Positions 1 to 55,398 of a stretch of DNA of 55,398 bases are shown here, one piece after another. The notes beneath the pieces were generated by a model. It saw only the letters and a list, made by a program, of their open reading frames with translations, made no database searches and was not told the DNA's origin. How positions within the stretch are numbered: the stretch's first letter is position 1; the number at the start of each line of letters is the position of its first letter. Position numbers and translations under genes: made by a program. The stretch covers positions 1 through 55,398 of the forward strand of contig JALWRC010000068.1 in assembly GCA_027080725.1 (NCBI GenBank). Direction: 5' to 3'. This DNA is from Saprospiraceae bacterium. Lineage in GTDB: Bacteria; Bacteroidota; Bacteroidia; Chitinophagales; Saprospiraceae.

Positions 1-1063
1 TGCTTATTTCTTTATTGGGTATGCCTAAATTGTACTCAACGCCAAACACCTCTTCCACTTTTCCGGTAATGGTCAGATATCCCGTTTGCCAGAGCAGTGC
101 GACTAACTCAATGTGATCAACATCAAACGTATTGAGAATTTCTTTGCTTGCAACAAAGTTTTCTAATTCCGGAATAAAATAATTCCGTGTTTTGAGCATA
201 TCAATCAGGAAAGAAGGATTTCCCGTCTCCCACCAATAATTGCTAAACTCAAACCCTTTATCAATAAACAAAAGGATGTCAAACGGATTATACACCTTAT
301 CCCCAAGGTAATTATATCCATTGTACCATTTTTTTACTTTCTCCATGTCCACCCCTCGTAAGTGCTCTTCAAAAACAGTCAATAAGTCGTTGTGCGTATA
401 TCCGCAGATGGTAGCATATTTTTCATCCAATGTAATGTCGTTCAGGTTATTCAACCCGCTAAAGAGATTCATCTTGGAGAATTTGCTCACACCGGTGATA
501 AAAACGAATCGGATATAGGGGTCGTTGTCTTTTATGACTCCGTAAAAGTCCTTCATCGCATCTCTCATTTCTAGTGCGACCTCTCTATTGGTGATATTAT
601 CGAGGATGGGTTTGTCGTACTCATCGATGAGAATGACTACTTTTTGATTGTATTTTTCACTTGCTTTTTGAATCAGCTCTTTGAAGCATTCTCCGGGATC
701 AGATGATAGACAATTAATACCAACAGATTTTTCTGCATCTTCTAAGGTGCTATTCAATCTTCTATTTAACTTCTCACGATTTTTAATCACCCCCGATCCC
801 AAACTTATCCTCAACACCGGATACTTCACCTCCCAATCCCATTTATCATAGATATATAGCCCCTTGAATAGTTCTTTTCGCCCTTCAAATATGTCTTTGA
901 GGGTGTCCAAGAACAAACTCTTCCCAAACCGGCGAGGGCGGGAAAGGAAGTAATATCCCGCTTTTTGAAGCAAATTGTAGGCAATTTCTGTTTTATCAAC
1001 ATAAACGAAATCGCCTTCTATTATTTTACTCAAAGTTTGGATGCCGATAGGTAAATTTTTCAT
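1..1063 (-). CDS. AAA-ATPase-like / PD-(D/E)XK nuclease family protein, 3' part cut by window edge
   Basis: The frame is open from an ATG at 1061-1063 to the left edge, about 354 codons, so the C-terminal nuclease domain is missing from the window. The N-terminus reads MKNLPIGIQTLSKIIEG, followed by a Walker A-like SRPRRFGKSLF and a Walker B-like ILIDEYDKPIL. This is the AAA-ATPase_like (PF09820) pattern, which in the complete relatives here ends in a PD-(D/E)XK domain. It is one of four paralogues in the window and is closest to the one at 39572-41107, with long near-identical stretches (for example around 640-790 versus 40690-40840). The cellular role of this family is not established. Expansion into many copies is typical in Bacteroidota and suggests a mobile or conflict-related gene. 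Confidence 0.85.
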   Translation of the reverse strand, partial: MKNLPIGIQTLSKIIEGDFVYVDKTEIAYNLLQKAGYYFLSRPRRFGKSLFLDTLKDIFEGRKELFKGLYIYDKWDWEVKYPVLRISLGSGVIKNREKLNRRLNSTLEDAEKSVGINCLSSDPGECFKELIQKASEKYNQKVVILIDEYDKPILDNITNREVALEMRDAMKDFYGVIKDNDPYIRFVFITGVSKFSKMNLFSGLNNLNDITLDEKYATICGYTHNDLLTVFEEHLRGVDMEKVKKWYNGYNYLGDKVYNPFDILLFIDKGFEFSNYWWETGNPSFLIDMLKTRNYFIPELENFVASKEILNTFDVDHIELVALLWQTGYLTITGKVEEVFGVEYNLGIPNKEIS

Positions 1064-1689
1064 TTGTTAGCTTTTGAATAGAGGATCTTCAACACAAATA
1101 TCTATGCACTTATAAGAGCAGCCGCAGATATTACCAAAAACAAAGATACGCAATGCAATCGATGTCTATACAATGGTGTGTATTACTAAATTCAGTCATC
1201 TAAGACAAGCTGCTGGGATGAACTCCGATCCAAAGCTGACGAAGGAAGACTTGGGAGGGAGATTTACAAGAAGATTTGTTAGGCAGGAACGATTGGAGCA
1301 AACGTAGAAACTGCGCTTTTCTATTTTGAAAACCAGTAGCAATACCGTAGGAATACCATCTTTGTAGCCCTGAACGAGCAAATGCGAAGTGCTGTTTGTA
1401 GTATACGCATACAACGACGTCATGTGGTATGCATTACAAAGTGCATATATGTGAAATAAGTCCACTATCTTTCTCTATTTCGCATTAACACGTGGATATA
1501 TTTGTGTCCTTACAGCATTACGAGCAAAACCAGCGATCCGTTATTTATCTCATATTGAAGCCCCTTACCTTCGATAATGACAAAAAATAATACTTTTACT
1601 AATTTTAATGCAAAGACTGCGATACCTATGTATAGGTATTGCAATAGGAGTATAGGTATTTTAATTTTGTAGCTCGAAATTAAAATAAG
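1064..1689. other. Intergenic region with degenerate repeats and the feo control region
   Basis: I see no convincing gene here. Positions about 1315-1400 hold a diverged copy of a sequence also found at about 33660-33755; both contain the string TAGCCCTG(A/C)ACGAGC. Positions 1427-1448 hold one instance of the dispersed ATTACAAAGTGC motif. The last 70 bases are the feoA promoter and possible operator. Confidence 0.5.
1622..1669 (+). promoter_or_regulatory. feoAB promoter with possible metalloregulator operator
   Basis: TAATTTTG at 1662-1669 fits the Bacteroidota -7 element TAnnTTTG. TTG at 1639-1641 lies about 20 bases upstream, as expected for the -33 element. ATACCTA (1622-1628) and TAGGTAT (1633-1639) form an inverted repeat. 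The string TATAGGTATT occurs at 1631-1640 and again at 1651-1660, exactly 20 bases (about two helical turns) apart, overlapping the promoter. This looks like an operator. That an iron or manganese regulator (Fur or DtxR family) binds it is inference. Confidence 0.5.
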
Positions 1690-1899
1690 ATGAGTTCGCA
1701 AGTAGCTAATGAAAGGTTGACCATTAAGGGATATAGAGACAAACAAGTAGCGAGAAAACTGGTATCTATGGGTATTCTTCCGGGTATGACCATGAAGATT
1801 GTTAGAATTTCACCTTTTGGGCGTTCGTTTTACATTAAAGTTGGCAATCAGATTGTGGCAATGCGGACGGATGAGTATGATCAGATTGTATTTGAATAA
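1690..1899 (+). CDS. feoA: FeoA-domain ferrous iron transport accessory protein
   Basis: This 69-residue protein is a single FeoA (SH3-like) domain. It shows the typical run of a short beta strand, the helix RKLVSMGILPGMTMKIVR, and the closing strand NQIVAMRTDEYDQIVF. FeoA is a small cytosolic partner that supports FeoB-mediated Fe2+ uptake. It starts at ATG 1690 behind a Bacteroidota-type promoter and is followed after 11 bases by feoB, so the two form an operon. In some Bacteroidota FeoA is fused to FeoB; here it is separate. Confidence 0.93.
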   Translation: MSSQVANERLTIKGYRDKQVARKLVSMGILPGMTMKIVRISPFGRSFYIKVGNQIVAMRTDEYDQIVFE

Positions 1900-1910
1900 A
1901 AGGAACCCAA

Positions 1911-4034
1911 TTGTCCGGTAATCACAGAGAGATTAATGTTGCAATTATTGGTAATCCCAATTCGGGTAAGACCACATTGTTTAATTTGCTGACGGGGTTA
2001 AATTATAAAACCGGCAATTTTCCCGGGGTAACAGTCGATAAACGCACCGGAAGTTTTATACATGAAGGGCAGGTTTTTAAGCTCATTGACTTACCCGGTA
2101 CCTACAGTTTACATCCTAATTCTCCTGAAGAAGCCGTAAACCTCAATTTTTTTATAGACACTTCTAGTTCTGACTATCCTGACCTTATTCTTTATGTAGC
2201 AGATTCTACGGCATTGAGTAAGCAACTCTTGCTTTTCGACCAGCTTAAAGAGTTAGGCATTCCAATCCTTTTGGCGCTAAATATGACAGATAGTGTTAAG
2301 AAGCTTGGAATAAGAATAGATACGAAAGCTTTATCAAAAGCTTTGGAAACACCCATTGTGCAAGTAAGTGCACGTACAGGAGAGGGAATAGTTACGTTAA
2401 GAAAGCAACTGCTTCATCTTAAAGCAGCAAACACCAAGCAATCTACTTTTTCCGCTACTTATAATACTAAAGACTTGGAATCAGTCATACCTATTATTTC
2501 TGAATTGACTGGTTGTAATAACGATTACCTCTGTTTGCTGGCTGCAGAACATATTGATTATATCCATGACTCATTGTTGGATATCACCAGCAAGAGGGAT
2601 ATAAAGTATCGCTTGGATTCCATAAAATTTCAGTCTTTAACAAGGCAGGTAGATGAAACTATGGAACGTTTTAAGAGAATAGAACCTATCATTGACAGAT
2701 ATGTAACCAAGAGTTTTAATAGACTAGGCTTGACAGAAAAAATGGATGCTATATTGACACACAGAGTGATAGGGCCTTTCATTTTCCTCTTAGTCACCTT
2801 TCTAATCTTTCAGTCAGTTTTTTCATTGGCGACGATTCCTATGGACTGGATTAACAATGGTTTTATTAACATAAAAAGCTATTTGAATCAGGTATTACCG
2901 GACACACCGGTTGTGCATTTATTTACAGATGGGCTCCTTTCAGGAATTAATGGTGTATTGGTTTTTGTACCTCAGATCGCCATTATGTTTTTCTTCATTG
3001 TATTACTGGAAGAATCCGGGTATATGGCACGGGTCGTTTACATGTTTGATGGTATCATGAATTATTTTGGTATGAATGGGAGGAGTCTGATATCCCTTAT
3101 ATCGAGCAGTGCTTGTGCCATTCCGGCCATTATGTCCACAAGAACGATTAAGAATAGAAAGCAGCGGCTCATCACTATTTTTGTAGCACCATTTATGAGT
3201 TGTAGCGCCCGGATACCGGTCTATACGATGTTACTGGCGTTATTGGTACCCAATGTATATATATGGAATTTTATTAGTCTTCCGGGGTTAGCCTTTTTTG
3301 GTTTGTACATAGTAGGAGCTATTTTTGCGTTTATAGTCGCAATGATTCTCAAATTTTCTTTAAAGACACAAGAAAAAGGGTATCTCATCATCAGCTTGCC
3401 GGCGTATAGAATACCCCATTGGAAGTCGGTATTAGGTGAAGTACTTAGTAAGGTGAAGTCTTTTATTTGGTCAGCAGGAAGAATTATTTTATTTATTTCT
3501 ATGGTATTGTGGATAGCAGCCAATACGTCTATGCCCGGACGTATGTCGGAAGTTGAGCGAGAGTTGCGTGCTGAGGCACCTTCTTCCATTGTATCAAAAT
3601 CCGATTTTGAAGCACAATTATCATCCAAAAAATTGGAGGCTTCTTTTGCCGGTCAGTTTGGTAAATGGATAGAGCCCGTTATTAAGCCGTTGGGTTATGA
3701 TTGGAAGATTGGGATTGCCTTATTAACTTCCTTTGCTGCGCGGGAAGTATTTGTGGGTACTTTAGCCACTATATATAGCGTGAATGATCACACCAACGAC
3801 AATCTGCTTACCAAAATGCGACAAGCTCGTAATCCAGACACCCAAAAGCCCGTATTTAACCTTGCAACCTCTTTATCTCTTTTAGTATTTTATATTCTTG
3901 CCATGCAATGTATGAGTACCCTTGCAGTGGTACGTAAGGAAACGGGAGGATGGAAGTGGCCTGTCATTCAGTTTGTTGTAATGACCGGTTTGGCTTATAT
4001 GCTTTCTTGGATGATCTATAGAATTTTCTCTTAG
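1911..4034 (+). CDS. feoB: Ferrous iron transport protein B, GTPase-coupled permease
   Basis: The 707-residue protein has an N-terminal G-protein domain: G1 GNPNSGKTT at residues 14-22, G2 region NFPGVTV, G3 DLPGTYSL near 60 and G4 NMTD near 124. A polytopic membrane domain follows, carrying the two Gate motifs (SSSACAIPAIM and FMSCSARIPVY) with conserved cysteines. Length and domain order match standard FeoB, which imports Fe2+ across the inner membrane. The start is a TTG at 1911; no in-frame ATG precedes the G1 motif, and AGGA at 1901-1904 is a rare Shine-Dalgarno-like site for this phylum. It is convergent with nadK; two palindromes fill the gap. Confidence 0.96.
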   Translation: MSGNHREINVAIIGNPNSGKTTLFNLLTGLNYKTGNFPGVTVDKRTGSFIHEGQVFKLIDLPGTYSLHPNSPEEAVNLNFFIDTSSSDYPDLILYVADSTALSKQLLLFDQLKELGIPILLALNMTDSVKKLGIRIDTKALSKALETPIVQVSARTGEGIVTLRKQLLHLKAANTKQSTFSATYNTKDLESVIPIISELTGCNNDYLCLLAAEHIDYIHDSLLDITSKRDIKYRLDSIKFQSLTRQVDETMERFKRIEPIIDRYVTKSFNRLGLTEKMDAILTHRVIGPFIFLLVTFLIFQSVFSLATIPMDWINNGFINIKSYLNQVLPDTPVVHLFTDGLLSGINGVLVFVPQIAIMFFFIVLLEESGYMARVVYMFDGIMNYFGMNGRSLISLISSSACAIPAIMSTRTIKNRKQRLITIFVAPFMSCSARIPVYTMLLALLVPNVYIWNFISLPGLAFFGLYIVGAIFAFIVAMILKFSLKTQEKGYLIISLPAYRIPHWKSVLGEVLSKVKSFIWSAGRIILFISMVLWIAANTSMPGRMSEVERELRAEAPSSIVSKSDFEAQLSSKKLEASFAGQFGKWIEPVIKPLGYDWKIGIALLTSFAAREVFVGTLATIYSVNDHTNDNLLTKMRQARNPDTQKPVFNLATSLSLLVFYILAMQCMSTLAVVRKETGGWKWPVIQFVVMTGLAYMLSWMIYRIFS

Positions 4035-4040
4035 GGTTAA

Positions 4041-4066
4041 TTATATGTTCCACGTGGAACATATAA
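4041..4066. other. Perfect 26-bp palindrome containing a parS-type site
   Basis: The palindrome is exact over 26 bases, centred between 4053 and 4054. Its core, TGTTCCACGTGGAACA at 4046-4061, matches the parS centromere sequence known for ParB proteins of several phyla (for example Pseudomonas). It lies between convergent genes. It could instead, or also, act as a transcription terminator, but it has no U-tract. No parA/parB gene is in the window, so the ParB role is inferred from the sequence match. Confidence 0.55.
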
Positions 4067-4079
4067 ACACATTTAAACG

Positions 4080-4115
4080 ATCTATTCATTGTTCCAAGTG
4101 GAACAATGAATAGAT
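4080..4115. other. Inverted repeat with 17-bp arms and a one-mismatch parS core
   Basis: The arms 4080-4096 and 4099-4115 pair perfectly around a central AG. The core TGTTCCAAGTGGAACA (4090-4105) differs from the site at 4046-4061 by one central base. It would form a strong stem in RNA from either strand and may terminate feoB and nadK transcripts. Alternatively it is a second, weaker parS-like site. Confidence 0.5.
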
Positions 4116-4122
4116 TAAATAA

Positions 4123-5022
4123 CTAATTGCGTCTATCTTCGCCCCAATGAAGCTTTTCTCTGATTCTTTTCATAAAAGAGGAAGAACCCACATAAACGAG
4201 TTGCGCCTTAAAAGGAGCTTTCTCCAGTGTTATTTCTTGTTCTCTGGTGATATAGGCGTGTCTCGAGTCAAGGGTGACCATAAAGTTATTGGCTCTTCCT
4301 TTTACTTGAAGCTTTATTCGAAGTGTATCACTTATTACCACTGGACGAACACTGAGATTGTGAGGAGCTACGGCAGTTATAACAAAATTTCCAGATTTAG
4401 GGAAAAGTATCGGACTCCCGCAACTCAAAGAATAAGCAGTTGATCCCGTAGGGGTCGATACCAATAAACCATCTGCCCAATAACTATTGAGCAATTCATC
4501 ATTGATATACAGAGAAACATTAATCATAGAAGACGAGTCCAGCCTTCGTATGGTAAATTCATTCAGGGCATAAGGGAAATTATCAAATATTTCTATTTTT
4601 GAGGTTATCCCAATAAGGGTGCGCTCCTCCACCAAGTATTGTCCTGACATGAGTTGGTTAAAGGCTTCTCGTATCTCTGTTTTTTTAACCCCGGCTAAAA
4701 AACCCAATCTTCCGAGATTAATACCAAGAACAGGTATTTGTCGTCCGCGAAGTAGATGGATAACGCGTAACATAGTCCCATCTCCCCCCAGTGCTATCAC
4801 AATGCTCCCCGGATGAAGAGATAAATTCCGGACAGAAAACCGGGCCCCGGTGGGTATTAACTCTCCTATAGAGGGATAATCTGTGGTGGCTTTAAGGAAA
4901 TCCTCGTGATAATATAAGTTGACATCATAGGATTGAAGTAATGTCAATGCCTCCTCCACATATCGCACATCTTCCTGATGTACTGTCCTGGCATATAGAT
5001 GAACATTGGTAAATGATTGCAT
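4123..5022 (-). CDS. nadK: NAD kinase
   Basis: NAD kinase phosphorylates NAD to NADP. The protein shows the diagnostic GGDGTMLRVIHLLRGR, the LGRLGFLA segment, the substrate-binding NEFTIRR, and the TPTGSTAYSLSCGSPI loop. I start it at ATG 5020-5022 (MQSFTNVHLY), giving 299 residues, the normal length. The frame stays open for 19 further codons to 5079, but those run through the promoter and into the inserted MITE, so they are very unlikely to be coding. It is convergent with feoB. A -7 element lies at 5046-5053, right beside the MITE. Confidence 0.95.
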   Translation of the reverse strand: MQSFTNVHLYARTVHQEDVRYVEEALTLLQSYDVNLYYHEDFLKATTDYPSIGELIPTGARFSVRNLSLHPGSIVIALGGDGTMLRVIHLLRGRQIPVLGINLGRLGFLAGVKKTEIREAFNQLMSGQYLVEERTLIGITSKIEIFDNFPYALNEFTIRRLDSSSMINVSLYINDELLNSYWADGLLVSTPTGSTAYSLSCGSPILFPKSGNFVITAVAPHNLSVRPVVISDTLRIKLQVKGRANNFMVTLDSRHAYITREQEITLEKAPFKAQLVYVGSSSFMKRIREKLHWGEDRRN

Positions 5023-5045
5023 TTTTCTTTGGGTTGGATAAAACC

Positions 5046-5053
5046 CAAAGATA
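5046..5053 (-). promoter_or_regulatory. nadK -7 promoter element
   Basis: On the minus strand this reads TATCTTTG, a match to TAnnTTTG, 24 bases upstream of the nadK ATG. The MITE target TA (5056-5057) begins three bases further upstream, so any original -33 element was displaced. A TTGACA within the MITE end, 20 bases before TATCTTTG, may substitute for it. Confidence 0.45.
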
Positions 5054-5055
5054 CG

Positions 5056-5219
5056 TAGTGCTTGCCAGAAAACTGTCAATTTTTATGAAATGAAAGATTT
5101 TGGATGAGCTTTTTCATTTTTCGAGACGAAGTGATGCCGGGGTATCAGTGAGTTGAGAAAAATAAAAAGATCGCCAAAAGATACATTTCTAATTTTGAAG
5201 CGTTTTCTTGCAGGCACTA
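5056..5219. mobile_element. 160-bp MITE copy 1, TA-flanked
   Basis: The element spans 5058-5217 and is bordered by TA on both sides. Its ends, GTGCTTGCCAGAAAAC and the reverse complement GTGCCTGCAAGAAAAC, match at 14 of 16 positions. A second copy of identical length at 52734-52893 differs at only two positions by eye. TA target duplication and short terminal inverted repeats without coding capacity fit a MITE mobilised by an IS630/Tc1-type transposase; that assignment is inference, as no transposase is present. It holds a plus-strand TAATTTTG (5190-5197) pointing at the gene starting at 5307. Confidence 0.8.
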
Positions 5220-5306
5220 CATAATAGAATAACGCACCAACCAAATGCGAAGAATTATTATATGTCATCCGAATAGATTGTATCTTCGCTTTTTTAAAAC
5301 AACGGC

Positions 5307-6267
5307 ATGAATCCAACGGAAAGCAAGCAAGTATGGTCATCACATTGTCAAGAGGACGATGATGTTCCGGTGTTTATGCAACCCTGGTGGTGGGATATCA
5401 CTGCAGGGGAAGAACATTGGGAAGTGGTTCTTGCTCAATCCAAAAAACAATCTATTTTGGGTGCCCTCCTTTATGCTCAAAAACAGTTTTTCGGAGTAAA
5501 ACGGCTGACTCTTCCGGTTTTTACCCCAATCAACGGCGTTTGGTTTTCTAAACATGATACCGACAAAGCCCATTCTTTCTATTCCAAAAGAAGAAAAATC
5601 CTATCCCAAATCATCCGACAGTTGCCCCGCGCCGCTTTTCACGATTTCAAGCTGCATTATACTTTGGAAGATTGGTTGCCTTTTAAATGGGCCGGATACA
5701 AACAGACCACCCAATATACGCAAACACTCGACTTAACACCGGATGAAACCACCTTGTATGAAGCCTTTAAAGGGGGAACAAGAAGTAAGATTAACAAGGT
5801 CAGAGAGAGGTTTGAAATGGTGGAAATCAAAGATATAAAACGCTTTTTGGATCACATTAATAGGGTCGCGGCATTTAAAAACATACCTTATACCAAGCAA
5901 AATCTCCACACAATCGGCCGGCTGCATCAGGAGATTGAACAAAGGGACTTGGGCACCATTTTGGCCGCAAAAGACGAAAAAGGAGATATCCATGCTATGA
6001 TATATATTGTTTTCTCCGCCGGGACAGCGCACTATTGGTTGGGTGGGGCCCATCCGGAATTTAGGGATACCAATGGTATGTATTTTTTGCTTTGGGAGGC
6101 GATCAAAAAGAGTAAATCAAGAGCAGGTGTTTTTGATTTTGATGGGAGTAATCACCCCAATATTGCCCCGGTTTTTACTGGTTTTGGCGCCATTCCACAA
6201 TCCAACCATTACATTTACAGGTCAAAAAATCTATTCTATAAGATTTTGAGACAAATCATCAATAAAG

Positions 6268-6278
<11 letters not shown>
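5307..6278 (+). CDS. GNAT/FemAB-like acyltransferase
   Basis: The 323-residue soluble protein has the double-GNAT layout of FemAB/BioF2-like acetyltransferases. A first half of alternating strands ends at TQTLDLTPDE. A basic helix, GGTRSKINKVRERF (about 155-168), is typical for FemX-type enzymes. The second GNAT half includes AMIYIVFSAGTAHYWLGGAHPEF and FDFDGSNHPNIAPVFTGFGA. Such proteins transfer acyl or aminoacyl groups to cell-wall or exopolysaccharide precursors; the substrate here is unknown. It overlaps the next gene by 11 bases, so the two are translationally coupled. MITE copy 1 ends 90 bases upstream and may supply its promoter. Confidence 0.75.
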
Positions 6279-7434
<1,156 letters not shown>

Positions 7435-7550
7435 GAAACGGAGTGCAAAATTTGCACTTTTTATCAACATGACCAAATAAACGGGGATATATTCGCAGCC
7501 TTTTTTGGTTGAATCAAGGTGTTCTGACAAAACATTAAACTAAGGGATAT

Positions 7551-8888
7551 TTAGTGCAACAAATATCTAAATCCGGCTTCAAAGGCAAGGCCCTGATATT
7601 GATGGCTTAGACCGGAGGCTTTCGAGAGGATATTGCCTATACTCTTTTCCGCTGTTATACCCAAATACGCTCTTGTTTTAGTAGAATACGTATGCTCAAA
7701 ATGAAGTTTACCCAAAGCCGTGAAGTATAGCATTTGTGGGTACACCGTTTGTTCTCCATAAGAAAAATCAGGTAATTTAACCGCCTGATACTCATAGGTA
7801 GTAAACCCTTTCGTACTCGTTCGGTAGTGCAGGGAAGTTCCCAACGAAATTTGTAAAGCATTAGAACCGAAAGGATAATTGTATCCTAAAAGAATAGGTA
7901 TTTCAATTCCTGAATAGTTGTTGTACACCTTGTAAACACTTACTTCTTCTATTGATTCCGATATGGAAAGGGAGGTGGGATAGGCCGCCTCAACATTTGC
8001 TCCTACGTAAGTCTTATAGATGTTTGTAACAAGATTCTTTTTTAAGGAAAAAATAGTATCGGTATAGATATCGGTTCTCCTGAAAAAAGCGATGCCAGAG
8101 GAAAAGAAAAGTTGTTTGTTAATATCTTTTCTCAAAGTCAAGCCAACATTCAGTTGTTCTAATGGTGTTTCGTGTGTATTACGGGTTGTTTGATAGAAAT
8201 TCTTTCGTAGATCGGATGACCTTTGAAAGCTGTTATGATGTTTTCCATAAGCAAAAACGAAGCCTAAAGACCAGTTTTTCTTCAGGTTCAGCCCGGATAA
8301 CAGATTGTTTTCTTTAGCAGGAAATATCTGTGAAAGACGGATAGATTTGAGATTATTGATCGTATGAACCAATGCGATTTCTATTGCCGGAATGGAAGGA
8401 AGAATCTTAAGTATAGGATGGGTGGGATAAGACAAAGAAGGGATAGAAGCTTGATTGGTGGTAGTTACTTCTTTTCTTACTTGAGCTTCAGGTATGGAAG
8501 AAGGTTTGGTAGAAATACTACCGGAAAGGTTTGCCTCATGTTTATGGGCTAGATAAATAGGTTTATTTGTTGGTTTGTCTCCGGAGGAAACAAGTGAAGT
8601 ATTTGTTCTACTTTGTTCTCTTTTTTTGTGTGGGGTAATAGAAGAAGGGGATTCCAGGGAGACCTTGTGATCCAATGATTGGGGAAGAATAGGTGAATAA
8701 ACCCGTGTTCCTATTAGGGATGCACTGATTATTAGACCTATGCCCAAGAAAAAGAACAGGATACCCCTCCTCTTTTTCTTTTTCGACAATTTATTCTGTA
8801 CTCCAATCCACATTTCATTGCCATCCACAGGTATCTTATGGGACCCGAGTAAGGAGCGAAGGAGCGTATCAAATTCTTTTGGTGTCAT
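7551..8888 (-). CDS. Membrane-anchored protein with C-terminal outer-membrane beta-barrel-like region
   Basis: The 445-residue protein has a cytoplasmic-looking N-terminus of about 38 residues, a basic KKKKRR stretch and one transmembrane segment (about 42-61). A Ser/Thr/Lys-rich linker follows, then a C-terminal half of alternating amphipathic strands (for example WSLGFVFAYGKHH, QLFFSSGIAFFRR, ALQISLGTSLHYR) ending in GLAFEAGFRYLLH, like an 8-strand PorT/OmpW-type barrel. It is the last gene of the lipoprotein, ECF sigma, barrel operon, 32 bases after the sigma gene. By position its N-terminal part may serve as the anti-sigma domain; that is inference. The operon arrangement is common in Bacteroidota. 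Confidence 0.65.
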   Translation of the reverse strand: MTPKEFDTLLRSLLGSHKIPVDGNEMWIGVQNKLSKKKKRRGILFFFLGIGLIISASLIGTRVYSPILPQSLDHKVSLESPSSITPHKKREQSRTNTSLVSSGDKPTNKPIYLAHKHEANLSGSISTKPSSIPEAQVRKEVTTTNQASIPSLSYPTHPILKILPSIPAIEIALVHTINNLKSIRLSQIFPAKENNLLSGLNLKKNWSLGFVFAYGKHHNSFQRSSDLRKNFYQTTRNTHETPLEQLNVGLTLRKDINKQLFFSSGIAFFRRTDIYTDTIFSLKKNLVTNIYKTYVGANVEAAYPTSLSISESIEEVSVYKVYNNYSGIEIPILLGYNYPFGSNALQISLGTSLHYRTSTKGFTTYEYQAVKLPDFSYGEQTVYPQMLYFTALGKLHFEHTYSTKTRAYLGITAEKSIGNILSKASGLSHQYQGLAFEAGFRYLLH

Positions 8889-8920
8889 AATAATACTATT
8901 AATTACTGGTTTTCAAAGTG

Positions 8921-9490
8921 TTATTCATCTAAAGGGTGGTGAGATAATTTATTGGTATCAAATTTATTCATTATTTCAAATCGCTTGATTAATGTCTTTC
9001 TTGCCCGTGACAAACGCGAACGAACGGAGCTATCCGTGATATTTAACAGGTTGGATATTTCCTGAAAGGAATAACCCTCTAAGACATGTAAATTCAATAC
9101 TTCTCTAAATCCATCCGGAAGCGATTTTATTAACAAGAGAACTTCATCTACTTTTAACTTATCGTAGGCTTTTGCCTTTGAGCTTAATTCCCTGACATTT
9201 TCAGACATGGAAAACTCATAAAAAGTACGTTTTCGTTTGTATTTTTTAACAGCAGAGCGCGCAACAATTCGTTTCATCCATCCTTCAAAAGAACCGCTAT
9301 CCATCCGAAATCCTTTGATCTCCTTAAAAATGATAATAAAAGCATCCTGCAAATGGTCTTTTGCTTCGTGTATGTCTTTCGAATAGCGATAGCTTACAGA
9401 CAACAAGCTGTCTGAGTACTGTTTAACCAGTGCTTCTTGACACTTTTTGTCATTGGCTTTGCAGCCCAGTATGATATCGCGTTCATTCAT
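8921..9490 (-). CDS. ECF-type RNA polymerase sigma factor
   Basis: The 189-residue sigma-70 family protein has region 2 (KDIHEAKDHLQDAFIIIF, DSGSFEGWMKRIVARSAV) and region 4 with a helix-turn-helix (LEGYSFQEISNLLNITDSSV, RSRLSRARKTL). It lacks regions 1 and 3, as expected for the extracytoplasmic-function group. Its ATG directly abuts the stop codon of the upstream lipoprotein gene, implying coupled translation, and the barrel gene follows. It probably controls this operon or a surface-stress regulon; the actual regulon cannot be read from here. Confidence 0.93.
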   Translation of the reverse strand: MNERDIILGCKANDKKCQEALVKQYSDSLLSVSYRYSKDIHEAKDHLQDAFIIIFKEIKGFRMDSGSFEGWMKRIVARSAVKKYKRKRTFYEFSMSENVRELSSKAKAYDKLKVDEVLLLIKSLPDGFREVLNLHVLEGYSFQEISNLLNITDSSVRSRLSRARKTLIKRFEIMNKFDTNKLSHHPLDE

Positions 9491-11185
9491 TTACTTGGCT
9501 ACCTTAAATTGTATGTTGACGGAATGCAAATTATTATAAATATCCGGAACAAAGGAAAGTAATATTTTGCCCGTAATAAAGGTGTCGTTTTCTTCCGTGA
9601 TAGTAAGGGAAGCGTAAATACCCTTAAGTTCATCTAAAGAGGGTTGAAAAATTAAATTTTCCTGGCTAAATGATGTAAAGCTATAAGAGGGAACTCTCAC
9701 CGGAGAACGGTTGTCAAAAGTTATTTCAAGCACACCAAAAGAACAACACTGATCATTTTGGATACTTACTTTACCGAGGGTTTTATCATATGAAATGGTA
9801 GGACTGTCAAATAAATAAGGATATGACGAATCAATTTGAATACTGACAAATTGACCTAAAGTTTGAGAGAGTTTTGCATTAAAGCTGTAACTGTGATCTG
9901 TGGGTTTGGTAAAGGATAAATAGCGCAGACTATCCAGATCAAAAAATGAAATATCCATGAATTTGGAATCACAGTTGTTCATAGAAAGGTAAAAACTTCC
10001 ATTGTTATTTACCCATTGTTTGTAGCTCAGGCCATTGTCAAGTCGGACGGTGACTAAACCATTGGTAATATACTTCCCCTCTGTATTAATCAACTTACCG
10101 GATGCCACAAAATCCGGTGAAGGAAATAATTGAATGGGAAGAATAAGATCCCGGGAGGGGTCAGTAGTATAAGCCGAAAGGTTTTTGGTGAGAACCACTT
10201 GCTCACAAATATCAACCACTTTGACTTTTGTGTCTATTTGAGCGCGAACAGGAAGGATAAAAGCACCACTTAAGCTCGATAAAACAGTGTAATCGTGGCG
10301 TTTTTGGCTGAATGAATGAATGGCATAAACGGATTGAGTGAAAGTATTGGAATTGTTTCCATTTGGAAGGGTAATTTTGCCTTTAACCAAAACATAAGGA
10401 TATACATTTCCGGATGAAAGTCGTCTGGGAAGAGAAGAAATGCGAATAACCGGGAGACTTGAAACGCTATCGATACGATGCCAATATCCATAAGAATAAG
10501 AGAATAAAGAATTGCCGTTCAAGGAAGAGGAAGGCTTAAATTCCAACTCTTTTCCCGGCACGAGCTGAAGCCTGTTACCTCTGGCATCTTCTACCCTCAA
10601 CATCAATAACCAATTTGGATTTATCTTTTCTTGTCGTTCAAATCCGGTTTCAAAATTGACAGGAATACATAAACTGTTGCACAAATCAACCATTTCATAC
10701 ATAAAAACGTGGATATCTTCAAAAACCAAAGCTCCTTCTTGAGTTTGAAGGCTATAAGGAGGAATGGTGATATTCCCTCCTCCCTGAAGGGAAAGACGTA
10801 TGTATTCACCCGGGTTAAAGACTTGTGCCGGGGGTTTAGGTATGAGTTGAACTTGTACGTTTAACTTTTGATTGGGGAGGGGAAATAAAGAGGTAAAGCT
10901 ATCGAAATACCCATCCTTAGCGAAGGAGATAACATCTCCTTTTGACCCAAGAGAAACATGGTTTAAGCTAAAAAATCCCGCTTTGTCCGAAAGGCAAGAT
11001 TTATTCCTGACAGAGATGGAGCATTGATCTATTGGGCGGTATAAGTGGTCTGTCACAAAACCGACCAAATGCGTTTGCGTAAGCGATGAGGGGGCAACAG
11101 GGACGATATCTCTCTTGGAAACATGGATGGAATCCTTATGACAGCCAAATAAAGATAATAAAATAATAATGTATAAATATTTCAT
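9491..11185 (-). CDS. Surface lipoprotein with carboxypeptidase-regulatory-like domain
   Basis: The 564-residue protein starts with a lipoprotein signal (MKYLYIIILLSLFGC, acylated Cys15). Residues about 38-95 form a carboxypeptidase D regulatory-like beta-sandwich (LVGFVTDHLYRPIDQCSISV, FAKDGYFDS), common in Bacteroidota surface proteins. The rest is a series of beta-rich blocks without catalytic motifs that I recognise. It is the first gene of an operon with an ECF sigma factor, so it may be a target or a sensor of that system. It is divergent from nrdJ. Confidence 0.7.
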   Translation of the reverse strand: MKYLYIIILLSLFGCHKDSIHVSKRDIVPVAPSSLTQTHLVGFVTDHLYRPIDQCSISVRNKSCLSDKAGFFSLNHVSLGSKGDVISFAKDGYFDSFTSLFPLPNQKLNVQVQLIPKPPAQVFNPGEYIRLSLQGGGNITIPPYSLQTQEGALVFEDIHVFMYEMVDLCNSLCIPVNFETGFERQEKINPNWLLMLRVEDARGNRLQLVPGKELEFKPSSSLNGNSLFSYSYGYWHRIDSVSSLPVIRISSLPRRLSSGNVYPYVLVKGKITLPNGNNSNTFTQSVYAIHSFSQKRHDYTVLSSLSGAFILPVRAQIDTKVKVVDICEQVVLTKNLSAYTTDPSRDLILPIQLFPSPDFVASGKLINTEGKYITNGLVTVRLDNGLSYKQWVNNNGSFYLSMNNCDSKFMDISFFDLDSLRYLSFTKPTDHSYSFNAKLSQTLGQFVSIQIDSSYPYLFDSPTISYDKTLGKVSIQNDQCCSFGVLEITFDNRSPVRVPSYSFTSFSQENLIFQPSLDELKGIYASLTITEENDTFITGKILLSFVPDIYNNLHSVNIQFKVAK

Positions 11186-11573
11186 TATGTGTTATATTGA
11201 AATAAAAATCAATATTAAACGCAATGCAACAAACCTTGCGGCAATCACATTACCGGATAAAGATATAATGGTTGTTTTGCGTGCAATTGTTGCAAGGTAC
11301 TACAAATATTTTGATATTTGCAAACACCTTTTTATAAAAGACTAAAGAGTGTTTATTTTTGTTATGGGTATAGATTTTATAAGCCCATCTATGAACGAAT
11401 GAAGTTTAAAAAGAGCATAATTGACATTTAAGTCATAATAGTCACAAAACTTTAGTATAAATATAGTATAATTTTGTAATATATTCATACCTTTGCCTTT
11501 GACAAAATGATCAACCAATTCCGATTGACCTACTCTTGATATATTGGTTACACGTATAAATGATGCTACTACA
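11186..11573. other. Divergent regulatory region between lipoprotein/sigma operon and nrdJ
   Basis: There is no gene here. Near the operon side, GCAACAA (about 11226-11232) and CCTTGC (11234-11239) can pair alternatively with TTGTTGC and GCAAGG around 11288-11297. The two pairings exclude each other or form a pseudoknot. The minus strand also reads TTGCAACAA, which resembles GCAAC-type boxes I associate with Bacteroidota ECF promoters. The nrdJ-proximal half holds TAATTTTG and TACCTTTG elements. I saw neither a cobalamin riboswitch core nor a clear NrdR box pair. Confidence 0.4.
11488..11495 (+). promoter_or_regulatory. nrdJ -7 promoter element
   Basis: TACCTTTG matches TAnnTTTG. It lies 79 bases before the preferred nrdJ ATG. 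An alternative, TAATTTTG, occurs 20 bases further upstream. No strong -33 element is visible. Confidence 0.4.
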
Positions 11574-14126
11574 ATGAGTATTTCGTCCCGGGTTCACAAT
11601 GCCACTACATATACATTTGAAGAAGCGTTGGAGGCTTCGAAAGATTATTTTAATGGAGATGAGTTAGCAGCAACTGTTTGGATAAATAAATATGCATTAA
11701 AAGATTCCTTTGGCAATCTATTTGAGCGCACCCCGGATGATATGCATCGTCGTTTGGCTAAAGAATTGGCGAGGATTGAGTCAAAATATCCCAATCCAAT
11801 GACGGAGGACCAAATATTTGTTTTGCTTAAGGATTTCAAATACTTAGTTCCCCAAGGTGGACCAATGACAGGAATTGGCAATCCTTATCAGGTGGTGTCT
11901 CTTTCAAACTGTTTTGTCATAGGCAATGAAGCGGACTCATATGGAGGAATTATACAAACCGATCAAGAGCAGGTACAACTGATGAAACGCCGAGGTGGAG
12001 TAGGTCATGATCTGAGTCACATCAGGCCCAAAGGTTCTCCGGTTAAGAATAGTGCATTGACTTCTACCGGAGTCGTCCCGTTTATGGAGCGATACTCCAA
12101 TGCTACGAGGGAAGTAGCGCAAGATGGAAGAAGGGGAGCACTTATGTTGACGATATCGACCAAACATCCGGACGCAGAGTCTTTTATCGATGCCAAAATG
12201 GATTTAGGAAAGGTAACCGGCGCCAATGTTTCTCTCCGGATTGACGATGAATTCATGAAGGCTGTTATTGACAATAAGACCTATACCCAACAATATCCTA
12301 TAGAATCAGATACACCCACCGTCACCAAAAAGGTAAAAGCCCGTAATATCTGGAAAAAGATAATTCACAATGCGTGGAAATCTGCCGAACCGGGTGTTTT
12401 GTTTTGGGATACGGTGAGAAAAGAATCCATACCGGATTGTTATGCCGACCTTGGATTCAAAACAGTATCAACCAACCCTTGTGGAGAAATTCCCCTTTGT
12501 ACGTATGATAGTTGCCGGTTGCTCGCCATTAATTTGTTTAGTTATGTGCAGGATCCATTTACGAATAAGGCCCGGTTTGATTTTGATAAATTTGGCATTC
12601 ACGCCGTTTATGCACAGAGATTAATGGATGATATCATTGATTTGGAGATAGAGCATATCGATAGAATTATAGCCAAGATTGACGCGGACCCTGAAGAGGA
12701 TTATATCAAACAAACAGAAAGGAATCTGTGGGTCAAGATAAAAGAAAAAGCGGAGCAGGGAAGGAGAACAGGAATCGGAATCACAGCGGAAGGGGACATG
12801 CTTGCCGCTTTGGGTTATAGATACGGGACGGATGATGCGATCTCTTTTTCAACAGCACTACACAAGAGCCTGGCTATCGGAGTTTATAAGGGTTCGGTTA
12901 ATTTAGCAAAGGAAAGAGGTCCCTTTCCAATATATGATTTTAACAGGGAAAGAAACAACCCCTTTATTAAGCGAATAAAGGAGGCAGATGAACAACTGTA
13001 CAATGATATGGTCAAGTACGGTCGAAGAAACATCGCATTGCTCACTATTGCCCCTACAGGGACCACGAGTTTGATGACGCAGACCTCTTCCGGTATAGAG
13101 CCGGTGTTTATGGTGGCGTACAAAAGAAGGAGAAAAGTGAATCCCAACGACCAAAATGTCAACGTGAGCTTCGTCGATGAGGTGGGGGATCATTGGGAAG
13201 AGTACAATGTATTCCATCACAAATTTTTAGATTGGTTGAACATCAATGGATATGATGTAGAGGAGGTCCAAAAAATGGATGATGACCAATTGAATAAAAT
13301 CATCACACAATCGCCCTATCACAGAGCTACCGCTAACGATATCGATTGGGTACAAAAAGTAACCATGCAGGGGGAGATACAGAAATGGGTGGATCACTCC
13401 ATTAGTGTCACCGTCAATGTTCCTAATAATATCAGTGAAAAGGTTGTAGATGAGATTTATCGTACGGCTTGGAGGTCAGGGTGTAAGGGGATGACCATTT
13501 ACCGGGATGGTTCGCGATCAGGAGTTCTTGTTTCTAAGGAAGAAAAAAAGGAGGAGGATAAAACGTCAAAATTTGCTGTGAATCACTCTCCTAAGAGGCC
13601 TAAGGAACTCGAAGCAGAAATCGTTCGGTTCCAAAACAATAAAGAAGAATGGATAGCTGTAGTTGGAATCCTGGAAGGAAGACCCTATGAAATATTTACG
13701 GGAGAAGCCAAAGAGACTTTTGTTATTCCAAAGAAGTTTCAAAAGTGTTGGGTGGTTAAAACCAAGGATGAAAAGAAAAAGACAAGATACGATCTTCATT
13801 TTATTGATAAAGATGGATATAAGGTCATGTATCAGGGATTGTCCCGCTCCTTTAATAAAGAGTATTGGAATTATGCTAAACTGATTTCTGGTGTTTTGCG
13901 ACATGGTATGCCTCTTAATTCTGTAGTCGATCTAATATCTGCACTTCATATGGATAGCGAGACGATTAATACCTGGAAGAACGGTGTAATCAGAGCCTTG
14001 AAAAAATTTATTCCTGATGGGACAAAGGTAAAGGAAGAATGTCCAAGTTGCGGAGCGGAAGGAACACTCGCTTATAAAGAGGGATGCTTGAGTTGTGCCA
14101 GTTGTGGCTACTCGAAGTGCTCGTAG
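11574..14126 (+). CDS. nrdJ: Adenosylcobalamin-dependent (class II) ribonucleotide reductase
   Basis: This 850-residue enzyme reduces ribonucleotides to deoxyribonucleotides using adenosylcobalamin, independently of oxygen. Seen in the sequence are the early active-site cysteine segment SLSNCFV, the Cys303 motif NPCGEIPL (residues 301-308), the glycyl/thiyl barrel strands (IAPTGTTSLMTQTSSGIEPVF), the NVPNNISEKVVDEIYRTAW segment, and a C-terminal zinc ribbon with CPSCGAEG and CASCGYSKC. Length and order match NrdJ/NrdZ. I choose ATG 11574 (MSISSRVHNATTYTF); the frame extends to a TTG at 11544 but adds nothing conserved. No class I or III reductase gene is in the window. Confidence 0.94.
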   Translation: MSISSRVHNATTYTFEEALEASKDYFNGDELAATVWINKYALKDSFGNLFERTPDDMHRRLAKELARIESKYPNPMTEDQIFVLLKDFKYLVPQGGPMTGIGNPYQVVSLSNCFVIGNEADSYGGIIQTDQEQVQLMKRRGGVGHDLSHIRPKGSPVKNSALTSTGVVPFMERYSNATREVAQDGRRGALMLTISTKHPDAESFIDAKMDLGKVTGANVSLRIDDEFMKAVIDNKTYTQQYPIESDTPTVTKKVKARNIWKKIIHNAWKSAEPGVLFWDTVRKESIPDCYADLGFKTVSTNPCGEIPLCTYDSCRLLAINLFSYVQDPFTNKARFDFDKFGIHAVYAQRLMDDIIDLEIEHIDRIIAKIDADPEEDYIKQTERNLWVKIKEKAEQGRRTGIGITAEGDMLAALGYRYGTDDAISFSTALHKSLAIGVYKGSVNLAKERGPFPIYDFNRERNNPFIKRIKEADEQLYNDMVKYGRRNIALLTIAPTGTTSLMTQTSSGIEPVFMVAYKRRRKVNPNDQNVNVSFVDEVGDHWEEYNVFHHKFLDWLNINGYDVEEVQKMDDDQLNKIITQSPYHRATANDIDWVQKVTMQGEIQKWVDHSISVTVNVPNNISEKVVDEIYRTAWRSGCKGMTIYRDGSRSGVLVSKEEKKEEDKTSKFAVNHSPKRPKELEAEIVRFQNNKEEWIAVVGILEGRPYEIFTGEAKETFVIPKKFQKCWVVKTKDEKKKTRYDLHFIDKDGYKVMYQGLSRSFNKEYWNYAKLISGVLRHGMPLNSVVDLISALHMDSETINTWKNGVIRALKKFIPDGTKVKEECPSCGAEGTLAYKEGCLSCASCGYSKCS

Positions 14127-14217
14127 ATTATATTTCCCCAAAAAGGATCTACATTCAAGAGAAAAAGCTTCGGTTTAATATGGTTGGAATTTAATTTCCG
14201 GAGCACCTCTGCTTTTG

Positions 14218-15072
14218 TTACAATTTGTACATAAGGGAAGAGGCCAAAATCTCTTTGTTATCGGAAGTCAATCGGACGAGGTACATTCCACCGATTAAAC
14301 GATAGACGTCAATGGCATTTTCCGGAGAATAAGGACGGTCTAAGACGACATTACCCAACATATCTAAAATGGAAATCTTGAGGGAACTTAAATTCAAAGC
14401 TCCTCCTTGCAGTTTGATATGAGCCCTCTCACTAACCGGATTAGGCTGTATCAGAAGAAGACGGCGGTTTTTGTGACTTAAATCAGAAACGCTGTTGTCT
14501 GTAGCTTCTTTCACTTCGAGAGAGGTTTTAGTTGCTCCGTCTCCTGTGGTACTTCCATTGAGATTCACCCCATTTCCGGCAGCATAAAAGGAAAGGGTTC
14601 CTGTCCCCTTAGCTGGGGCCTTCCATTTTACTTTAAAAATGCCACCGGCTCTATTGGGTTTATCATGCTCGACATAGGTTCTACCGTTGCTCGCATCTGC
14701 GATATGATACACCTTTTTAGAGTCGTTTATCCAATTTTTTATATCAGAGCCATCTTGTCCCAACTCAGCGTCGAGGCATACCATTTGAAATCCGAAAGCT
14801 TTTGGGTCACCTGCGGTAGGTTCGACCTTCACTTTAACGGTGTATTCTTGTTCAGGGATATACTCGGAAATGACCCTGTCTGCACTGTCGAGCAACTCTA
14901 TGCTCATCGCCACTTGTATGACATTGCCGCTATGACAACTCTTGCAAACTCTTCTGGAATCTCCCGGCGCACCGGTATTTCCCTGCATCTTGACGGCAGC
15001 ACGCCCCCCGCTGTTAGAATTGAACGTTACAACCGCAAATACAACCGCAAATAAAAACACTAATACACGCAT
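14218..15072 (-). CDS. T9SS-exported protein with CxxCH haem motif and choice-of-anchor V/reeler-like domain
   Basis: Starting at ATG 15070-15072 the protein has 284 residues: a signal peptide (MRVLVFLFAVVFAVV), then TGAPGDSRRVCKSCH with a CxxCH c-type haem motif at 43-47. A beta-sandwich like the reeler/choice-of-anchor V domain follows (FGFQMVCLDAE, GGIFKVKWKAPAKGTGTLSFYAAGNGVN). From about residue 205 there is a T9SS type A sorting domain (LLIQPNPVSERAHIKL, KISILDMLGNVVL, GGMYLVRLTSDNKE). It should be exported by Sec and then the type IX system and be surface-attached or released. A role in extracellular electron or redox chemistry is conceivable but unproven. Five further in-frame codons to 15087 are less likely to be used. 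Confidence 0.82.
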   Translation of the reverse strand: MRVLVFLFAVVFAVVTFNSNSGGRAAVKMQGNTGAPGDSRRVCKSCHSGNVIQVAMSIELLDSADRVISEYIPEQEYTVKVKVEPTAGDPKAFGFQMVCLDAELGQDGSDIKNWINDSKKVYHIADASNGRTYVEHDKPNRAGGIFKVKWKAPAKGTGTLSFYAAGNGVNLNGSTTGDGATKTSLEVKEATDNSVSDLSHKNRRLLLIQPNPVSERAHIKLQGGALNLSSLKISILDMLGNVVLDRPYSPENAIDVYRLIGGMYLVRLTSDNKEILASSLMYKL

Positions 15073-15457
15073 AACAACAGAGTACAATTTGATCGTCGGG
15101 AATTGACCAAGTAAAAAGACTTTAATCCTGGCATTGCAACCCGAAAATGTTGTAATAATTAAATAATCGAGAGCAAAGCTACTAAAAATTGTTGAACCTT
15201 TGGTAGAACGTTGATTAAGGGTTCACACGGTGTGCATAACAAACCGCACTATTACGACTTGTATGCCTTGGTGCCACAGGTTTTAAGTAGAAGAGCCTGT
15301 GCCGCTGTTGCGGTAGAGATGGGGGTGAGGTTGTAAAATCTGCATTTTGTCATACACCCTTCACACTTCTCCTAACAATAGATAAAGCAAAAAAGGGTAT
15401 ATTGCAGTTCTATTTTGCTGAAAATCTATTTTTGTACTTCGATAACCATAGTAATTC
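15073..15457. other. Intergenic region upstream of the subtilase gene
   Basis: There is no gene here. Around 15210-15235 is a small hairpin, CACACGGTGTG. Another possible stem pairs CACAGG with CCTGTG about 15 bases apart near 15280-15302. TATTTTTG at 15427-15434 fits the Bacteroidota -7 element and would give a short leader for the gene at 15458. Confidence 0.4.
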
Positions 15458-18400
15458 ATGAAGCGTTTTATTACTCCAATGCTATTCTTCCTGGCAATGT
15501 TTTACAACGCCGGTGCTCAAGAGATCATAACAGTGTCGTACAAGAACAGTGTCAAACATTTCAAGGCAGAAAAAATAAATGCCGTCCATTTTCCGGAATC
15601 GGCTTTATATGAGGGATATTATTATCTGTTCCTTCATTTTGAACGGCTTCCGGAGCGATCCGTATGGAAAAAGTCCGGGATTCGGCCGGTTCATTTCATA
15701 CCGGAGAATAATTATTTTTGTGCTATTCCTCAAAATTTCCAACCACAGGAGCTGATCCAACTCGGGGTCTCGGCGTATTGGGCTTGGGAGGATGAGATGA
15801 AAATATCCGAAGCTGCTGCCGGAGAAATACTCAATAATGAGACCGAAGAAGTGGAACTCTTCGTCCAAATTGTAAAAACAATCGATACGCAACGGTTGCG
15901 GAATCTACTGGCTAAATACCGTATCCGGGTGATGGATGATAGCAAAGAGCCCTACGGTCTTTGGACGGTGAAAGTAGCACGAGGCAGGGTAAATACGCTT
16001 TTGAGGATACCGGTCATCACCTGGTTAGAGCCCCTACCTCCGGCTCCTGAGGCCATCCGGTACCGCGCCATCGGAACGGAACGCGTTGCTCCTCTTCACA
16101 ACCGGTTTGGGGAGCATTTGAGGGGCGAAGGTATGGTCATAGGTGTAGGGGATAACGGAAAGATCGGAACACATATCGATTTTGGTTCGAGGGTAACCAC
16201 CTTTTCGAAATACGGTACGGGTACGCATGCGACCCATGTGACGGGTATCATCACCGGCTACCCCAATCTCAATCCGAGGGAGGGTATTGGGACCGCACCG
16301 GAGGCTCATGTCATCACATCGTATTTTTCCGATATATTAGACCGGACGCCCGATTTTATCCGGGATTACGGGATGTTGATCACTAATAATTCCTATGGGA
16401 TTAGCGGGGGCAATTGTACCAATGCGGGGGATTATAGCCTGCTCGCAGTCTTCATCGACGAACAGCAAGAGCAGTATGATTCACTTATTCATGTATTCGC
16501 CGCAGGAAATAATGGCAGTTGGACCTGCAGCCCCTATCCATCCCACTATGCTACTATCTCCAATGGCTGGCAATGTGCCAAGAGCACTTTTACCATTGGA
16601 GCGTGCAATCACCAAAATAGCTTGGCATATTATTCTAGCCGGGGCCCTACGGATGACGGCCGCATCAAACCAGAAATTGTCGCTGTAGGCAATGATGTTC
16701 GATCCACCCGGCCCAACAATTCCTATTCCGGGGGAGGAGGCACCAGCTACTCCTCACCTGCAATGACCGGAATTACCGCCTTGATGTATGAAAAATACAA
16801 GCGTCAACACGGCAACCATCCTCCTGCGACACTCATTAAAGCCTTATTGTGCAATAGTGCAGATGACAAAGGACTCTCCGGGCCGGACTATTATTGGGGA
16901 TATGGACGGGTAAATGCAGCCCGGGCAGTAGCCGATTTGGACCAAAGCCGGTATTTCAACGGCAACTTGGGTGATGGAGACTCTGTCGAATATACCCTGA
17001 CGGTCCCGGCCGGCGTAGATAAACTAAAAGTCATGGTCATGTGGCGAGATCCTGCGGCAGCGCCTTATGCAGCACCTGTATTGGTCAATGACATCGATAT
17101 GACCCTGACGGATCCTTCTTCCAATTCCTACGACCCCTGGGTTTTAGACCCCGCTCCTTCCAAAGTCAATCAAGCGGCTGTCCAGGATAAGGACCATTTG
17201 AATCCGCAAGAGCAAATCACCTTAAACAATCCCGTCGCAGGGGATTACACCATTCGACTCCACGGGCATCGCATCCCGTTTGGTCCCCAGGAGTATTTCT
17301 TGGTATACTCCTTTCAGCAAAATGGTATCACTGTCCGGTATCCGGACGGAGGAGAATCCCTTGTACCCGGGGAAACAGAATACATTCGCTGGGATGCTTT
17401 CGGGCATGGGAGCGAAACCTTTACGGTCGAATTATCAAAGGATGGAGGCAGCACATGGAGCACTTTGGCCGGTGGACTTTCGTCCGCCACCCGTTCGTTT
17501 ACCTGGGTGGTCAGCGGGGCTTCTACCCAGGCGCTTATCCGGGTTAAAACCAATAGTTTCTCAGACGTTTCAGACCATACTTTTGGCATCATCGGCTTAC
17601 CCGCCAATTTAACCGCATCCACACCTTGTGACGGGTATATTAAACTCACCTGGGATGCGGTAGACTCTGCTGCATACTACGGCATTTACCGCTTAGGTGC
17701 CGATACCATGACTTTAATCGACACGACATCTGCACTCGAATACACAAGGGGAAAATGGACAGTAGGCCAGACACAATGGCTCTCAGTAAATGCCATTGAC
17801 ACCTTAGATCAACGGGGGAGGCGAGCCGTCGCAAAACAGATTATAGCCAATGGAGGAGCAACTTGCCCATGGCCGGATGACATGGCCGTCAGCCAGATGC
17901 TTACCACGGATTTTTCGAGGGAGCACACACTCAGTGATCTCGGAGCGACGACAGCACTGTCTGTCGTACTTCTCAACGCGGGGAATACCGAAATCGACAC
18001 CTTTGAGGTCTCCTACCAAATTAATGGAGGGGCCATCGTCACCGAAGCAACACGGGATACTATTCCTGTTGGAGATACCATCCACTACACCTTTAATCAA
18101 ATGGAAAGTTTCACTCCGGGAAGTTACGATATCGTATTTTGGTCCACTTTAAGCAGTGACACCCATCCACATAATGACACCCTTCGACAAACGCTCCGGG
18201 TGGTCGCCAATGATCCGGTGGCTTTGCCTTATACGGAGGGGTTTGAAAATGCAGACAGCATCGATATTCGTGCAGATTACCCGGGCATCCCGGGACTGGA
18301 TGTCTGGGACTACGATATAGGCACAGGAGCTGGAAGAATCCGGAGTTTTGCCGGGCAGGGATTTATAAAAGACGGCAGTAGAGCCATGACGATGGACGCC

Positions 18401-21334
18401 TATAATTACGGGTCTTACAGTGCCAATAATCTTCTGCTCACCCTCAATATGACCAATTACGATACGGCTACGGATGACATCCGCCTTCAGTTTGACTACA
18501 TGCACCATGAAGTTACGTCAGTAGACAATCCCAATGATCGTATATGGGTTAGGGGTGCGGATACCTCCCTTTGGGTGGAACTCTACAATTTGTTTGACCA
18601 CCAGGGAATGAGGGGAGTGTACAACGAAGTGCATTCGGGATTGTCCATCACTCAGGCACTTAAAGACGCCGGACAGAACTTCACTTCGAGTTTTCAAATC
18701 CGGTTTGGGCAGGAAGGCAATGCAGCAGCCGTAGAGACTACAGCAGAGGACGGATACACTTTCGACAATATCCAGCTACTCAATGTATCCGATGACATCG
18801 CTTTGGAAGAGATCTTACACCCGGGCAATACCGGCTGTGGATTGGGCGTCGAAAAGCCTAAGTTGCGCATTCACAACAATGCAACTACAGATGCCGCCAA
18901 TGTAGAAGTGACCTACCGGATAAACGGGGGGGCAAGCGTTACAGAGAGTATTCCATTGATAACGGGAGAGACGACACTCGACTACACCTTTTCGACCGGT
19001 TATGACTTTTCGGCATTGGGGACCTATCATATGGATACATGGATTCATTACGGACCGGATAATTTCCGGGACAACGACTCTATTTTAGGGTATGAAATCG
19101 TACATCAACCGCGCATAGACAGCTTTCCGTATGTCGAGGGATTTGAGGGAAATACAGGTGGGTGGTACACAGGGGGAACCTTGAGTTCGTGGCAATTGGG
19201 GACTCCTGCTGCCGGCATCATTGGGCATGCAGCCAAAGGGCAAAAAGCCTGGGTTACCAACCTGACCGGTACCTATCACAACGACGAGTACTCTTACCTC
19301 TATTCCCCGTGTTATGACCTGAGTGGGATGACGACACCTATGCTTTCTTTCGCCTTTATTTACCAGATAGAAAACAACTATGACTACGGGTGGGTAGAAT
19401 ACTCAACAGACGGCAAAACCTGGACAAAACTCGGAGCTCAGGGGCAAGGCGTCAATTGGTACAACGACAATAAAGACGCATGGGATGACACCAAAAATCA
19501 CTGGAGTGTCGCTACCATCCAAATACCGGTAACCGATACCACGACCATGTTTCGCTGGGTATTACAAACCGATGTGGGTCTTACCCTCGAAGGGATGGGT
19601 ATTGACCAAGTGAGTATTTACGAACACGACACCATTTATTCCGGCTCCAACATCGATAGCATGTCTGTAGCGGTATCTGGTAATGATTGGGTTGAGGTGG
19701 ACTCCAACAGTCAACGAATTGTAGCATTGCACCCACACGGACAAGATCTGGGATTGGCACAGGTTAGTATGTACCAATACAATGGCATCCAGCGATATGA
19801 CGATAACGCATATTATGCTCAACGAAGTTTTATGATCAAAACGGATAGTGCGCCCAATAATCCTGTGGATGTCCGCCTGTATTTTACAGATGCGGAAATG
19901 GAGTCATTGCGAGGGGCAGCCAATTGTATGAAATGCATCTCACTGGATGATGCCTTTCAGATAGAAATCAAAAAGTACAGTGCGACACTAGAGGATAGTA
20001 TCCCGACCAATAATGATAGTGGTACGACCCTTTGGTACCCTGCAGATAGTATTGAGGTAGTCCCTTTTGAAGACGGATATTACGCTGTTATTACGGTGGA
20101 TTCTTTCTCAGAACTATGGATTACCTCTCCTAAGTTATCCTATGTTGACTCGACCGTAGTGCCCATAGGGCAAGCTTCGGATGATGCGGAGGAACACAAA
20201 GCTTCCGGCTCTGTCAACCCCTACAGCAAAACCATCGAATTGACCCGGGATGTCGATGACCAAATAGTGGGGCTTCGCTTTGATGATATCCAAATTCCAC
20301 AAGGCAGTTTTATCGACAGGGCATGGATTCAATTCCGCGCGGCAGACACCAATGCCCAATCGAATACTTTGACCATTCGAATAGAGGATAGTGACAACAC
20401 TAATACATTCAACACCGGCAACTATAACATCTCTTCCAGAGGGGTATTATCGACGAGCAAAACATGGTATTTGCCGGCGTGGATGGTAGACAATGAAGCG
20501 AGTGTCAACCAACGCAGTCCGGAAGTCCGCCATTTCATACAACAAATAACGGACCGGGCTGGATGGCAACCGGGCAATGCGCTTTCATTTATACTTGAGG
20601 GGGTAGGTCATCACTCTGCATTTGCCATGGATTCCGTACGGGATTACAGTGCCCGACTGCACATCATATACGATAGTGTCTGTCATTATAACCAGGTCAT
20701 TTATGTGGATGCTTCTGCGACGGGTAGACAAGACGGCCGATCCTGGGGAGGCGCATTTCGCACTCTTGACGAAGCGTTTGACCTCGTCGAGCGATGTCCG
20801 GATGCGCATGAAATCTGGGTTAAAGAGGGCTTATACTATCCTACTGATGGGACAGACCGCAATGCCACCTTCGACCTCCCCGAAGGAGTGACGATTTATG
20901 GAGGGTTTGCGGGAACAGAGAGTCTCGTCAGCCAACGGAATTACCTCATGCACCAAAGTATCCTGAGTGGAGATATCGGTATGGTGGGAGATTCTACGGA
21001 CAATGTATTTCATGTCATCACAAATACTGCATTGGTGGACAGCTGTACCCTTGACGGTTTATTTATTCGCCATGGTACCGCAAATGGCACCAACTTAGGT
21101 GAAAATACCGGAGGTGGAATTCTGAATAGTGGGTTATTGATTTTGAAGAATATGGATATCCGTAGTTGTACGGCTACTTTGCATGGGGCCAACATTGAGA
21201 ATTCGGGCGCATCGACTACTCTAATCTTGGAGAATTGTACCATTCACCCCGGAGATGTCTCCGATAATAGTGGAGTACACAATACCAACAATGCACAGAT
21301 TATCATACGGGGAGGCATAACAGAGATGGATTAG
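15458..21334 (+). CDS. Giant secreted S8 (subtilisin-like) peptidase with adhesive and beta-helix domains
   Basis: The 1958-residue exported protein has a signal peptide at 1-20. The S8 peptidase domain carries the triad Asp232 (GVGDNGKIG), His257 (THATHVTGI) and Ser430 (GGTSYSSPAM), plus the oxyanion AAGNNGSW. Next come a P/proprotein-like beta-sandwich (YTLTVPAGVDKLKVMVMW), an Ig/FnIII-like region, and repeated MAM-like jelly rolls that open with LPYTEGFEN and FPYVEGFEG. A TonB-independent surface-type region follows. The C-terminus is a right-handed beta-helix of the choice-of-anchor Q type (YVDASATGRQDGRSWGGAF, EIWVKEGLYYP). No T9SS sorting domain is seen at the end, which is unusual beside its neighbours. 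It probably degrades or modifies extracellular protein. Two hairpins follow the stop. Confidence 0.88.
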   Translation: MKRFITPMLFFLAMFYNAGAQEIITVSYKNSVKHFKAEKINAVHFPESALYEGYYYLFLHFERLPERSVWKKSGIRPVHFIPENNYFCAIPQNFQPQELIQLGVSAYWAWEDEMKISEAAAGEILNNETEEVELFVQIVKTIDTQRLRNLLAKYRIRVMDDSKEPYGLWTVKVARGRVNTLLRIPVITWLEPLPPAPEAIRYRAIGTERVAPLHNRFGEHLRGEGMVIGVGDNGKIGTHIDFGSRVTTFSKYGTGTHATHVTGIITGYPNLNPREGIGTAPEAHVITSYFSDILDRTPDFIRDYGMLITNNSYGISGGNCTNAGDYSLLAVFIDEQQEQYDSLIHVFAAGNNGSWTCSPYPSHYATISNGWQCAKSTFTIGACNHQNSLAYYSSRGPTDDGRIKPEIVAVGNDVRSTRPNNSYSGGGGTSYSSPAMTGITALMYEKYKRQHGNHPPATLIKALLCNSADDKGLSGPDYYWGYGRVNAARAVADLDQSRYFNGNLGDGDSVEYTLTVPAGVDKLKVMVMWRDPAAAPYAAPVLVNDIDMTLTDPSSNSYDPWVLDPAPSKVNQAAVQDKDHLNPQEQITLNNPVAGDYTIRLHGHRIPFGPQEYFLVYSFQQNGITVRYPDGGESLVPGETEYIRWDAFGHGSETFTVELSKDGGSTWSTLAGGLSSATRSFTWVVSGASTQALIRVKTNSFSDVSDHTFGIIGLPANLTASTPCDGYIKLTWDAVDSAAYYGIYRLGADTMTLIDTTSALEYTRGKWTVGQTQWLSVNAIDTLDQRGRRAVAKQIIANGGATCPWPDDMAVSQMLTTDFSREHTLSDLGATTALSVVLLNAGNTEIDTFEVSYQINGGAIVTEATRDTIPVGDTIHYTFNQMESFTPGSYDIVFWSTLSSDTHPHNDTLRQTLRVVANDPVALPYTEGFENADSIDIRADYPGIPGLDVWDYDIGTGAGRIRSFAGQGFIKDGSRAMTMDAYNYGSYSANNLLLTLNMTNYDTATDDIRLQFDYMHHEVTSVDNPNDRIWVRGADTSLWVELYNLFDHQGMRGVYNEVHSGLSITQALKDAGQNFTSSFQIRFGQEGNAAAVETTAEDGYTFDNIQLLNVSDDIALEEILHPGNTGCGLGVEKPKLRIHNNATTDAANVEVTYRINGGASVTESIPLITGETTLDYTFSTGYDFSALGTYHMDTWIHYGPDNFRDNDSILGYEIVHQPRIDSFPYVEGFEGNTGGWYTGGTLSSWQLGTPAAGIIGHAAKGQKAWVTNLTGTYHNDEYSYLYSPCYDLSGMTTPMLSFAFIYQIENNYDYGWVEYSTDGKTWTKLGAQGQGVNWYNDNKDAWDDTKNHWSVATIQIPVTDTTTMFRWVLQTDVGLTLEGMGIDQVSIYEHDTIYSGSNIDSMSVAVSGNDWVEVDSNSQRIVALHPHGQDLGLAQVSMYQYNGIQRYDDNAYYAQRSFMIKTDSAPNNPVDVRLYFTDAEMESLRGAANCMKCISLDDAFQIEIKKYSATLEDSIPTNNDSGTTLWYPADSIEVVPFEDGYYAVITVDSFSELWITSPKLSYVDSTVVPIGQASDDAEEHKASGSVNPYSKTIELTRDVDDQIVGLRFDDIQIPQGSFIDRAWIQFRAADTNAQSNTLTIRIEDSDNTNTFNTGNYNISSRGVLSTSKTWYLPAWMVDNEASVNQRSPEVRHFIQQITDRAGWQPGNALSFILEGVGHHSAFAMDSVRDYSARLHIIYDSVCHYNQVIYVDASATGRQDGRSWGGAFRTLDEAFDLVERCPDAHEIWVKEGLYYPTDGTDRNATFDLPEGVTIYGGFAGTESLVSQRNYLMHQSILSGDIGMVGDSTDNVFHVITNTALVDSCTLDGLFIRHGTANGTNLGENTGGGILNSGLLILKNMDIRSCTATLHGANIENSGASTTLILENCTIHPGDVSDNSGVHNTNNAQIIIRGGITEMD

Positions 21335-21359
21335 TGCTTGAATACTCTCTGACAAAAAA

Positions 21360-21395
21360 GAAATGCCCAAAACTTGGGGTAAGCCAGGGCATTTC
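21360..21395 (+). terminator. Stem-loop after the S8 peptidase gene
   Basis: GAAATGCCC pairs with GGGCATTTC (9 bp) 25 bases after the stop codon. No strong U-tract follows; Bacteroidota terminators often lack one. Confidence 0.45.
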
Positions 21396-21653
21396 AAAAT
21401 ACAGAGAGAATATTTTGAGTGTTAATATACGGTCTTTTTGTATAAACGAGGTAAAAACGAGGAAAAGTATTGCAAAATCAGTTCATTTTTGGCTTTTTTT
21501 GCCCCAAAATGGCCGTTTTTTTATAAAAATTATCTTTGAACCATCCGAATAAGTTCGAGGAACATTCTACCGTTTGGTCATATCAATATCGTGGTCAAAC
21601 AAGTACCAAAAAGAAAAAAGAGCCTTTTTAACCCTACGAACAGCAACAAAACA

Positions 21654-21687
21654 GAAAAGCCCCAAAACTTGCGTTCTGGGGCTTTTC
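21654..21687. terminator. Second stem-loop in the S8 peptidase-purM gap
   Basis: GAAAAGCCCCA pairs with TGGGGCTTTTC (11 bp) over a 12-base loop. The loop shares AAAACTTG with the loop of the hairpin at 21360-21395, so the two may be related repeats rather than independent terminators. Confidence 0.4.
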
Positions 21688-21825
21688 ATGAGGTTGATTT
21701 AACAGTTGCAGCCAAAGCCGCATAATGTTCGGTTTCGTTTTCTGTCCTTAGAAAAGCAAAACACATGCCAATATTGAGTTTGACAAAACAAAACTTTTCA
21801 GAGAGCACTCCCAATAACTTTTTCA

Positions 21826-21833
21826 TACCTTTG
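21826..21833 (+). promoter_or_regulatory. purM -7 promoter element very close to the start codon
   Basis: TACCTTTG matches TAnnTTTG and ends six bases before the conserved purM ATG (21840). If used, transcription would begin at or next to the start codon, giving a leaderless or nearly leaderless mRNA. Confidence 0.35.
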
Positions 21834-21839
21834 TTGTCC

Positions 21840-23021
21840 ATGGAAGAAAAAAGCAAATATGAGATGCGCGGGGTGTCCGCCACCAAGTCTGAAGTTCATG
21901 ATGCTATCAAGCACCTGGACAAAGGATTATACCCCCAAGCCTTTTGTAAAATATTGCCGGATTTGGTGGCAGGTGATGCGGAATACTGCAATATCATGCA
22001 TGCCGATACCGCCGGGACCAAGACAAGCCTGGCCTACATGTATTGGAAAGAAAGTGGTGACGATTCCGTTTGGTCGGATATCGTTCAGGATGCCATCGTC
22101 ATGAACACGGATGATATGGGTTGCGTGGGGTGTGTGGACAATATTGTGATTTCCTCCACGATAGGCCGCAACAAACACCTGATCCCGGGCAAAGTGATTG
22201 CCACCCTGATACAGGGGGCCTCTTCTTTTTTTGATCGTATGAAATCGTTGGGTGTACGTATCTATTTATCCGGGGGGGAGACGGCTGACGTTGGGGACAT
22301 CGTCCGGACAATAGATGTGGGATATACCACTTTCGCGCGGATGCCAAAAGAAAAACTAGTGATTAATGCCATACGTCCCGGCGATGTGATTGTCGGTTTG
22401 TCCTCTTCAGGGCAAGCATCCTACGAAACCCGTTACAACAGCGGTATCGGAAGCAATGGCCTCACGGCCGCACGACATGATGTACTCCATAAATCCTACC
22501 AGACAAAGTATCCGGAAGCCTACGACCCCAATACCCCGGAGGAATTTACCTTTACCGGCAGCAAATCCCTGATGGATACAGTAGAAACACCCTATGGTAT
22601 TTTTACCGTGGGGCAATTATTACTCTCACCCACCCGTTCGTTTTTGCCCGTGTTAAAACCCATATTGGAAGCGGTAAAGGACGAGATACACGGCTTGATA
22701 CACTGTACCGGCGGAGGGCAAACCAAAGTATTGAAATTTGTAGATGAAGTCCATATTATCAAAGACCAATTGATGGAGGTTCCTCCGGTATTCCGCCTGA
22801 TTCAATCCGAATCCGGGACCTCATGGAAGGAGATGTATCAGGTATTTAATATGGGCCATAGATTGGAGTTTTATATCTCTCCCCGGCATGCACAGACGGT
22901 TGTAGATATCGCGCGCTCTATGAAAATTGATGCTCAGGTTATCGGAAGAGTAGAAGAAGGTCCGGGTCGTCATTTGACTATAGCATCTTCCTTCGGAACG
23001 TTTGAATACTCTGAAGGATGA
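21840..23021 (+). CDS. purM: Phosphoribosylformylglycinamidine cyclo-ligase (AIR synthase)
   Basis: PurM closes the imidazole ring in de novo purine synthesis (FGAM plus ATP to AIR). The protein has the long Bacteroidota form of about 393 residues. It shows the characteristic DKGLYPQAFCKILPDLVAGD start, HADTAGTKTSLAYMYW, the Asp-rich NTDDMGCVGCVDNI, the GGETADVGDIVRTIDVGY loop, and GLIHCTGGGQTK. The conserved family start is MEEKSKYEMRGVSA at ATG 21840; an upstream in-frame ATG at 21765 would add 25 unconserved residues across the promoter. Its stop overlaps the start of the next gene (ATGA). Confidence 0.93.
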   Translation: MEEKSKYEMRGVSATKSEVHDAIKHLDKGLYPQAFCKILPDLVAGDAEYCNIMHADTAGTKTSLAYMYWKESGDDSVWSDIVQDAIVMNTDDMGCVGCVDNIVISSTIGRNKHLIPGKVIATLIQGASSFFDRMKSLGVRIYLSGGETADVGDIVRTIDVGYTTFARMPKEKLVINAIRPGDVIVGLSSSGQASYETRYNSGIGSNGLTAARHDVLHKSYQTKYPEAYDPNTPEEFTFTGSKSLMDTVETPYGIFTVGQLLLSPTRSFLPVLKPILEAVKDEIHGLIHCTGGGQTKVLKFVDEVHIIKDQLMEVPPVFRLIQSESGTSWKEMYQVFNMGHRLEFYISPRHAQTVVDIARSMKIDAQVIGRVEEGPGRHLTIASSFGTFEYSEG

Positions 23022-23332
23022 GCCGGCCGGGAGACGATGACAGAACGTTAATCCTCCGGTATTTTACCGGTGAACTCGACCCGTCCACGCAACAATGGGT
23101 CGAGCAACGAGTACGGCAAGACCCGGAGTTTAACCGGATGTTTGAACTATATAAGCTACCGGACAACGAGAGTAAAAAGGATCATTCAACCATAAAACAC
23201 AGCCCAATGACAAATATTAAGTTTACCCCTCCGGATCACAAAAGACCAAAACCCAGATACGGTGTGCTGATATTCTTAATCGTATTGCTGATAGTAGTAT
23301 TACTGGCGATGTTTTTGATAGATATTAAGTAA
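23018..23332 (+). CDS. Small single-pass membrane protein of unknown function
   Basis: The 104-residue protein has a soluble N-terminus (LILRYFTGELDPSTQQWVEQRVRQDPEF) resembling the start of Bacteroidota anti-sigma-like or DUF proteins, a charged linker, and one C-terminal transmembrane helix (about 82-102, VLIFLIVLLIVVLLAMFLI). The ATG overlaps the purM stop, so it is co-translated with purM. No cysteine or histidine cluster for a zinc finger is present. I do not recognise a function. Confidence 0.7.
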   Translation: MSRPGDDDRTLILRYFTGELDPSTQQWVEQRVRQDPEFNRMFELYKLPDNESKKDHSTIKHSPMTNIKFTPPDHKRPKPRYGVLIFLIVLLIVVLLAMFLIDIK

Positions 23333-23346
23333 GCCAAACCCCTTAC

Positions 23347-23859
23347 TCACAAATGCCATCCGGCATACATTTTATAATTCTCAGCAGTGCGCGAAATAAA
23401 GAAGGCAAAATCCTCTTCATCCAACGGCTTTAGCTTCCTGGCAGGATTGCCGGCATAGACAAAACCACTCTCCAAAATCCTGCGTGGAGGCACAATAGCA
23501 CCTGCCGCCACCATAGAGCCTGTTTGGACTACTACATCATCCATAATAATGGCCCCCATCCCGATTAAAACCCGGTCTTCGATCGTACACCCGTGAATCA
23601 AAGCATTGTGACCGATAGACACTTCATCGCCAATAGTCACAGGAGATTTTTTATAGGTGCAATGGATGACTGTCCCGTCTTGAATATTGACGGAATGTCC
23701 GATTTTTATAAAATGTACGTCGCCCCTTAAGATGGTATTGTACCACACACTACAATCATTGCCCATGGTGACATCTCCCAGTACGACTGCGGTTTCTGCA
23801 AGAAAGCAATTGCTGCCAAACTGTGGAGACTTTCCTCGGATGGTTTTTATGAGTGCCAT
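23347..23859 (-). CDS. Gamma-carbonic-anhydrase-like hexapeptide-repeat protein
   Basis: This 170-residue left-handed beta-helix protein has imperfect hexapeptide repeats (AVVLGDVTMGNDCSVWYNTI, VTIGDEVSIGHNALIHGC, VLIGMGAIIMDDVVV) and the closing helix ARKLKPLDEEDFAFF. Metal-ligand histidines of the gamma-CA/YrdA/PaaY group are visible (GDVHFIKIG, SIGHNALIHG). These trimeric cytosolic proteins bind zinc or iron and may act as carbonic anhydrase or CoA thioesterase; the activity cannot be decided here. It is the last gene of a minus-strand set with the TraB and rlmB genes, with a two-base gap to the TraB gene. Confidence 0.87.
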   Translation of the reverse strand: MALIKTIRGKSPQFGSNCFLAETAVVLGDVTMGNDCSVWYNTILRGDVHFIKIGHSVNIQDGTVIHCTYKKSPVTIGDEVSIGHNALIHGCTIEDRVLIGMGAIIMDDVVVQTGSMVAAGAIVPPRRILESGFVYAGNPARKLKPLDEEDFAFFISRTAENYKMYAGWHL

Positions 23860-23861
23860 AT

Positions 23862-24809
23862 CTATAATTTTATTCGGTTGCGCTTCCTCCTTGAGATACT
23901 CATAGGTATCAGGCGGTATCCGGAAGCCTTCAAAAGAGCCAGAAGGCCGTTATTTCCCCCGAGGTGACCGGCTCCCACAGCAAAAAGAATGGATCCCTTG
24001 CGCATGTATTGAGCCATTATGGGCACCCATCTCCTGTTGCGATCTGACAATAACACCCTTGCATAAACGGAGTTGTCGGGCATATCTTCCCGGATGAGCG
24101 CAGAGAGGGCACTTATCTTTTGCTGCCTGTAAAGAGAGAGCAACCGGTTGGTTTCTTCCTCTTCGTCATGGCGTATGCTCTCCAACAACATTTGAGCTTG
24201 TAATCGATAAGGGATTTTGTCGAAATAGCTCATTTGCTGTTTGACGGTCTCCAGGCCATCAGATTTTATATGGTATTCTTTGGCGAATTTGTAGAGTTCT
24301 TTTTCATAGGACATCTGATTTCCTTTATTTGAAAAGGCATTCTCCTCTTGCATGTTGATCAGCTCAGACAGGAAGAAGGGTTTTACCCGTTCGACAAACG
24401 GTATTTTGCCCAGTTTTTCTTTTAGTTGGGCAGAGACTTCGGCGTATTCCTCCGGAGACAAGAGCATCTTCAGGGTGGTGTCATTGCGCATAAGGGATTT
24501 TGAGAGAACGGAGAGGTACACCAATGGACTGGACATCTTGTCCATATCAATTTCAAAGACCATTTTATCGGCATTGGAGATGGCTTCTTCCATTCCTTTC
24601 GGCCAAAAGAAGTCCTCCGCAGGTATCAAGTGCATCGTCCCAAACAAATAAGAGGGGTGTCTTAACCCGTTGCCCTCTATTCTCCATAGAAGAGCATCAT
24701 GGAGGGGGATGGCTTCTGCAGGAGGTGCCATAGTGTTTTTGGAAGACACACACCCGGCGAGGGAAAATACAGAAAAAAATAAATAGAGGAGGGGTTTCAA
24801 CCGTTTCAT
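23862..24809 (-). CDS. TraB/GumN family lipoprotein
   Basis: The 315-residue protein begins with a lipoprotein signal (FSVFSLAGC, Cys20). It has the TraB/GumN hallmarks: LLWRIEGNGLRHPSYLFGTMHL near the N-terminus, the conserved E in MVFEIDMDKM, and the C-terminal AVGAGHLGGNNGLLALLKASGY. Two GxxH-type motifs (GTMHL and GAGHLGG) are the presumed catalytic residues of this EreA/Tiki-like protease superfamily. It should face the periplasm. It lies four bases after rlmB and is likely co-transcribed with it. Confidence 0.87.
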   Translation of the reverse strand: MKRLKPLLYLFFSVFSLAGCVSSKNTMAPPAEAIPLHDALLWRIEGNGLRHPSYLFGTMHLIPAEDFFWPKGMEEAISNADKMVFEIDMDKMSSPLVYLSVLSKSLMRNDTTLKMLLSPEEYAEVSAQLKEKLGKIPFVERVKPFFLSELINMQEENAFSNKGNQMSYEKELYKFAKEYHIKSDGLETVKQQMSYFDKIPYRLQAQMLLESIRHDEEEETNRLLSLYRQQKISALSALIREDMPDNSVYARVLLSDRNRRWVPIMAQYMRKGSILFAVGAGHLGGNNGLLALLKASGYRLIPMSISRRKRNRIKL

Positions 24810-24813
24810 AAAG

Positions 24814-25560
24814 TTACAAATTGAGCGTATAAAAGTGATGCAAAATAATCCCTGTTGCTACGGATACGTTGAGGGAATCGATCTCCCCGGATTGACGAAT
24901 GGCAAAGACCGTATCCGCCATCTTGAGGAGTTCCCTGCGCACCCCCAGTCCCTCCGAGCCCAAAATCATTGCTCTGGGATGATTATCTTGAATCCGGTCG
25001 AGGGTAGTGGTGGCAGCATTTTTATCCGCTGCATAAATGTACAAGCCAAATTGGCGCATTTGTTCGATCGCATGCTCCAGATTGGGGACCCGGGAGACCT
25101 TGAGTTTCCAAAGGGCTCCGGTAGATGTCTTTACGGCAAAATGATTCATCTCCGCACTATTATTTACAGGTACCACCAATGCGTGAACCCCAAAAGCAAG
25201 AGCGGAACGGGCGATGGCACCAAAATTTCTTACATCGGTAATCCGGTCCAGAATGAGAATTGAAGGAGATTCTCCCATTTCAAAAATCTGTGCCAACACA
25301 TCTTCCAAATCATAAAAGGGGATAGGCGACCCAAAGGCCACAACGCCTTGATGATTGCCCTTGACCAATGTGTCGAGTTTCTGTTGTGGAACTTTCTTGA
25401 ATGGAATGTGCAGCGCCTTTGCCATTTTCCGCAGCTGAACCTCCACCTCCCCCCGCAGATCCTGTTGTACGAATATCTTATCCATAGAAGTGCCGGACTC
25501 CAAAGCTTCGAGCACGGGATTTCTTCCAAAGTAGATTTGCGGTTTTTCCTTATGATGCAT
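24814..25560 (-). CDS. rlmB: 23S rRNA (guanosine-2'-O-)-methyltransferase, SpoU/TrmH family
   Basis: The 248-residue protein has the N-terminal substrate-binding domain (YFGRNPVLEALESGTSMDKIFV) and a SPOUT knot methyltransferase domain with its three motifs: DRITDVRNFGAIARSALAFG, MILGSEGLGVRRELLKMAD, and SLNVSVATGIILHHF. RlmB methylates G2251 of 23S rRNA, and TrmB/TrmH paralogues have the same fold, so the exact nucleotide is inferred. It starts at 25558-25560 and is the first gene of the minus-strand set. Confidence 0.9.
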   Translation of the reverse strand: MHHKEKPQIYFGRNPVLEALESGTSMDKIFVQQDLRGEVEVQLRKMAKALHIPFKKVPQQKLDTLVKGNHQGVVAFGSPIPFYDLEDVLAQIFEMGESPSILILDRITDVRNFGAIARSALAFGVHALVVPVNNSAEMNHFAVKTSTGALWKLKVSRVPNLEHAIEQMRQFGLYIYAADKNAATTTLDRIQDNHPRAMILGSEGLGVRRELLKMADTVFAIRQSGEIDSLNVSVATGIILHHFYTLNL

Positions 25561-25689
25561 TGATTACTTGTTAATTAACAAACCCGGAGCATCGTAGCAG
25601 CTCTATTCCTTATAGGATACTATCGTCTAATGCCGGACAAAATTCTTCCAAAAGTATACATTTTAACATTTCATACCGGAAAAAAAAAC

Positions 25690-25697
25690 TAATTTTG
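25690..25697 (+). promoter_or_regulatory. -7 promoter element of the M36 peptidase gene
   Basis: TAATTTTG matches TAnnTTTG, 68 bases upstream of the ATG at 25765. No clear -33 element is seen. Confidence 0.4.
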
Positions 25698-25764
25698 TCT
25701 CCCAGGTTAAACAATTGAACTTACCAATGTTTCCGGAAAACTATCACATTTAAATAAATCTCGC

Positions 25765-28700
25765 ATGAAATTTAGTACCCTTTTTATTCTCATCTTGTCA
25801 ATAGGGTGGACTTCCTACGGCTTTGGCCAGTCATCACCCTCAACTATCAAGTCGTTTCTACAGTCTCAAAAACAGCGCCTCCATCTCATAGATGAGGATA
25901 TTTCCGATTATAAAATCACAGATAATTATACCACCCAACACAATGGGGTTCGTCATATATATATCAACCAACAGTATCACGGCATCCCGGTGTACAATGC
26001 CATAACGAGTATCCATGTGGATAAAAAAGGAAATTACCACATGACGGCCTCCAGATTTGTATCTGATTTGAAGTCCCGCATTGTTGGCACCTCGGCCCAA
26101 TTGCCGGCAATAGAAGCGGTAAGAGCTGCCGTAAAAGCGTTGGGGATACCCGGTGCGATCGTGCCGCAACAAGTCGTCAGCAGAGAAGAAAATGGAGGAA
26201 TCCGGATAGAAAAAACCAATTTTTCCAACACCCCCATCGTCGTAAAGCCCGTTTATACTCCGGCGGAAGACGGAAAAGTGTATTTGAGTTGGGACCTGGC
26301 CATCGACCGCAAGGACAATGACGATTATATGAGTATAAGGGTCAATGCATTGACTGGTGAAGTCGTCAATATGAATAATTGGACAGTATATTGCGATGCC
26401 AATCGGATACGCACACTACAGAATAGAAACCATACCGGCAACACCCCAAAAGCCAAAGAAACAATCTGTCGTCCTGCTCCGGCAGCCAAAGGGGCTTACC
26501 GCGTTATCCCTCTTCCCGGAGAGAGTCCATTACACATGCCGTTTGCCCTGTTGCAGAGTCCTTCAGATCCCCAAGCAAGTCCCCTGGGATGGCATGATAA
26601 TAATTCGAAGCAGTTTACTATAACGAGAGGAAATAATGTACATGCATACCTGGATGAATTCAACGCGGATGCTCCAAGTTCTCCAGAGCCCGATGGTGGA
26701 GCAGACTTAATCTTTGACTTCCCATACGATTCCAGCAGCAGCAGCCAGTCTATACAAAACCAAAAGGCAGCAGTGACCAATCTCTTTTACATGAACAATA
26801 TGATGCACGATATCACCTATTCTTTTGGATTTGATGAAAAGGCGGGAAACTTTCAAGATTATAACTTTGGAAAAGGGGGTACCGGAGGCGACCACGTCAA
26901 TGCACAAGCACAGGATGGCAGCGGGAGGAATAACGCCAATTTCTCTACCCCAAGCGACGGATTAAGTGGACGTATGCAAATGTTTCTTTGGGATGGGGCC
27001 AACGGCGGGGTCTTTAATGTCGTACAAGATGACGGGACCACCTGGGCAGTGGATATCGTACCGGCCGGATTTGGTGCAAAAATCCCTACTCCCCCGATTG
27101 AGGGCCGGGCCCAAGAGGCAGATGATGGAAGTATTAACCCGTCCCGGGCTTGCGAAGAGCCGTTGAACGATATGAAAGGGAAGGTCGCCATCATCGATAG
27201 GGGTACCTGTGAGTTTGGGTTCAAATCCCTCAATGCACAAAAGGCCGGAGCCATTGCCGTGTTAATTTGCGGGTTTGACAATTCGAGAGTGAATATGGGT
27301 GGAGGAGAAGTGGGAGACCAAGTGAGTATTCCCGTATTCTATGCACCGCGCAATGAATGTGTTAAAATCAGAGCATTGACGGAAGGAAGCTTTAAAATCA
27401 GAATTGGCAGAGAAGAGGTGCAAGACTCTGTTATTAACGACGGGGACTTTGACAATGGAGTCATCGCTCACGAGTATGGACATGGCATCTCTAATAGACT
27501 TACCGGAGGACCCTCTGCCAGTGGATGCCTGTCCAATGGTGAACAGATGGGAGAGGGATGGAGTGATTTTTTTGCATTGGTACTCACGCATAGGCCGGGA
27601 GATAAAGGAACGGACACAAGGGGTATTGGAAACTTTGTCACTTCCCAACCCATTGACGGAGTAGGCATCCGTACCAAACCCTACTCCACTGATTTGGAGG
27701 TGAATGATTTTACTTATTTCTCCGCTCGAACATTGAGTATCCCGCATGGGCTGGGGTCCGTATGGTGTACGATGCTTTGGGAGATGTACTGGGCTTTTAT
27801 AGATGAGTACGGTTTTGATCCCGATTTGTCCAATAAAAATTCGGGCAATGCGCAAGCGATACAATTGGTGATGGATGGTATGAAATTGCAACCCTGCCGT
27901 CCCGGATTTGTCGATGGAAGAGACGCCATACTTCTCGCAGATTCACTAAACAATGGAGGGGTTAACAGTTGCCTGATATGGAAAGCTTTTGCCAAAAGAG
28001 GATTGGGGTATGGTGCAGATCAAGGGTCGAGTACCTCTATAGGCGATGCTGAAGAAAAAGAAAGCTTTGAGGTTCCACCTCTCTGCCAAAACCGGTTGAG
28101 AATTTGGAAGTCTATGACAGACATCGTCAAAGCAGGAGAAGAGATAACCGTCACTATTAAAATCGCAAACAATAAAAGGGATAGTTCTCTTAATGTTGTG
28201 GTAAAGGACATAATCCCGGACCAGACGACTTACAAAATGGGTTCTGCCAATATTACCCCCGATATTAATGGCAATACCCTTACCTGGACATTTGATAAAC
28301 TAAAGTCATTAGAACAAAAAGAAATTACATACACTTTGGTCTCAAACAAAGATAACAAATCTGTACTGCACTGGGCAGAGCGAATTAAGGATGACTTGGA
28401 GGTTTTCGATAAAGACTGGAAAGACATCTCTGTCAAAGGAGGCAATGCATGGGATGTTACGGATGAATATCAACACGAGGGGCCCTGGGCCTTTTACATA
28501 TATAGTGACCCGGCGGAAAACGACCAGCATTTGTTTATGCGCAATGGTGTTAAACTCAATCAGGCAAACCCTGCTCTGCGATTTTATCACTGGTACAGCA
28601 TGACCAAAGATGGTTCAAAACCCGCAGTGGGTACGGTGGAGCTCTCTGTCAATGACGGACCCTTTACCTTAGCGAAGGACTTGTTTATAAAGAATGGATT

Positions 28701-29292
28701 TACAGGACCTATACCCTATGGGGTTTTTGTTGAGCCCTTTTACGAGGGATTCTACGGGAAGAGTAACGGCTTTGTTCAGAGTTATGTCGATTTGTCTGCA
28801 TTCAAGGGACAAAACATAAAGGTAAAGTTCCGGTTTGGTAACGAAGACCTTAGTGGAACATTGCCGCAAGAAGAACCCTATGGTTGGGTTATTGATGATA
28901 TCGAACTCATAGACTTAATAAGTTATAACGCTGAGGCTTGTATCTCTGCAGAGGGTATTGATGAGAGTTGTGTCACAGCTGACGGAAAGGGTACCCTTGT
29001 TGAAGTAGGGGCTTCGGTGGCTTCTAAGGATGTAAAGAAAGGAAATACTGCGATAGGAATTTACCCCAATCCTGCCGGTAAAATCGCTGTACTAAAATTT
29101 CATACCGGCCAAAGTGCCAAAGGAGATCTACAAGTCATGCAATCCGGTAAAACATTGTTTACCAAGCGGGATATCGATTTGAAGGGGCCGTTTTTACTCG
29201 ACGTACATGGCTGGTCCGCCGGAATGTATATTGTAAAACTGACCACAAAAGATAGTAAGATATTCACCAGAAAACTTGTGGTAGCCCATTAA
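25765..29292 (+). CDS. M36 (fungalysin-type) metallopeptidase with T9SS sorting domain
   Basis: The 1175-residue secreted protease has a signal peptide at 1-21 and an FTP propeptide region (YKITDNYTTQHNGVRHIYINQQ). The M36 catalytic domain holds a PA-domain insert (EEPLNDMKGKVAIIDRGTC). Zinc ligands are His569 and His573 in HEYGH, with the downstream Glu in GEGWSDFF. A DUF11-like domain follows (RIWKSMTDIVKAGEEITVTI), then a beta-sandwich, then a type A sorting domain (IGIYPNPAGKIAVLKF, GMYIVKLTTKDSKIF). It should be exported by Sec and T9SS to the surface or medium for protein degradation. It is a single gene with its own promoter. Confidence 0.94.
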   Translation: MKFSTLFILILSIGWTSYGFGQSSPSTIKSFLQSQKQRLHLIDEDISDYKITDNYTTQHNGVRHIYINQQYHGIPVYNAITSIHVDKKGNYHMTASRFVSDLKSRIVGTSAQLPAIEAVRAAVKALGIPGAIVPQQVVSREENGGIRIEKTNFSNTPIVVKPVYTPAEDGKVYLSWDLAIDRKDNDDYMSIRVNALTGEVVNMNNWTVYCDANRIRTLQNRNHTGNTPKAKETICRPAPAAKGAYRVIPLPGESPLHMPFALLQSPSDPQASPLGWHDNNSKQFTITRGNNVHAYLDEFNADAPSSPEPDGGADLIFDFPYDSSSSSQSIQNQKAAVTNLFYMNNMMHDITYSFGFDEKAGNFQDYNFGKGGTGGDHVNAQAQDGSGRNNANFSTPSDGLSGRMQMFLWDGANGGVFNVVQDDGTTWAVDIVPAGFGAKIPTPPIEGRAQEADDGSINPSRACEEPLNDMKGKVAIIDRGTCEFGFKSLNAQKAGAIAVLICGFDNSRVNMGGGEVGDQVSIPVFYAPRNECVKIRALTEGSFKIRIGREEVQDSVINDGDFDNGVIAHEYGHGISNRLTGGPSASGCLSNGEQMGEGWSDFFALVLTHRPGDKGTDTRGIGNFVTSQPIDGVGIRTKPYSTDLEVNDFTYFSARTLSIPHGLGSVWCTMLWEMYWAFIDEYGFDPDLSNKNSGNAQAIQLVMDGMKLQPCRPGFVDGRDAILLADSLNNGGVNSCLIWKAFAKRGLGYGADQGSSTSIGDAEEKESFEVPPLCQNRLRIWKSMTDIVKAGEEITVTIKIANNKRDSSLNVVVKDIIPDQTTYKMGSANITPDINGNTLTWTFDKLKSLEQKEITYTLVSNKDNKSVLHWAERIKDDLEVFDKDWKDISVKGGNAWDVTDEYQHEGPWAFYIYSDPAENDQHLFMRNGVKLNQANPALRFYHWYSMTKDGSKPAVGTVELSVNDGPFTLAKDLFIKNGFTGPIPYGVFVEPFYEGFYGKSNGFVQSYVDLSAFKGQNIKVKFRFGNEDLSGTLPQEEPYGWVIDDIELIDLISYNAEACISAEGIDESCVTADGKGTLVEVGASVASKDVKKGNTAIGIYPNPAGKIAVLKFHTGQSAKGDLQVMQSGKTLFTKRDIDLKGPFLLDVHGWSAGMYIVKLTTKDSKIFTRKLVVAH

Positions 29293-29428
29293 TGAAGCAT
29301 TAACTCGCAGGTTTAATCACCTGTAAAATGATAGTTATTACAAACCAACAATAGTTGTTTGTAAATCTCAAAGGACAAGTTTTTGGGCCTAATTTTTGTG
29401 TTATTGCTTATATACCAATACAAATACC

Positions 29429-30367
29429 ATGGCGAAGGCAAAGAACAATGGAATCCCTACGACCAAAGAAGAGAATAGCAAGCGGGAAGTCAAGAAAATA
29501 ATCGAATATCCGGAATATCTTAAAAAGGGGCTTATCCGGTTTGAAGATTTGGCCAATGTGGCGAAAAAAAAGGAGTTCCTGAAGATGATTGACCAAAAGT
29601 CTTCCGGTAAGAAGATATTGAATAACCTCGAATACCTGATGGAGCTGGAGCAACTGCAAGTTGAATTGGTGAAATTACAGCAATGGGTACAGGACAACAA
29701 CCAAAGGGTGGCCATTATTTTTGAAGGGCGGGATGCCGCCGGAAAAGGAGGGGCCATCCGGCGGTTTATCGAGCATATGAACCCTCGTGCCATGCGTATC
29801 GTAGCGTTACCCAAGCCCACAGAAGAGGAAAAAGGACAGTGGTATTTTCAGCGGTACATTAAGCAACTGCCCAACAAAGGGGAGATCGTCTTTTTTGACC
29901 GGAGTTGGTACAACCGAGCGGTGGTAGAGCCTGTCAATAAGTTCTGTACCAATAAAGAATACGATTTGTACATGCGGCAAGTTCCCGAGTTTGAACACAT
30001 GCTGTATGAAGACGGGGTGATTCTAATCAAATTTTGGTTTTCGATATCCAAGGAAGAGCAATTGCAGCGATTTGAATCGCGCAAACACAACCCCCTCAAG
30101 CAATGGAAAATTAGCCCCGTAGATATGAAAGCGCAGGATTTGTGGGACCGGTACACCCTGTTTAAGGAAAGAATGTTTGCCATGACACATACTTCTTTTA
30201 GTCCGTGGATTATTGTCAAGGCCAACAAGAAAAAAGTAGCGCGATTGAATGCCATAAAGTATGTACTCTCACAGATTCCCTACAACAACCGGAAGAACAA
30301 AACCAGATTTTATCCGGATCCCAATTTGGTGAGCCGTTACCACAGGAAGAACAAAATGATCGATTAA
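29429..30367 (+). CDS. ppk2: Polyphosphate kinase 2 family protein
   Basis: PPK2 enzymes transfer phosphate between inorganic polyphosphate and nucleotides. The 312-residue protein has the P-loop GRDAAGKGG at residues 100-108, the Walker B/lid segment FFDRSWYNRAVVEPV from 155, and the conserved RFESRKHNPLKQWKISPVD. The one-domain length matches class I-III enzymes; which nucleotide is preferred is not readable. The ATG at 29429 (MAKAKNNGIPTTKEEN) is preferred over a TTG at 29396 that adds 11 unlikely residues. It is monocistronic, between two genes for secreted proteins. Confidence 0.92.
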   Translation: MAKAKNNGIPTTKEENSKREVKKIIEYPEYLKKGLIRFEDLANVAKKKEFLKMIDQKSSGKKILNNLEYLMELEQLQVELVKLQQWVQDNNQRVAIIFEGRDAAGKGGAIRRFIEHMNPRAMRIVALPKPTEEEKGQWYFQRYIKQLPNKGEIVFFDRSWYNRAVVEPVNKFCTNKEYDLYMRQVPEFEHMLYEDGVILIKFWFSISKEEQLQRFESRKHNPLKQWKISPVDMKAQDLWDRYTLFKERMFAMTHTSFSPWIIVKANKKKVARLNAIKYVLSQIPYNNRKNKTRFYPDPNLVSRYHRKNKMID

Positions 30368-30383
30368 TATTTCAATCCTTCAC

Positions 30384-31859
30384 TTAGTCCGTAAAACAAA
30401 CACGCCTAACGAGCTGACTGTGGGGTGTTTTCCATTTGAGCAAATACATTCCGTTGGAAATGTGGGCTCCTCTTTTTAGATGGATGACAGGACGTTTTCC
30501 GGCCTCTATGTCAATTGGTTTTCTAAAGACCACAGCACCGGTGAGGTCTAACAAGGTGATTTCTCCTTTTAACCGTTGGCTTCCCTCAAAAGTTATACTC
30601 CAATTATCCCTTGCCGGATTGGGAGATATACGTATGTCTTCCTTTTGAGATGGTACTTTTTTGGTCGCTGTGGGACAATAACCATCAGGGTCCGTTACCC
30701 TGATGACTGTAGAGGCATGCGCTTTGTTGTTCAATCCATCAGTTACCCAAAGCTGGATAGGACGCACAAATTGATGGGTGGAACTTGATAAAACGGCACA
30801 ACTTACTTTAAGACTGGTGTATTGGGGGTCATCATCAAAGTATAAGTCATGAATCAGGAAGCTCGTGTCCATCGTACAATTGTCGCTAATGGTGCCCAGA
30901 AGGTCCTTGGGGTAAATGGTGACACTCCCATCTGATGTGATGGCAAAATCCATCGTATCCTTTTTGCATGTGAGTACCGGTGCAACATCATCCTTAACCT
31001 TAAACACCTGGGCAAAATTCCATTCGCCCGGATGGGGATGTGCAAATCCGTAGGGAATGTTGTTTTCATCAATAGGTATAGAGTCCGGATCGTATGTACA
31101 CCAGTCATTAACATTCCAAACCCTTAAAAATTCATAATAATCATCTTTCGGACAAATCCAATCAGTATATTGCATTGAAATATTCTTAAGATGAGTGGCG
31201 CCAAATAATTCGATATGCGTCAGTTCAGGGGGGGCATTGTACTTGGACAAAAACCGGTCTTCACAATTAATTGTCAAGGTATCTACTCCACCGTTTGGCC
31301 AAATAATATTATCCGTCGTGTCTTGGACGTTTATGGGGTTGATGTAGAGTTGACTACAATCCGTTAACCATATTTGTTGTTTATCCTGATATCTCACGCC
31401 AATGAATGTTACAGTAAAGGTTCTGGTTATACCCCCCTGCCCGCATTCCCGGCCATCATTAATCCTGATGCTAACCTCGACGCTGTCCTGATAGCCATCA
31501 TCCACTAAGAGATATCCATCTTTGCCATAATGAATGTGGTACTTTTTGTGTCTATCTGAAGAATCATAGGGCTCCTCAATAAAATCTTTGATGTGTGAAA
31601 ACCAACGGTCTTGACATATGATATCATATATGACTATGTCCTTTCGGTTACTCGTGTCAAATAAAACAAACCGGCCAAAGGTAGAATCCATAGGATCCGT
31701 TAATTTGTCCATATCAAATTCGAAGTTTCCACTAATTATAATATCATCAGGAGCATGAACTACCGGCAATGATTTTTGAGAAAGCAAGGCGGTGTGAACA
31801 AACAAGAAAGAAAGAATTGCAAACAAGGAAATGCGAGTTGTGTAGTGTGAATAAGTCAT
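30384..31859 (-). CDS. T9SS-exported protein with HYR-like beta-sandwich repeats
   Basis: From ATG 31857-31859 the protein has 491 residues: a signal peptide (ISLFAILSFLFVHTALLSQ), two or three cysteine-containing beta-sandwich blocks of the HYR-like type frequent in Saprospiraceae (APVLTCKKDTMDFAITSDG, YPKDLLGTISDNCTMD), and a C-terminal type A sorting domain (IRISPNPARDNWSITF, GMYLLKWKTPHSQLV). It is a predicted surface protein, probably adhesive or structural, with no catalytic motif seen. The frame upstream of 31859 is open for 37 more codons but runs into A/T-rich noncoding sequence. Confidence 0.8.
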   Translation of the reverse strand: MTYSHYTTRISLFAILSFLFVHTALLSQKSLPVVHAPDDIIISGNFEFDMDKLTDPMDSTFGRFVLFDTSNRKDIVIYDIICQDRWFSHIKDFIEEPYDSSDRHKKYHIHYGKDGYLLVDDGYQDSVEVSIRINDGRECGQGGITRTFTVTFIGVRYQDKQQIWLTDCSQLYINPINVQDTTDNIIWPNGGVDTLTINCEDRFLSKYNAPPELTHIELFGATHLKNISMQYTDWICPKDDYYEFLRVWNVNDWCTYDPDSIPIDENNIPYGFAHPHPGEWNFAQVFKVKDDVAPVLTCKKDTMDFAITSDGSVTIYPKDLLGTISDNCTMDTSFLIHDLYFDDDPQYTSLKVSCAVLSSSTHQFVRPIQLWVTDGLNNKAHASTVIRVTDPDGYCPTATKKVPSQKEDIRISPNPARDNWSITFEGSQRLKGEITLLDLTGAVVFRKPIDIEAGKRPVIHLKRGAHISNGMYLLKWKTPHSQLVRRVCFTD

Positions 31860-31958
31860 GACTGTCAGGGTTTTAGTAATCGGATATATAAGTCTAATGC
31901 ATCGTGTCCGCAAAATGTTGCAATGGTGTAAAAAAAACACAAAGAACCGACAGAATGG

Positions 31959-32014
31959 ACCAACTTTCAAATATTATATTCTTTGCGGCTCTGCGAGAAA
32001 ACCCTTATTTGTTA
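31959..32014 (+). repeat. Left direct repeat of the Rpn island
   Basis: The 56-base segment matches 34025-34088 apart from a few substitutions and an eight-base insertion in the latter. Shared strings include ACCAACTTTCAAAT and CGGCTCTGCGAGAAAACCC. Same orientation. Confidence 0.7.
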
Positions 32015-32097
32015 CTTTTTGGGGCAATGCCAAAAAGTAATGCTAGTCAATATATGAATTCTGTTGTGAATGCAAATGCTTTTTAATCCAAGCACAA

Positions 32098-32119
32098 GTG
32101 TGCAGTTTGTAATACAAAC
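32098..32119 (-). repeat. Dispersed palindromic motif instance
   Basis: On the minus strand this reads GTTTGTATTACAAACTGCAC, the fullest instance of a motif repeated in intergenic DNA across the window. TTTGTA and TACAAA form a perfect 6-bp dyad around one base. The rest of 31860-32321 holds no gene that I can support; a further GTTTCTT/AAGAAAC dyad lies near 32157-32173. Confidence 0.5.
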
Positions 32120-32321
32120 GTACAGTTTGGTACTACACCCTATTGACAAAAATTTTGTTTCTTTAAAAGAAACTTTGTACCTTAATGCTGTGTTATACAT
32201 TTGTAAGTTTTACAAGCCATTGTATATCTGACCTTTGAAAGACATTAAAAGGCAAGCATATGAATGTTTCTAAAATAGCAGATCTATGTAATCAATAAAT
32301 TTTCCCCTTTCAAATATCCAA

Positions 32322-32519
32322 TTGGAGTTATTAAAACTCTTTGAGAGGGATATTGAAGACAGAGATTTAATAGAAATCAAGAGGCTAATAGTCAAATACT
32401 TATCTACTAAACTTTCTGTTCAAGCAGATAAAGTATGGGATAGAAAAAACTGGACAAATGAGCATATGGACAAATTCTTACGTACCCATATGAGAACACC
32501 ATATAACAGGTCTAAATAG
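32322..32519 (+). CDS. Small antitoxin-like helical protein, possibly N-truncated
   Basis: The frame encodes 65 residues from a TTG at 32322, and it is open for ten more codons (from 32292) with similar-looking sequence (FPLSNIQLELLKLF) but no ATG. The text ERDIEDRDLIEIKRLIVKYL, then ADKVWDRKNWTNEHMDKFL and the ending HMRTPYNRSK, reads like the small helical proteins that precede PIN-type toxin genes in Bacteroidota and cyanobacteria. No toxin gene follows; a REP-like element starts 60 bases downstream. I infer an orphaned or decaying antitoxin gene. The start is uncertain. Confidence 0.45.
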   Translation: MELLKLFERDIEDRDLIEIKRLIVKYLSTKLSVQADKVWDRKNWTNEHMDKFLRTHMRTPYNRSK

Positions 32520-32579
32520 AAAAGAATATGTATTCAGGATACGAAAAATTCATCCGGCTCTATGGTTCGAATCACAATG

Positions 32580-32624
32580 TTTAAAACCGAGGGCTATGTT
32601 AAGGGCATAGCTCCTATTTGAGCG
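32580..32624. repeat. REP-like hairpin copy 1
   Basis: GCTATG (32593-32598) pairs with CATAGC (32606-32611), followed by CTCCTA. The same layout recurs at 33919-33964. It abuts the stop codon of the Rpn gene (32627) and may also end its transcript. A REP-associated transposase elsewhere in the genome is a possible source; this is inference. Confidence 0.55.
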
Positions 32625-32626
32625 CG

Positions 32627-33592
32627 TTATATATTTATCCCGGCTTTCTTTAACAACTCCCGTACCTTTTTGGGGGGAATTTCAAGAATCTCTGCTATTT
32701 GTGCGATATCAAACTGTTTTTTGTGCAGGTTGATGACGGTTTTAGACAAGACTTCCTCCTTTCCTTTCTGCATTCCTTCTCGAATTCCTTCCTCCTTTCC
32801 TTTCTGCATCCCTTTCTGCATCCCTTTCTGCATCCCTTTCTCTATTAAAGCATCGTAGGCTGTCATGATATCTGTTTTTATGGTTGGTGGCAAATCTTCT
32901 ATTATTTCAAGAATAAAATTCACTTCTATGTTTCTCAACACATAAACAATGGAGGGGCGGATTAAGTTCCTTTGGGGTGAATTGGATGCTTCGTTTAATT
33001 TTTCGAAGATCAATTTAATTTTATTCCTCAACTCCTCAGTCCGGAAGATGTATTTTCCCAATAACAGTACTGCGGTCAATAGGGAGTCTCCCAATTCGTT
33101 TAACTGCTCATCGGAAAATTGGGCTAAATCTACAAACAGGGCTATGAACTTTGGGATGTAGGGCTTTAATTCTTCCGGTAGTTCATCGAATAATTCTTCG
33201 ATAGGTTTGAAAATCCATTTTTGTTTTCCGTGATAAAAGACGAATGGCAAGATGGGGTTGAGCGACCTTTTGCTCCTGTATTGTTTGTAGTAACCATAAG
33301 CCACGTAGAGCAACACTTGTACAGCGGTGAAGTCATCGGGTTGGCTTTTGTGTTCCAGGATAATGGAAATGTAAGCCTCCTTATTGTTTTTACGTGATAC
33401 GGAAAAAACAATATCCGAGAACACCTCTTTCAAGTCAGGAAGCACAAAATCGGTTTCAGAATACTTTAATGTATCCAAGTCAATGTACTTTTTGACGTGT
33501 GCCGGCAGAAAAGAAGCTAAGAACTCTTTGGCAAGGGAAAGGTTGCCAAGGATGGTCTTCATATATTTGTCGTGTATGTTATTGATGTTCAT
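32627..33592 (-). CDS. Rpn family recombination-promoting nuclease / putative transposase
   Basis: The 321-residue protein (start ATG 33590-33592, MNINNIHDKYMKTIL) is of the transposase_31/Rpn type (PF04754). Its N-terminal PD-(D/E)XK nuclease core spans KYSETDFVLPDLKEVFSDIVF and AYISIILEHKSQPD, where D, E and K provide the active site. A helical middle follows, then a C-terminal stretch of KGMQ repeats before a helix-turn-helix-like tail (FDIAQIAEILEIPPKKVREL). E. coli RpnA is a DNA nuclease that promotes RecA-independent recombination. The gene sits between REP-like hairpins and outer direct repeats, so it looks mobile or recently acquired. Three exact 12-bp DNA repeats at 32800-32835 encode the KGMQ units. 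Confidence 0.88.
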   Translation of the reverse strand: MNINNIHDKYMKTILGNLSLAKEFLASFLPAHVKKYIDLDTLKYSETDFVLPDLKEVFSDIVFSVSRKNNKEAYISIILEHKSQPDDFTAVQVLLYVAYGYYKQYRSKRSLNPILPFVFYHGKQKWIFKPIEELFDELPEELKPYIPKFIALFVDLAQFSDEQLNELGDSLLTAVLLLGKYIFRTEELRNKIKLIFEKLNEASNSPQRNLIRPSIVYVLRNIEVNFILEIIEDLPPTIKTDIMTAYDALIEKGMQKGMQKGMQKGKEEGIREGMQKGKEEVLSKTVINLHKKQFDIAQIAEILEIPPKKVRELLKKAGINI

Positions 33593-33642
33593 GGTGTAAA
33601 AATACAAAAAAGATTTGTAGTGATAGATTACTAATTGAACTT

Positions 33643-33830
33643 GTGTGTATTACAAAATACCCATTTCTACTTTGAACAGCAATATCAATCTCATAAGGGA
33701 TGCCATCTTAATAGCCCTGCACGAGCGACAGAGAAATGCAGGGTTTATAAAAGCACCCTAAGCCGTTTTGGTGGTATTATAGCCCGGTCCTCCAATTGGT
33801 TAGATGCTAAGAAGTGTTGAATGAAAATAT
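33643..33830. repeat. Degenerate repeat region upstream of the Rpn gene
   Basis: It opens with GTGTGTATTACAAAATAC, a variant of the dispersed motif. Next comes a sequence resembling about 1315-1400 (TAGCCCTGCACGAGC), which forms a CCCTGCA/TGCAGGG stem over a 15-base loop (33714-33743). There is no coding gene. Confidence 0.5.
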
Positions 33831-33860
33831 GGATAAAGGAAAAAGTATTAAGCATAACCC

Positions 33861-33964
33861 ACGGTTAAAACCGTCGGTGCTAATGAATCGATTAATCCTA
33901 ACTGTTTTCGGATATAAAATGGTTAAAACCATAGGCTGTGTTAACGGCATAGCTCCTAATGGAG
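33861..33964. repeat. REP-like hairpin cluster, copy 2
   Basis: Four small dyads follow each other: ACGGTTAAAACCGT (33861-33874), ATGGTTAAAACCAT (33919-33932), GCTGTG/CATAGC around TTAACGG, and CTCC/GGAG around TAAT. The last three match the layout at 32580-32624. Together the two copies bracket the Rpn gene. Confidence 0.55.
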
Positions 33965-34024
33965 TGTTTAGATACAGATAAAATTAGCATCGGTTGCTAA
34001 GAGTATTTATTTTGTTCCTGACGC

Positions 34025-34088
34025 ACCAACTTTCAAATGTTATTTTCTTTATGGCTTTGCGGCTCTGCGAGAAAACCCTTATTTGTTA
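34025..34088 (+). repeat. Right direct repeat of the Rpn island
   Basis: This is the partner of 31959-32014 in the same orientation, with an extra ATGGCTTT. It ends 71 bases before the ridA-type ATG; a GTGTATTTTGTAATAC dyad (34095-34110) follows at once. Confidence 0.7.
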
Positions 34089-34137
34089 GTTTTGGTGTAT
34101 TTTGTAATACCCCCTTCTCCAACAGCAAGACATTTTA

Positions 34138-34145
34138 TACCTTTG
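34138..34145 (+). promoter_or_regulatory. -7 promoter element of the RidA gene
   Basis: TACCTTTG matches TAnnTTTG, 14 bases before the ATG at 34160, so the leader would be very short. Confidence 0.4.
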
Positions 34146-34159
34146 GTTTCAAAAAAAGC

Positions 34160-34540
34160 ATGAAGAAGATTATCAATGCCTCCGGAGCACCGGCACCTGT
34201 CGGACCCTACAATCAAGCCGTTCGGCATGGGAATACCTTGTATTTATCCGGCCAAATAGCGATAGATCAGGCCTCCGGAACGTTGGTTACCGGAGATATT
34301 GTGTCGGAGACCCACCGGGTACTCCAAAATATCCGGGCCGTGTTGCAAGAGGCGGGAGCAGATATGGAAAACCTACTCAAGTGTACCATCTTCGTGACGG
34401 ATATCCGCCAATACAGCGCCATTAATGAAGTATATGCGAGTTATTTCCGGGAACAAACCGCACCGGCAAGGGAGCTCGTCGAAGTAAGCCACTTGCCCAA
34501 AGGCGTTCACATCGAAATCTCGGCTATCGCAGGGCTTTAG
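34160..34540 (+). CDS. ridA: RidA family reactive enamine/imine deaminase
   Basis: The 126-residue protein matches the YjgF/YER057c/UK114 family along its length: INASGAPAPVGPYNQAVRHG, LYLSGQIAIDQASGTLV, QNIRAVLQEAGADMENLLKC, and the C-terminal APARELVEVSHLPKGVHIEI with the catalytic arginine. RidA hydrolyses 2-aminoacrylate and related imines released by PLP enzymes. The ATG at 34160 is preferred; the frame runs back to 34037 through the direct repeat, which is not coding. Confidence 0.94.
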   Translation: MKKIINASGAPAPVGPYNQAVRHGNTLYLSGQIAIDQASGTLVTGDIVSETHRVLQNIRAVLQEAGADMENLLKCTIFVTDIRQYSAINEVYASYFREQTAPARELVEVSHLPKGVHIEISAIAGL

Positions 34541-34617
34541 ATGCTACCGGTGATGCCATAACAGATTAATGACCGGCATTAAGCCTGCATTCTACCATTT
34601 CATACCAAAACAAAAAT

Positions 34618-35637
34618 ATGCAATACTCCGCATTCTTCTCTATCTTAGCACTATTCCTATATTCTTGTTCGGGTATGCAAGACATGCATATGGACCATCA
34701 TTCTTCTCCTGAGCCGGCTGTAATCACCTTTGGCTCCTGCAGCAAGCTGAATAAACCCCAATTGCTCTGGGGTGATATCGCTGCCGAATCTCCGGATGCA
34801 TTTGTCTGGCTGGGCGATATTATTTATGGAGACACGGAAGATATGAAGCTACTGCGAAATAAATATCAGGCCCAAAAGGCTAAGCCGGAATACGCCGCCC
34901 TCCGGAGAAAAACCGCCATTTACGGCATCTGGGACGACCATGATTACGGTAAGAATGATGGGGGCAAAGAATATCCCAAAAAAGACGAAAGCAAAGAGAT
35001 TCTATTGGACTTTCTCGATATTCGTTCAGACCATCCTGTAAGACAGCACGCGGGAGTGTATCAGGACTACATTTTGGATAAACACTCCCTTAAAATACAT
35101 CTCATACTATTAGATGAGCGGTATTTTAGAGACCCTTTGGAGCGTCCCAACGGGGTGTATCAGCCCAATGATACGGGCACGATTTTGGGCGAAACTCAGT
35201 GGAAGTGGCTCGCCCAAACCCTCGATAATTCTCCGGCGGACGTCGTTTTGATCGGTTCCGGGACGCAGGTTTTTCCCGAAGAACACCGCTTCGAAAAATG
35301 GGCCAACTTCCCGCGCGAAAGAACACGCCTCATCCGGTTGCTTGAGGCCTCCCCAAAGCCGGTCATTATCCTCAGCGGAGATCGCCACTTTGGTGAGATT
35401 TCTATGTTTCCATCCAAAGGCAAATACCCCATCTACGAAGTGACTTCCAGCAGTCTCACACACACCTTTCCCGTCAGAGACGAACCCAATAAATACCGTC
35501 TTGGTCAGCCCGTCACCATCAATAACTACGGAGTAGTCAAGGTGACCAATACCAAAGACCAACTCCAAGTCGTCCTCCAACTCAAAGCCGACAACGGCCA
35601 AACAGTAGAGGAACATACCCTGTTTTACAAACATTAA
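34618..35637 (+). CDS. PhoD-like phosphatase lipoprotein
   Basis: The 339-residue protein has a lipoprotein-type signal (ILALFLYSC) and the metallophosphoesterase pattern of the PhoD/alkaline phosphatase D superfamily: FGSCSKLNKPQLLW, FVWLGDIIYGD, YGIWDDHDYGKND, LILLDERYFRDPL, and the C-terminal ILSGDRHFGEIS. These supply the metal-binding Asp, Asn and His residues. It should act in the periplasm or at the surface on phosphate mono- or diesters, contributing to phosphate acquisition. It follows ridA by 77 bases. Confidence 0.88.
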   Translation: MQYSAFFSILALFLYSCSGMQDMHMDHHSSPEPAVITFGSCSKLNKPQLLWGDIAAESPDAFVWLGDIIYGDTEDMKLLRNKYQAQKAKPEYAALRRKTAIYGIWDDHDYGKNDGGKEYPKKDESKEILLDFLDIRSDHPVRQHAGVYQDYILDKHSLKIHLILLDERYFRDPLERPNGVYQPNDTGTILGETQWKWLAQTLDNSPADVVLIGSGTQVFPEEHRFEKWANFPRERTRLIRLLEASPKPVIILSGDRHFGEISMFPSKGKYPIYEVTSSSLTHTFPVRDEPNKYRLGQPVTINNYGVVKVTNTKDQLQVVLQLKADNGQTVEEHTLFYKH

Positions 35638-35769
35638 ACCCATTGAAATGTTATATCAGAGTGTGGTCCACTGCTATAGAGGCGCTATATTGTAGCACTC
35701 AAAGGACCTTGCACGAGTAGTTATCATTAAAAATTATTCGTCTCTTTGGACGGCTAATCTGTACTAAGT

Positions 35770-36090
35770 ATGAAATTTTCATTGCGTTCCTTTCGATTAC
35801 CCAAACACATGAACTACGAGTTCAAGCCCAGGTATTATGACGAGCGCAAAGAGTATCTCAATGGGCTAAAAGAGAAATATCGTTCGAAACCGGAGGAAAA
35901 TACACAGGAACAGATTAAACTCCGTCTTCAATCGAGTTTCCAACGCAGATTTGAAGAGCAGCGCAAAGGAATCACTTACTCCAATAGAGCGGCTAACATA
36001 CGCGTTTTTATCATATTTGTTCTTCTCGGTGGCTTTGCCATCTATTTCATCACCCGGTTTCTCCCCATACTCAATTCGATTCTAAAGTAA
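35770..36090 (+). CDS. Small membrane protein of unknown function, coupled to mutL
   Basis: The 106-residue protein has a charged N-terminus (NYEFKPRYYDERKEYLNGLKEKY), a basic amphipathic helix, and one C-terminal transmembrane segment (about 80-100). Its stop overlaps the mutL ATG by one base, so it is in the same operon. I recall similar proteins next to mutL in other Bacteroidota, but no function is known to me. Confidence 0.72.
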   Translation: MKFSLRSFRLPKHMNYEFKPRYYDERKEYLNGLKEKYRSKPEENTQEQIKLRLQSSFQRRFEEQRKGITYSNRAANIRVFIIFVLLGGFAIYFITRFLPILNSILK

Positions 36091-37892
36091 TGCAAGATAT
36101 TATTCAATTACTTCCGGATAACATTGCCAATCAAATCGCGGCAGGTGAGGTGGTACAACGCCCGGCTTCGGTCGTAAAAGAACTGCTGGAAAATGCCCTT
36201 GATGCCGGTGCAAAGAAAGTGATTCTTCAGGTTAAAGACGGAGGGAAGACGCTCCTGCGGGTCATAGATGACGGCAAAGGAATGTCCCCGACAGATGCAA
36301 GGATGAGCTTCGAACGGCACGCGACCTCCAAGATTCGCTCAGCAGAAGACTTGTTTAAGGTACAAACCATGGGATTCCGGGGAGAGGCATTGGCCTCCAT
36401 AGCCTCCGTCGCACAAGTAGAGCTCAAAACCCGGCGCCCGGAAGATGAAATGGGAACCCTCATCTCCATCAACGGTTCTCTCGTCAAAAAACAAGAGCCC
36501 GTCCAAGCCCCACCCGGCACTTCGGTCAGCGTCAAACAACTTTTTTACAACATTCCCGCCCGGAGAAAATTTCTTAAATCCGACGCCGTCGAACTCAAGC
36601 ACATTATCGAGGAATTCAAACGCGTGGCCTTGGCCAATCCGCAGGTATTCTTTTCGCTTTACAATAAAGATAACGAACTCTTTCACCTACCTACCGGTCC
36701 GTTAAAACAAAGGATTATTCATCTCCTCGGCAAGAAATACGAAGGTTCCCTCTTACCGGTAGATGAAGAAGTGGATGATATCCAAATCAAAGGATGGGTA
36801 TCCAAGCCCGAGCACACCCGGCAGCGGAAGACAGACACTTACTTGTTTGTCAATGACCGCTTTATCAAAAGTGCTTATTTGCACCATGCCGTTAAAACCG
36901 CCTATGGTGATCTCATAGATGCCAATGTCCACCCTCCCTACGTGTTGTTTTTGACGATAGACCCGGCGCGTATTGATGTCAATGTCCATCCTACCAAACA
37001 AGAGATTAAGTTTGATGACGAGCGACTCGTATACAACTATGTGCGCGTGGCCGTACGTCATGCCTTGGGCCAATTCAGTCTCTCGCCCTTAATTGATTTT
37101 GAAAATGCCGAACGCCAGCGTACCCTTACCGGCCCGGCCATCATCGACGAACAGCACAGGACACAAAAGGCCGGAATTCCATCCTTTGGCAGACATTCGG
37201 CTCCCTCTACTCCTGATAATTGGACGGACTTGTATGAAATCTTAAAGAGCAATCCACCGCACGACCCCACTACCGAAACCTTGATACCGGAGCTGGAAGG
37301 CCAAAATTTGTTTGATGCTTCTATTAAGCACCGTCCGGTGTTAATCCACAACCGCTTTATCGCCTCCTCTATAAAAGACGGCTTGGTCCTCATCCACAAA
37401 AAAAACGCCTTAGCCCGGATATTTTATGAGGAACTCATGGCCACCGTCGAACAAGGAAGCGCCGCCACCCAACAAGAACTCTTCCCCATTACCATGACCC
37501 TCAGTAAAGAAGATGTAGAGGTGATGCATGAAATCGTTGAAACTATTCGACAAACGGGTTTTGATGTGGAGCATTTTGGAGAAGATACCTTTATTATCCG
37601 CGGAGTTCCGGCTGAATTATCCGAACTCGGCACTGCCCCTAATGAATGGATAGAGTCCCTTATCGAGGCTTATAAAAATGAGTACGACCAAAACGCTTCT
37701 ATCAAAGAACGGGTGGTAAAAAATATGGCCATCAGCCGGGCCCGGTACCACAATAAACCCCTGGAAACAGAAGAGTTAACCGGGATTATTGATCGTCTGT
37801 TTGCCTGTGATATGCCTAAATATGCTCCTGATGGGAAACGGTGTTTTATAACCTACCAACTCGAGGAATTGGAAAATAACTTTAATCGTTAA
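36090..37892 (+). CDS. mutL: DNA mismatch repair protein MutL
   Basis: The 600-residue protein has the N-terminal GHKL ATPase: IAAGEVVQRPASVVKELLENALDAGA with the catalytic Glu and metal Asn, DDGKGMSPTDA, and GFRGEALASIASVAQ. A linker and a C-terminal dimerisation domain (about 405-600) follow. At the place of the usual endonuclease motif (DQHAxxExxxxE or Bacteroidota DQQRAHERILYE) it reads IHKKNALARIFYEE (435-448), so the catalytic Asp, Gln/His and first Glu are absent. The final zinc-site region reads FACDMPKYAPDGKRCF. It links MutS recognition to downstream repair; nicking activity is doubtful. It is followed directly by two rhomboid genes. Confidence 0.95.
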   Translation: MQDIIQLLPDNIANQIAAGEVVQRPASVVKELLENALDAGAKKVILQVKDGGKTLLRVIDDGKGMSPTDARMSFERHATSKIRSAEDLFKVQTMGFRGEALASIASVAQVELKTRRPEDEMGTLISINGSLVKKQEPVQAPPGTSVSVKQLFYNIPARRKFLKSDAVELKHIIEEFKRVALANPQVFFSLYNKDNELFHLPTGPLKQRIIHLLGKKYEGSLLPVDEEVDDIQIKGWVSKPEHTRQRKTDTYLFVNDRFIKSAYLHHAVKTAYGDLIDANVHPPYVLFLTIDPARIDVNVHPTKQEIKFDDERLVYNYVRVAVRHALGQFSLSPLIDFENAERQRTLTGPAIIDEQHRTQKAGIPSFGRHSAPSTPDNWTDLYEILKSNPPHDPTTETLIPELEGQNLFDASIKHRPVLIHNRFIASSIKDGLVLIHKKNALARIFYEELMATVEQGSAATQQELFPITMTLSKEDVEVMHEIVETIRQTGFDVEHFGEDTFIIRGVPAELSELGTAPNEWIESLIEAYKNEYDQNASIKERVVKNMAISRARYHNKPLETEELTGIIDRLFACDMPKYAPDGKRCFITYQLEELENNFNR

Positions 37893-37901
37893 TTGACGTA
37901 T

Positions 37902-38519
37902 ATGAATCGTATCACTCCTGTAGTAAAATACCTTATCATCATAAATGCCATCATGTTTGTGGGGACTATGCCTTTGGGACAAGAGCGTTTGATTTTTGCT
38001 CTATTCTATCCGGAAACAGAGTATTTTAAGCCCTACCAACTCGTCACCCATATGTTTATGCACGGAGGAGTACCTCACATCCTATTCAATATGCTTTCAC
38101 TATTTTTTCTCGGGCCCATGCTCGAACAACTGTGGGGGCCAAAACGCTTTCTGAAGTATTATTTTATTACGGGGCTTGGAGCTGCGGGATTGCACCTGTT
38201 AGTGAAATATATCGAACTGCATTATTTAGGAGATACCTCTGATCTTTATGTCCCGGTACTTGGTGCCTCCGGGGCTATTTATGGGGTTTTTATCGCATTT
38301 GCTATGTATTTTCCAAATACCCAACTCATGTTGCTCTTTCCTCCGATCCCCATTAAGGCAAAGTATCTCGCTATGGGATTGGTGGCCTGGGACCTATTTG
38401 CAGGTATGTCCAATACCGCTACTTCGATAGCTCATTTTGCCCATATTGGCGGTGCGCTGATAGGATTATTGCTTATTAAATACTGGCAAATGACCGGACA
38501 AAAATACAATCGCTATTAA
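37902..38519 (+). CDS. Rhomboid intramembrane serine protease
   Basis: The 205-residue six-helix membrane protein has the catalytic dyad Ser123 (LGASGAIYG) and His181 (HFAHIGG), plus the loop-1 region HMFMHGGVPHILFNM and the WGPKRFLKYYF junction. It cleaves transmembrane segments of unknown substrates in the inner membrane. I start it at ATG 37902; the frame begins with a TTG directly at the mutL stop. One base separates its end from the next rhomboid gene. Confidence 0.92.
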   Translation: MNRITPVVKYLIIINAIMFVGTMPLGQERLIFALFYPETEYFKPYQLVTHMFMHGGVPHILFNMLSLFFLGPMLEQLWGPKRFLKYYFITGLGAAGLHLLVKYIELHYLGDTSDLYVPVLGASGAIYGVFIAFAMYFPNTQLMLLFPPIPIKAKYLAMGLVAWDLFAGMSNTATSIAHFAHIGGALIGLLLIKYWQMTGQKYNRY

Positions 38520-38520
38520 C

Positions 38521-39429
38521 ATGTTTACCGACCTCTATAACGACATCCAACGACAGTTTCGTTCCGGCAATATGGTCACCAGACTCATCATTGTCAATGC
38601 CGGAGTCTTTGTTGTATCGAGCTTGTTATACCTCTTTGCCGGTTATAGTGGAGGGGCCGTGTATCATCGAGTTATTGACTTCCTCAGTCTTTCGTCCGAT
38701 CCGGGGGAAGCCCTGCGTCATTTTTGGGGATTCATCACTTACAACTTTATCCACAGGGGATTTATGCACCTCCTTTGGAATATGTTGTTCTTATACTGGT
38801 TCGGGAGGATTGTCGGGGATTTGATAGGAGACAAACACATATTTCCACTGTATATCCTGGGGGGATTGGCAGGGGGATTGCTTTACCTATTGGGTAATAT
38901 TCTTCTTCCGTATGGTCATGGTGCCGCTTACATCGTAGGGTCTTCTGCTGCGGTGATGTCCATCGTAGTAGCTTCTGCAGCTATTGCTCCGGATTACACC
39001 CTCAACTTGCTTTTTATCGGCCGCGTGAGATTGAAGTATGTGGTCCTCGTCCTCGTGTTTTTGGATGTCATCTCGACGGCCGGCGTGATAAATGCCGGAG
39101 GGCATTTTGCGCATATTGGAGGAGCAGCGTTTGGTTATTGGTATGTTTATCTGTTGCGCAAAGGCATCAACCTCTCCACTTGGTGGGAGCGATTGTCAAG
39201 AAAGACTGCAATTAAGACCTCCTCCCGAAGAAAAACACCGGGCTCTTACACCAGCACCATGCGGGTCGTACATCAAAAGAAAAAAGACAGTAGCACCCAT
39301 GAACCACTCACCAATCAAAAGGAAGTCGATAGGATTCTGGATAAAATTAACAAAAGCGGGTACGATAGCCTGACCGACATCGAAAAGGAAACACTCTACC
39401 GCGCAGCCCGTGATTCACACAAGAAATAA
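38521..39429 (+). CDS. Second rhomboid family protein with C-terminal DUF6576-like tail
   Basis: The 302-residue protein has a six-helix rhomboid core (about 20-210): YNFIHRGFMHLLWNMLFLYWFG, then GSSAAVMS with candidate catalytic Ser142 (the usual GASG is here GSSA), and GGHFAHIGGAAFGY with His198. A soluble tail ends in DRILDKINKSGYDSLTDIEK and ETLYRAARDS, the DUF6576-type sequence found after rhomboid cores in Bacteroidota. It forms a tandem pair with the preceding gene. Activity is likely but not assured because the last Gly of the motif is replaced. Confidence 0.9.
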   Translation: MFTDLYNDIQRQFRSGNMVTRLIIVNAGVFVVSSLLYLFAGYSGGAVYHRVIDFLSLSSDPGEALRHFWGFITYNFIHRGFMHLLWNMLFLYWFGRIVGDLIGDKHIFPLYILGGLAGGLLYLLGNILLPYGHGAAYIVGSSAAVMSIVVASAAIAPDYTLNLLFIGRVRLKYVVLVLVFLDVISTAGVINAGGHFAHIGGAAFGYWYVYLLRKGINLSTWWERLSRKTAIKTSSRRKTPGSYTSTMRVVHQKKKDSSTHEPLTNQKEVDRILDKINKSGYDSLTDIEKETLYRAARDSHKK

Positions 39430-39571
39430 GTATAAGCCACATAGCCACCAAACCTGATTATGGCAGACTCGAGGCACTCAAGTATCAGCTAACATAGCCC
39501 ACGCTTTTATCCGTAGTACTGGTGCTCCGCATGAATAACAGGTCAGGGGTATGGGTGAGCTATAAAAAGCT

Positions 39572-41107
39572 CTAAATCTTCTCCCATTCGTAACCGATAA
39601 TATTCCGCTTTTCACGGCTGAATTCGATGCCGATGAGGTAAATGTTATCCACGTCTTGATATTTTTCCCAATATCGCCGCTCTTTGATTTGTTGCAGGGC
39701 ATTTCCGGTCGCTTTTTCCGATAGTTTAAACTCAAAGATAAAAACCTTGCCTTCAAGTTGGGCAGACAAATCCATTATACCCAGATTGGTAATGTCTTCA
39801 GGTGTGAGGTCGAGGCCTATGCTGGCGAGATAAGCATATACTACACTCGCATAATACCCTTCGTAATCCGGGAGCTTACTGTTGGTAAAGTTGCTGTATG
39901 GAATGGAGGCAAATAGAGAATAAAGCGCATCTTTGAATCCGTCCAAATCAGCATTTCGGAGCATATACAACAAGCGCTTTTGCTGCTTTAGCTTTTCAGT
40001 TGTTTGGGTAGTCAAATAAGTTATAAACAGGCTATTTAGCGATATACTTATTTCCTTATTTGGAATGCCTAAAGTGTACTCAACGCCAAACACATCTTCC
40101 ATTTTTCCGGTTATGGTCAAATATCCCGTTTGCCAGAGCAAGGCTACCAATTCGATATTATCAACATCAAACGTATTCAGAACTTCTTTACTGGCAACAA
40201 AGTTTTCTAATTCCGGAATATAATAATTTCTGGTTTTCAACATATCGATCAGGAAGGAAGGATTGCCCGTCTCCCACCAATAATTGCTAAATTCAAATCT
40301 ATTGGATATAAAAAGCAAAATATCAAACGGATTATATACTTTATCTCCAAAATAATTATAGCCATTGTACCACTGCTTTACCTTTTGCATATCGGCGCCT
40401 CGCAGGTGCTCTTCAAAAACCGTTAGCAAATCATTGTGAGTATAACCACAAATATTGCCGTAATCAGGATGCAATGTAATGTCTTCGAGGTTATTCAACC
40501 CGCTAAACAGGTTCATCTTGGAGAATTTGCTGACTCCGGTGATAAATACAAATTGGATATAAGCATCATTGTCTTTAATGACGCCATAAAAATCTTTCAT
40601 AGCATCTCGCATCTCGAGCGCGACCTCTCTATTGATGATGTTATCGAGAATGGGCTTGTCGTACTCATCGATGAGGATAACTACTTTTTGATTGTATTTT
40701 TCACTCGCTTTTTGAATCAGCTCTTTGAAGCATCCTTCAGGATCAGATGAATGACAATTAATACCAACAGATTTTTCTGCATCTTCTAAGGTGCTATTCA
40801 ATCTTCTATTTAACTTCTCCATATTTTTAAGAACCCCCGATCCCAAACTTATCCTCAACACCGGATGCTTCACTTCCCAATCCCACTTATCATAGATATA
40901 CAACCCCTTGAAAAGTTGTTTTTTGCCTTCAAATATATCTTTAAGGGTATCCAAAAACAAACTCTTTCCAAATCGACGCGGACGGGAGAGGAAGTAATAG
41001 CCCCCTCTGTCAATGAGCCTATGGGCAATTTCTGTTTTATCAACATAAACGAAATTGCCTTCAATGATTTTACTCAAGGTCTGTATGCCTATTGGAAGTT
41101 TTTTCAT
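39572..41107 (-). CDS. AAA-ATPase-like / PD-(D/E)XK nuclease family protein
   Basis: This complete 511-residue member has an N-terminal AAA-ATPase_like domain with Walker A-like SRPRRFGKSLF (41-51) and Walker B VVILIDEYDKPILD, a helical middle, and a C-terminal PD-(D/E)XK domain with Asp446 and E459-F-K461 (FEFKLSEKATG). It resembles the truncated gene at 1-1063 most closely and the pair at 52954 and 54558 less. It shares the segment TLHPDYG(N/D)ICGYTH with the latter gene, suggesting exchange between copies. The function is unknown; nuclease activity is predicted from the motif. It is flanked by unrelated housekeeping genes with no IS nearby. Confidence 0.88.
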   Translation of the reverse strand: MKKLPIGIQTLSKIIEGNFVYVDKTEIAHRLIDRGGYYFLSRPRRFGKSLFLDTLKDIFEGKKQLFKGLYIYDKWDWEVKHPVLRISLGSGVLKNMEKLNRRLNSTLEDAEKSVGINCHSSDPEGCFKELIQKASEKYNQKVVILIDEYDKPILDNIINREVALEMRDAMKDFYGVIKDNDAYIQFVFITGVSKFSKMNLFSGLNNLEDITLHPDYGNICGYTHNDLLTVFEEHLRGADMQKVKQWYNGYNYFGDKVYNPFDILLFISNRFEFSNYWWETGNPSFLIDMLKTRNYYIPELENFVASKEVLNTFDVDNIELVALLWQTGYLTITGKMEDVFGVEYTLGIPNKEISISLNSLFITYLTTQTTEKLKQQKRLLYMLRNADLDGFKDALYSLFASIPYSNFTNSKLPDYEGYYASVVYAYLASIGLDLTPEDITNLGIMDLSAQLEGKVFIFEFKLSEKATGNALQQIKERRYWEKYQDVDNIYLIGIEFSREKRNIIGYEWEKI

Positions 41108-41174
41108 AACCCTGCTTTTGAAGTGCTAAGATACTGGAAACAATTTATAAAAACTTATACTCGAGTGTAGTATC

Positions 41175-41513
41175 TTACTCCTCTGCCAATTCTTCAGGAT
41201 GCCAAAAGGTGGATGCAAAGTCAAGCACGCGGTTTCCCTCTACAACAACACCTTCCGATTGAAGTAAGGAGGCCATTGTGTTTGGACTACCAAAGGCTCG
41301 CCAACCGGTCAGGACCCCCTTGGCATTGACCACTCGATGTGCCGGAATTTGGCGAGGATTATTGCCGGACAGGCGATTGAGAGCCCAGCCGACTATGCGA
41401 GCGGAACCCAACGAGAGAAATTGGGCAATAGCCCCGTAGGATGTAACTCTACCTTTGGGAATCAGGCTCACAACATCATAGATGGATTGTTGGTAATCAG
41501 AAGGGGTTTTCAT
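41175..41513 (-). CDS. Alkyltransferase-like (ATL) protein of the MGMT family
   Basis: The 112-residue protein matches the DNA-binding domain of O6-methylguanine-DNA methyltransferase: VVSLIPKGRVTSYGAIAQFL, ARIVGWALNRL, and IPAHRVVNAKG. The methyl-acceptor cysteine of PCHRV is replaced by Ala58 (PAHRV), which defines alkyltransferase-like proteins. ATLs bind O6-alkylguanine, flip it out and hand it to nucleotide excision repair instead of repairing it. It lies 12 bases downstream of the O-methyltransferase gene and is probably co-transcribed with it. Confidence 0.9.
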   Translation of the reverse strand: MKTPSDYQQSIYDVVSLIPKGRVTSYGAIAQFLSLGSARIVGWALNRLSGNNPRQIPAHRVVNAKGVLTGWRAFGSPNTMASLLQSEGVVVEGNRVLDFASTFWHPEELAEE

Positions 41514-41525
41514 ACGGTCAATGCT

Positions 41526-42164
41526 TTATTTTACTCTTATAATTGATATACCATCGCGAATAGGAAGAGGGACAACCTCCAACCGGGTATCATTGAGTAC
41601 TTTTTTATTAAAGGCCATAATGCTCTGTGTTTCTCTATCGGGTCGATCCTCCAAAACCTTGTCATCCCAAAGGATGTTGTCCACTAATATCACTCCTCCG
41701 GAAGGTATTTTGTCGATCAGCAAGTCATAATATTTTGCGTACAACTCTTTGGCAGCATCAATAAACACTAGGTCGAAATTCCCGGAAATGGTGGGAATAA
41801 TGTCCAATGCATCCCCGATATGCAATTGCATTTGTGCTTTGTACGGAGACAGATGCCAATGCTGAAGGATTATGGCTTGAAGTTCCGGATTGATTTCTAT
41901 GGAATGAAGTGTCCCATCGGGACGGAGTCCCTCTGCTAGACATAAGGCCGAATATCCGGTAAACGTCCCGATTTCCAACACCCTTTTGGGCCGAAGGAGC
42001 CGGGATATCATCGACAAAAACCGGCCTTGAAGGGTTCCTGCCAGCATTTGAGGCGCCATCGTTTTTAGATAGGTATTGCGTTCCACTTGCTGCAAATAGA
42101 CAGGAGGAGGGGTCATATGGTCGATGCAGTATTTCGCCCGTCGGTCTTCTTGTTGCTTAGACAT
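41526..42164 (-). CDS. SAM-dependent O-methyltransferase
   Basis: The 212-residue class I methyltransferase is of the catechol/caffeoyl-CoA type (Methyltransf_3). It shows motif I as VLEIGTFTGYSALCLAEGL, the acidic IEINPELQ, the metal-binding FDLVFIDAAKELYAKYYDLL, and PSGGVILVDNILWDDKV. It methylates a hydroxyl group on a small aromatic molecule; the substrate is unknown. It is the first gene of a two-gene set with the ATL gene and is divergent from the peroxiredoxin gene. Confidence 0.92.
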   Translation of the reverse strand: MSKQQEDRRAKYCIDHMTPPPVYLQQVERNTYLKTMAPQMLAGTLQGRFLSMISRLLRPKRVLEIGTFTGYSALCLAEGLRPDGTLHSIEINPELQAIILQHWHLSPYKAQMQLHIGDALDIIPTISGNFDLVFIDAAKELYAKYYDLLIDKIPSGGVILVDNILWDDKVLEDRPDRETQSIMAFNKKVLNDTRLEVVPLPIRDGISIIRVK

Positions 42165-42316
42165 ATGCTGTTAATGGTTAAGATTTTATTGTACCGTATA
42201 GAAAGCTACTCCCCCGAGGGTTTTTTCCATGTATATCATATGAACTCTAAAGAGTACTTCCATGTTATTTGCAAAGATAATTGATAATAGGCACTCTACA
42301 TCACAATGTAAAGCCG

Positions 42317-42324
42317 TACTTTTG
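42317..42324 (+). promoter_or_regulatory. -7 promoter element of the peroxiredoxin gene
   Basis: TACTTTTG matches TAnnTTTG, 84 bases before the ATG at 42408. It probably drives the peroxiredoxin gene and perhaps clpS-aat downstream. Confidence 0.45.
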
Positions 42325-42407
42325 CATTTCGTAAGAAGCATATAGGCGCCTTTATCGGTACCTCAAATATCCTTATAAACTCAATAATTGTATAAATAAG
42401 CTCATCC

Positions 42408-42878
42408 ATGTACTTAAAAGAAAATGATATCGCTCCCGATTTTGCCTTGTACGACACAGAAAAGAATTTAGTCAAGCTATCTGACCAAAAAGGAAAGAAC
42501 GTCGTGGTTTTATTCTTTCCGCTGGCATTTACCGGCGTATGTACCAAAGAACTGTGTGCTACGCGCGATAGTATTGGTGATTATGAAAGTCTGGATGCAC
42601 AGGTATTGGCGATTTCGGTAGATTCGCCGTTTGCTCTGGCAAAGTTTAAAGAGGAGCAAAACCTTAATTTTCCTCTGTTATCCGATTTTAACAAGGAGGC
42701 GGCAAGGGCTTATGGCGCATTGTACGACGAGTTTGTATTGGGGCTCAAGGGCGTTGCAAAACGATCGGCCTTTGTTGTCGATAAAGAGGGCGTGATTCGA
42801 TATGCGGAAGTGTTGGAAGATGCCGGACAGCTACCGGATTTCGTTACGGTTAAAGAGGCGTTAGCAAAATTGAACTAA
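42408..42878 (+). CDS. Peroxiredoxin (AhpC/TSA, redoxin family)
   Basis: The 156-residue thioredoxin-fold peroxidase has FPLAFTGVCTKELC, where Cys45 is the peroxidatic cysteine and Cys50 may be a resolving partner. It also shows NFPLLSDFNKEAARAYGAL and KRSAFVVDKEGVIRY. The size and the TGVCTKELC form fit the AhpE/1-Cys-like or atypical 2-Cys group. It reduces H2O2 and organic peroxides in the cytosol. It is followed after 82 bases by clpS. Confidence 0.93.
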   Translation: MYLKENDIAPDFALYDTEKNLVKLSDQKGKNVVVLFFPLAFTGVCTKELCATRDSIGDYESLDAQVLAISVDSPFALAKFKEEQNLNFPLLSDFNKEAARAYGALYDEFVLGLKGVAKRSAFVVDKEGVIRYAEVLEDAGQLPDFVTVKEALAKLN

Positions 42879-42960
42879 AGATTGTTGCCCCTCCTGATAG
42901 GGTTATTATCGTTAGAGGCGATAGACCTCTCCGGAGTGTACTCATAATTTGATTTACGAT

Positions 42961-43251
42961 ATGACTGCTACAAAAGAACAAAAAAAACATGATGTTTCTG
43001 TTGCCGATACTATTGATTCGGGAGCGGTTAGTAAGTTGATTATTTACAATGACGATTTCAATACCTTTGATTGGGTGATTAAGAGCTTGATGGATATTTG
43101 TAAGCACACCGCCCAACAGGCGGAGCAATTGTCCATTTTAATCCATTACAAAGGCAAAGCAACTGTAAAAACCGGACCGAGGCGGGTAGTACATCCCATG
43201 AAAAATGCTTTGGTTGACCGCGGTATTTCAGCGGTAATGGAAGAAGATTAG
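42961..43251 (+). CDS. clpS: ATP-dependent Clp protease adaptor ClpS
   Basis: The 96-residue adaptor has the N-degron binding signature LIIYNDDFNTFDWVIKSLMDIC and the following helices (TAQQAEQLSILIHYKGKATVKTG, MKNALVDRGI). ClpS delivers proteins with Leu, Phe, Tyr or Trp at the N-terminus to ClpAP or an equivalent. It lies 12 bases before aat, whose product creates such N-termini, so the pair forms a complete N-degron branch. I prefer ATG 42961 to a TTG at 42949. Confidence 0.94.
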   Translation: MTATKEQKKHDVSVADTIDSGAVSKLIIYNDDFNTFDWVIKSLMDICKHTAQQAEQLSILIHYKGKATVKTGPRRVVHPMKNALVDRGISAVMEED

Positions 43252-43263
43252 TCTTCGTCCGTC

Positions 43264-43938
43264 ATGTATTGGTTAGAGGATAACGGAGCGATCTTTCCAC
43301 ACCCTTTATTGGAGCCTGAGCCTGTTATCGGTATTACAGAAGGTATTACTACAAGACGTTTAAAGTCGGCTTACAGTTTTGGTATATTCCCTTGGTATTC
43401 GGAGGGAGAACCCGTGTTGTGGTGGTTTCCAAAAGAACGCTGCGTCTTGAGGCCCGACCGCCTAAAGATACACAAGAGCATGCGCAACATCCTCAATAGA
43501 AAACCCTTTGAAGTCACCTTTAACCAATCCTTTCGGGAGGTAATCCTGGCTTGTAGCCGGGTCCCTAGAAAAGGACAAGACGGGACGTGGATAACAGAGG
43601 ATATCATTGACGCCTATATCCGGCTGCACCGGCAGGGATGGGCGCATAGTGTAGAGGTATGGCAAGACGGGACACTCGCCGGAGGACTGTACGGCGTATT
43701 GGTCGGGCGGGTATTCTGTGGCGAATCCATGTTTTCTCTGGTCTCCAACGCCTCCAAATACGCCTTAATCCACCTTGTCCACCACCTCGAGCCTCACGGC
43801 CTCCAATGGATAGATGCCCAACAAGACACGCCACACCTTCGGAGCCTGGGAGCAGAAATTATCTCCGCTGAAGCCTTTTTTGATATCATGAAGGTCAATC
43901 GTAAATGGCAATTAAAACACGGTAACTTGATTCTTTAA
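43264..43938 (+). CDS. aat: Leucyl/phenylalanyl-tRNA-protein transferase
   Basis: Aat attaches Leu or Phe from aminoacyl-tRNA to proteins with N-terminal Lys or Arg. The 224-residue protein has the typical start IFPHPLLEPEPVIGITEGI, the GIFPWYSEGEPVLWWFPKERCVL signature, and the GGLYGVLVGRVFCGESMFS and DAQQDTPHLRSLGA segments of the GNAT-like catalytic domain. It is in an operon with clpS. Confidence 0.95.
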   Translation: MYWLEDNGAIFPHPLLEPEPVIGITEGITTRRLKSAYSFGIFPWYSEGEPVLWWFPKERCVLRPDRLKIHKSMRNILNRKPFEVTFNQSFREVILACSRVPRKGQDGTWITEDIIDAYIRLHRQGWAHSVEVWQDGTLAGGLYGVLVGRVFCGESMFSLVSNASKYALIHLVHHLEPHGLQWIDAQQDTPHLRSLGAEIISAEAFFDIMKVNRKWQLKHGNLIL

Positions 43939-43963
43939 CCGTTTGACCCAACACTACACACCA

Positions 43964-46954
43964 TCAGTACAAATACATCATGTCTTCTGCCAAATTGCCT
44001 AAGTCCCATTTGTATTTAAACATAAAACTCACCCGGCGCAACCACTTATTCTCATCCCCTCTTTCCAAATCATAAATCTTGTCCAAGCCTACATTATACA
44101 GGGGGAAATACAATGCTACAGTATTCATCATTTCAAAAGCGATGCCCGTACTCATATAGTACTTCAGTCCGGAGTTATACGCATCTTTAGCAATCGCTTG
44201 GTCGAGAAACAGTTTGGTAAAAGGTACTTTGGGAATATCCACGGACAAATTGAGGCTCGTCAGCGACCGGGATGCAGACACCGGGATGGGATCTTTAAAT
44301 CCCCCTTCCCCGATTTTAATTTCTTTGGAGTAATAATTGTTCCATGGCTTTCTCCCGAGGTAATAATCATCCAAGAGCAAGTAATCTGCTTCGTTATTGT
44401 ACGTTAGATAAAAAGCATTTTTGGGCGCCAATTCAGACCGATGCAAAAAATATCCCTGAAAAAAACGATAATTCAAGGCCTGTTTCTTGGCAAATTGCCA
44501 TTTTCCATAATAAGATAGCGTCAAAGCTGTTGAGGCGTTTTTCTTTTTGCTTATACGAAAAACCTCAACGTGCAGATTGTTGCTTTGTATCGGGTCGAAA
44601 TCCGCCATTTCATACCTTATCCGCATCCGGTTGGCATCAAAACGATTTTGATTCTTCTCTCCGTTGGGTAAATCGATATACTGATCATACGCCATGCGTA
44701 GATCATGGATTACCATACTTTTCATGGCGCGTTTAAAGCGGAAACCCAGGTAGGGTGCCACTCTCCACTCCACAGGGGTGCGACTGGAGGTCTCACCGGG
44801 GGTGAATCTTCTGCCAAATAAGCCGATTCGCACTCGACGAAGTCGGGATCCGCGGGGATAAAAATTGTAGTTAATATCCCCCAGTCCGACGAGCTTTCTC
44901 GACCTGAACCCGTACATCGGGATAATGTAATACTTCCAGGGACGAACAGGAAAGGTGATGTTGTGAAGCAGCACTCCGGCCATCACACCATCCTGCCGGT
45001 TCCATCCAAAAGAAGGGAAGAGATAGGTATTGAGTTTTTGTGAATGATTCAGGCCGATGCCGTAGTAAGATATATTGAGGGGTTTGTATTTGGCCCAGCC
45101 ATGTGTCCTGAGCGTCTGATTCTCGGGGTTGCAGTCCGGCCCTTTATTTTGAAAATCCAGTGCCACTTTATCAAAATCTCCGGGGCCTAAACGCAGTTCC
45201 TTTTGTCCCGAAAAGCCTTCAAACCATTGGCTTTTTACCACCTTCCCATCCTTGATTCCCTGGAGTAAAACCGGGGCTGCGACGTCTCCGCGGTTGGTGG
45301 CACGCACGGTATTGGTAGACCGGTCTTTCCAGGAGGTCAAAGCGTAATCCATGTGTGGATTTTTCAACGGATTGGCCCCCACGCCCATCAATCCTTCAAA
45401 CAACCAACTCAAGTCCTTCCCCAATGCCTCTTCATACGCTTGCTGTACATCCTGCGGATAGGGGTGTTTAAACTTCCATTTGTCAAAGTAATGATGCATG
45501 GCCTTGTCCATTTGTTCCGTTCCGACATATTTTTCCAAATAGTCAAAATTCATCTGCGGATTGGTATAAGCGGATGCCTGATAATTAACGGACAGATAAT
45601 CATCCGATGACAGATCTCCGGGTTGATCGGTATTGGTAGAAATTTTTGCGGCATATAGCAGTTTATTCATCCCATAGTCTGTACCCTTCTTCAAAAAAGA
45701 AGGCAAGTTCATCATTTCGCCATTGTCGTACTTCATCCTGGCATAACGCCCATCAATGTAGCTGTTCATTCCCTCATCCATCCAGGCATGATCACGCTCA
45801 TTGCTGGCGAGTATGCCGTAATACCAGTTGTGCCCCACTTCGTGGTTGATGACCAGATCAAGTGCTTTTGCATTGTGCATCGGGGCGATAATCGTAATCA
45901 TCGGGTACTCCATCCCTCCCCCTGCCGAAAGGGGTCCAAGGACTGCAGAAGCGTGAGGCCAGGGGTATTCTCCAATCTTCTGGGAGAAAAACTCTACGGC
46001 GTCTTTGACGTATTCTGCTGAGTGTTGCCACAAATTGGCTGCTCCGGGGGTAAAATATCCATAGGTGGGAATGGTTTTGCCGGAAGGTAATTTTGCCCGG
46101 TCTTCCACCATCATAAATCGTTTGTCCGCAAACCAGGCGAAATCATGAACTTGACTTGCCACATATCGTATCGTTTTGCTCTCAGAAGAAGACGGAGGGA
46201 TAGTATCACTGCGTTTTGTCCGGAACGAATCCTTCTTCCAGAGCCGGATTTTGCCCAAACTCTCTCTAAGAATACGCGCTCGAAAAGCCTTTTCACTTTC
46301 CGTTAACAGCGTGCCGGTGGCCCCTACGACATAGTTGGAAGGGAGTGTAATCTCCACATCGTATTGACCAAATTCGCTATAAAACTCTCCCAAATCGAGG
46401 TAGGGCATCCCATGCCATCCATGGATGTCGTAAACGGCCGGTTTGGGGTACCACTGGGTCATCTGATAGCTCTGACTGACATGCCCCAGGCGGGAAAATG
46501 TATAGGGAATTTTGAGTTTGAAATGAATTTTTAGCGTAATGGATGCTCCGGAAGCCAATGGTCTGTCCAGCATCACTTTGGCTATTTCTTTGGATTCATT
46601 GAGGTATTGGACCTCCAAATCACGACCACCGGTTTCGAAAGACAGCTGTAGATAACCCCCCATCTCTTCCGGTTTGGCAAATTGAAAAGTGGTGCTTCGC
46701 GTACGTATTTTTTGCTGGTTGAACGGGGACTTCTTTGTGCTAAAAGCATTGGCCCAAAGGTTGAAAACTATGTAATCCAGGACATCCGGAGAGTTATTGG
46801 TATAAGTTATGGTCTCTGTGCCTTCGAGTTGGTGATGGACATCATCCAGGGTCACCCGGATTTTATATTTGACGTGCTGCTGCCAATAATCCGAAGCATG
46901 TACATGTAGGATTACCGAGAAAAGAAACAGGGTGAAAAACCATCTGATATTCAT
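43964..46954 (-). CDS. M1 family metallopeptidase with C-terminal beta-rich domain
   Basis: The 996-residue exported protein has a signal peptide at 1-20 and an M1 N-terminal beta domain. The catalytic domain carries the GGGMEYP substrate loop and zinc ligands His371 and His375 in HEVGHNW with Glu394 in WMDEGMNSY, exactly the HExxH-18-E spacing. From about residue 640 the sequence changes to alternating strands with many aromatic and basic residues (PWKYYIIPMYGFRSRKLVGL, RVRIGLFGRRF), ending RVSFMFKYKWDLG, like an outer-membrane barrel. This suggests a surface-anchored aminopeptidase. It is convergent with aat. Confidence 0.9.
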   Translation of the reverse strand: MNIRWFFTLFLFSVILHVHASDYWQQHVKYKIRVTLDDVHHQLEGTETITYTNNSPDVLDYIVFNLWANAFSTKKSPFNQQKIRTRSTTFQFAKPEEMGGYLQLSFETGGRDLEVQYLNESKEIAKVMLDRPLASGASITLKIHFKLKIPYTFSRLGHVSQSYQMTQWYPKPAVYDIHGWHGMPYLDLGEFYSEFGQYDVEITLPSNYVVGATGTLLTESEKAFRARILRESLGKIRLWKKDSFRTKRSDTIPPSSSESKTIRYVASQVHDFAWFADKRFMMVEDRAKLPSGKTIPTYGYFTPGAANLWQHSAEYVKDAVEFFSQKIGEYPWPHASAVLGPLSAGGGMEYPMITIIAPMHNAKALDLVINHEVGHNWYYGILASNERDHAWMDEGMNSYIDGRYARMKYDNGEMMNLPSFLKKGTDYGMNKLLYAAKISTNTDQPGDLSSDDYLSVNYQASAYTNPQMNFDYLEKYVGTEQMDKAMHHYFDKWKFKHPYPQDVQQAYEEALGKDLSWLFEGLMGVGANPLKNPHMDYALTSWKDRSTNTVRATNRGDVAAPVLLQGIKDGKVVKSQWFEGFSGQKELRLGPGDFDKVALDFQNKGPDCNPENQTLRTHGWAKYKPLNISYYGIGLNHSQKLNTYLFPSFGWNRQDGVMAGVLLHNITFPVRPWKYYIIPMYGFRSRKLVGLGDINYNFYPRGSRLRRVRIGLFGRRFTPGETSSRTPVEWRVAPYLGFRFKRAMKSMVIHDLRMAYDQYIDLPNGEKNQNRFDANRMRIRYEMADFDPIQSNNLHVEVFRISKKKNASTALTLSYYGKWQFAKKQALNYRFFQGYFLHRSELAPKNAFYLTYNNEADYLLLDDYYLGRKPWNNYYSKEIKIGEGGFKDPIPVSASRSLTSLNLSVDIPKVPFTKLFLDQAIAKDAYNSGLKYYMSTGIAFEMMNTVALYFPLYNVGLDKIYDLERGDENKWLRRVSFMFKYKWDLGNLAEDMMYLY

Positions 46955-47424
46955 GATAAAGTGTTTTTACAAATTTTGGCTTAAATGGAGTTTTAGATTT
47001 AAGTCACAAGATACTATCCTTTTACTTTTTGTATAAAGTGAAGCTTTACCTTTTCGATGAACAACGGGTTTTGGTGTATGAAATGGTAAAAAGTCTTCTA
47101 TTATTGCACTTATGCCTGCTTTAGAAAGCGTATAGTGCTACGAGAAGAGATTTTTTCCGGTTTTACCAAAGTTATTTTTCTCCGAACCTAAACGCTCCAT
47201 TAAGAGAGAGTGTGTAATACAAACTGCACTAACGCAAGACATCCGGATCGGGGATCATCCTTCTGCGTCGTTAGCTCGGGGGCGGAGTTCTTTATATACG
47301 ATACAGGGTCGGGAACTGACGACGCAAATTTTCATACTTTAACTTTAGGTGGGGCTCAAGAGTCAGATAAAAAGAGCAGGTTTATACTGTAACTGGTTTG
47401 TTCCCACTTGAAAAGTACCCCCTT
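46955..47424. other. Intergenic region with dispersed motif and an open frame of unclear status
   Basis: TGTGTAATACAAACTGCACT at 47211-47230 is one instance of the dispersed motif. A plus-strand frame (47210-47392, 60 codons) reads SSFCVVSSGAEFFIYDTGSG and then DDANFHTLTLGGAQESDKK. It looks compositionally like protein, but it has no family I can name and no good start context. It may be a gene remnant or part of a conserved repeat. Confidence 0.35.
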
Positions 47425-48063
47425 TTACGGCACCATAAGTACCTCGCGGAGTTCGGACAATATCATGGCAGTAGCCCCCCAGATCACATGGTTGTCGAGT
47501 TTATAATGCGGTACACCCTCCAATTTTACCCCGGAAGATAAGGTGACCACCCCATCTTGATGTATGGCGTCCGTGTCGAGAAGTCGACGGATGGGAAAGG
47601 AGAGAATTTGAGCTACCTCGTCTTCCTGGCGAATAAACCTTTGGGGTTCTGCCCAGGCGACAACCGGAGTGACGAGAAAGTTGCTGACATAGACATATAC
47701 TTCGCTCAATTCTCCTAACACATGAACCAAATCCGGGTGGATACCGACTTCTTCCCGGGCTTCGCGCAGAGCTGTATGTCGAATATCTCGATCAGAGGGC
47801 TCGGCTTTACCTCCGGGAAAGCCGATTTGCCCCGCGTGGTGATCCCGGTTATTTTCTCCGGATGCCCGTTTGATAAGCAATAAATAAGGAGATTTGAGGT
47901 CTTGTACAAGAAGTACCAGCACTCCGGCCCGGCGCACGTCCCTGGCCGGTTCGTAATAGCGTGAACGAAACCGGTCTGTCATCTTGCGATGCGCCTTTTT
48001 GCCGGGAAGAGGAAATCGATTGAGTTTTTCGCGGAGGAATTCCGGAGAAAAATCGCTCACCAT
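47425..48063 (-). CDS. Nudix hydrolase, CoA pyrophosphatase type (NudL-like)
   Basis: The 212-residue protein has the UPF0035/NudL motif region HHAGQIGFPGGKAEPSDRDI with the Nudix box GGKAEPSDRDIRHTALREAR and EEVGI, holding the metal-binding glutamates. NudL-type enzymes hydrolyse CoA and its derivatives to phosphopantetheine and 3',5'-ADP. The start ATG overlaps the hemD stop by one base (48063), so they are coupled. Confidence 0.9.
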   Translation of the reverse strand: MVSDFSPEFLREKLNRFPLPGKKAHRKMTDRFRSRYYEPARDVRRAGVLVLLVQDLKSPYLLLIKRASGENNRDHHAGQIGFPGGKAEPSDRDIRHTALREAREEVGIHPDLVHVLGELSEVYVYVSNFLVTPVVAWAEPQRFIRQEDEVAQILSFPIRRLLDTDAIHQDGVVTLSSGVKLEGVPHYKLDNHVIWGATAMILSELREVLMVP

Positions 48064-48836
48064 TACTTATTAGAAATTTTGAGATAATTCTCAAGAGCCA
48101 TAGTCATAGAAGGTGCCTCGGCAGAGGGTGCTTTGATATTAATGTGCAAGCCATGCTCTTCTGCTGCCTGAGCCGTTTGGTTGCCAAACACCGCAATGCG
48201 GGTATCTCCTTGCACAAAATCCGGAAAATTGGCAAACAGGGAGCTTATTCCCAAGGGGCTAAAAAACACTAATACATCATACTTTACGTCACTCAAATCA
48301 GAGAGGTCACTGGTCACAGTCCTGTACATGATGGCTTCCTGGTAGTTGACTCCTTTCTTATCCAGATACTCTTTTACTTTTTTAGAGCCCAAGTTAGAAA
48401 TGGGAAGAAAGAACTTTTCATTCTTAAACTTGGTGAAATAGCGATCTATCTCTTTGAGTTCCCTGTGCCCGGCAAATACTTTACGCTTGCGAAAGTCAAT
48501 AAATTTCTGTAGATAATTGGCAATAGCTCCTGTTGTGCAGAAGTATCTGGTAGACATCGGCATGGTGATGCGCATATCTTCACATAACCTGAAGAAATGA
48601 TCGACGGCATTTTTGCTGGAAAAGATAATCGCTGTAAAGTCTGAAGGATATATGCGTTGCTTGCGAAACTCACGCTCTGTTAAGCCTTCTACATAGATAA
48701 ACTGTCGCCAATCAATCGTAAGGCCATACTTTTCTTCCAAATTGTAATACGGTGATTTTTCAGGCTTTGGCTGTGATACAAGAATGGTCTTTATCGACTT
48801 ATATTTCTCCTTGTACTGCCCTGCTGTTGTCCCCAT
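48063..48836 (-). CDS. hemD: Uroporphyrinogen-III synthase
   Basis: HemD cyclises hydroxymethylbilane to uroporphyrinogen III in haem and cobalamin synthesis. The 257-residue protein is of the divergent Bacteroidota type: TILVSQPKPEKSPYYNLEEK, FTAIIFSSKNAVDHFFRL, STRYFCTTGAIANYLQKF, and DVLVFFSPLGISSLFANFPD. The two-lobed fold is indicated by the repeat of the FSSKNAV and FSPLGIS segments. Its position after the DUF4271 gene (26-base gap) is the usual one in this phylum. Confidence 0.88.
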   Translation of the reverse strand: MGTTAGQYKEKYKSIKTILVSQPKPEKSPYYNLEEKYGLTIDWRQFIYVEGLTEREFRKQRIYPSDFTAIIFSSKNAVDHFFRLCEDMRITMPMSTRYFCTTGAIANYLQKFIDFRKRKVFAGHRELKEIDRYFTKFKNEKFFLPISNLGSKKVKEYLDKKGVNYQEAIMYRTVTSDLSDLSDVKYDVLVFFSPLGISSLFANFPDFVQGDTRIAVFGNQTAQAAEEHGLHINIKAPSAEAPSMTMALENYLKISNK

Positions 48837-48861
48837 CTAAACAGAAATTTATTCCCTTTTT

Positions 48862-49875
48862 TTATCCCAATCCCTGCGCCCACTTGTATAATATCAAGAA
48901 GGGTGCGATTTCGAAGGCACAAAGATACAAAATAAAATGGAAAGCATTTGTCATTAAAAACCTATAACTCAGAAAGAACCCCCTGGACAAACGCATCAAG
49001 TAAAACATAACGATTAGACCTATGCCTACCTTCACTAACATTTCAGCCATTTCATGCGGAGTAAAAGCGATAGCAAAATTGACGACCAACAGTAATAGTC
49101 CTAAGGCAGACTCAAACACACGTATGTTGAACAGGTAAAGGGAAACCTCCTTTTTAATGGGATATATCCAACCCAACAAAAGCAATGCTCCCTGAAAAAG
49201 AGTGTACGCCACAACAACTCCTGCGATACATCGCAATAGCCAAGGAACGCCGGACCAACCATACCACAATTGAGTAGTTAGATATAAGAAAATACTCAAA
49301 TTGATGAGATAAAGGGTATAATACAAAAGAAGAATAACTTTTGTTTGGGGGTTGGAGGTAAGGGCAAGGTTGTTTAGGTAGCTCTCATTTGTTACAGCTC
49401 GATAGATCATGCTCAACACCGTCCGGTTGAGATTAATAATGATAGACAATACCAATAACAAAAAGGTAAGCACCCAAAACATATAGTCATTTCCGGCACT
49501 TCGCTCAGGGACAAAAGATCTTAGTTTACCTCCCGTTGAACGATGGGGGCTTCCCAACACCTTTTCTCTTTTACTTGCTGGGGATGTGACAACCACCGTC
49601 CCCTTACCAAATCGGTCTTTTTCAAATGGATTATCAGAAATCCCCACCTTACCTTGAGCTTGTTTTGTGAGGTTGGAAGGAGCGGAGTTCCGCTGTTTAA
49701 TCGGGGTTCCGGCCGATTTGTTAACTGTATTAGTAGTCGTTTGTTTACGATGAACACGAATCTCAAAAGGATTGCCGGTCTGCGCCTCTACACGAAGCAT
49801 TGCAGAAATTAAAAGCAATAAGTAAAAAGCCCTATGTACATTTTTCCTAACCAAATCGATGCAAAGATAATGCAA
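48862..49875 (-). CDS. DUF4271 domain-containing membrane protein
   Basis: The 337-residue protein has an N-terminal signal-like segment (AFYLLLLISAML), a low-complexity periplasmic or linker region of about 100 residues, and then about six or seven transmembrane helices (FWVLTFLLLVLSIIINL, VILLLYYTLYLINLSIFLYL, GLLLLVVNFAIAFTP, FLLMTN-type end). This is the DUF4271 layout found next to hemD in Bacteroidota. The function is unknown; the linkage hints at a role in haem synthesis or cytochrome maturation, which is inference. Confidence 0.8.
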   Translation of the reverse strand: MHYLCIDLVRKNVHRAFYLLLLISAMLRVEAQTGNPFEIRVHRKQTTTNTVNKSAGTPIKQRNSAPSNLTKQAQGKVGISDNPFEKDRFGKGTVVVTSPASKREKVLGSPHRSTGGKLRSFVPERSAGNDYMFWVLTFLLLVLSIIINLNRTVLSMIYRAVTNESYLNNLALTSNPQTKVILLLYYTLYLINLSIFLYLTTQLWYGWSGVPWLLRCIAGVVVAYTLFQGALLLLGWIYPIKKEVSLYLFNIRVFESALGLLLLVVNFAIAFTPHEMAEMLVKVGIGLIVMFYLMRLSRGFFLSYRFLMTNAFHFILYLCAFEIAPFLILYKWAQGLG

Positions 49876-50304
49876 CTATGCAATGCAACATGGATTACTT
49901 GCCTTTATTGACGATTTGGACCGTTTTATCGCTGCAGCCATTGGCATTACAAACTGCGCAATGAGGTGCAGATTAAAAAAGCACTTGTATTCGCAGTAGG
50001 GGTTATAAAATAAATAGCTTAATTTTTGGAATTTCGCAGAAATGTATCTTAAAAGTTGGCTACCCAAGCAGTGTTTGAATGTCGGGTTATACATGTGAGT
50101 GTTTTGCGTCTGAACAAGACAAAAAGCGCAGGCATAGCCAAGCGTCGAGTATTATTAACGAAGTTATAGGCGTAAAATACTTCAAAGTTATTCGTCTATT
50201 TAGGGTTGACCGATCACTAAAGCATTACTCCCGTTTTAGTGCCTCATTTCAGAGAAAAATAGGTTTGGTTAATTCTTCATGAATTCTATTCTTTGAGTAG
50301 TAGG
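49876..50304. other. Intergenic region without a supported gene
   Basis: GCATTACAAACTGCGC at 49944-49959 is a diverged instance of the dispersed motif, 69 bases upstream of the DUF4271 gene. Short frames on both strands here have poor starts and no recognisable content. Confidence 0.4.
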
Positions 50305-52326
50305 CTATTGGCAATTCAGCCCAGATATCTCTTGTTTGAGTTTATCTAAACCATCCACAGGTGGCATACAAGATTTTCCCTTGCAAATATAAATGGTGGT
50401 CTTCCATTGTACGGTTTTATCCTTAAGGATGGGCAAGTCATTCGTTTGCTCTTGTGCTCCTGCAAGGATACTTCCCGGGATATAAGCCCGCAGCAGACGC
50501 TCATACGCATTGCGGTAATGCTCTCCCAAAAGCACCATTTCGGTATGCCCTCCCGTAAAATACATGATATTGGACAGCCATTGTCCATGCCCCATGGGTT
50601 GGTGGATTATCCTCATGGTCGCTCTTTGGATGATTTCTTCAGAGGTGATTCTCCATTCTTCTCTACCTGTGATGGCCCCATACACATACATCATCTCCGT
50701 TATGACCGCAAAACCGGAAGGTACCGGCACATCTTGCCAAATTATCTTCCGGATGATGGTATCCTCTCGATTCTTTGACGAGAAGAAAAATACGCCTTTG
50801 TCCTGGTCATAAAACTCGACCTGAGCCCGACTCAATATCCGTTCTCCCAGTTCTACCCAACTTTTATCCTGCGTAATCACGAAAAGTTCGTATGCGGCCC
50901 GTATTACAAACGCATAATCGTCTAAGTTTCCGGTGATGGGCACATCCCCATGAATATGCAAGACACTGTAATCCGGTCGGATAAAGTGCTTTTTTAGGTA
51001 TGAAATGGTTGAAAGGGCGAGTTTCAAGTAACGCTTTTCTCCTGTTGCCCGGTACGCCCGGCACCATGCGGACACTAATAATGCATTCCAATCTGCCAAT
51101 ATTTTTCGATCTATTCCGGGCAAAACCCGGGTTTTAGTCCGGTGGGACAGTATTTTGTGCCGGGCAGCTTGAGTTTGTATTCTCTGTTCCATGAGGCTTT
51201 GGTAAGAGGTATCGGGGTCCACCTCCGGGATGTTTTTTCCTTCCCAATTGCCCTCATCCGTAATGTTGTACAAGTGCATAAATGCTTCTGCCTCCTCTCC
51301 CAGTATTTCCTCCATCTCTCCCTTATCCCAAATGTAATACCTACCTTCTTGTCCTTCGCTATCCGCGTCCATCGCACTGTAAAAACCGCCTTCCCCATCG
51401 GACATCTCCCGTTCGATCCATGCCGTAATATCCGCCATTTCATACTCAAAACGCCTATCCAGACAAGACATAGTGACATTGGCCAGCAACTCGATTAAAA
51501 GCGCGTTGTCGTAAAGCATTTTTTCGAAATGAGGGACCCTCCAATCTCTTGTCGTACTGTATCGCGTTATCCCTCCACCGATGTGGTCGTAGATTCCTCC
51601 GCGAATAATATGATCTACGGTCTTTATCAAATGCCGGCCGGCCCATTGGCTCTTGAGCAGGACCGACGCATCCAAGAGAAAATGCAAGTCGGCAATGGAG
51701 GGAAACTTCGGTGCATGACCAAATCCGCCAAACTGAGAGTCAGCTCGCTTTTGAAATAGTTCCGGTACCTTATCGACAGCATACTCCGTCTTGGCCTCCA
51801 ATCGATAATCTTCCGGCAACTCCGGTTGCTGGCTTTTATCCATCGCTTCGGTCAATCTATCCCCTACATTCTCCACTTGTCTCCTGTTGTGCTGATACAG
51901 GTGGGCGATATGCGAGAGGACATCCATCCACGACGGCATACCCCCTCTCCCTTCGGGGGGGAAATACGTACCGCCATAAAAGGGTTTTAATTGTGGTGTC
52001 AAGAAGATATTCAAGGGCCAACCACCACTTCCGGTAAGCAACTGCAACGCTTGCATGTAAATCGCATCAATATCCGGGTGTTCTTCGCGGTCCACCTTGA
52101 TGTTAACATAGTGGGTATTCATAAAATCCGCTATCTCTTCGTTTTCAAAACTCTCATGCGCCATGACGTGACACCAATGACAGGAAGAATATCCGATGCT
52201 CAGCAAGATGGGCTTGTCTTCCTCCTCCGCACGCCGAAATGCCGCCTTTCCCCATGGGTACCACTCCACGGGATTGTCTGCATGCTGGAGTAAATACGGA
52301 CTTGTCTCTAACTTTAATCTATTCAT
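50305..52326 (-). CDS. DUF255/thioredoxin-domain protein (YyaL/SPATA20 family)
   Basis: From ATG 52324-52326 ([20 protein letters not shown]) the protein has 673 residues. It has an N-terminal thioredoxin-like DUF255 domain with the conserved [14 protein letters not shown] motif (Cys49, Cys52) and [15 protein letters not shown] long (alpha/alpha)6-barrel follows, like N-acylglucosamine epimerase/glycosidases ([40 protein letters not shown]). Members are widespread; the biochemical role is not settled. The frame extends 45 codons upstream, but that stretch includes the dispersed motif and is not coding. Confidence 0.92.
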
Positions 52327-52953
52327 CGTTTTCGGTTTATCTGCCACAAGATAATAATAAACATTGGCTTCCGACAGATACACTCTTAACAGGTTTGTAT
52401 TACAAAGTGCACTATTTTGATTGAAGAACAAGGAACGAGTAGAATATCGAACTTGGAACACCTATTAGCGATTTTAGATTTATTTGTGATTTTTTATCCT
52501 ATCATATTTTTTTGAGCGGTTTCTACTGAAAAATTAATCAATCGTTCTTCTATGTTAAATTTATTCATTCTTACTTTTACTTCTAAAATCGGCATTCGTT
52601 AATCCTTGTTCGATATTCATTTTATCCAATGCTGTTTGTTCATTAGCTGAAAGATTACAGGTGTGTATCTTTACTCAGACATCGAAAGGATTATGTATCT
52701 TTGTTTTCCGGTCATATGCTCCATCTTTACATAGTGCTTGCCAGAAAACTGTCAAATTTTATGAAATGAAAGATTTTGGATGAGCTTTTTCGTTTTTCGA
52801 GACGAAGTGATGCCGGGGTATCAGTGAGTTGAGAAAAATAAAAAGATCGCCAAAAGATACATTTCTAATTTTGAAGCGTTTTCTTGCAGGCACTATATAG
52901 CCTCTCTTGTAATTGCATTTAAGAGATGACTAGAAGAATTTAAAAGCAAACAA
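52327..52953. other. Repeat-rich intergenic region holding MITE copy 2
   Basis: TTTGTATTACAAAGTGCAC at 52394-52412 is a full dispersed-motif instance. Next come AT-rich sequences with GAATATCGAAC (about 52442) and its inverse GTTCGATATTC (about 52607-52617), resembling short interspersed repeats. The MITE fills 52734-52893. The last 60 bases are the leader of the nuclease gene at 52954. No gene is supported. Confidence 0.5.
52732..52895. mobile_element. 160-bp MITE copy 2, TA-flanked
   Basis: This is the second copy of the element at 5058-5217, with identical length (52734-52893), TA on both sides, the same terminal inverted repeats and two substitutions by eye. Its plus-strand TAATTTTG (52866-52873) points at the nuclease gene starting at 52954, 81 bases downstream. 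Confidence 0.82.
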
Positions 52954-54495
52954 ATGAAAAAACTTCCAATCGGGATACAGACTTTTAGTAAAATTATAGA
53001 AGGGGAGTTGGCTTATGTGGATAAGACACCGATCGCCCTCCAATTAATCGAAAATGGGGAGTTCTATTTCCTTTCCCGTCCGCGACGCTTCGGCAAAAGC
53101 CTGTTTCTCGATACCCTCAAAGAAATTTTTGAAGGAAACAAAGCACTCTTCAAAGGACTCTACATATATGACCGGTGGGACTGGAATGTCAAGTATCCGG
53201 TCTTGAGAGTTAGCTTGGGCTCCGGCGTTCACAAGTCTATTGATGAGCTCGAAGAAAATCTGCATTGGATTCTTAAAAGACCACAAAGAGAGCTCGGTAT
53301 CGAGTGCTCCGGAAATCTTAAAGCTAAACAGTGCTTCGAACAACTTTTAGTTTCCGCCTACCAAAAATACGGGCAAAAAGTCGTCGTCCTTATCGACGAA
53401 TACGACAAACCCATCCTCGACAATATAACCGATAGCGAGGTCGCCCGCGCTATGAGAGACACCATGAAGGACTTTTACGGCGTCATCAAGGACAATGACG
53501 CTTACATCCGCTTTGTCTTTATCACGGGGGTCAGCAAATTCTCCAAGATGAATCTCTTTAGCGGGCTTAATAATTTGGAAGATATTACCTTAGATAAAAA
53601 CTTTTCCACCATTTGTGGGTACACACACCATGACCTCCTTACGGTGTTTAAAGAGCATCTCAAGGGGGCGGATATGGAAAAGGTCCGCGAGTGGTACAAT
53701 GGCTACAATTATTTAGGCGAAAAAGTTTACAATCCTTTTGACATTCTTCTGTTTATTAAGAAAAATTTCACTTATAGAAATTATTGGTGGGATACCGGCA
53801 ATCCCTCTTTTCTAATCGATATGTTGAAAACAGGGGAGTATTTTATCCCCGAGCTCGAGCACTTTGTGGCCAACGAGGAAATACTCAATACCTTTGACGT
53901 CGATAGAATCGAACTCGTAGCACTGCTCTGGCAAACGGGTTATCTGACCATCGAAGAACAACTCCCTTCACCCTTTGCCATAAAATATAAACTCACCACT
54001 CCAAACAAGGAAGTCCAAACCTCCCTCAATAGCCTTTTTATCTCTTATTTGACCCAACAAACCACTCAAAAACTAAAATTTCAGGATAAGCTCTATTCTA
54101 TTCTGGCTGAGGCTGATTTGGAGGGCCTCCAAGAGGTTTTATTCTCCTTGTTTGCCTCCATCCCCTATACCAACTTTACCAACAACCAACTGGCAGAGTA
54201 TGAGGGCTATTACGCCAGTGTCGTCTATGCCTACCTCTCCAGCCTCGGTCTTCACATCATCCCCGAGGATATCAGCAACCTCGACAGAATGGATTTGAGC
54301 ATTCTACTCGATGGGAAAGTCTTTATCCTCGAGTTTAAACTATCCGAAAAAGCCTCCGGCCGCGCCCTGGAACAGATCAAAGAAAAGAGATACTACGAGA
54401 AGTTTATGGACCAAGACGAAGTCTATCTCATCGGTATCGAGTTTAGTCGCGAAAAGAGAAATATCATCGGTTATGAATGGGAGCGAATAAAATGA
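52954..54495 (+). CDS. AAA-ATPase-like / PD-(D/E)XK nuclease family protein, tandem copy A
   Basis: The 513-residue protein has the same architecture as 39572-41107: MKKLPIGIQTFSKIIEG, Walker A-like SRPRRFGKSLF, Walker B VVVLIDEYDKPILDN, and a C-terminal nuclease core with Asp447 and E460-F-K462. Positions about 53161-53440 are almost identical at DNA level to 54766-55045 in the next gene, while flanking parts are more diverged, indicating recent duplication or gene conversion. The promoter may come from the MITE 60 bases upstream. The leader AGCAAACAAATG resembles that of the next copy. Confidence 0.88.
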   Translation: MKKLPIGIQTFSKIIEGELAYVDKTPIALQLIENGEFYFLSRPRRFGKSLFLDTLKEIFEGNKALFKGLYIYDRWDWNVKYPVLRVSLGSGVHKSIDELEENLHWILKRPQRELGIECSGNLKAKQCFEQLLVSAYQKYGQKVVVLIDEYDKPILDNITDSEVARAMRDTMKDFYGVIKDNDAYIRFVFITGVSKFSKMNLFSGLNNLEDITLDKNFSTICGYTHHDLLTVFKEHLKGADMEKVREWYNGYNYLGEKVYNPFDILLFIKKNFTYRNYWWDTGNPSFLIDMLKTGEYFIPELEHFVANEEILNTFDVDRIELVALLWQTGYLTIEEQLPSPFAIKYKLTTPNKEVQTSLNSLFISYLTQQTTQKLKFQDKLYSILAEADLEGLQEVLFSLFASIPYTNFTNNQLAEYEGYYASVVYAYLSSLGLHIIPEDISNLDRMDLSILLDGKVFILEFKLSEKASGRALEQIKEKRYYEKFMDQDEVYLIGIEFSREKRNIIGYEWERIK

Positions 54496-54557
54496 GGGAC
54501 AAAGGGGGAAAGAAGTAAAATACAGGTGACCGTTAAAAGACAATAAAAAGTAAACAA

Positions 54558-55398
54558 ATGAAAAAACTTCCTATTGGAATACAAACTTTTTCTGAAATCA
54601 TTACGGATGGATATTGTTATGTAGATAAAACAAAGATCGCCCACCATCTGATTCAAAATGGCAAGTTCTACTTCCTTTCCCGTCCCCGGCGCTTCGGCAA
54701 AAGCCTGTTTCTCGACACCCTCAAAGAGATTTTCGAAGGGGACAAAGCCCTCTTCAAAGGACTCTACATATATGACCGGTGGGACTGGGAGGTCAAGTAT
54801 CCGGTCTTGAGAGTTAGCTTGGGCTCCGGCATTCACAAGTCTATTGATGAGCTCGAAGAAAATCTGCTTTGGATTCTTAAAAGACCACAAAGAGAGCTCG
54901 GTATCGAGTGCTCCGGAAATCTTAAAGCTAAACAGTGCTTCGAACAACTTTTAGTTTCCGCCTACCAAAAATACGGGCAAAAAGTCGTCGTCCTTATCGA
55001 CGAATACGACAAACCCATCCTCGACAATATAACCGATAGCGAGGTTGCTCGCGTTATGAGAGACGCCATGAAGGACTTTTACGGCGTCATCAAGGACAAT
55101 GACGCTTACATCCGCTTTGTCTTTATCACCGGGGTGAGCAAATTCTCCAAGATGAATCTCTTTAGCGGGCTCAATAATTTGGAAGATATTACCCTGCATC
55201 CGGATTACGGAGACATTTGCGGCTATACCCATGAAGACTTAATCACCGTTTTTAAAGAGCATCTTGTGGGGGCAGATATGGAGAAAGTACGCGAATGGTA
55301 CAACGGATATTATTACTTTGGGCCTAAGGTTTACAATCCTTATGATGTCTTGCTCTTTATCTCTCAAAAATTTATGTATAAGAATTACTGGTGGAACA
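54558..55398 (+). CDS. AAA-ATPase-like / PD-(D/E)XK nuclease family protein, tandem copy B, cut by window edge
   Basis: The frame is open from ATG 54558 to the window end, 280 codons. It carries Walker A-like SRPRRFGKSLF and Walker B VVVLIDEYDKPILDN. Up to about 55190 it is nearly the same as the preceding gene. Then it switches to TLHPDYGDICGYTH, like the gene at 39572-41107, so it is a mosaic. It lies 62 bases after the preceding gene in the same direction. The nuclease domain lies beyond the window. Confidence 0.85.
   Translation, partial: MKKLPIGIQTFSEIITDGYCYVDKTKIAHHLIQNGKFYFLSRPRRFGKSLFLDTLKEIFEGDKALFKGLYIYDRWDWEVKYPVLRVSLGSGIHKSIDELEENLLWILKRPQRELGIECSGNLKAKQCFEQLLVSAYQKYGQKVVVLIDEYDKPILDNITDSEVARVMRDAMKDFYGVIKDNDAYIRFVFITGVSKFSKMNLFSGLNNLEDITLHPDYGDICGYTHEDLITVFKEHLVGADMEKVREWYNGYYYFGPKVYNPYDVLLFISQKFMYKNYWWN

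Follow-up and report, generated by a model that had tools for sequence, protein, structure and literature searches.

What kind of element is the 160-bp unit that occurs twice in the window (the whole stretch of 55,398 nucleotides analysed here, which is contig C68 of G000, a genome of 3.80 Mb in 110 contigs), what has moved it, and why should its middle be better kept than its ends? We consider it very likely that the unit is a multicopy MITE which has moved, duplicating 6 bp (TANNTA) at its target and probably served in trans by an ISNCY-type partner, an assessment that covers the element and its movement and leaves the function of its core to be judged separately. The mobility of the MITE is in itself well supported.

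Copies in the genome and their target site

As the preliminary description had it, the unit lies at 5058-5217 and at 52734-52893, both copies on the + strand and of equal length (160 bp between target duplications). They differ at 2 of 164 positions when the TA ends are counted, and 14 of the 16 end positions match as inverted repeats, GTGCTTGCCAGAAAAC against GTGCCTGCAAGAAAAC. The terminal inverted repeats were located by end-pattern search at 5058-5073 (+) and 5202-5217 (-) in copy 1 and at 52734-52749 (+) and 52878-52893 (-) in copy 2, the latter copy having been delimited by unit search and flank reading. They enclose a conserved hairpin core at 5087-5189 and 52763-52865, respectively (both +), which is the part matched by the covariance model R1 described below. 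Copy 1 is flanked by TACGTA (5052-5057), with one mismatch against the right copy of the duplication, which reads TACATA (5218-5223) in its flank. Copy 2 is flanked by TACATA (52728-52733), identical in its letters to a paralogous empty site, and by TATATA (52894-52899), which differs by one base from the left copy as well as from the empty site. TA was thus rightly seen at the borders of both copies, yet it is not the whole duplication but the inner part of a 6-bp TANNTA.

Copy 1 lies between a NAD kinase gene (ORF 4123-5079, -) and a GNAT acetyltransferase gene (5307-6278, +); since the listed ORF start of the former reaches 24 bases inside the copy, the true start of the NAD kinase is probably further in. 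The neighbours of copy 2 are a DUF255 thioredoxin-like gene (50305-52461, -) on the left and an AAA-ATPase_like/PDDEXK_9 gene (52954-54495, +) on the right. The latter gene and a second one of its kind (39572-41107) overlap the majority of the window's long repeats (D1, D2, D4, D6 and I1-I9), further places of which are found at 1-1079 and 54546-55394. Elsewhere in the window, 12-bp units are arranged head-to-tail at 32752-32847 within ORF 32627-33607 (-), and copies of a direct repeat of 39 bp, one at 31981 and one at 34055, flank the same ORF.

Searching the genome with the 164-bp unit gave at least 49 matches, roughly half of which are nearly complete; the count is a lower bound, obtained by scoring 40 of the 104 first-look candidates. 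These matches comprise the 25 near-full-length copies used below, one divergent match at 73%, both halves of four long copies, and fragments. Chance does not account for this: allowing at most one mismatch, the genome contains 78 occurrences of the end pattern TAGTGCNTGCNAGAAAAC and none of its reversed control. Further copies and TA borders, on both of which the preliminary description had staked its reading beforehand, were examined and both were found. Recent movement remains plausible in that three copies are 99-100% identical, although each window copy already carries one change in its duplication. A blastn search of a plasmid collection with the 164-bp unit gave no match, nor did the right-end pattern in a genome-contig collection that perhaps lacks the window's own genome.

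Among the 25 near-full-length copies (a count that includes neither the long copies nor the partial copies L019, L024, L027, L029 and L030, nor the divergent 73% match, which is on C39), the 6-bp flanks are identical in 13, differ by one mismatch in 7 and by two in 5, and in all 13 perfectly duplicated copies identity stops at 6 bp. The left flank reads TANNTA in 20/25, for a window background of 197 TANNTA per 3,620 TA (5.4%). Identical flanks, TAAATA and TACATA, are present in two of the four long copies and absent from the other two. An empty site for copy 2 came from the upstream region of the AAA-ATPase_like/PDDEXK_9 gene family, where a paralogue of 52300-53250 on contig C14 aligns on either side of copy 2, at 94% and 96%, with the element absent. 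Its junction reads CTTTACATAG; C14 reads CATCTTTACATAGTCTCTC, and the window reads CATCTTTACATA, the element and then TATATAGCCTCTC. From these letters, copy 2 was inserted into TACATA and one copy of the duplication later changed by one base. A second paralogue of the locus, on C110, is likewise without the element. Both the empty site, which fits 6 bp, and the 6-bp flanks speak against the 2-bp TA duplication on which an earlier IS630/Tc1 inference had rested. The unit is thus short, without a transposase, bounded by terminal inverted repeats, multicopy, and provided with a target duplication and an empty site, as a MITE should be.

Several variants of the element were seen. Four versions of 330-331 bp in G000 (L031-L034, at C74:4934-5263, C43:5514-5844, C23:21070-21399 and C7:10242-10571) carry an extra palindrome of about 169 bp at the hairpin tip, which has inverted ends of its own (AGTGCTCCG), and they fold as a single concentric hairpin at -115 to -123 kcal/mol. 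At L021:1501-1664 and L026:1501-1658 the arms are fully complementary near the tip, where other copies differ, a pattern that would result from copying of one arm onto its partner. Shortened or very short copies (L035, L037, L039, L048-L050, L052, L053, L057, L062, L065 and L255-L266) retain the right end up to ATGTATCTTTTG, which we take to resemble the -7 box of Bacteroidota. An ATG-started ORF lies at most 90 nt downstream at 10 of 24 such places versus 1 of 24 on the opposite side, as counted by crude ORF calling and with two L039 places that are duplicates. These shortened copies may have been turned into promoters. At L052:9419-9776 a lone MITE-like end (TAGCGCCTGCAAGAAAAC) stands directly before a small ORF whose product is presumably similar to the HigB-type toxins of bacterial toxin-antitoxin systems.

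A candidate partner insertion sequence

A partner elsewhere in the genome had been expected, and IS ends matching the MITE ends were indeed found outside the window, at eight contig ends of G000. Each of them consists of 109-126 bases that start with TAGTGTCTGCCAGAAAAC and soon diverge from the MITE, whereupon the contig stops, a break that is to be expected of a multicopy IS left unresolved by the assembly. The left flank is TANNTA in 8/8. Only about the first 39 bases are common to the MITE and the IS end, at 83-85%, and the conserved core is absent from the 126 readable bases of the latter. In addition, C47 carries a relic, about 480 bp long, with an end 91% identical to the IS end (its left flank, AATATA, is not TANNTA) and a 48-aa open piece with a weak match (E 0.011) to the NCBIfam profile transpos_ISNCY_1 (NF033593). 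This profile had 0 matches in the G000 assembly, and no intact transposase was found there.

A search of 150 genomes of the family with the 48-aa piece recovered, apart from the piece itself, an open frame of 508 codons in G151 (40%, E 7e-5) and a match in G169 (40%, E 0.003), where a perfect TAGTGTCTGCAAGAAAAC end stands ahead of a degraded frame. The G151 element measures 1,933 bp between its ends, TAGTGTCTGAACGAAAAC and TAGTGCCTGAACGAAAAC, and these TAGTGYCTGAACGAAAAC ends enclose the gene of a 503-aa protein that reaches 369.7 bits with NF033593 (cut-off 325); searched against Pfam, the protein matched no family. The flanks of the element, TATTTA and TAAGTA, are both TANNTA and not identical. 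A terminal repeat common to the MITE and to an IS around an NF033593 transposase is therefore found in G151, which belongs to the same family as the window's genome, probably Saprospiraceae. In the genome-contig collection the whole transposase found one relative, CAKZLT010000081.1 (uncultured Saprospiraceae bacterium), which is the G151 contig itself. Two other insertion sequences are worth recording. A more distant one in G015 has a transposase that best fits IS5_1, below the cut-off, and a perfect TAAGTA duplication; that of G007, with IS5_1 above the cut-off, is flanked by two different TANNTA.

Direct observations are the copies, their ends, the 6-bp duplications, the empty site and, at targets of the same type within this genome, the IS ends. 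As to the mover, we infer that the transposase of the contig-end IS mobilises the MITE in trans. The MITE would be a non-autonomous hairpin transposon, probably moved by the transposase of an ISNCY-like IS with the same ends; recognition of the GTGYNTGCNAGAAAAC ends by this enzyme would be followed by insertion of the 160 bp at a TANNTA site, with duplication of 6 bp. In a second and less certain layer of the mechanism, a core of about 103 nt would be kept by selection on one strand, most likely as a self-transcribed RNA hairpin, and the ends would change with the available transposase.

The core, its changing ends and its fold

In blastn searches of 60 relatives with the unit, a clear relative was found, besides the own genome, only in G010 (another genus; at least 14 matches), and these matches cover the middle only (positions 33-133 or 42-133, about 80%); G023 and G050 gave one short match each (E about 4e-4). 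A covariance model, R1, was used instead, built from 26 cores of G000 and G010 with a length of about 103 nt. Scanning 398 genomes of the family at E <=0.001, R1 found the core in 21 genomes from 12 of 112 genera, and 13 of the 21 have eight or more of at most ten scored places. A phylum-wide scan of 395 genomes matched two, the window's own and G612, from another family (E 4.7e-9). The single match in the latter, a one-contig genome (L247, G612:C1:1285837-1285940), has TAGTGTCTGGTCGGAAAC-like ends with TANNTA on either side, TAATTA and TAACTA.

The core sits on two main classes of ends. TAGTGYCTG-like ends were found in G000, G001, G082, G100, G189, G247, G288 and G316, and TGAGTCC-like ends in G010, G124, G136, G162, G171, G195, G217, G242, G327 and G343; TAGTG is joined to a CCACTCCGG-like sequence in G322 and in some copies of G135 and G162, and the right end is not clear in G305. 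Outside G000, identical 6-bp flanks are present in 8 of 18 delimitable copies of the TAGTG class, the eight copies of G001 not being delimitable by TAGTG flank reading and giving no duplication. The typical G010 element, of 163 bp with ends TGAGTCCRCTCCGRAA, has identical 4-bp flanks in 7 of 16 delimited copies, and so do 11 of 20 copies of the TGAG class outside G010, a tally that leaves out two CTAG cases of G135, whose letters may be part of the element. The two end classes probably use different transposases. Matches to NF033593 in 4 of 60 relatives, G010 among them, are below the cut-off; the three tested fit better as IS5_1 (one above the IS5_1 cut-off, two below), and these matches do not reveal the partner of the TGAGTCC class.

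At the level of genus consensus, identity reaches 0.72 for the core, 0.59 and 0.61 for the two ends (perhaps underrated, as the aligner may have mixed both end classes) and 0.47 and 0.50 for the stretches between. Host and element do not simply track each other, since G001, of the same genus as the window's genome, carries a different subtype and G316, of another genus, has a copy (L173) close to that of the window. A core conserved across genera on ends that differ suggests that the middle does something.

The whole element folds as one hairpin, at -59.8 kcal/mol (z -8.1) on the + strand and -41.4 kcal/mol (z -5.0) on the - strand. The consensus fold of 21 cores, taken without G305 and without G327, which runs counter to the trend, reaches -25.57 kcal/mol on + versus -4.61 on -, and -20.96 versus -4.65 when these two weak genomes are added. 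In single copies, the + strand is the more stable in 32/34 of those from G000 and G010 and in 56/58 of those from other genomes. Wobbles were counted as arm-to-arm mismatches that are G-U on + versus those that are G-U on -. With copies aligned to themselves, + wobbles outnumber - wobbles in 20/21 genomes, the exception being G327. In the genus-consensus core there are 77 + versus 25 - cells, with 18/20 genomes for, 1 against and 1 tied; this alignment is without the poorly delimited L217, L190 and L204, by which G305 is absent from the 20 genomes. Counted by independent column, the wobbles are 19 versus 12, and 14 versus 6 for those seen in at least two genomes.

Relative to neighbouring genes, the element is oriented at random (26, 22, 22 and 20 of the 90 copies, out of 98, that have called genes to either side). 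A strand preference arising from insertion context, with the element at the 3′ ends of genes, is ruled out by this. Read-through mRNA consequently fails to explain the preference, and a selected RNA, if any, should stem from the element's own transcription. A search of window positions 5000-5280 against Rfam, with E up to 1, gave 0 matches.

Tentatively, then, we infer that the core is a hairpin module selected on one strand, perhaps as a functional RNA. The element may even be a mobile structured RNA, a self-transcribed hairpin with fold and tip sequence kept across 12 genera on changing transposon ends, though we would stop short of calling this probable; if it were true, the lasting unit would be the hairpin and not the transposon end. 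Perhaps the core is instead conserved as DNA, for instance as a site bound by a host protein or by one involved in transposition, or through hairpin extrusion in single-stranded DNA, an explanation that is possible without being probable. It would suit the random orientation, under which read-through mRNA leaves the strand preference unexplained, and in folded DNA, too, G-T pairs are better tolerated than A-C; a double-stranded binding site, however, would give no reason for the strand asymmetry. It is unlikely that the asymmetry is a functionless accident of descent and mutation, in which a few old wobbles were inherited and arm-to-arm conversion kept the palindrome. Several wobble positions are common to different genera, the arms of L021 and L026 pair without a mismatch close to the tip, the expected outcome of conversion, and private changes lean to the + wobble too (80 versus 43). 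Nonetheless, fixed wobbles lean more strongly (35 versus 4, Fisher p 0.002) in a comparison of the seven genomes with at least 4 copies, with L173, of another subfamily, set aside in G316, although copies share ancestry and fixed wobbles are not independent events. Moreover, the core is conserved above the ends, unlike what neutral decay predicts.

In the usual view, a MITE consists of two ends and, between them, a filler in decay. Here conservation is higher in the filler, and it is the ends that vary, both in sequence and in the length of the duplication. Should the core be functional, it would be a non-coding module that persists by swapping transposases, and a testable system for what the interior of a MITE may do for the element or for its host.

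Comparison with known systems

An IS630/Tc1-type MITE with a 2-bp TA duplication, as assigned in the preliminary description from the TA bordering both window copies, is very improbable in view of flanking repeats of exactly 6 bp in 13/25 copies, an empty site fitting that length, and an intact transposase between such ends in a relative (G151) that is of the ISNCY type (NF033593). The MITE resembles ISNCY-type insertion sequences (NF033593, transpos_ISNCY_1) by the TAGTGYCTGAACGAAAAC ends round the above-cut-off transposase of G151 and by TANNTA at the eight IS ends of G000, but differs from them in having no transposase. The IS1202 family is also filed under ISNCY and has imperfect terminal repeats; the portion of its description consulted gives duplications of 3-5 bp, over 15 bp or 0, one listed ISAjo2 duplication of six letters, and ISAjo2-type outer ends TGT/ACA (PMC10132070). 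By that same portion, the present element is set apart from IS1202 by its ends, GTG/CAC, and by its 6-bp TANNTA, a length outside the family's 3-5, over 15 or 0 bp (PMC10132070). Among the literature matches listed, none describes this MITE or a TANNTA target. Like the hairpin-forming MITEs QMITE2, Correia and ERIC, it is short, AT-rich and intergenic, with a transcript predicted as a stable hairpin; it differs from these, as far as the excerpted description goes, in a core conserved across genera under two classes of ends and duplications and in strand-specific folding (PMC10969869). As a MITE, the element is of a known kind, and what sets it apart is a core that outlasts its ends.
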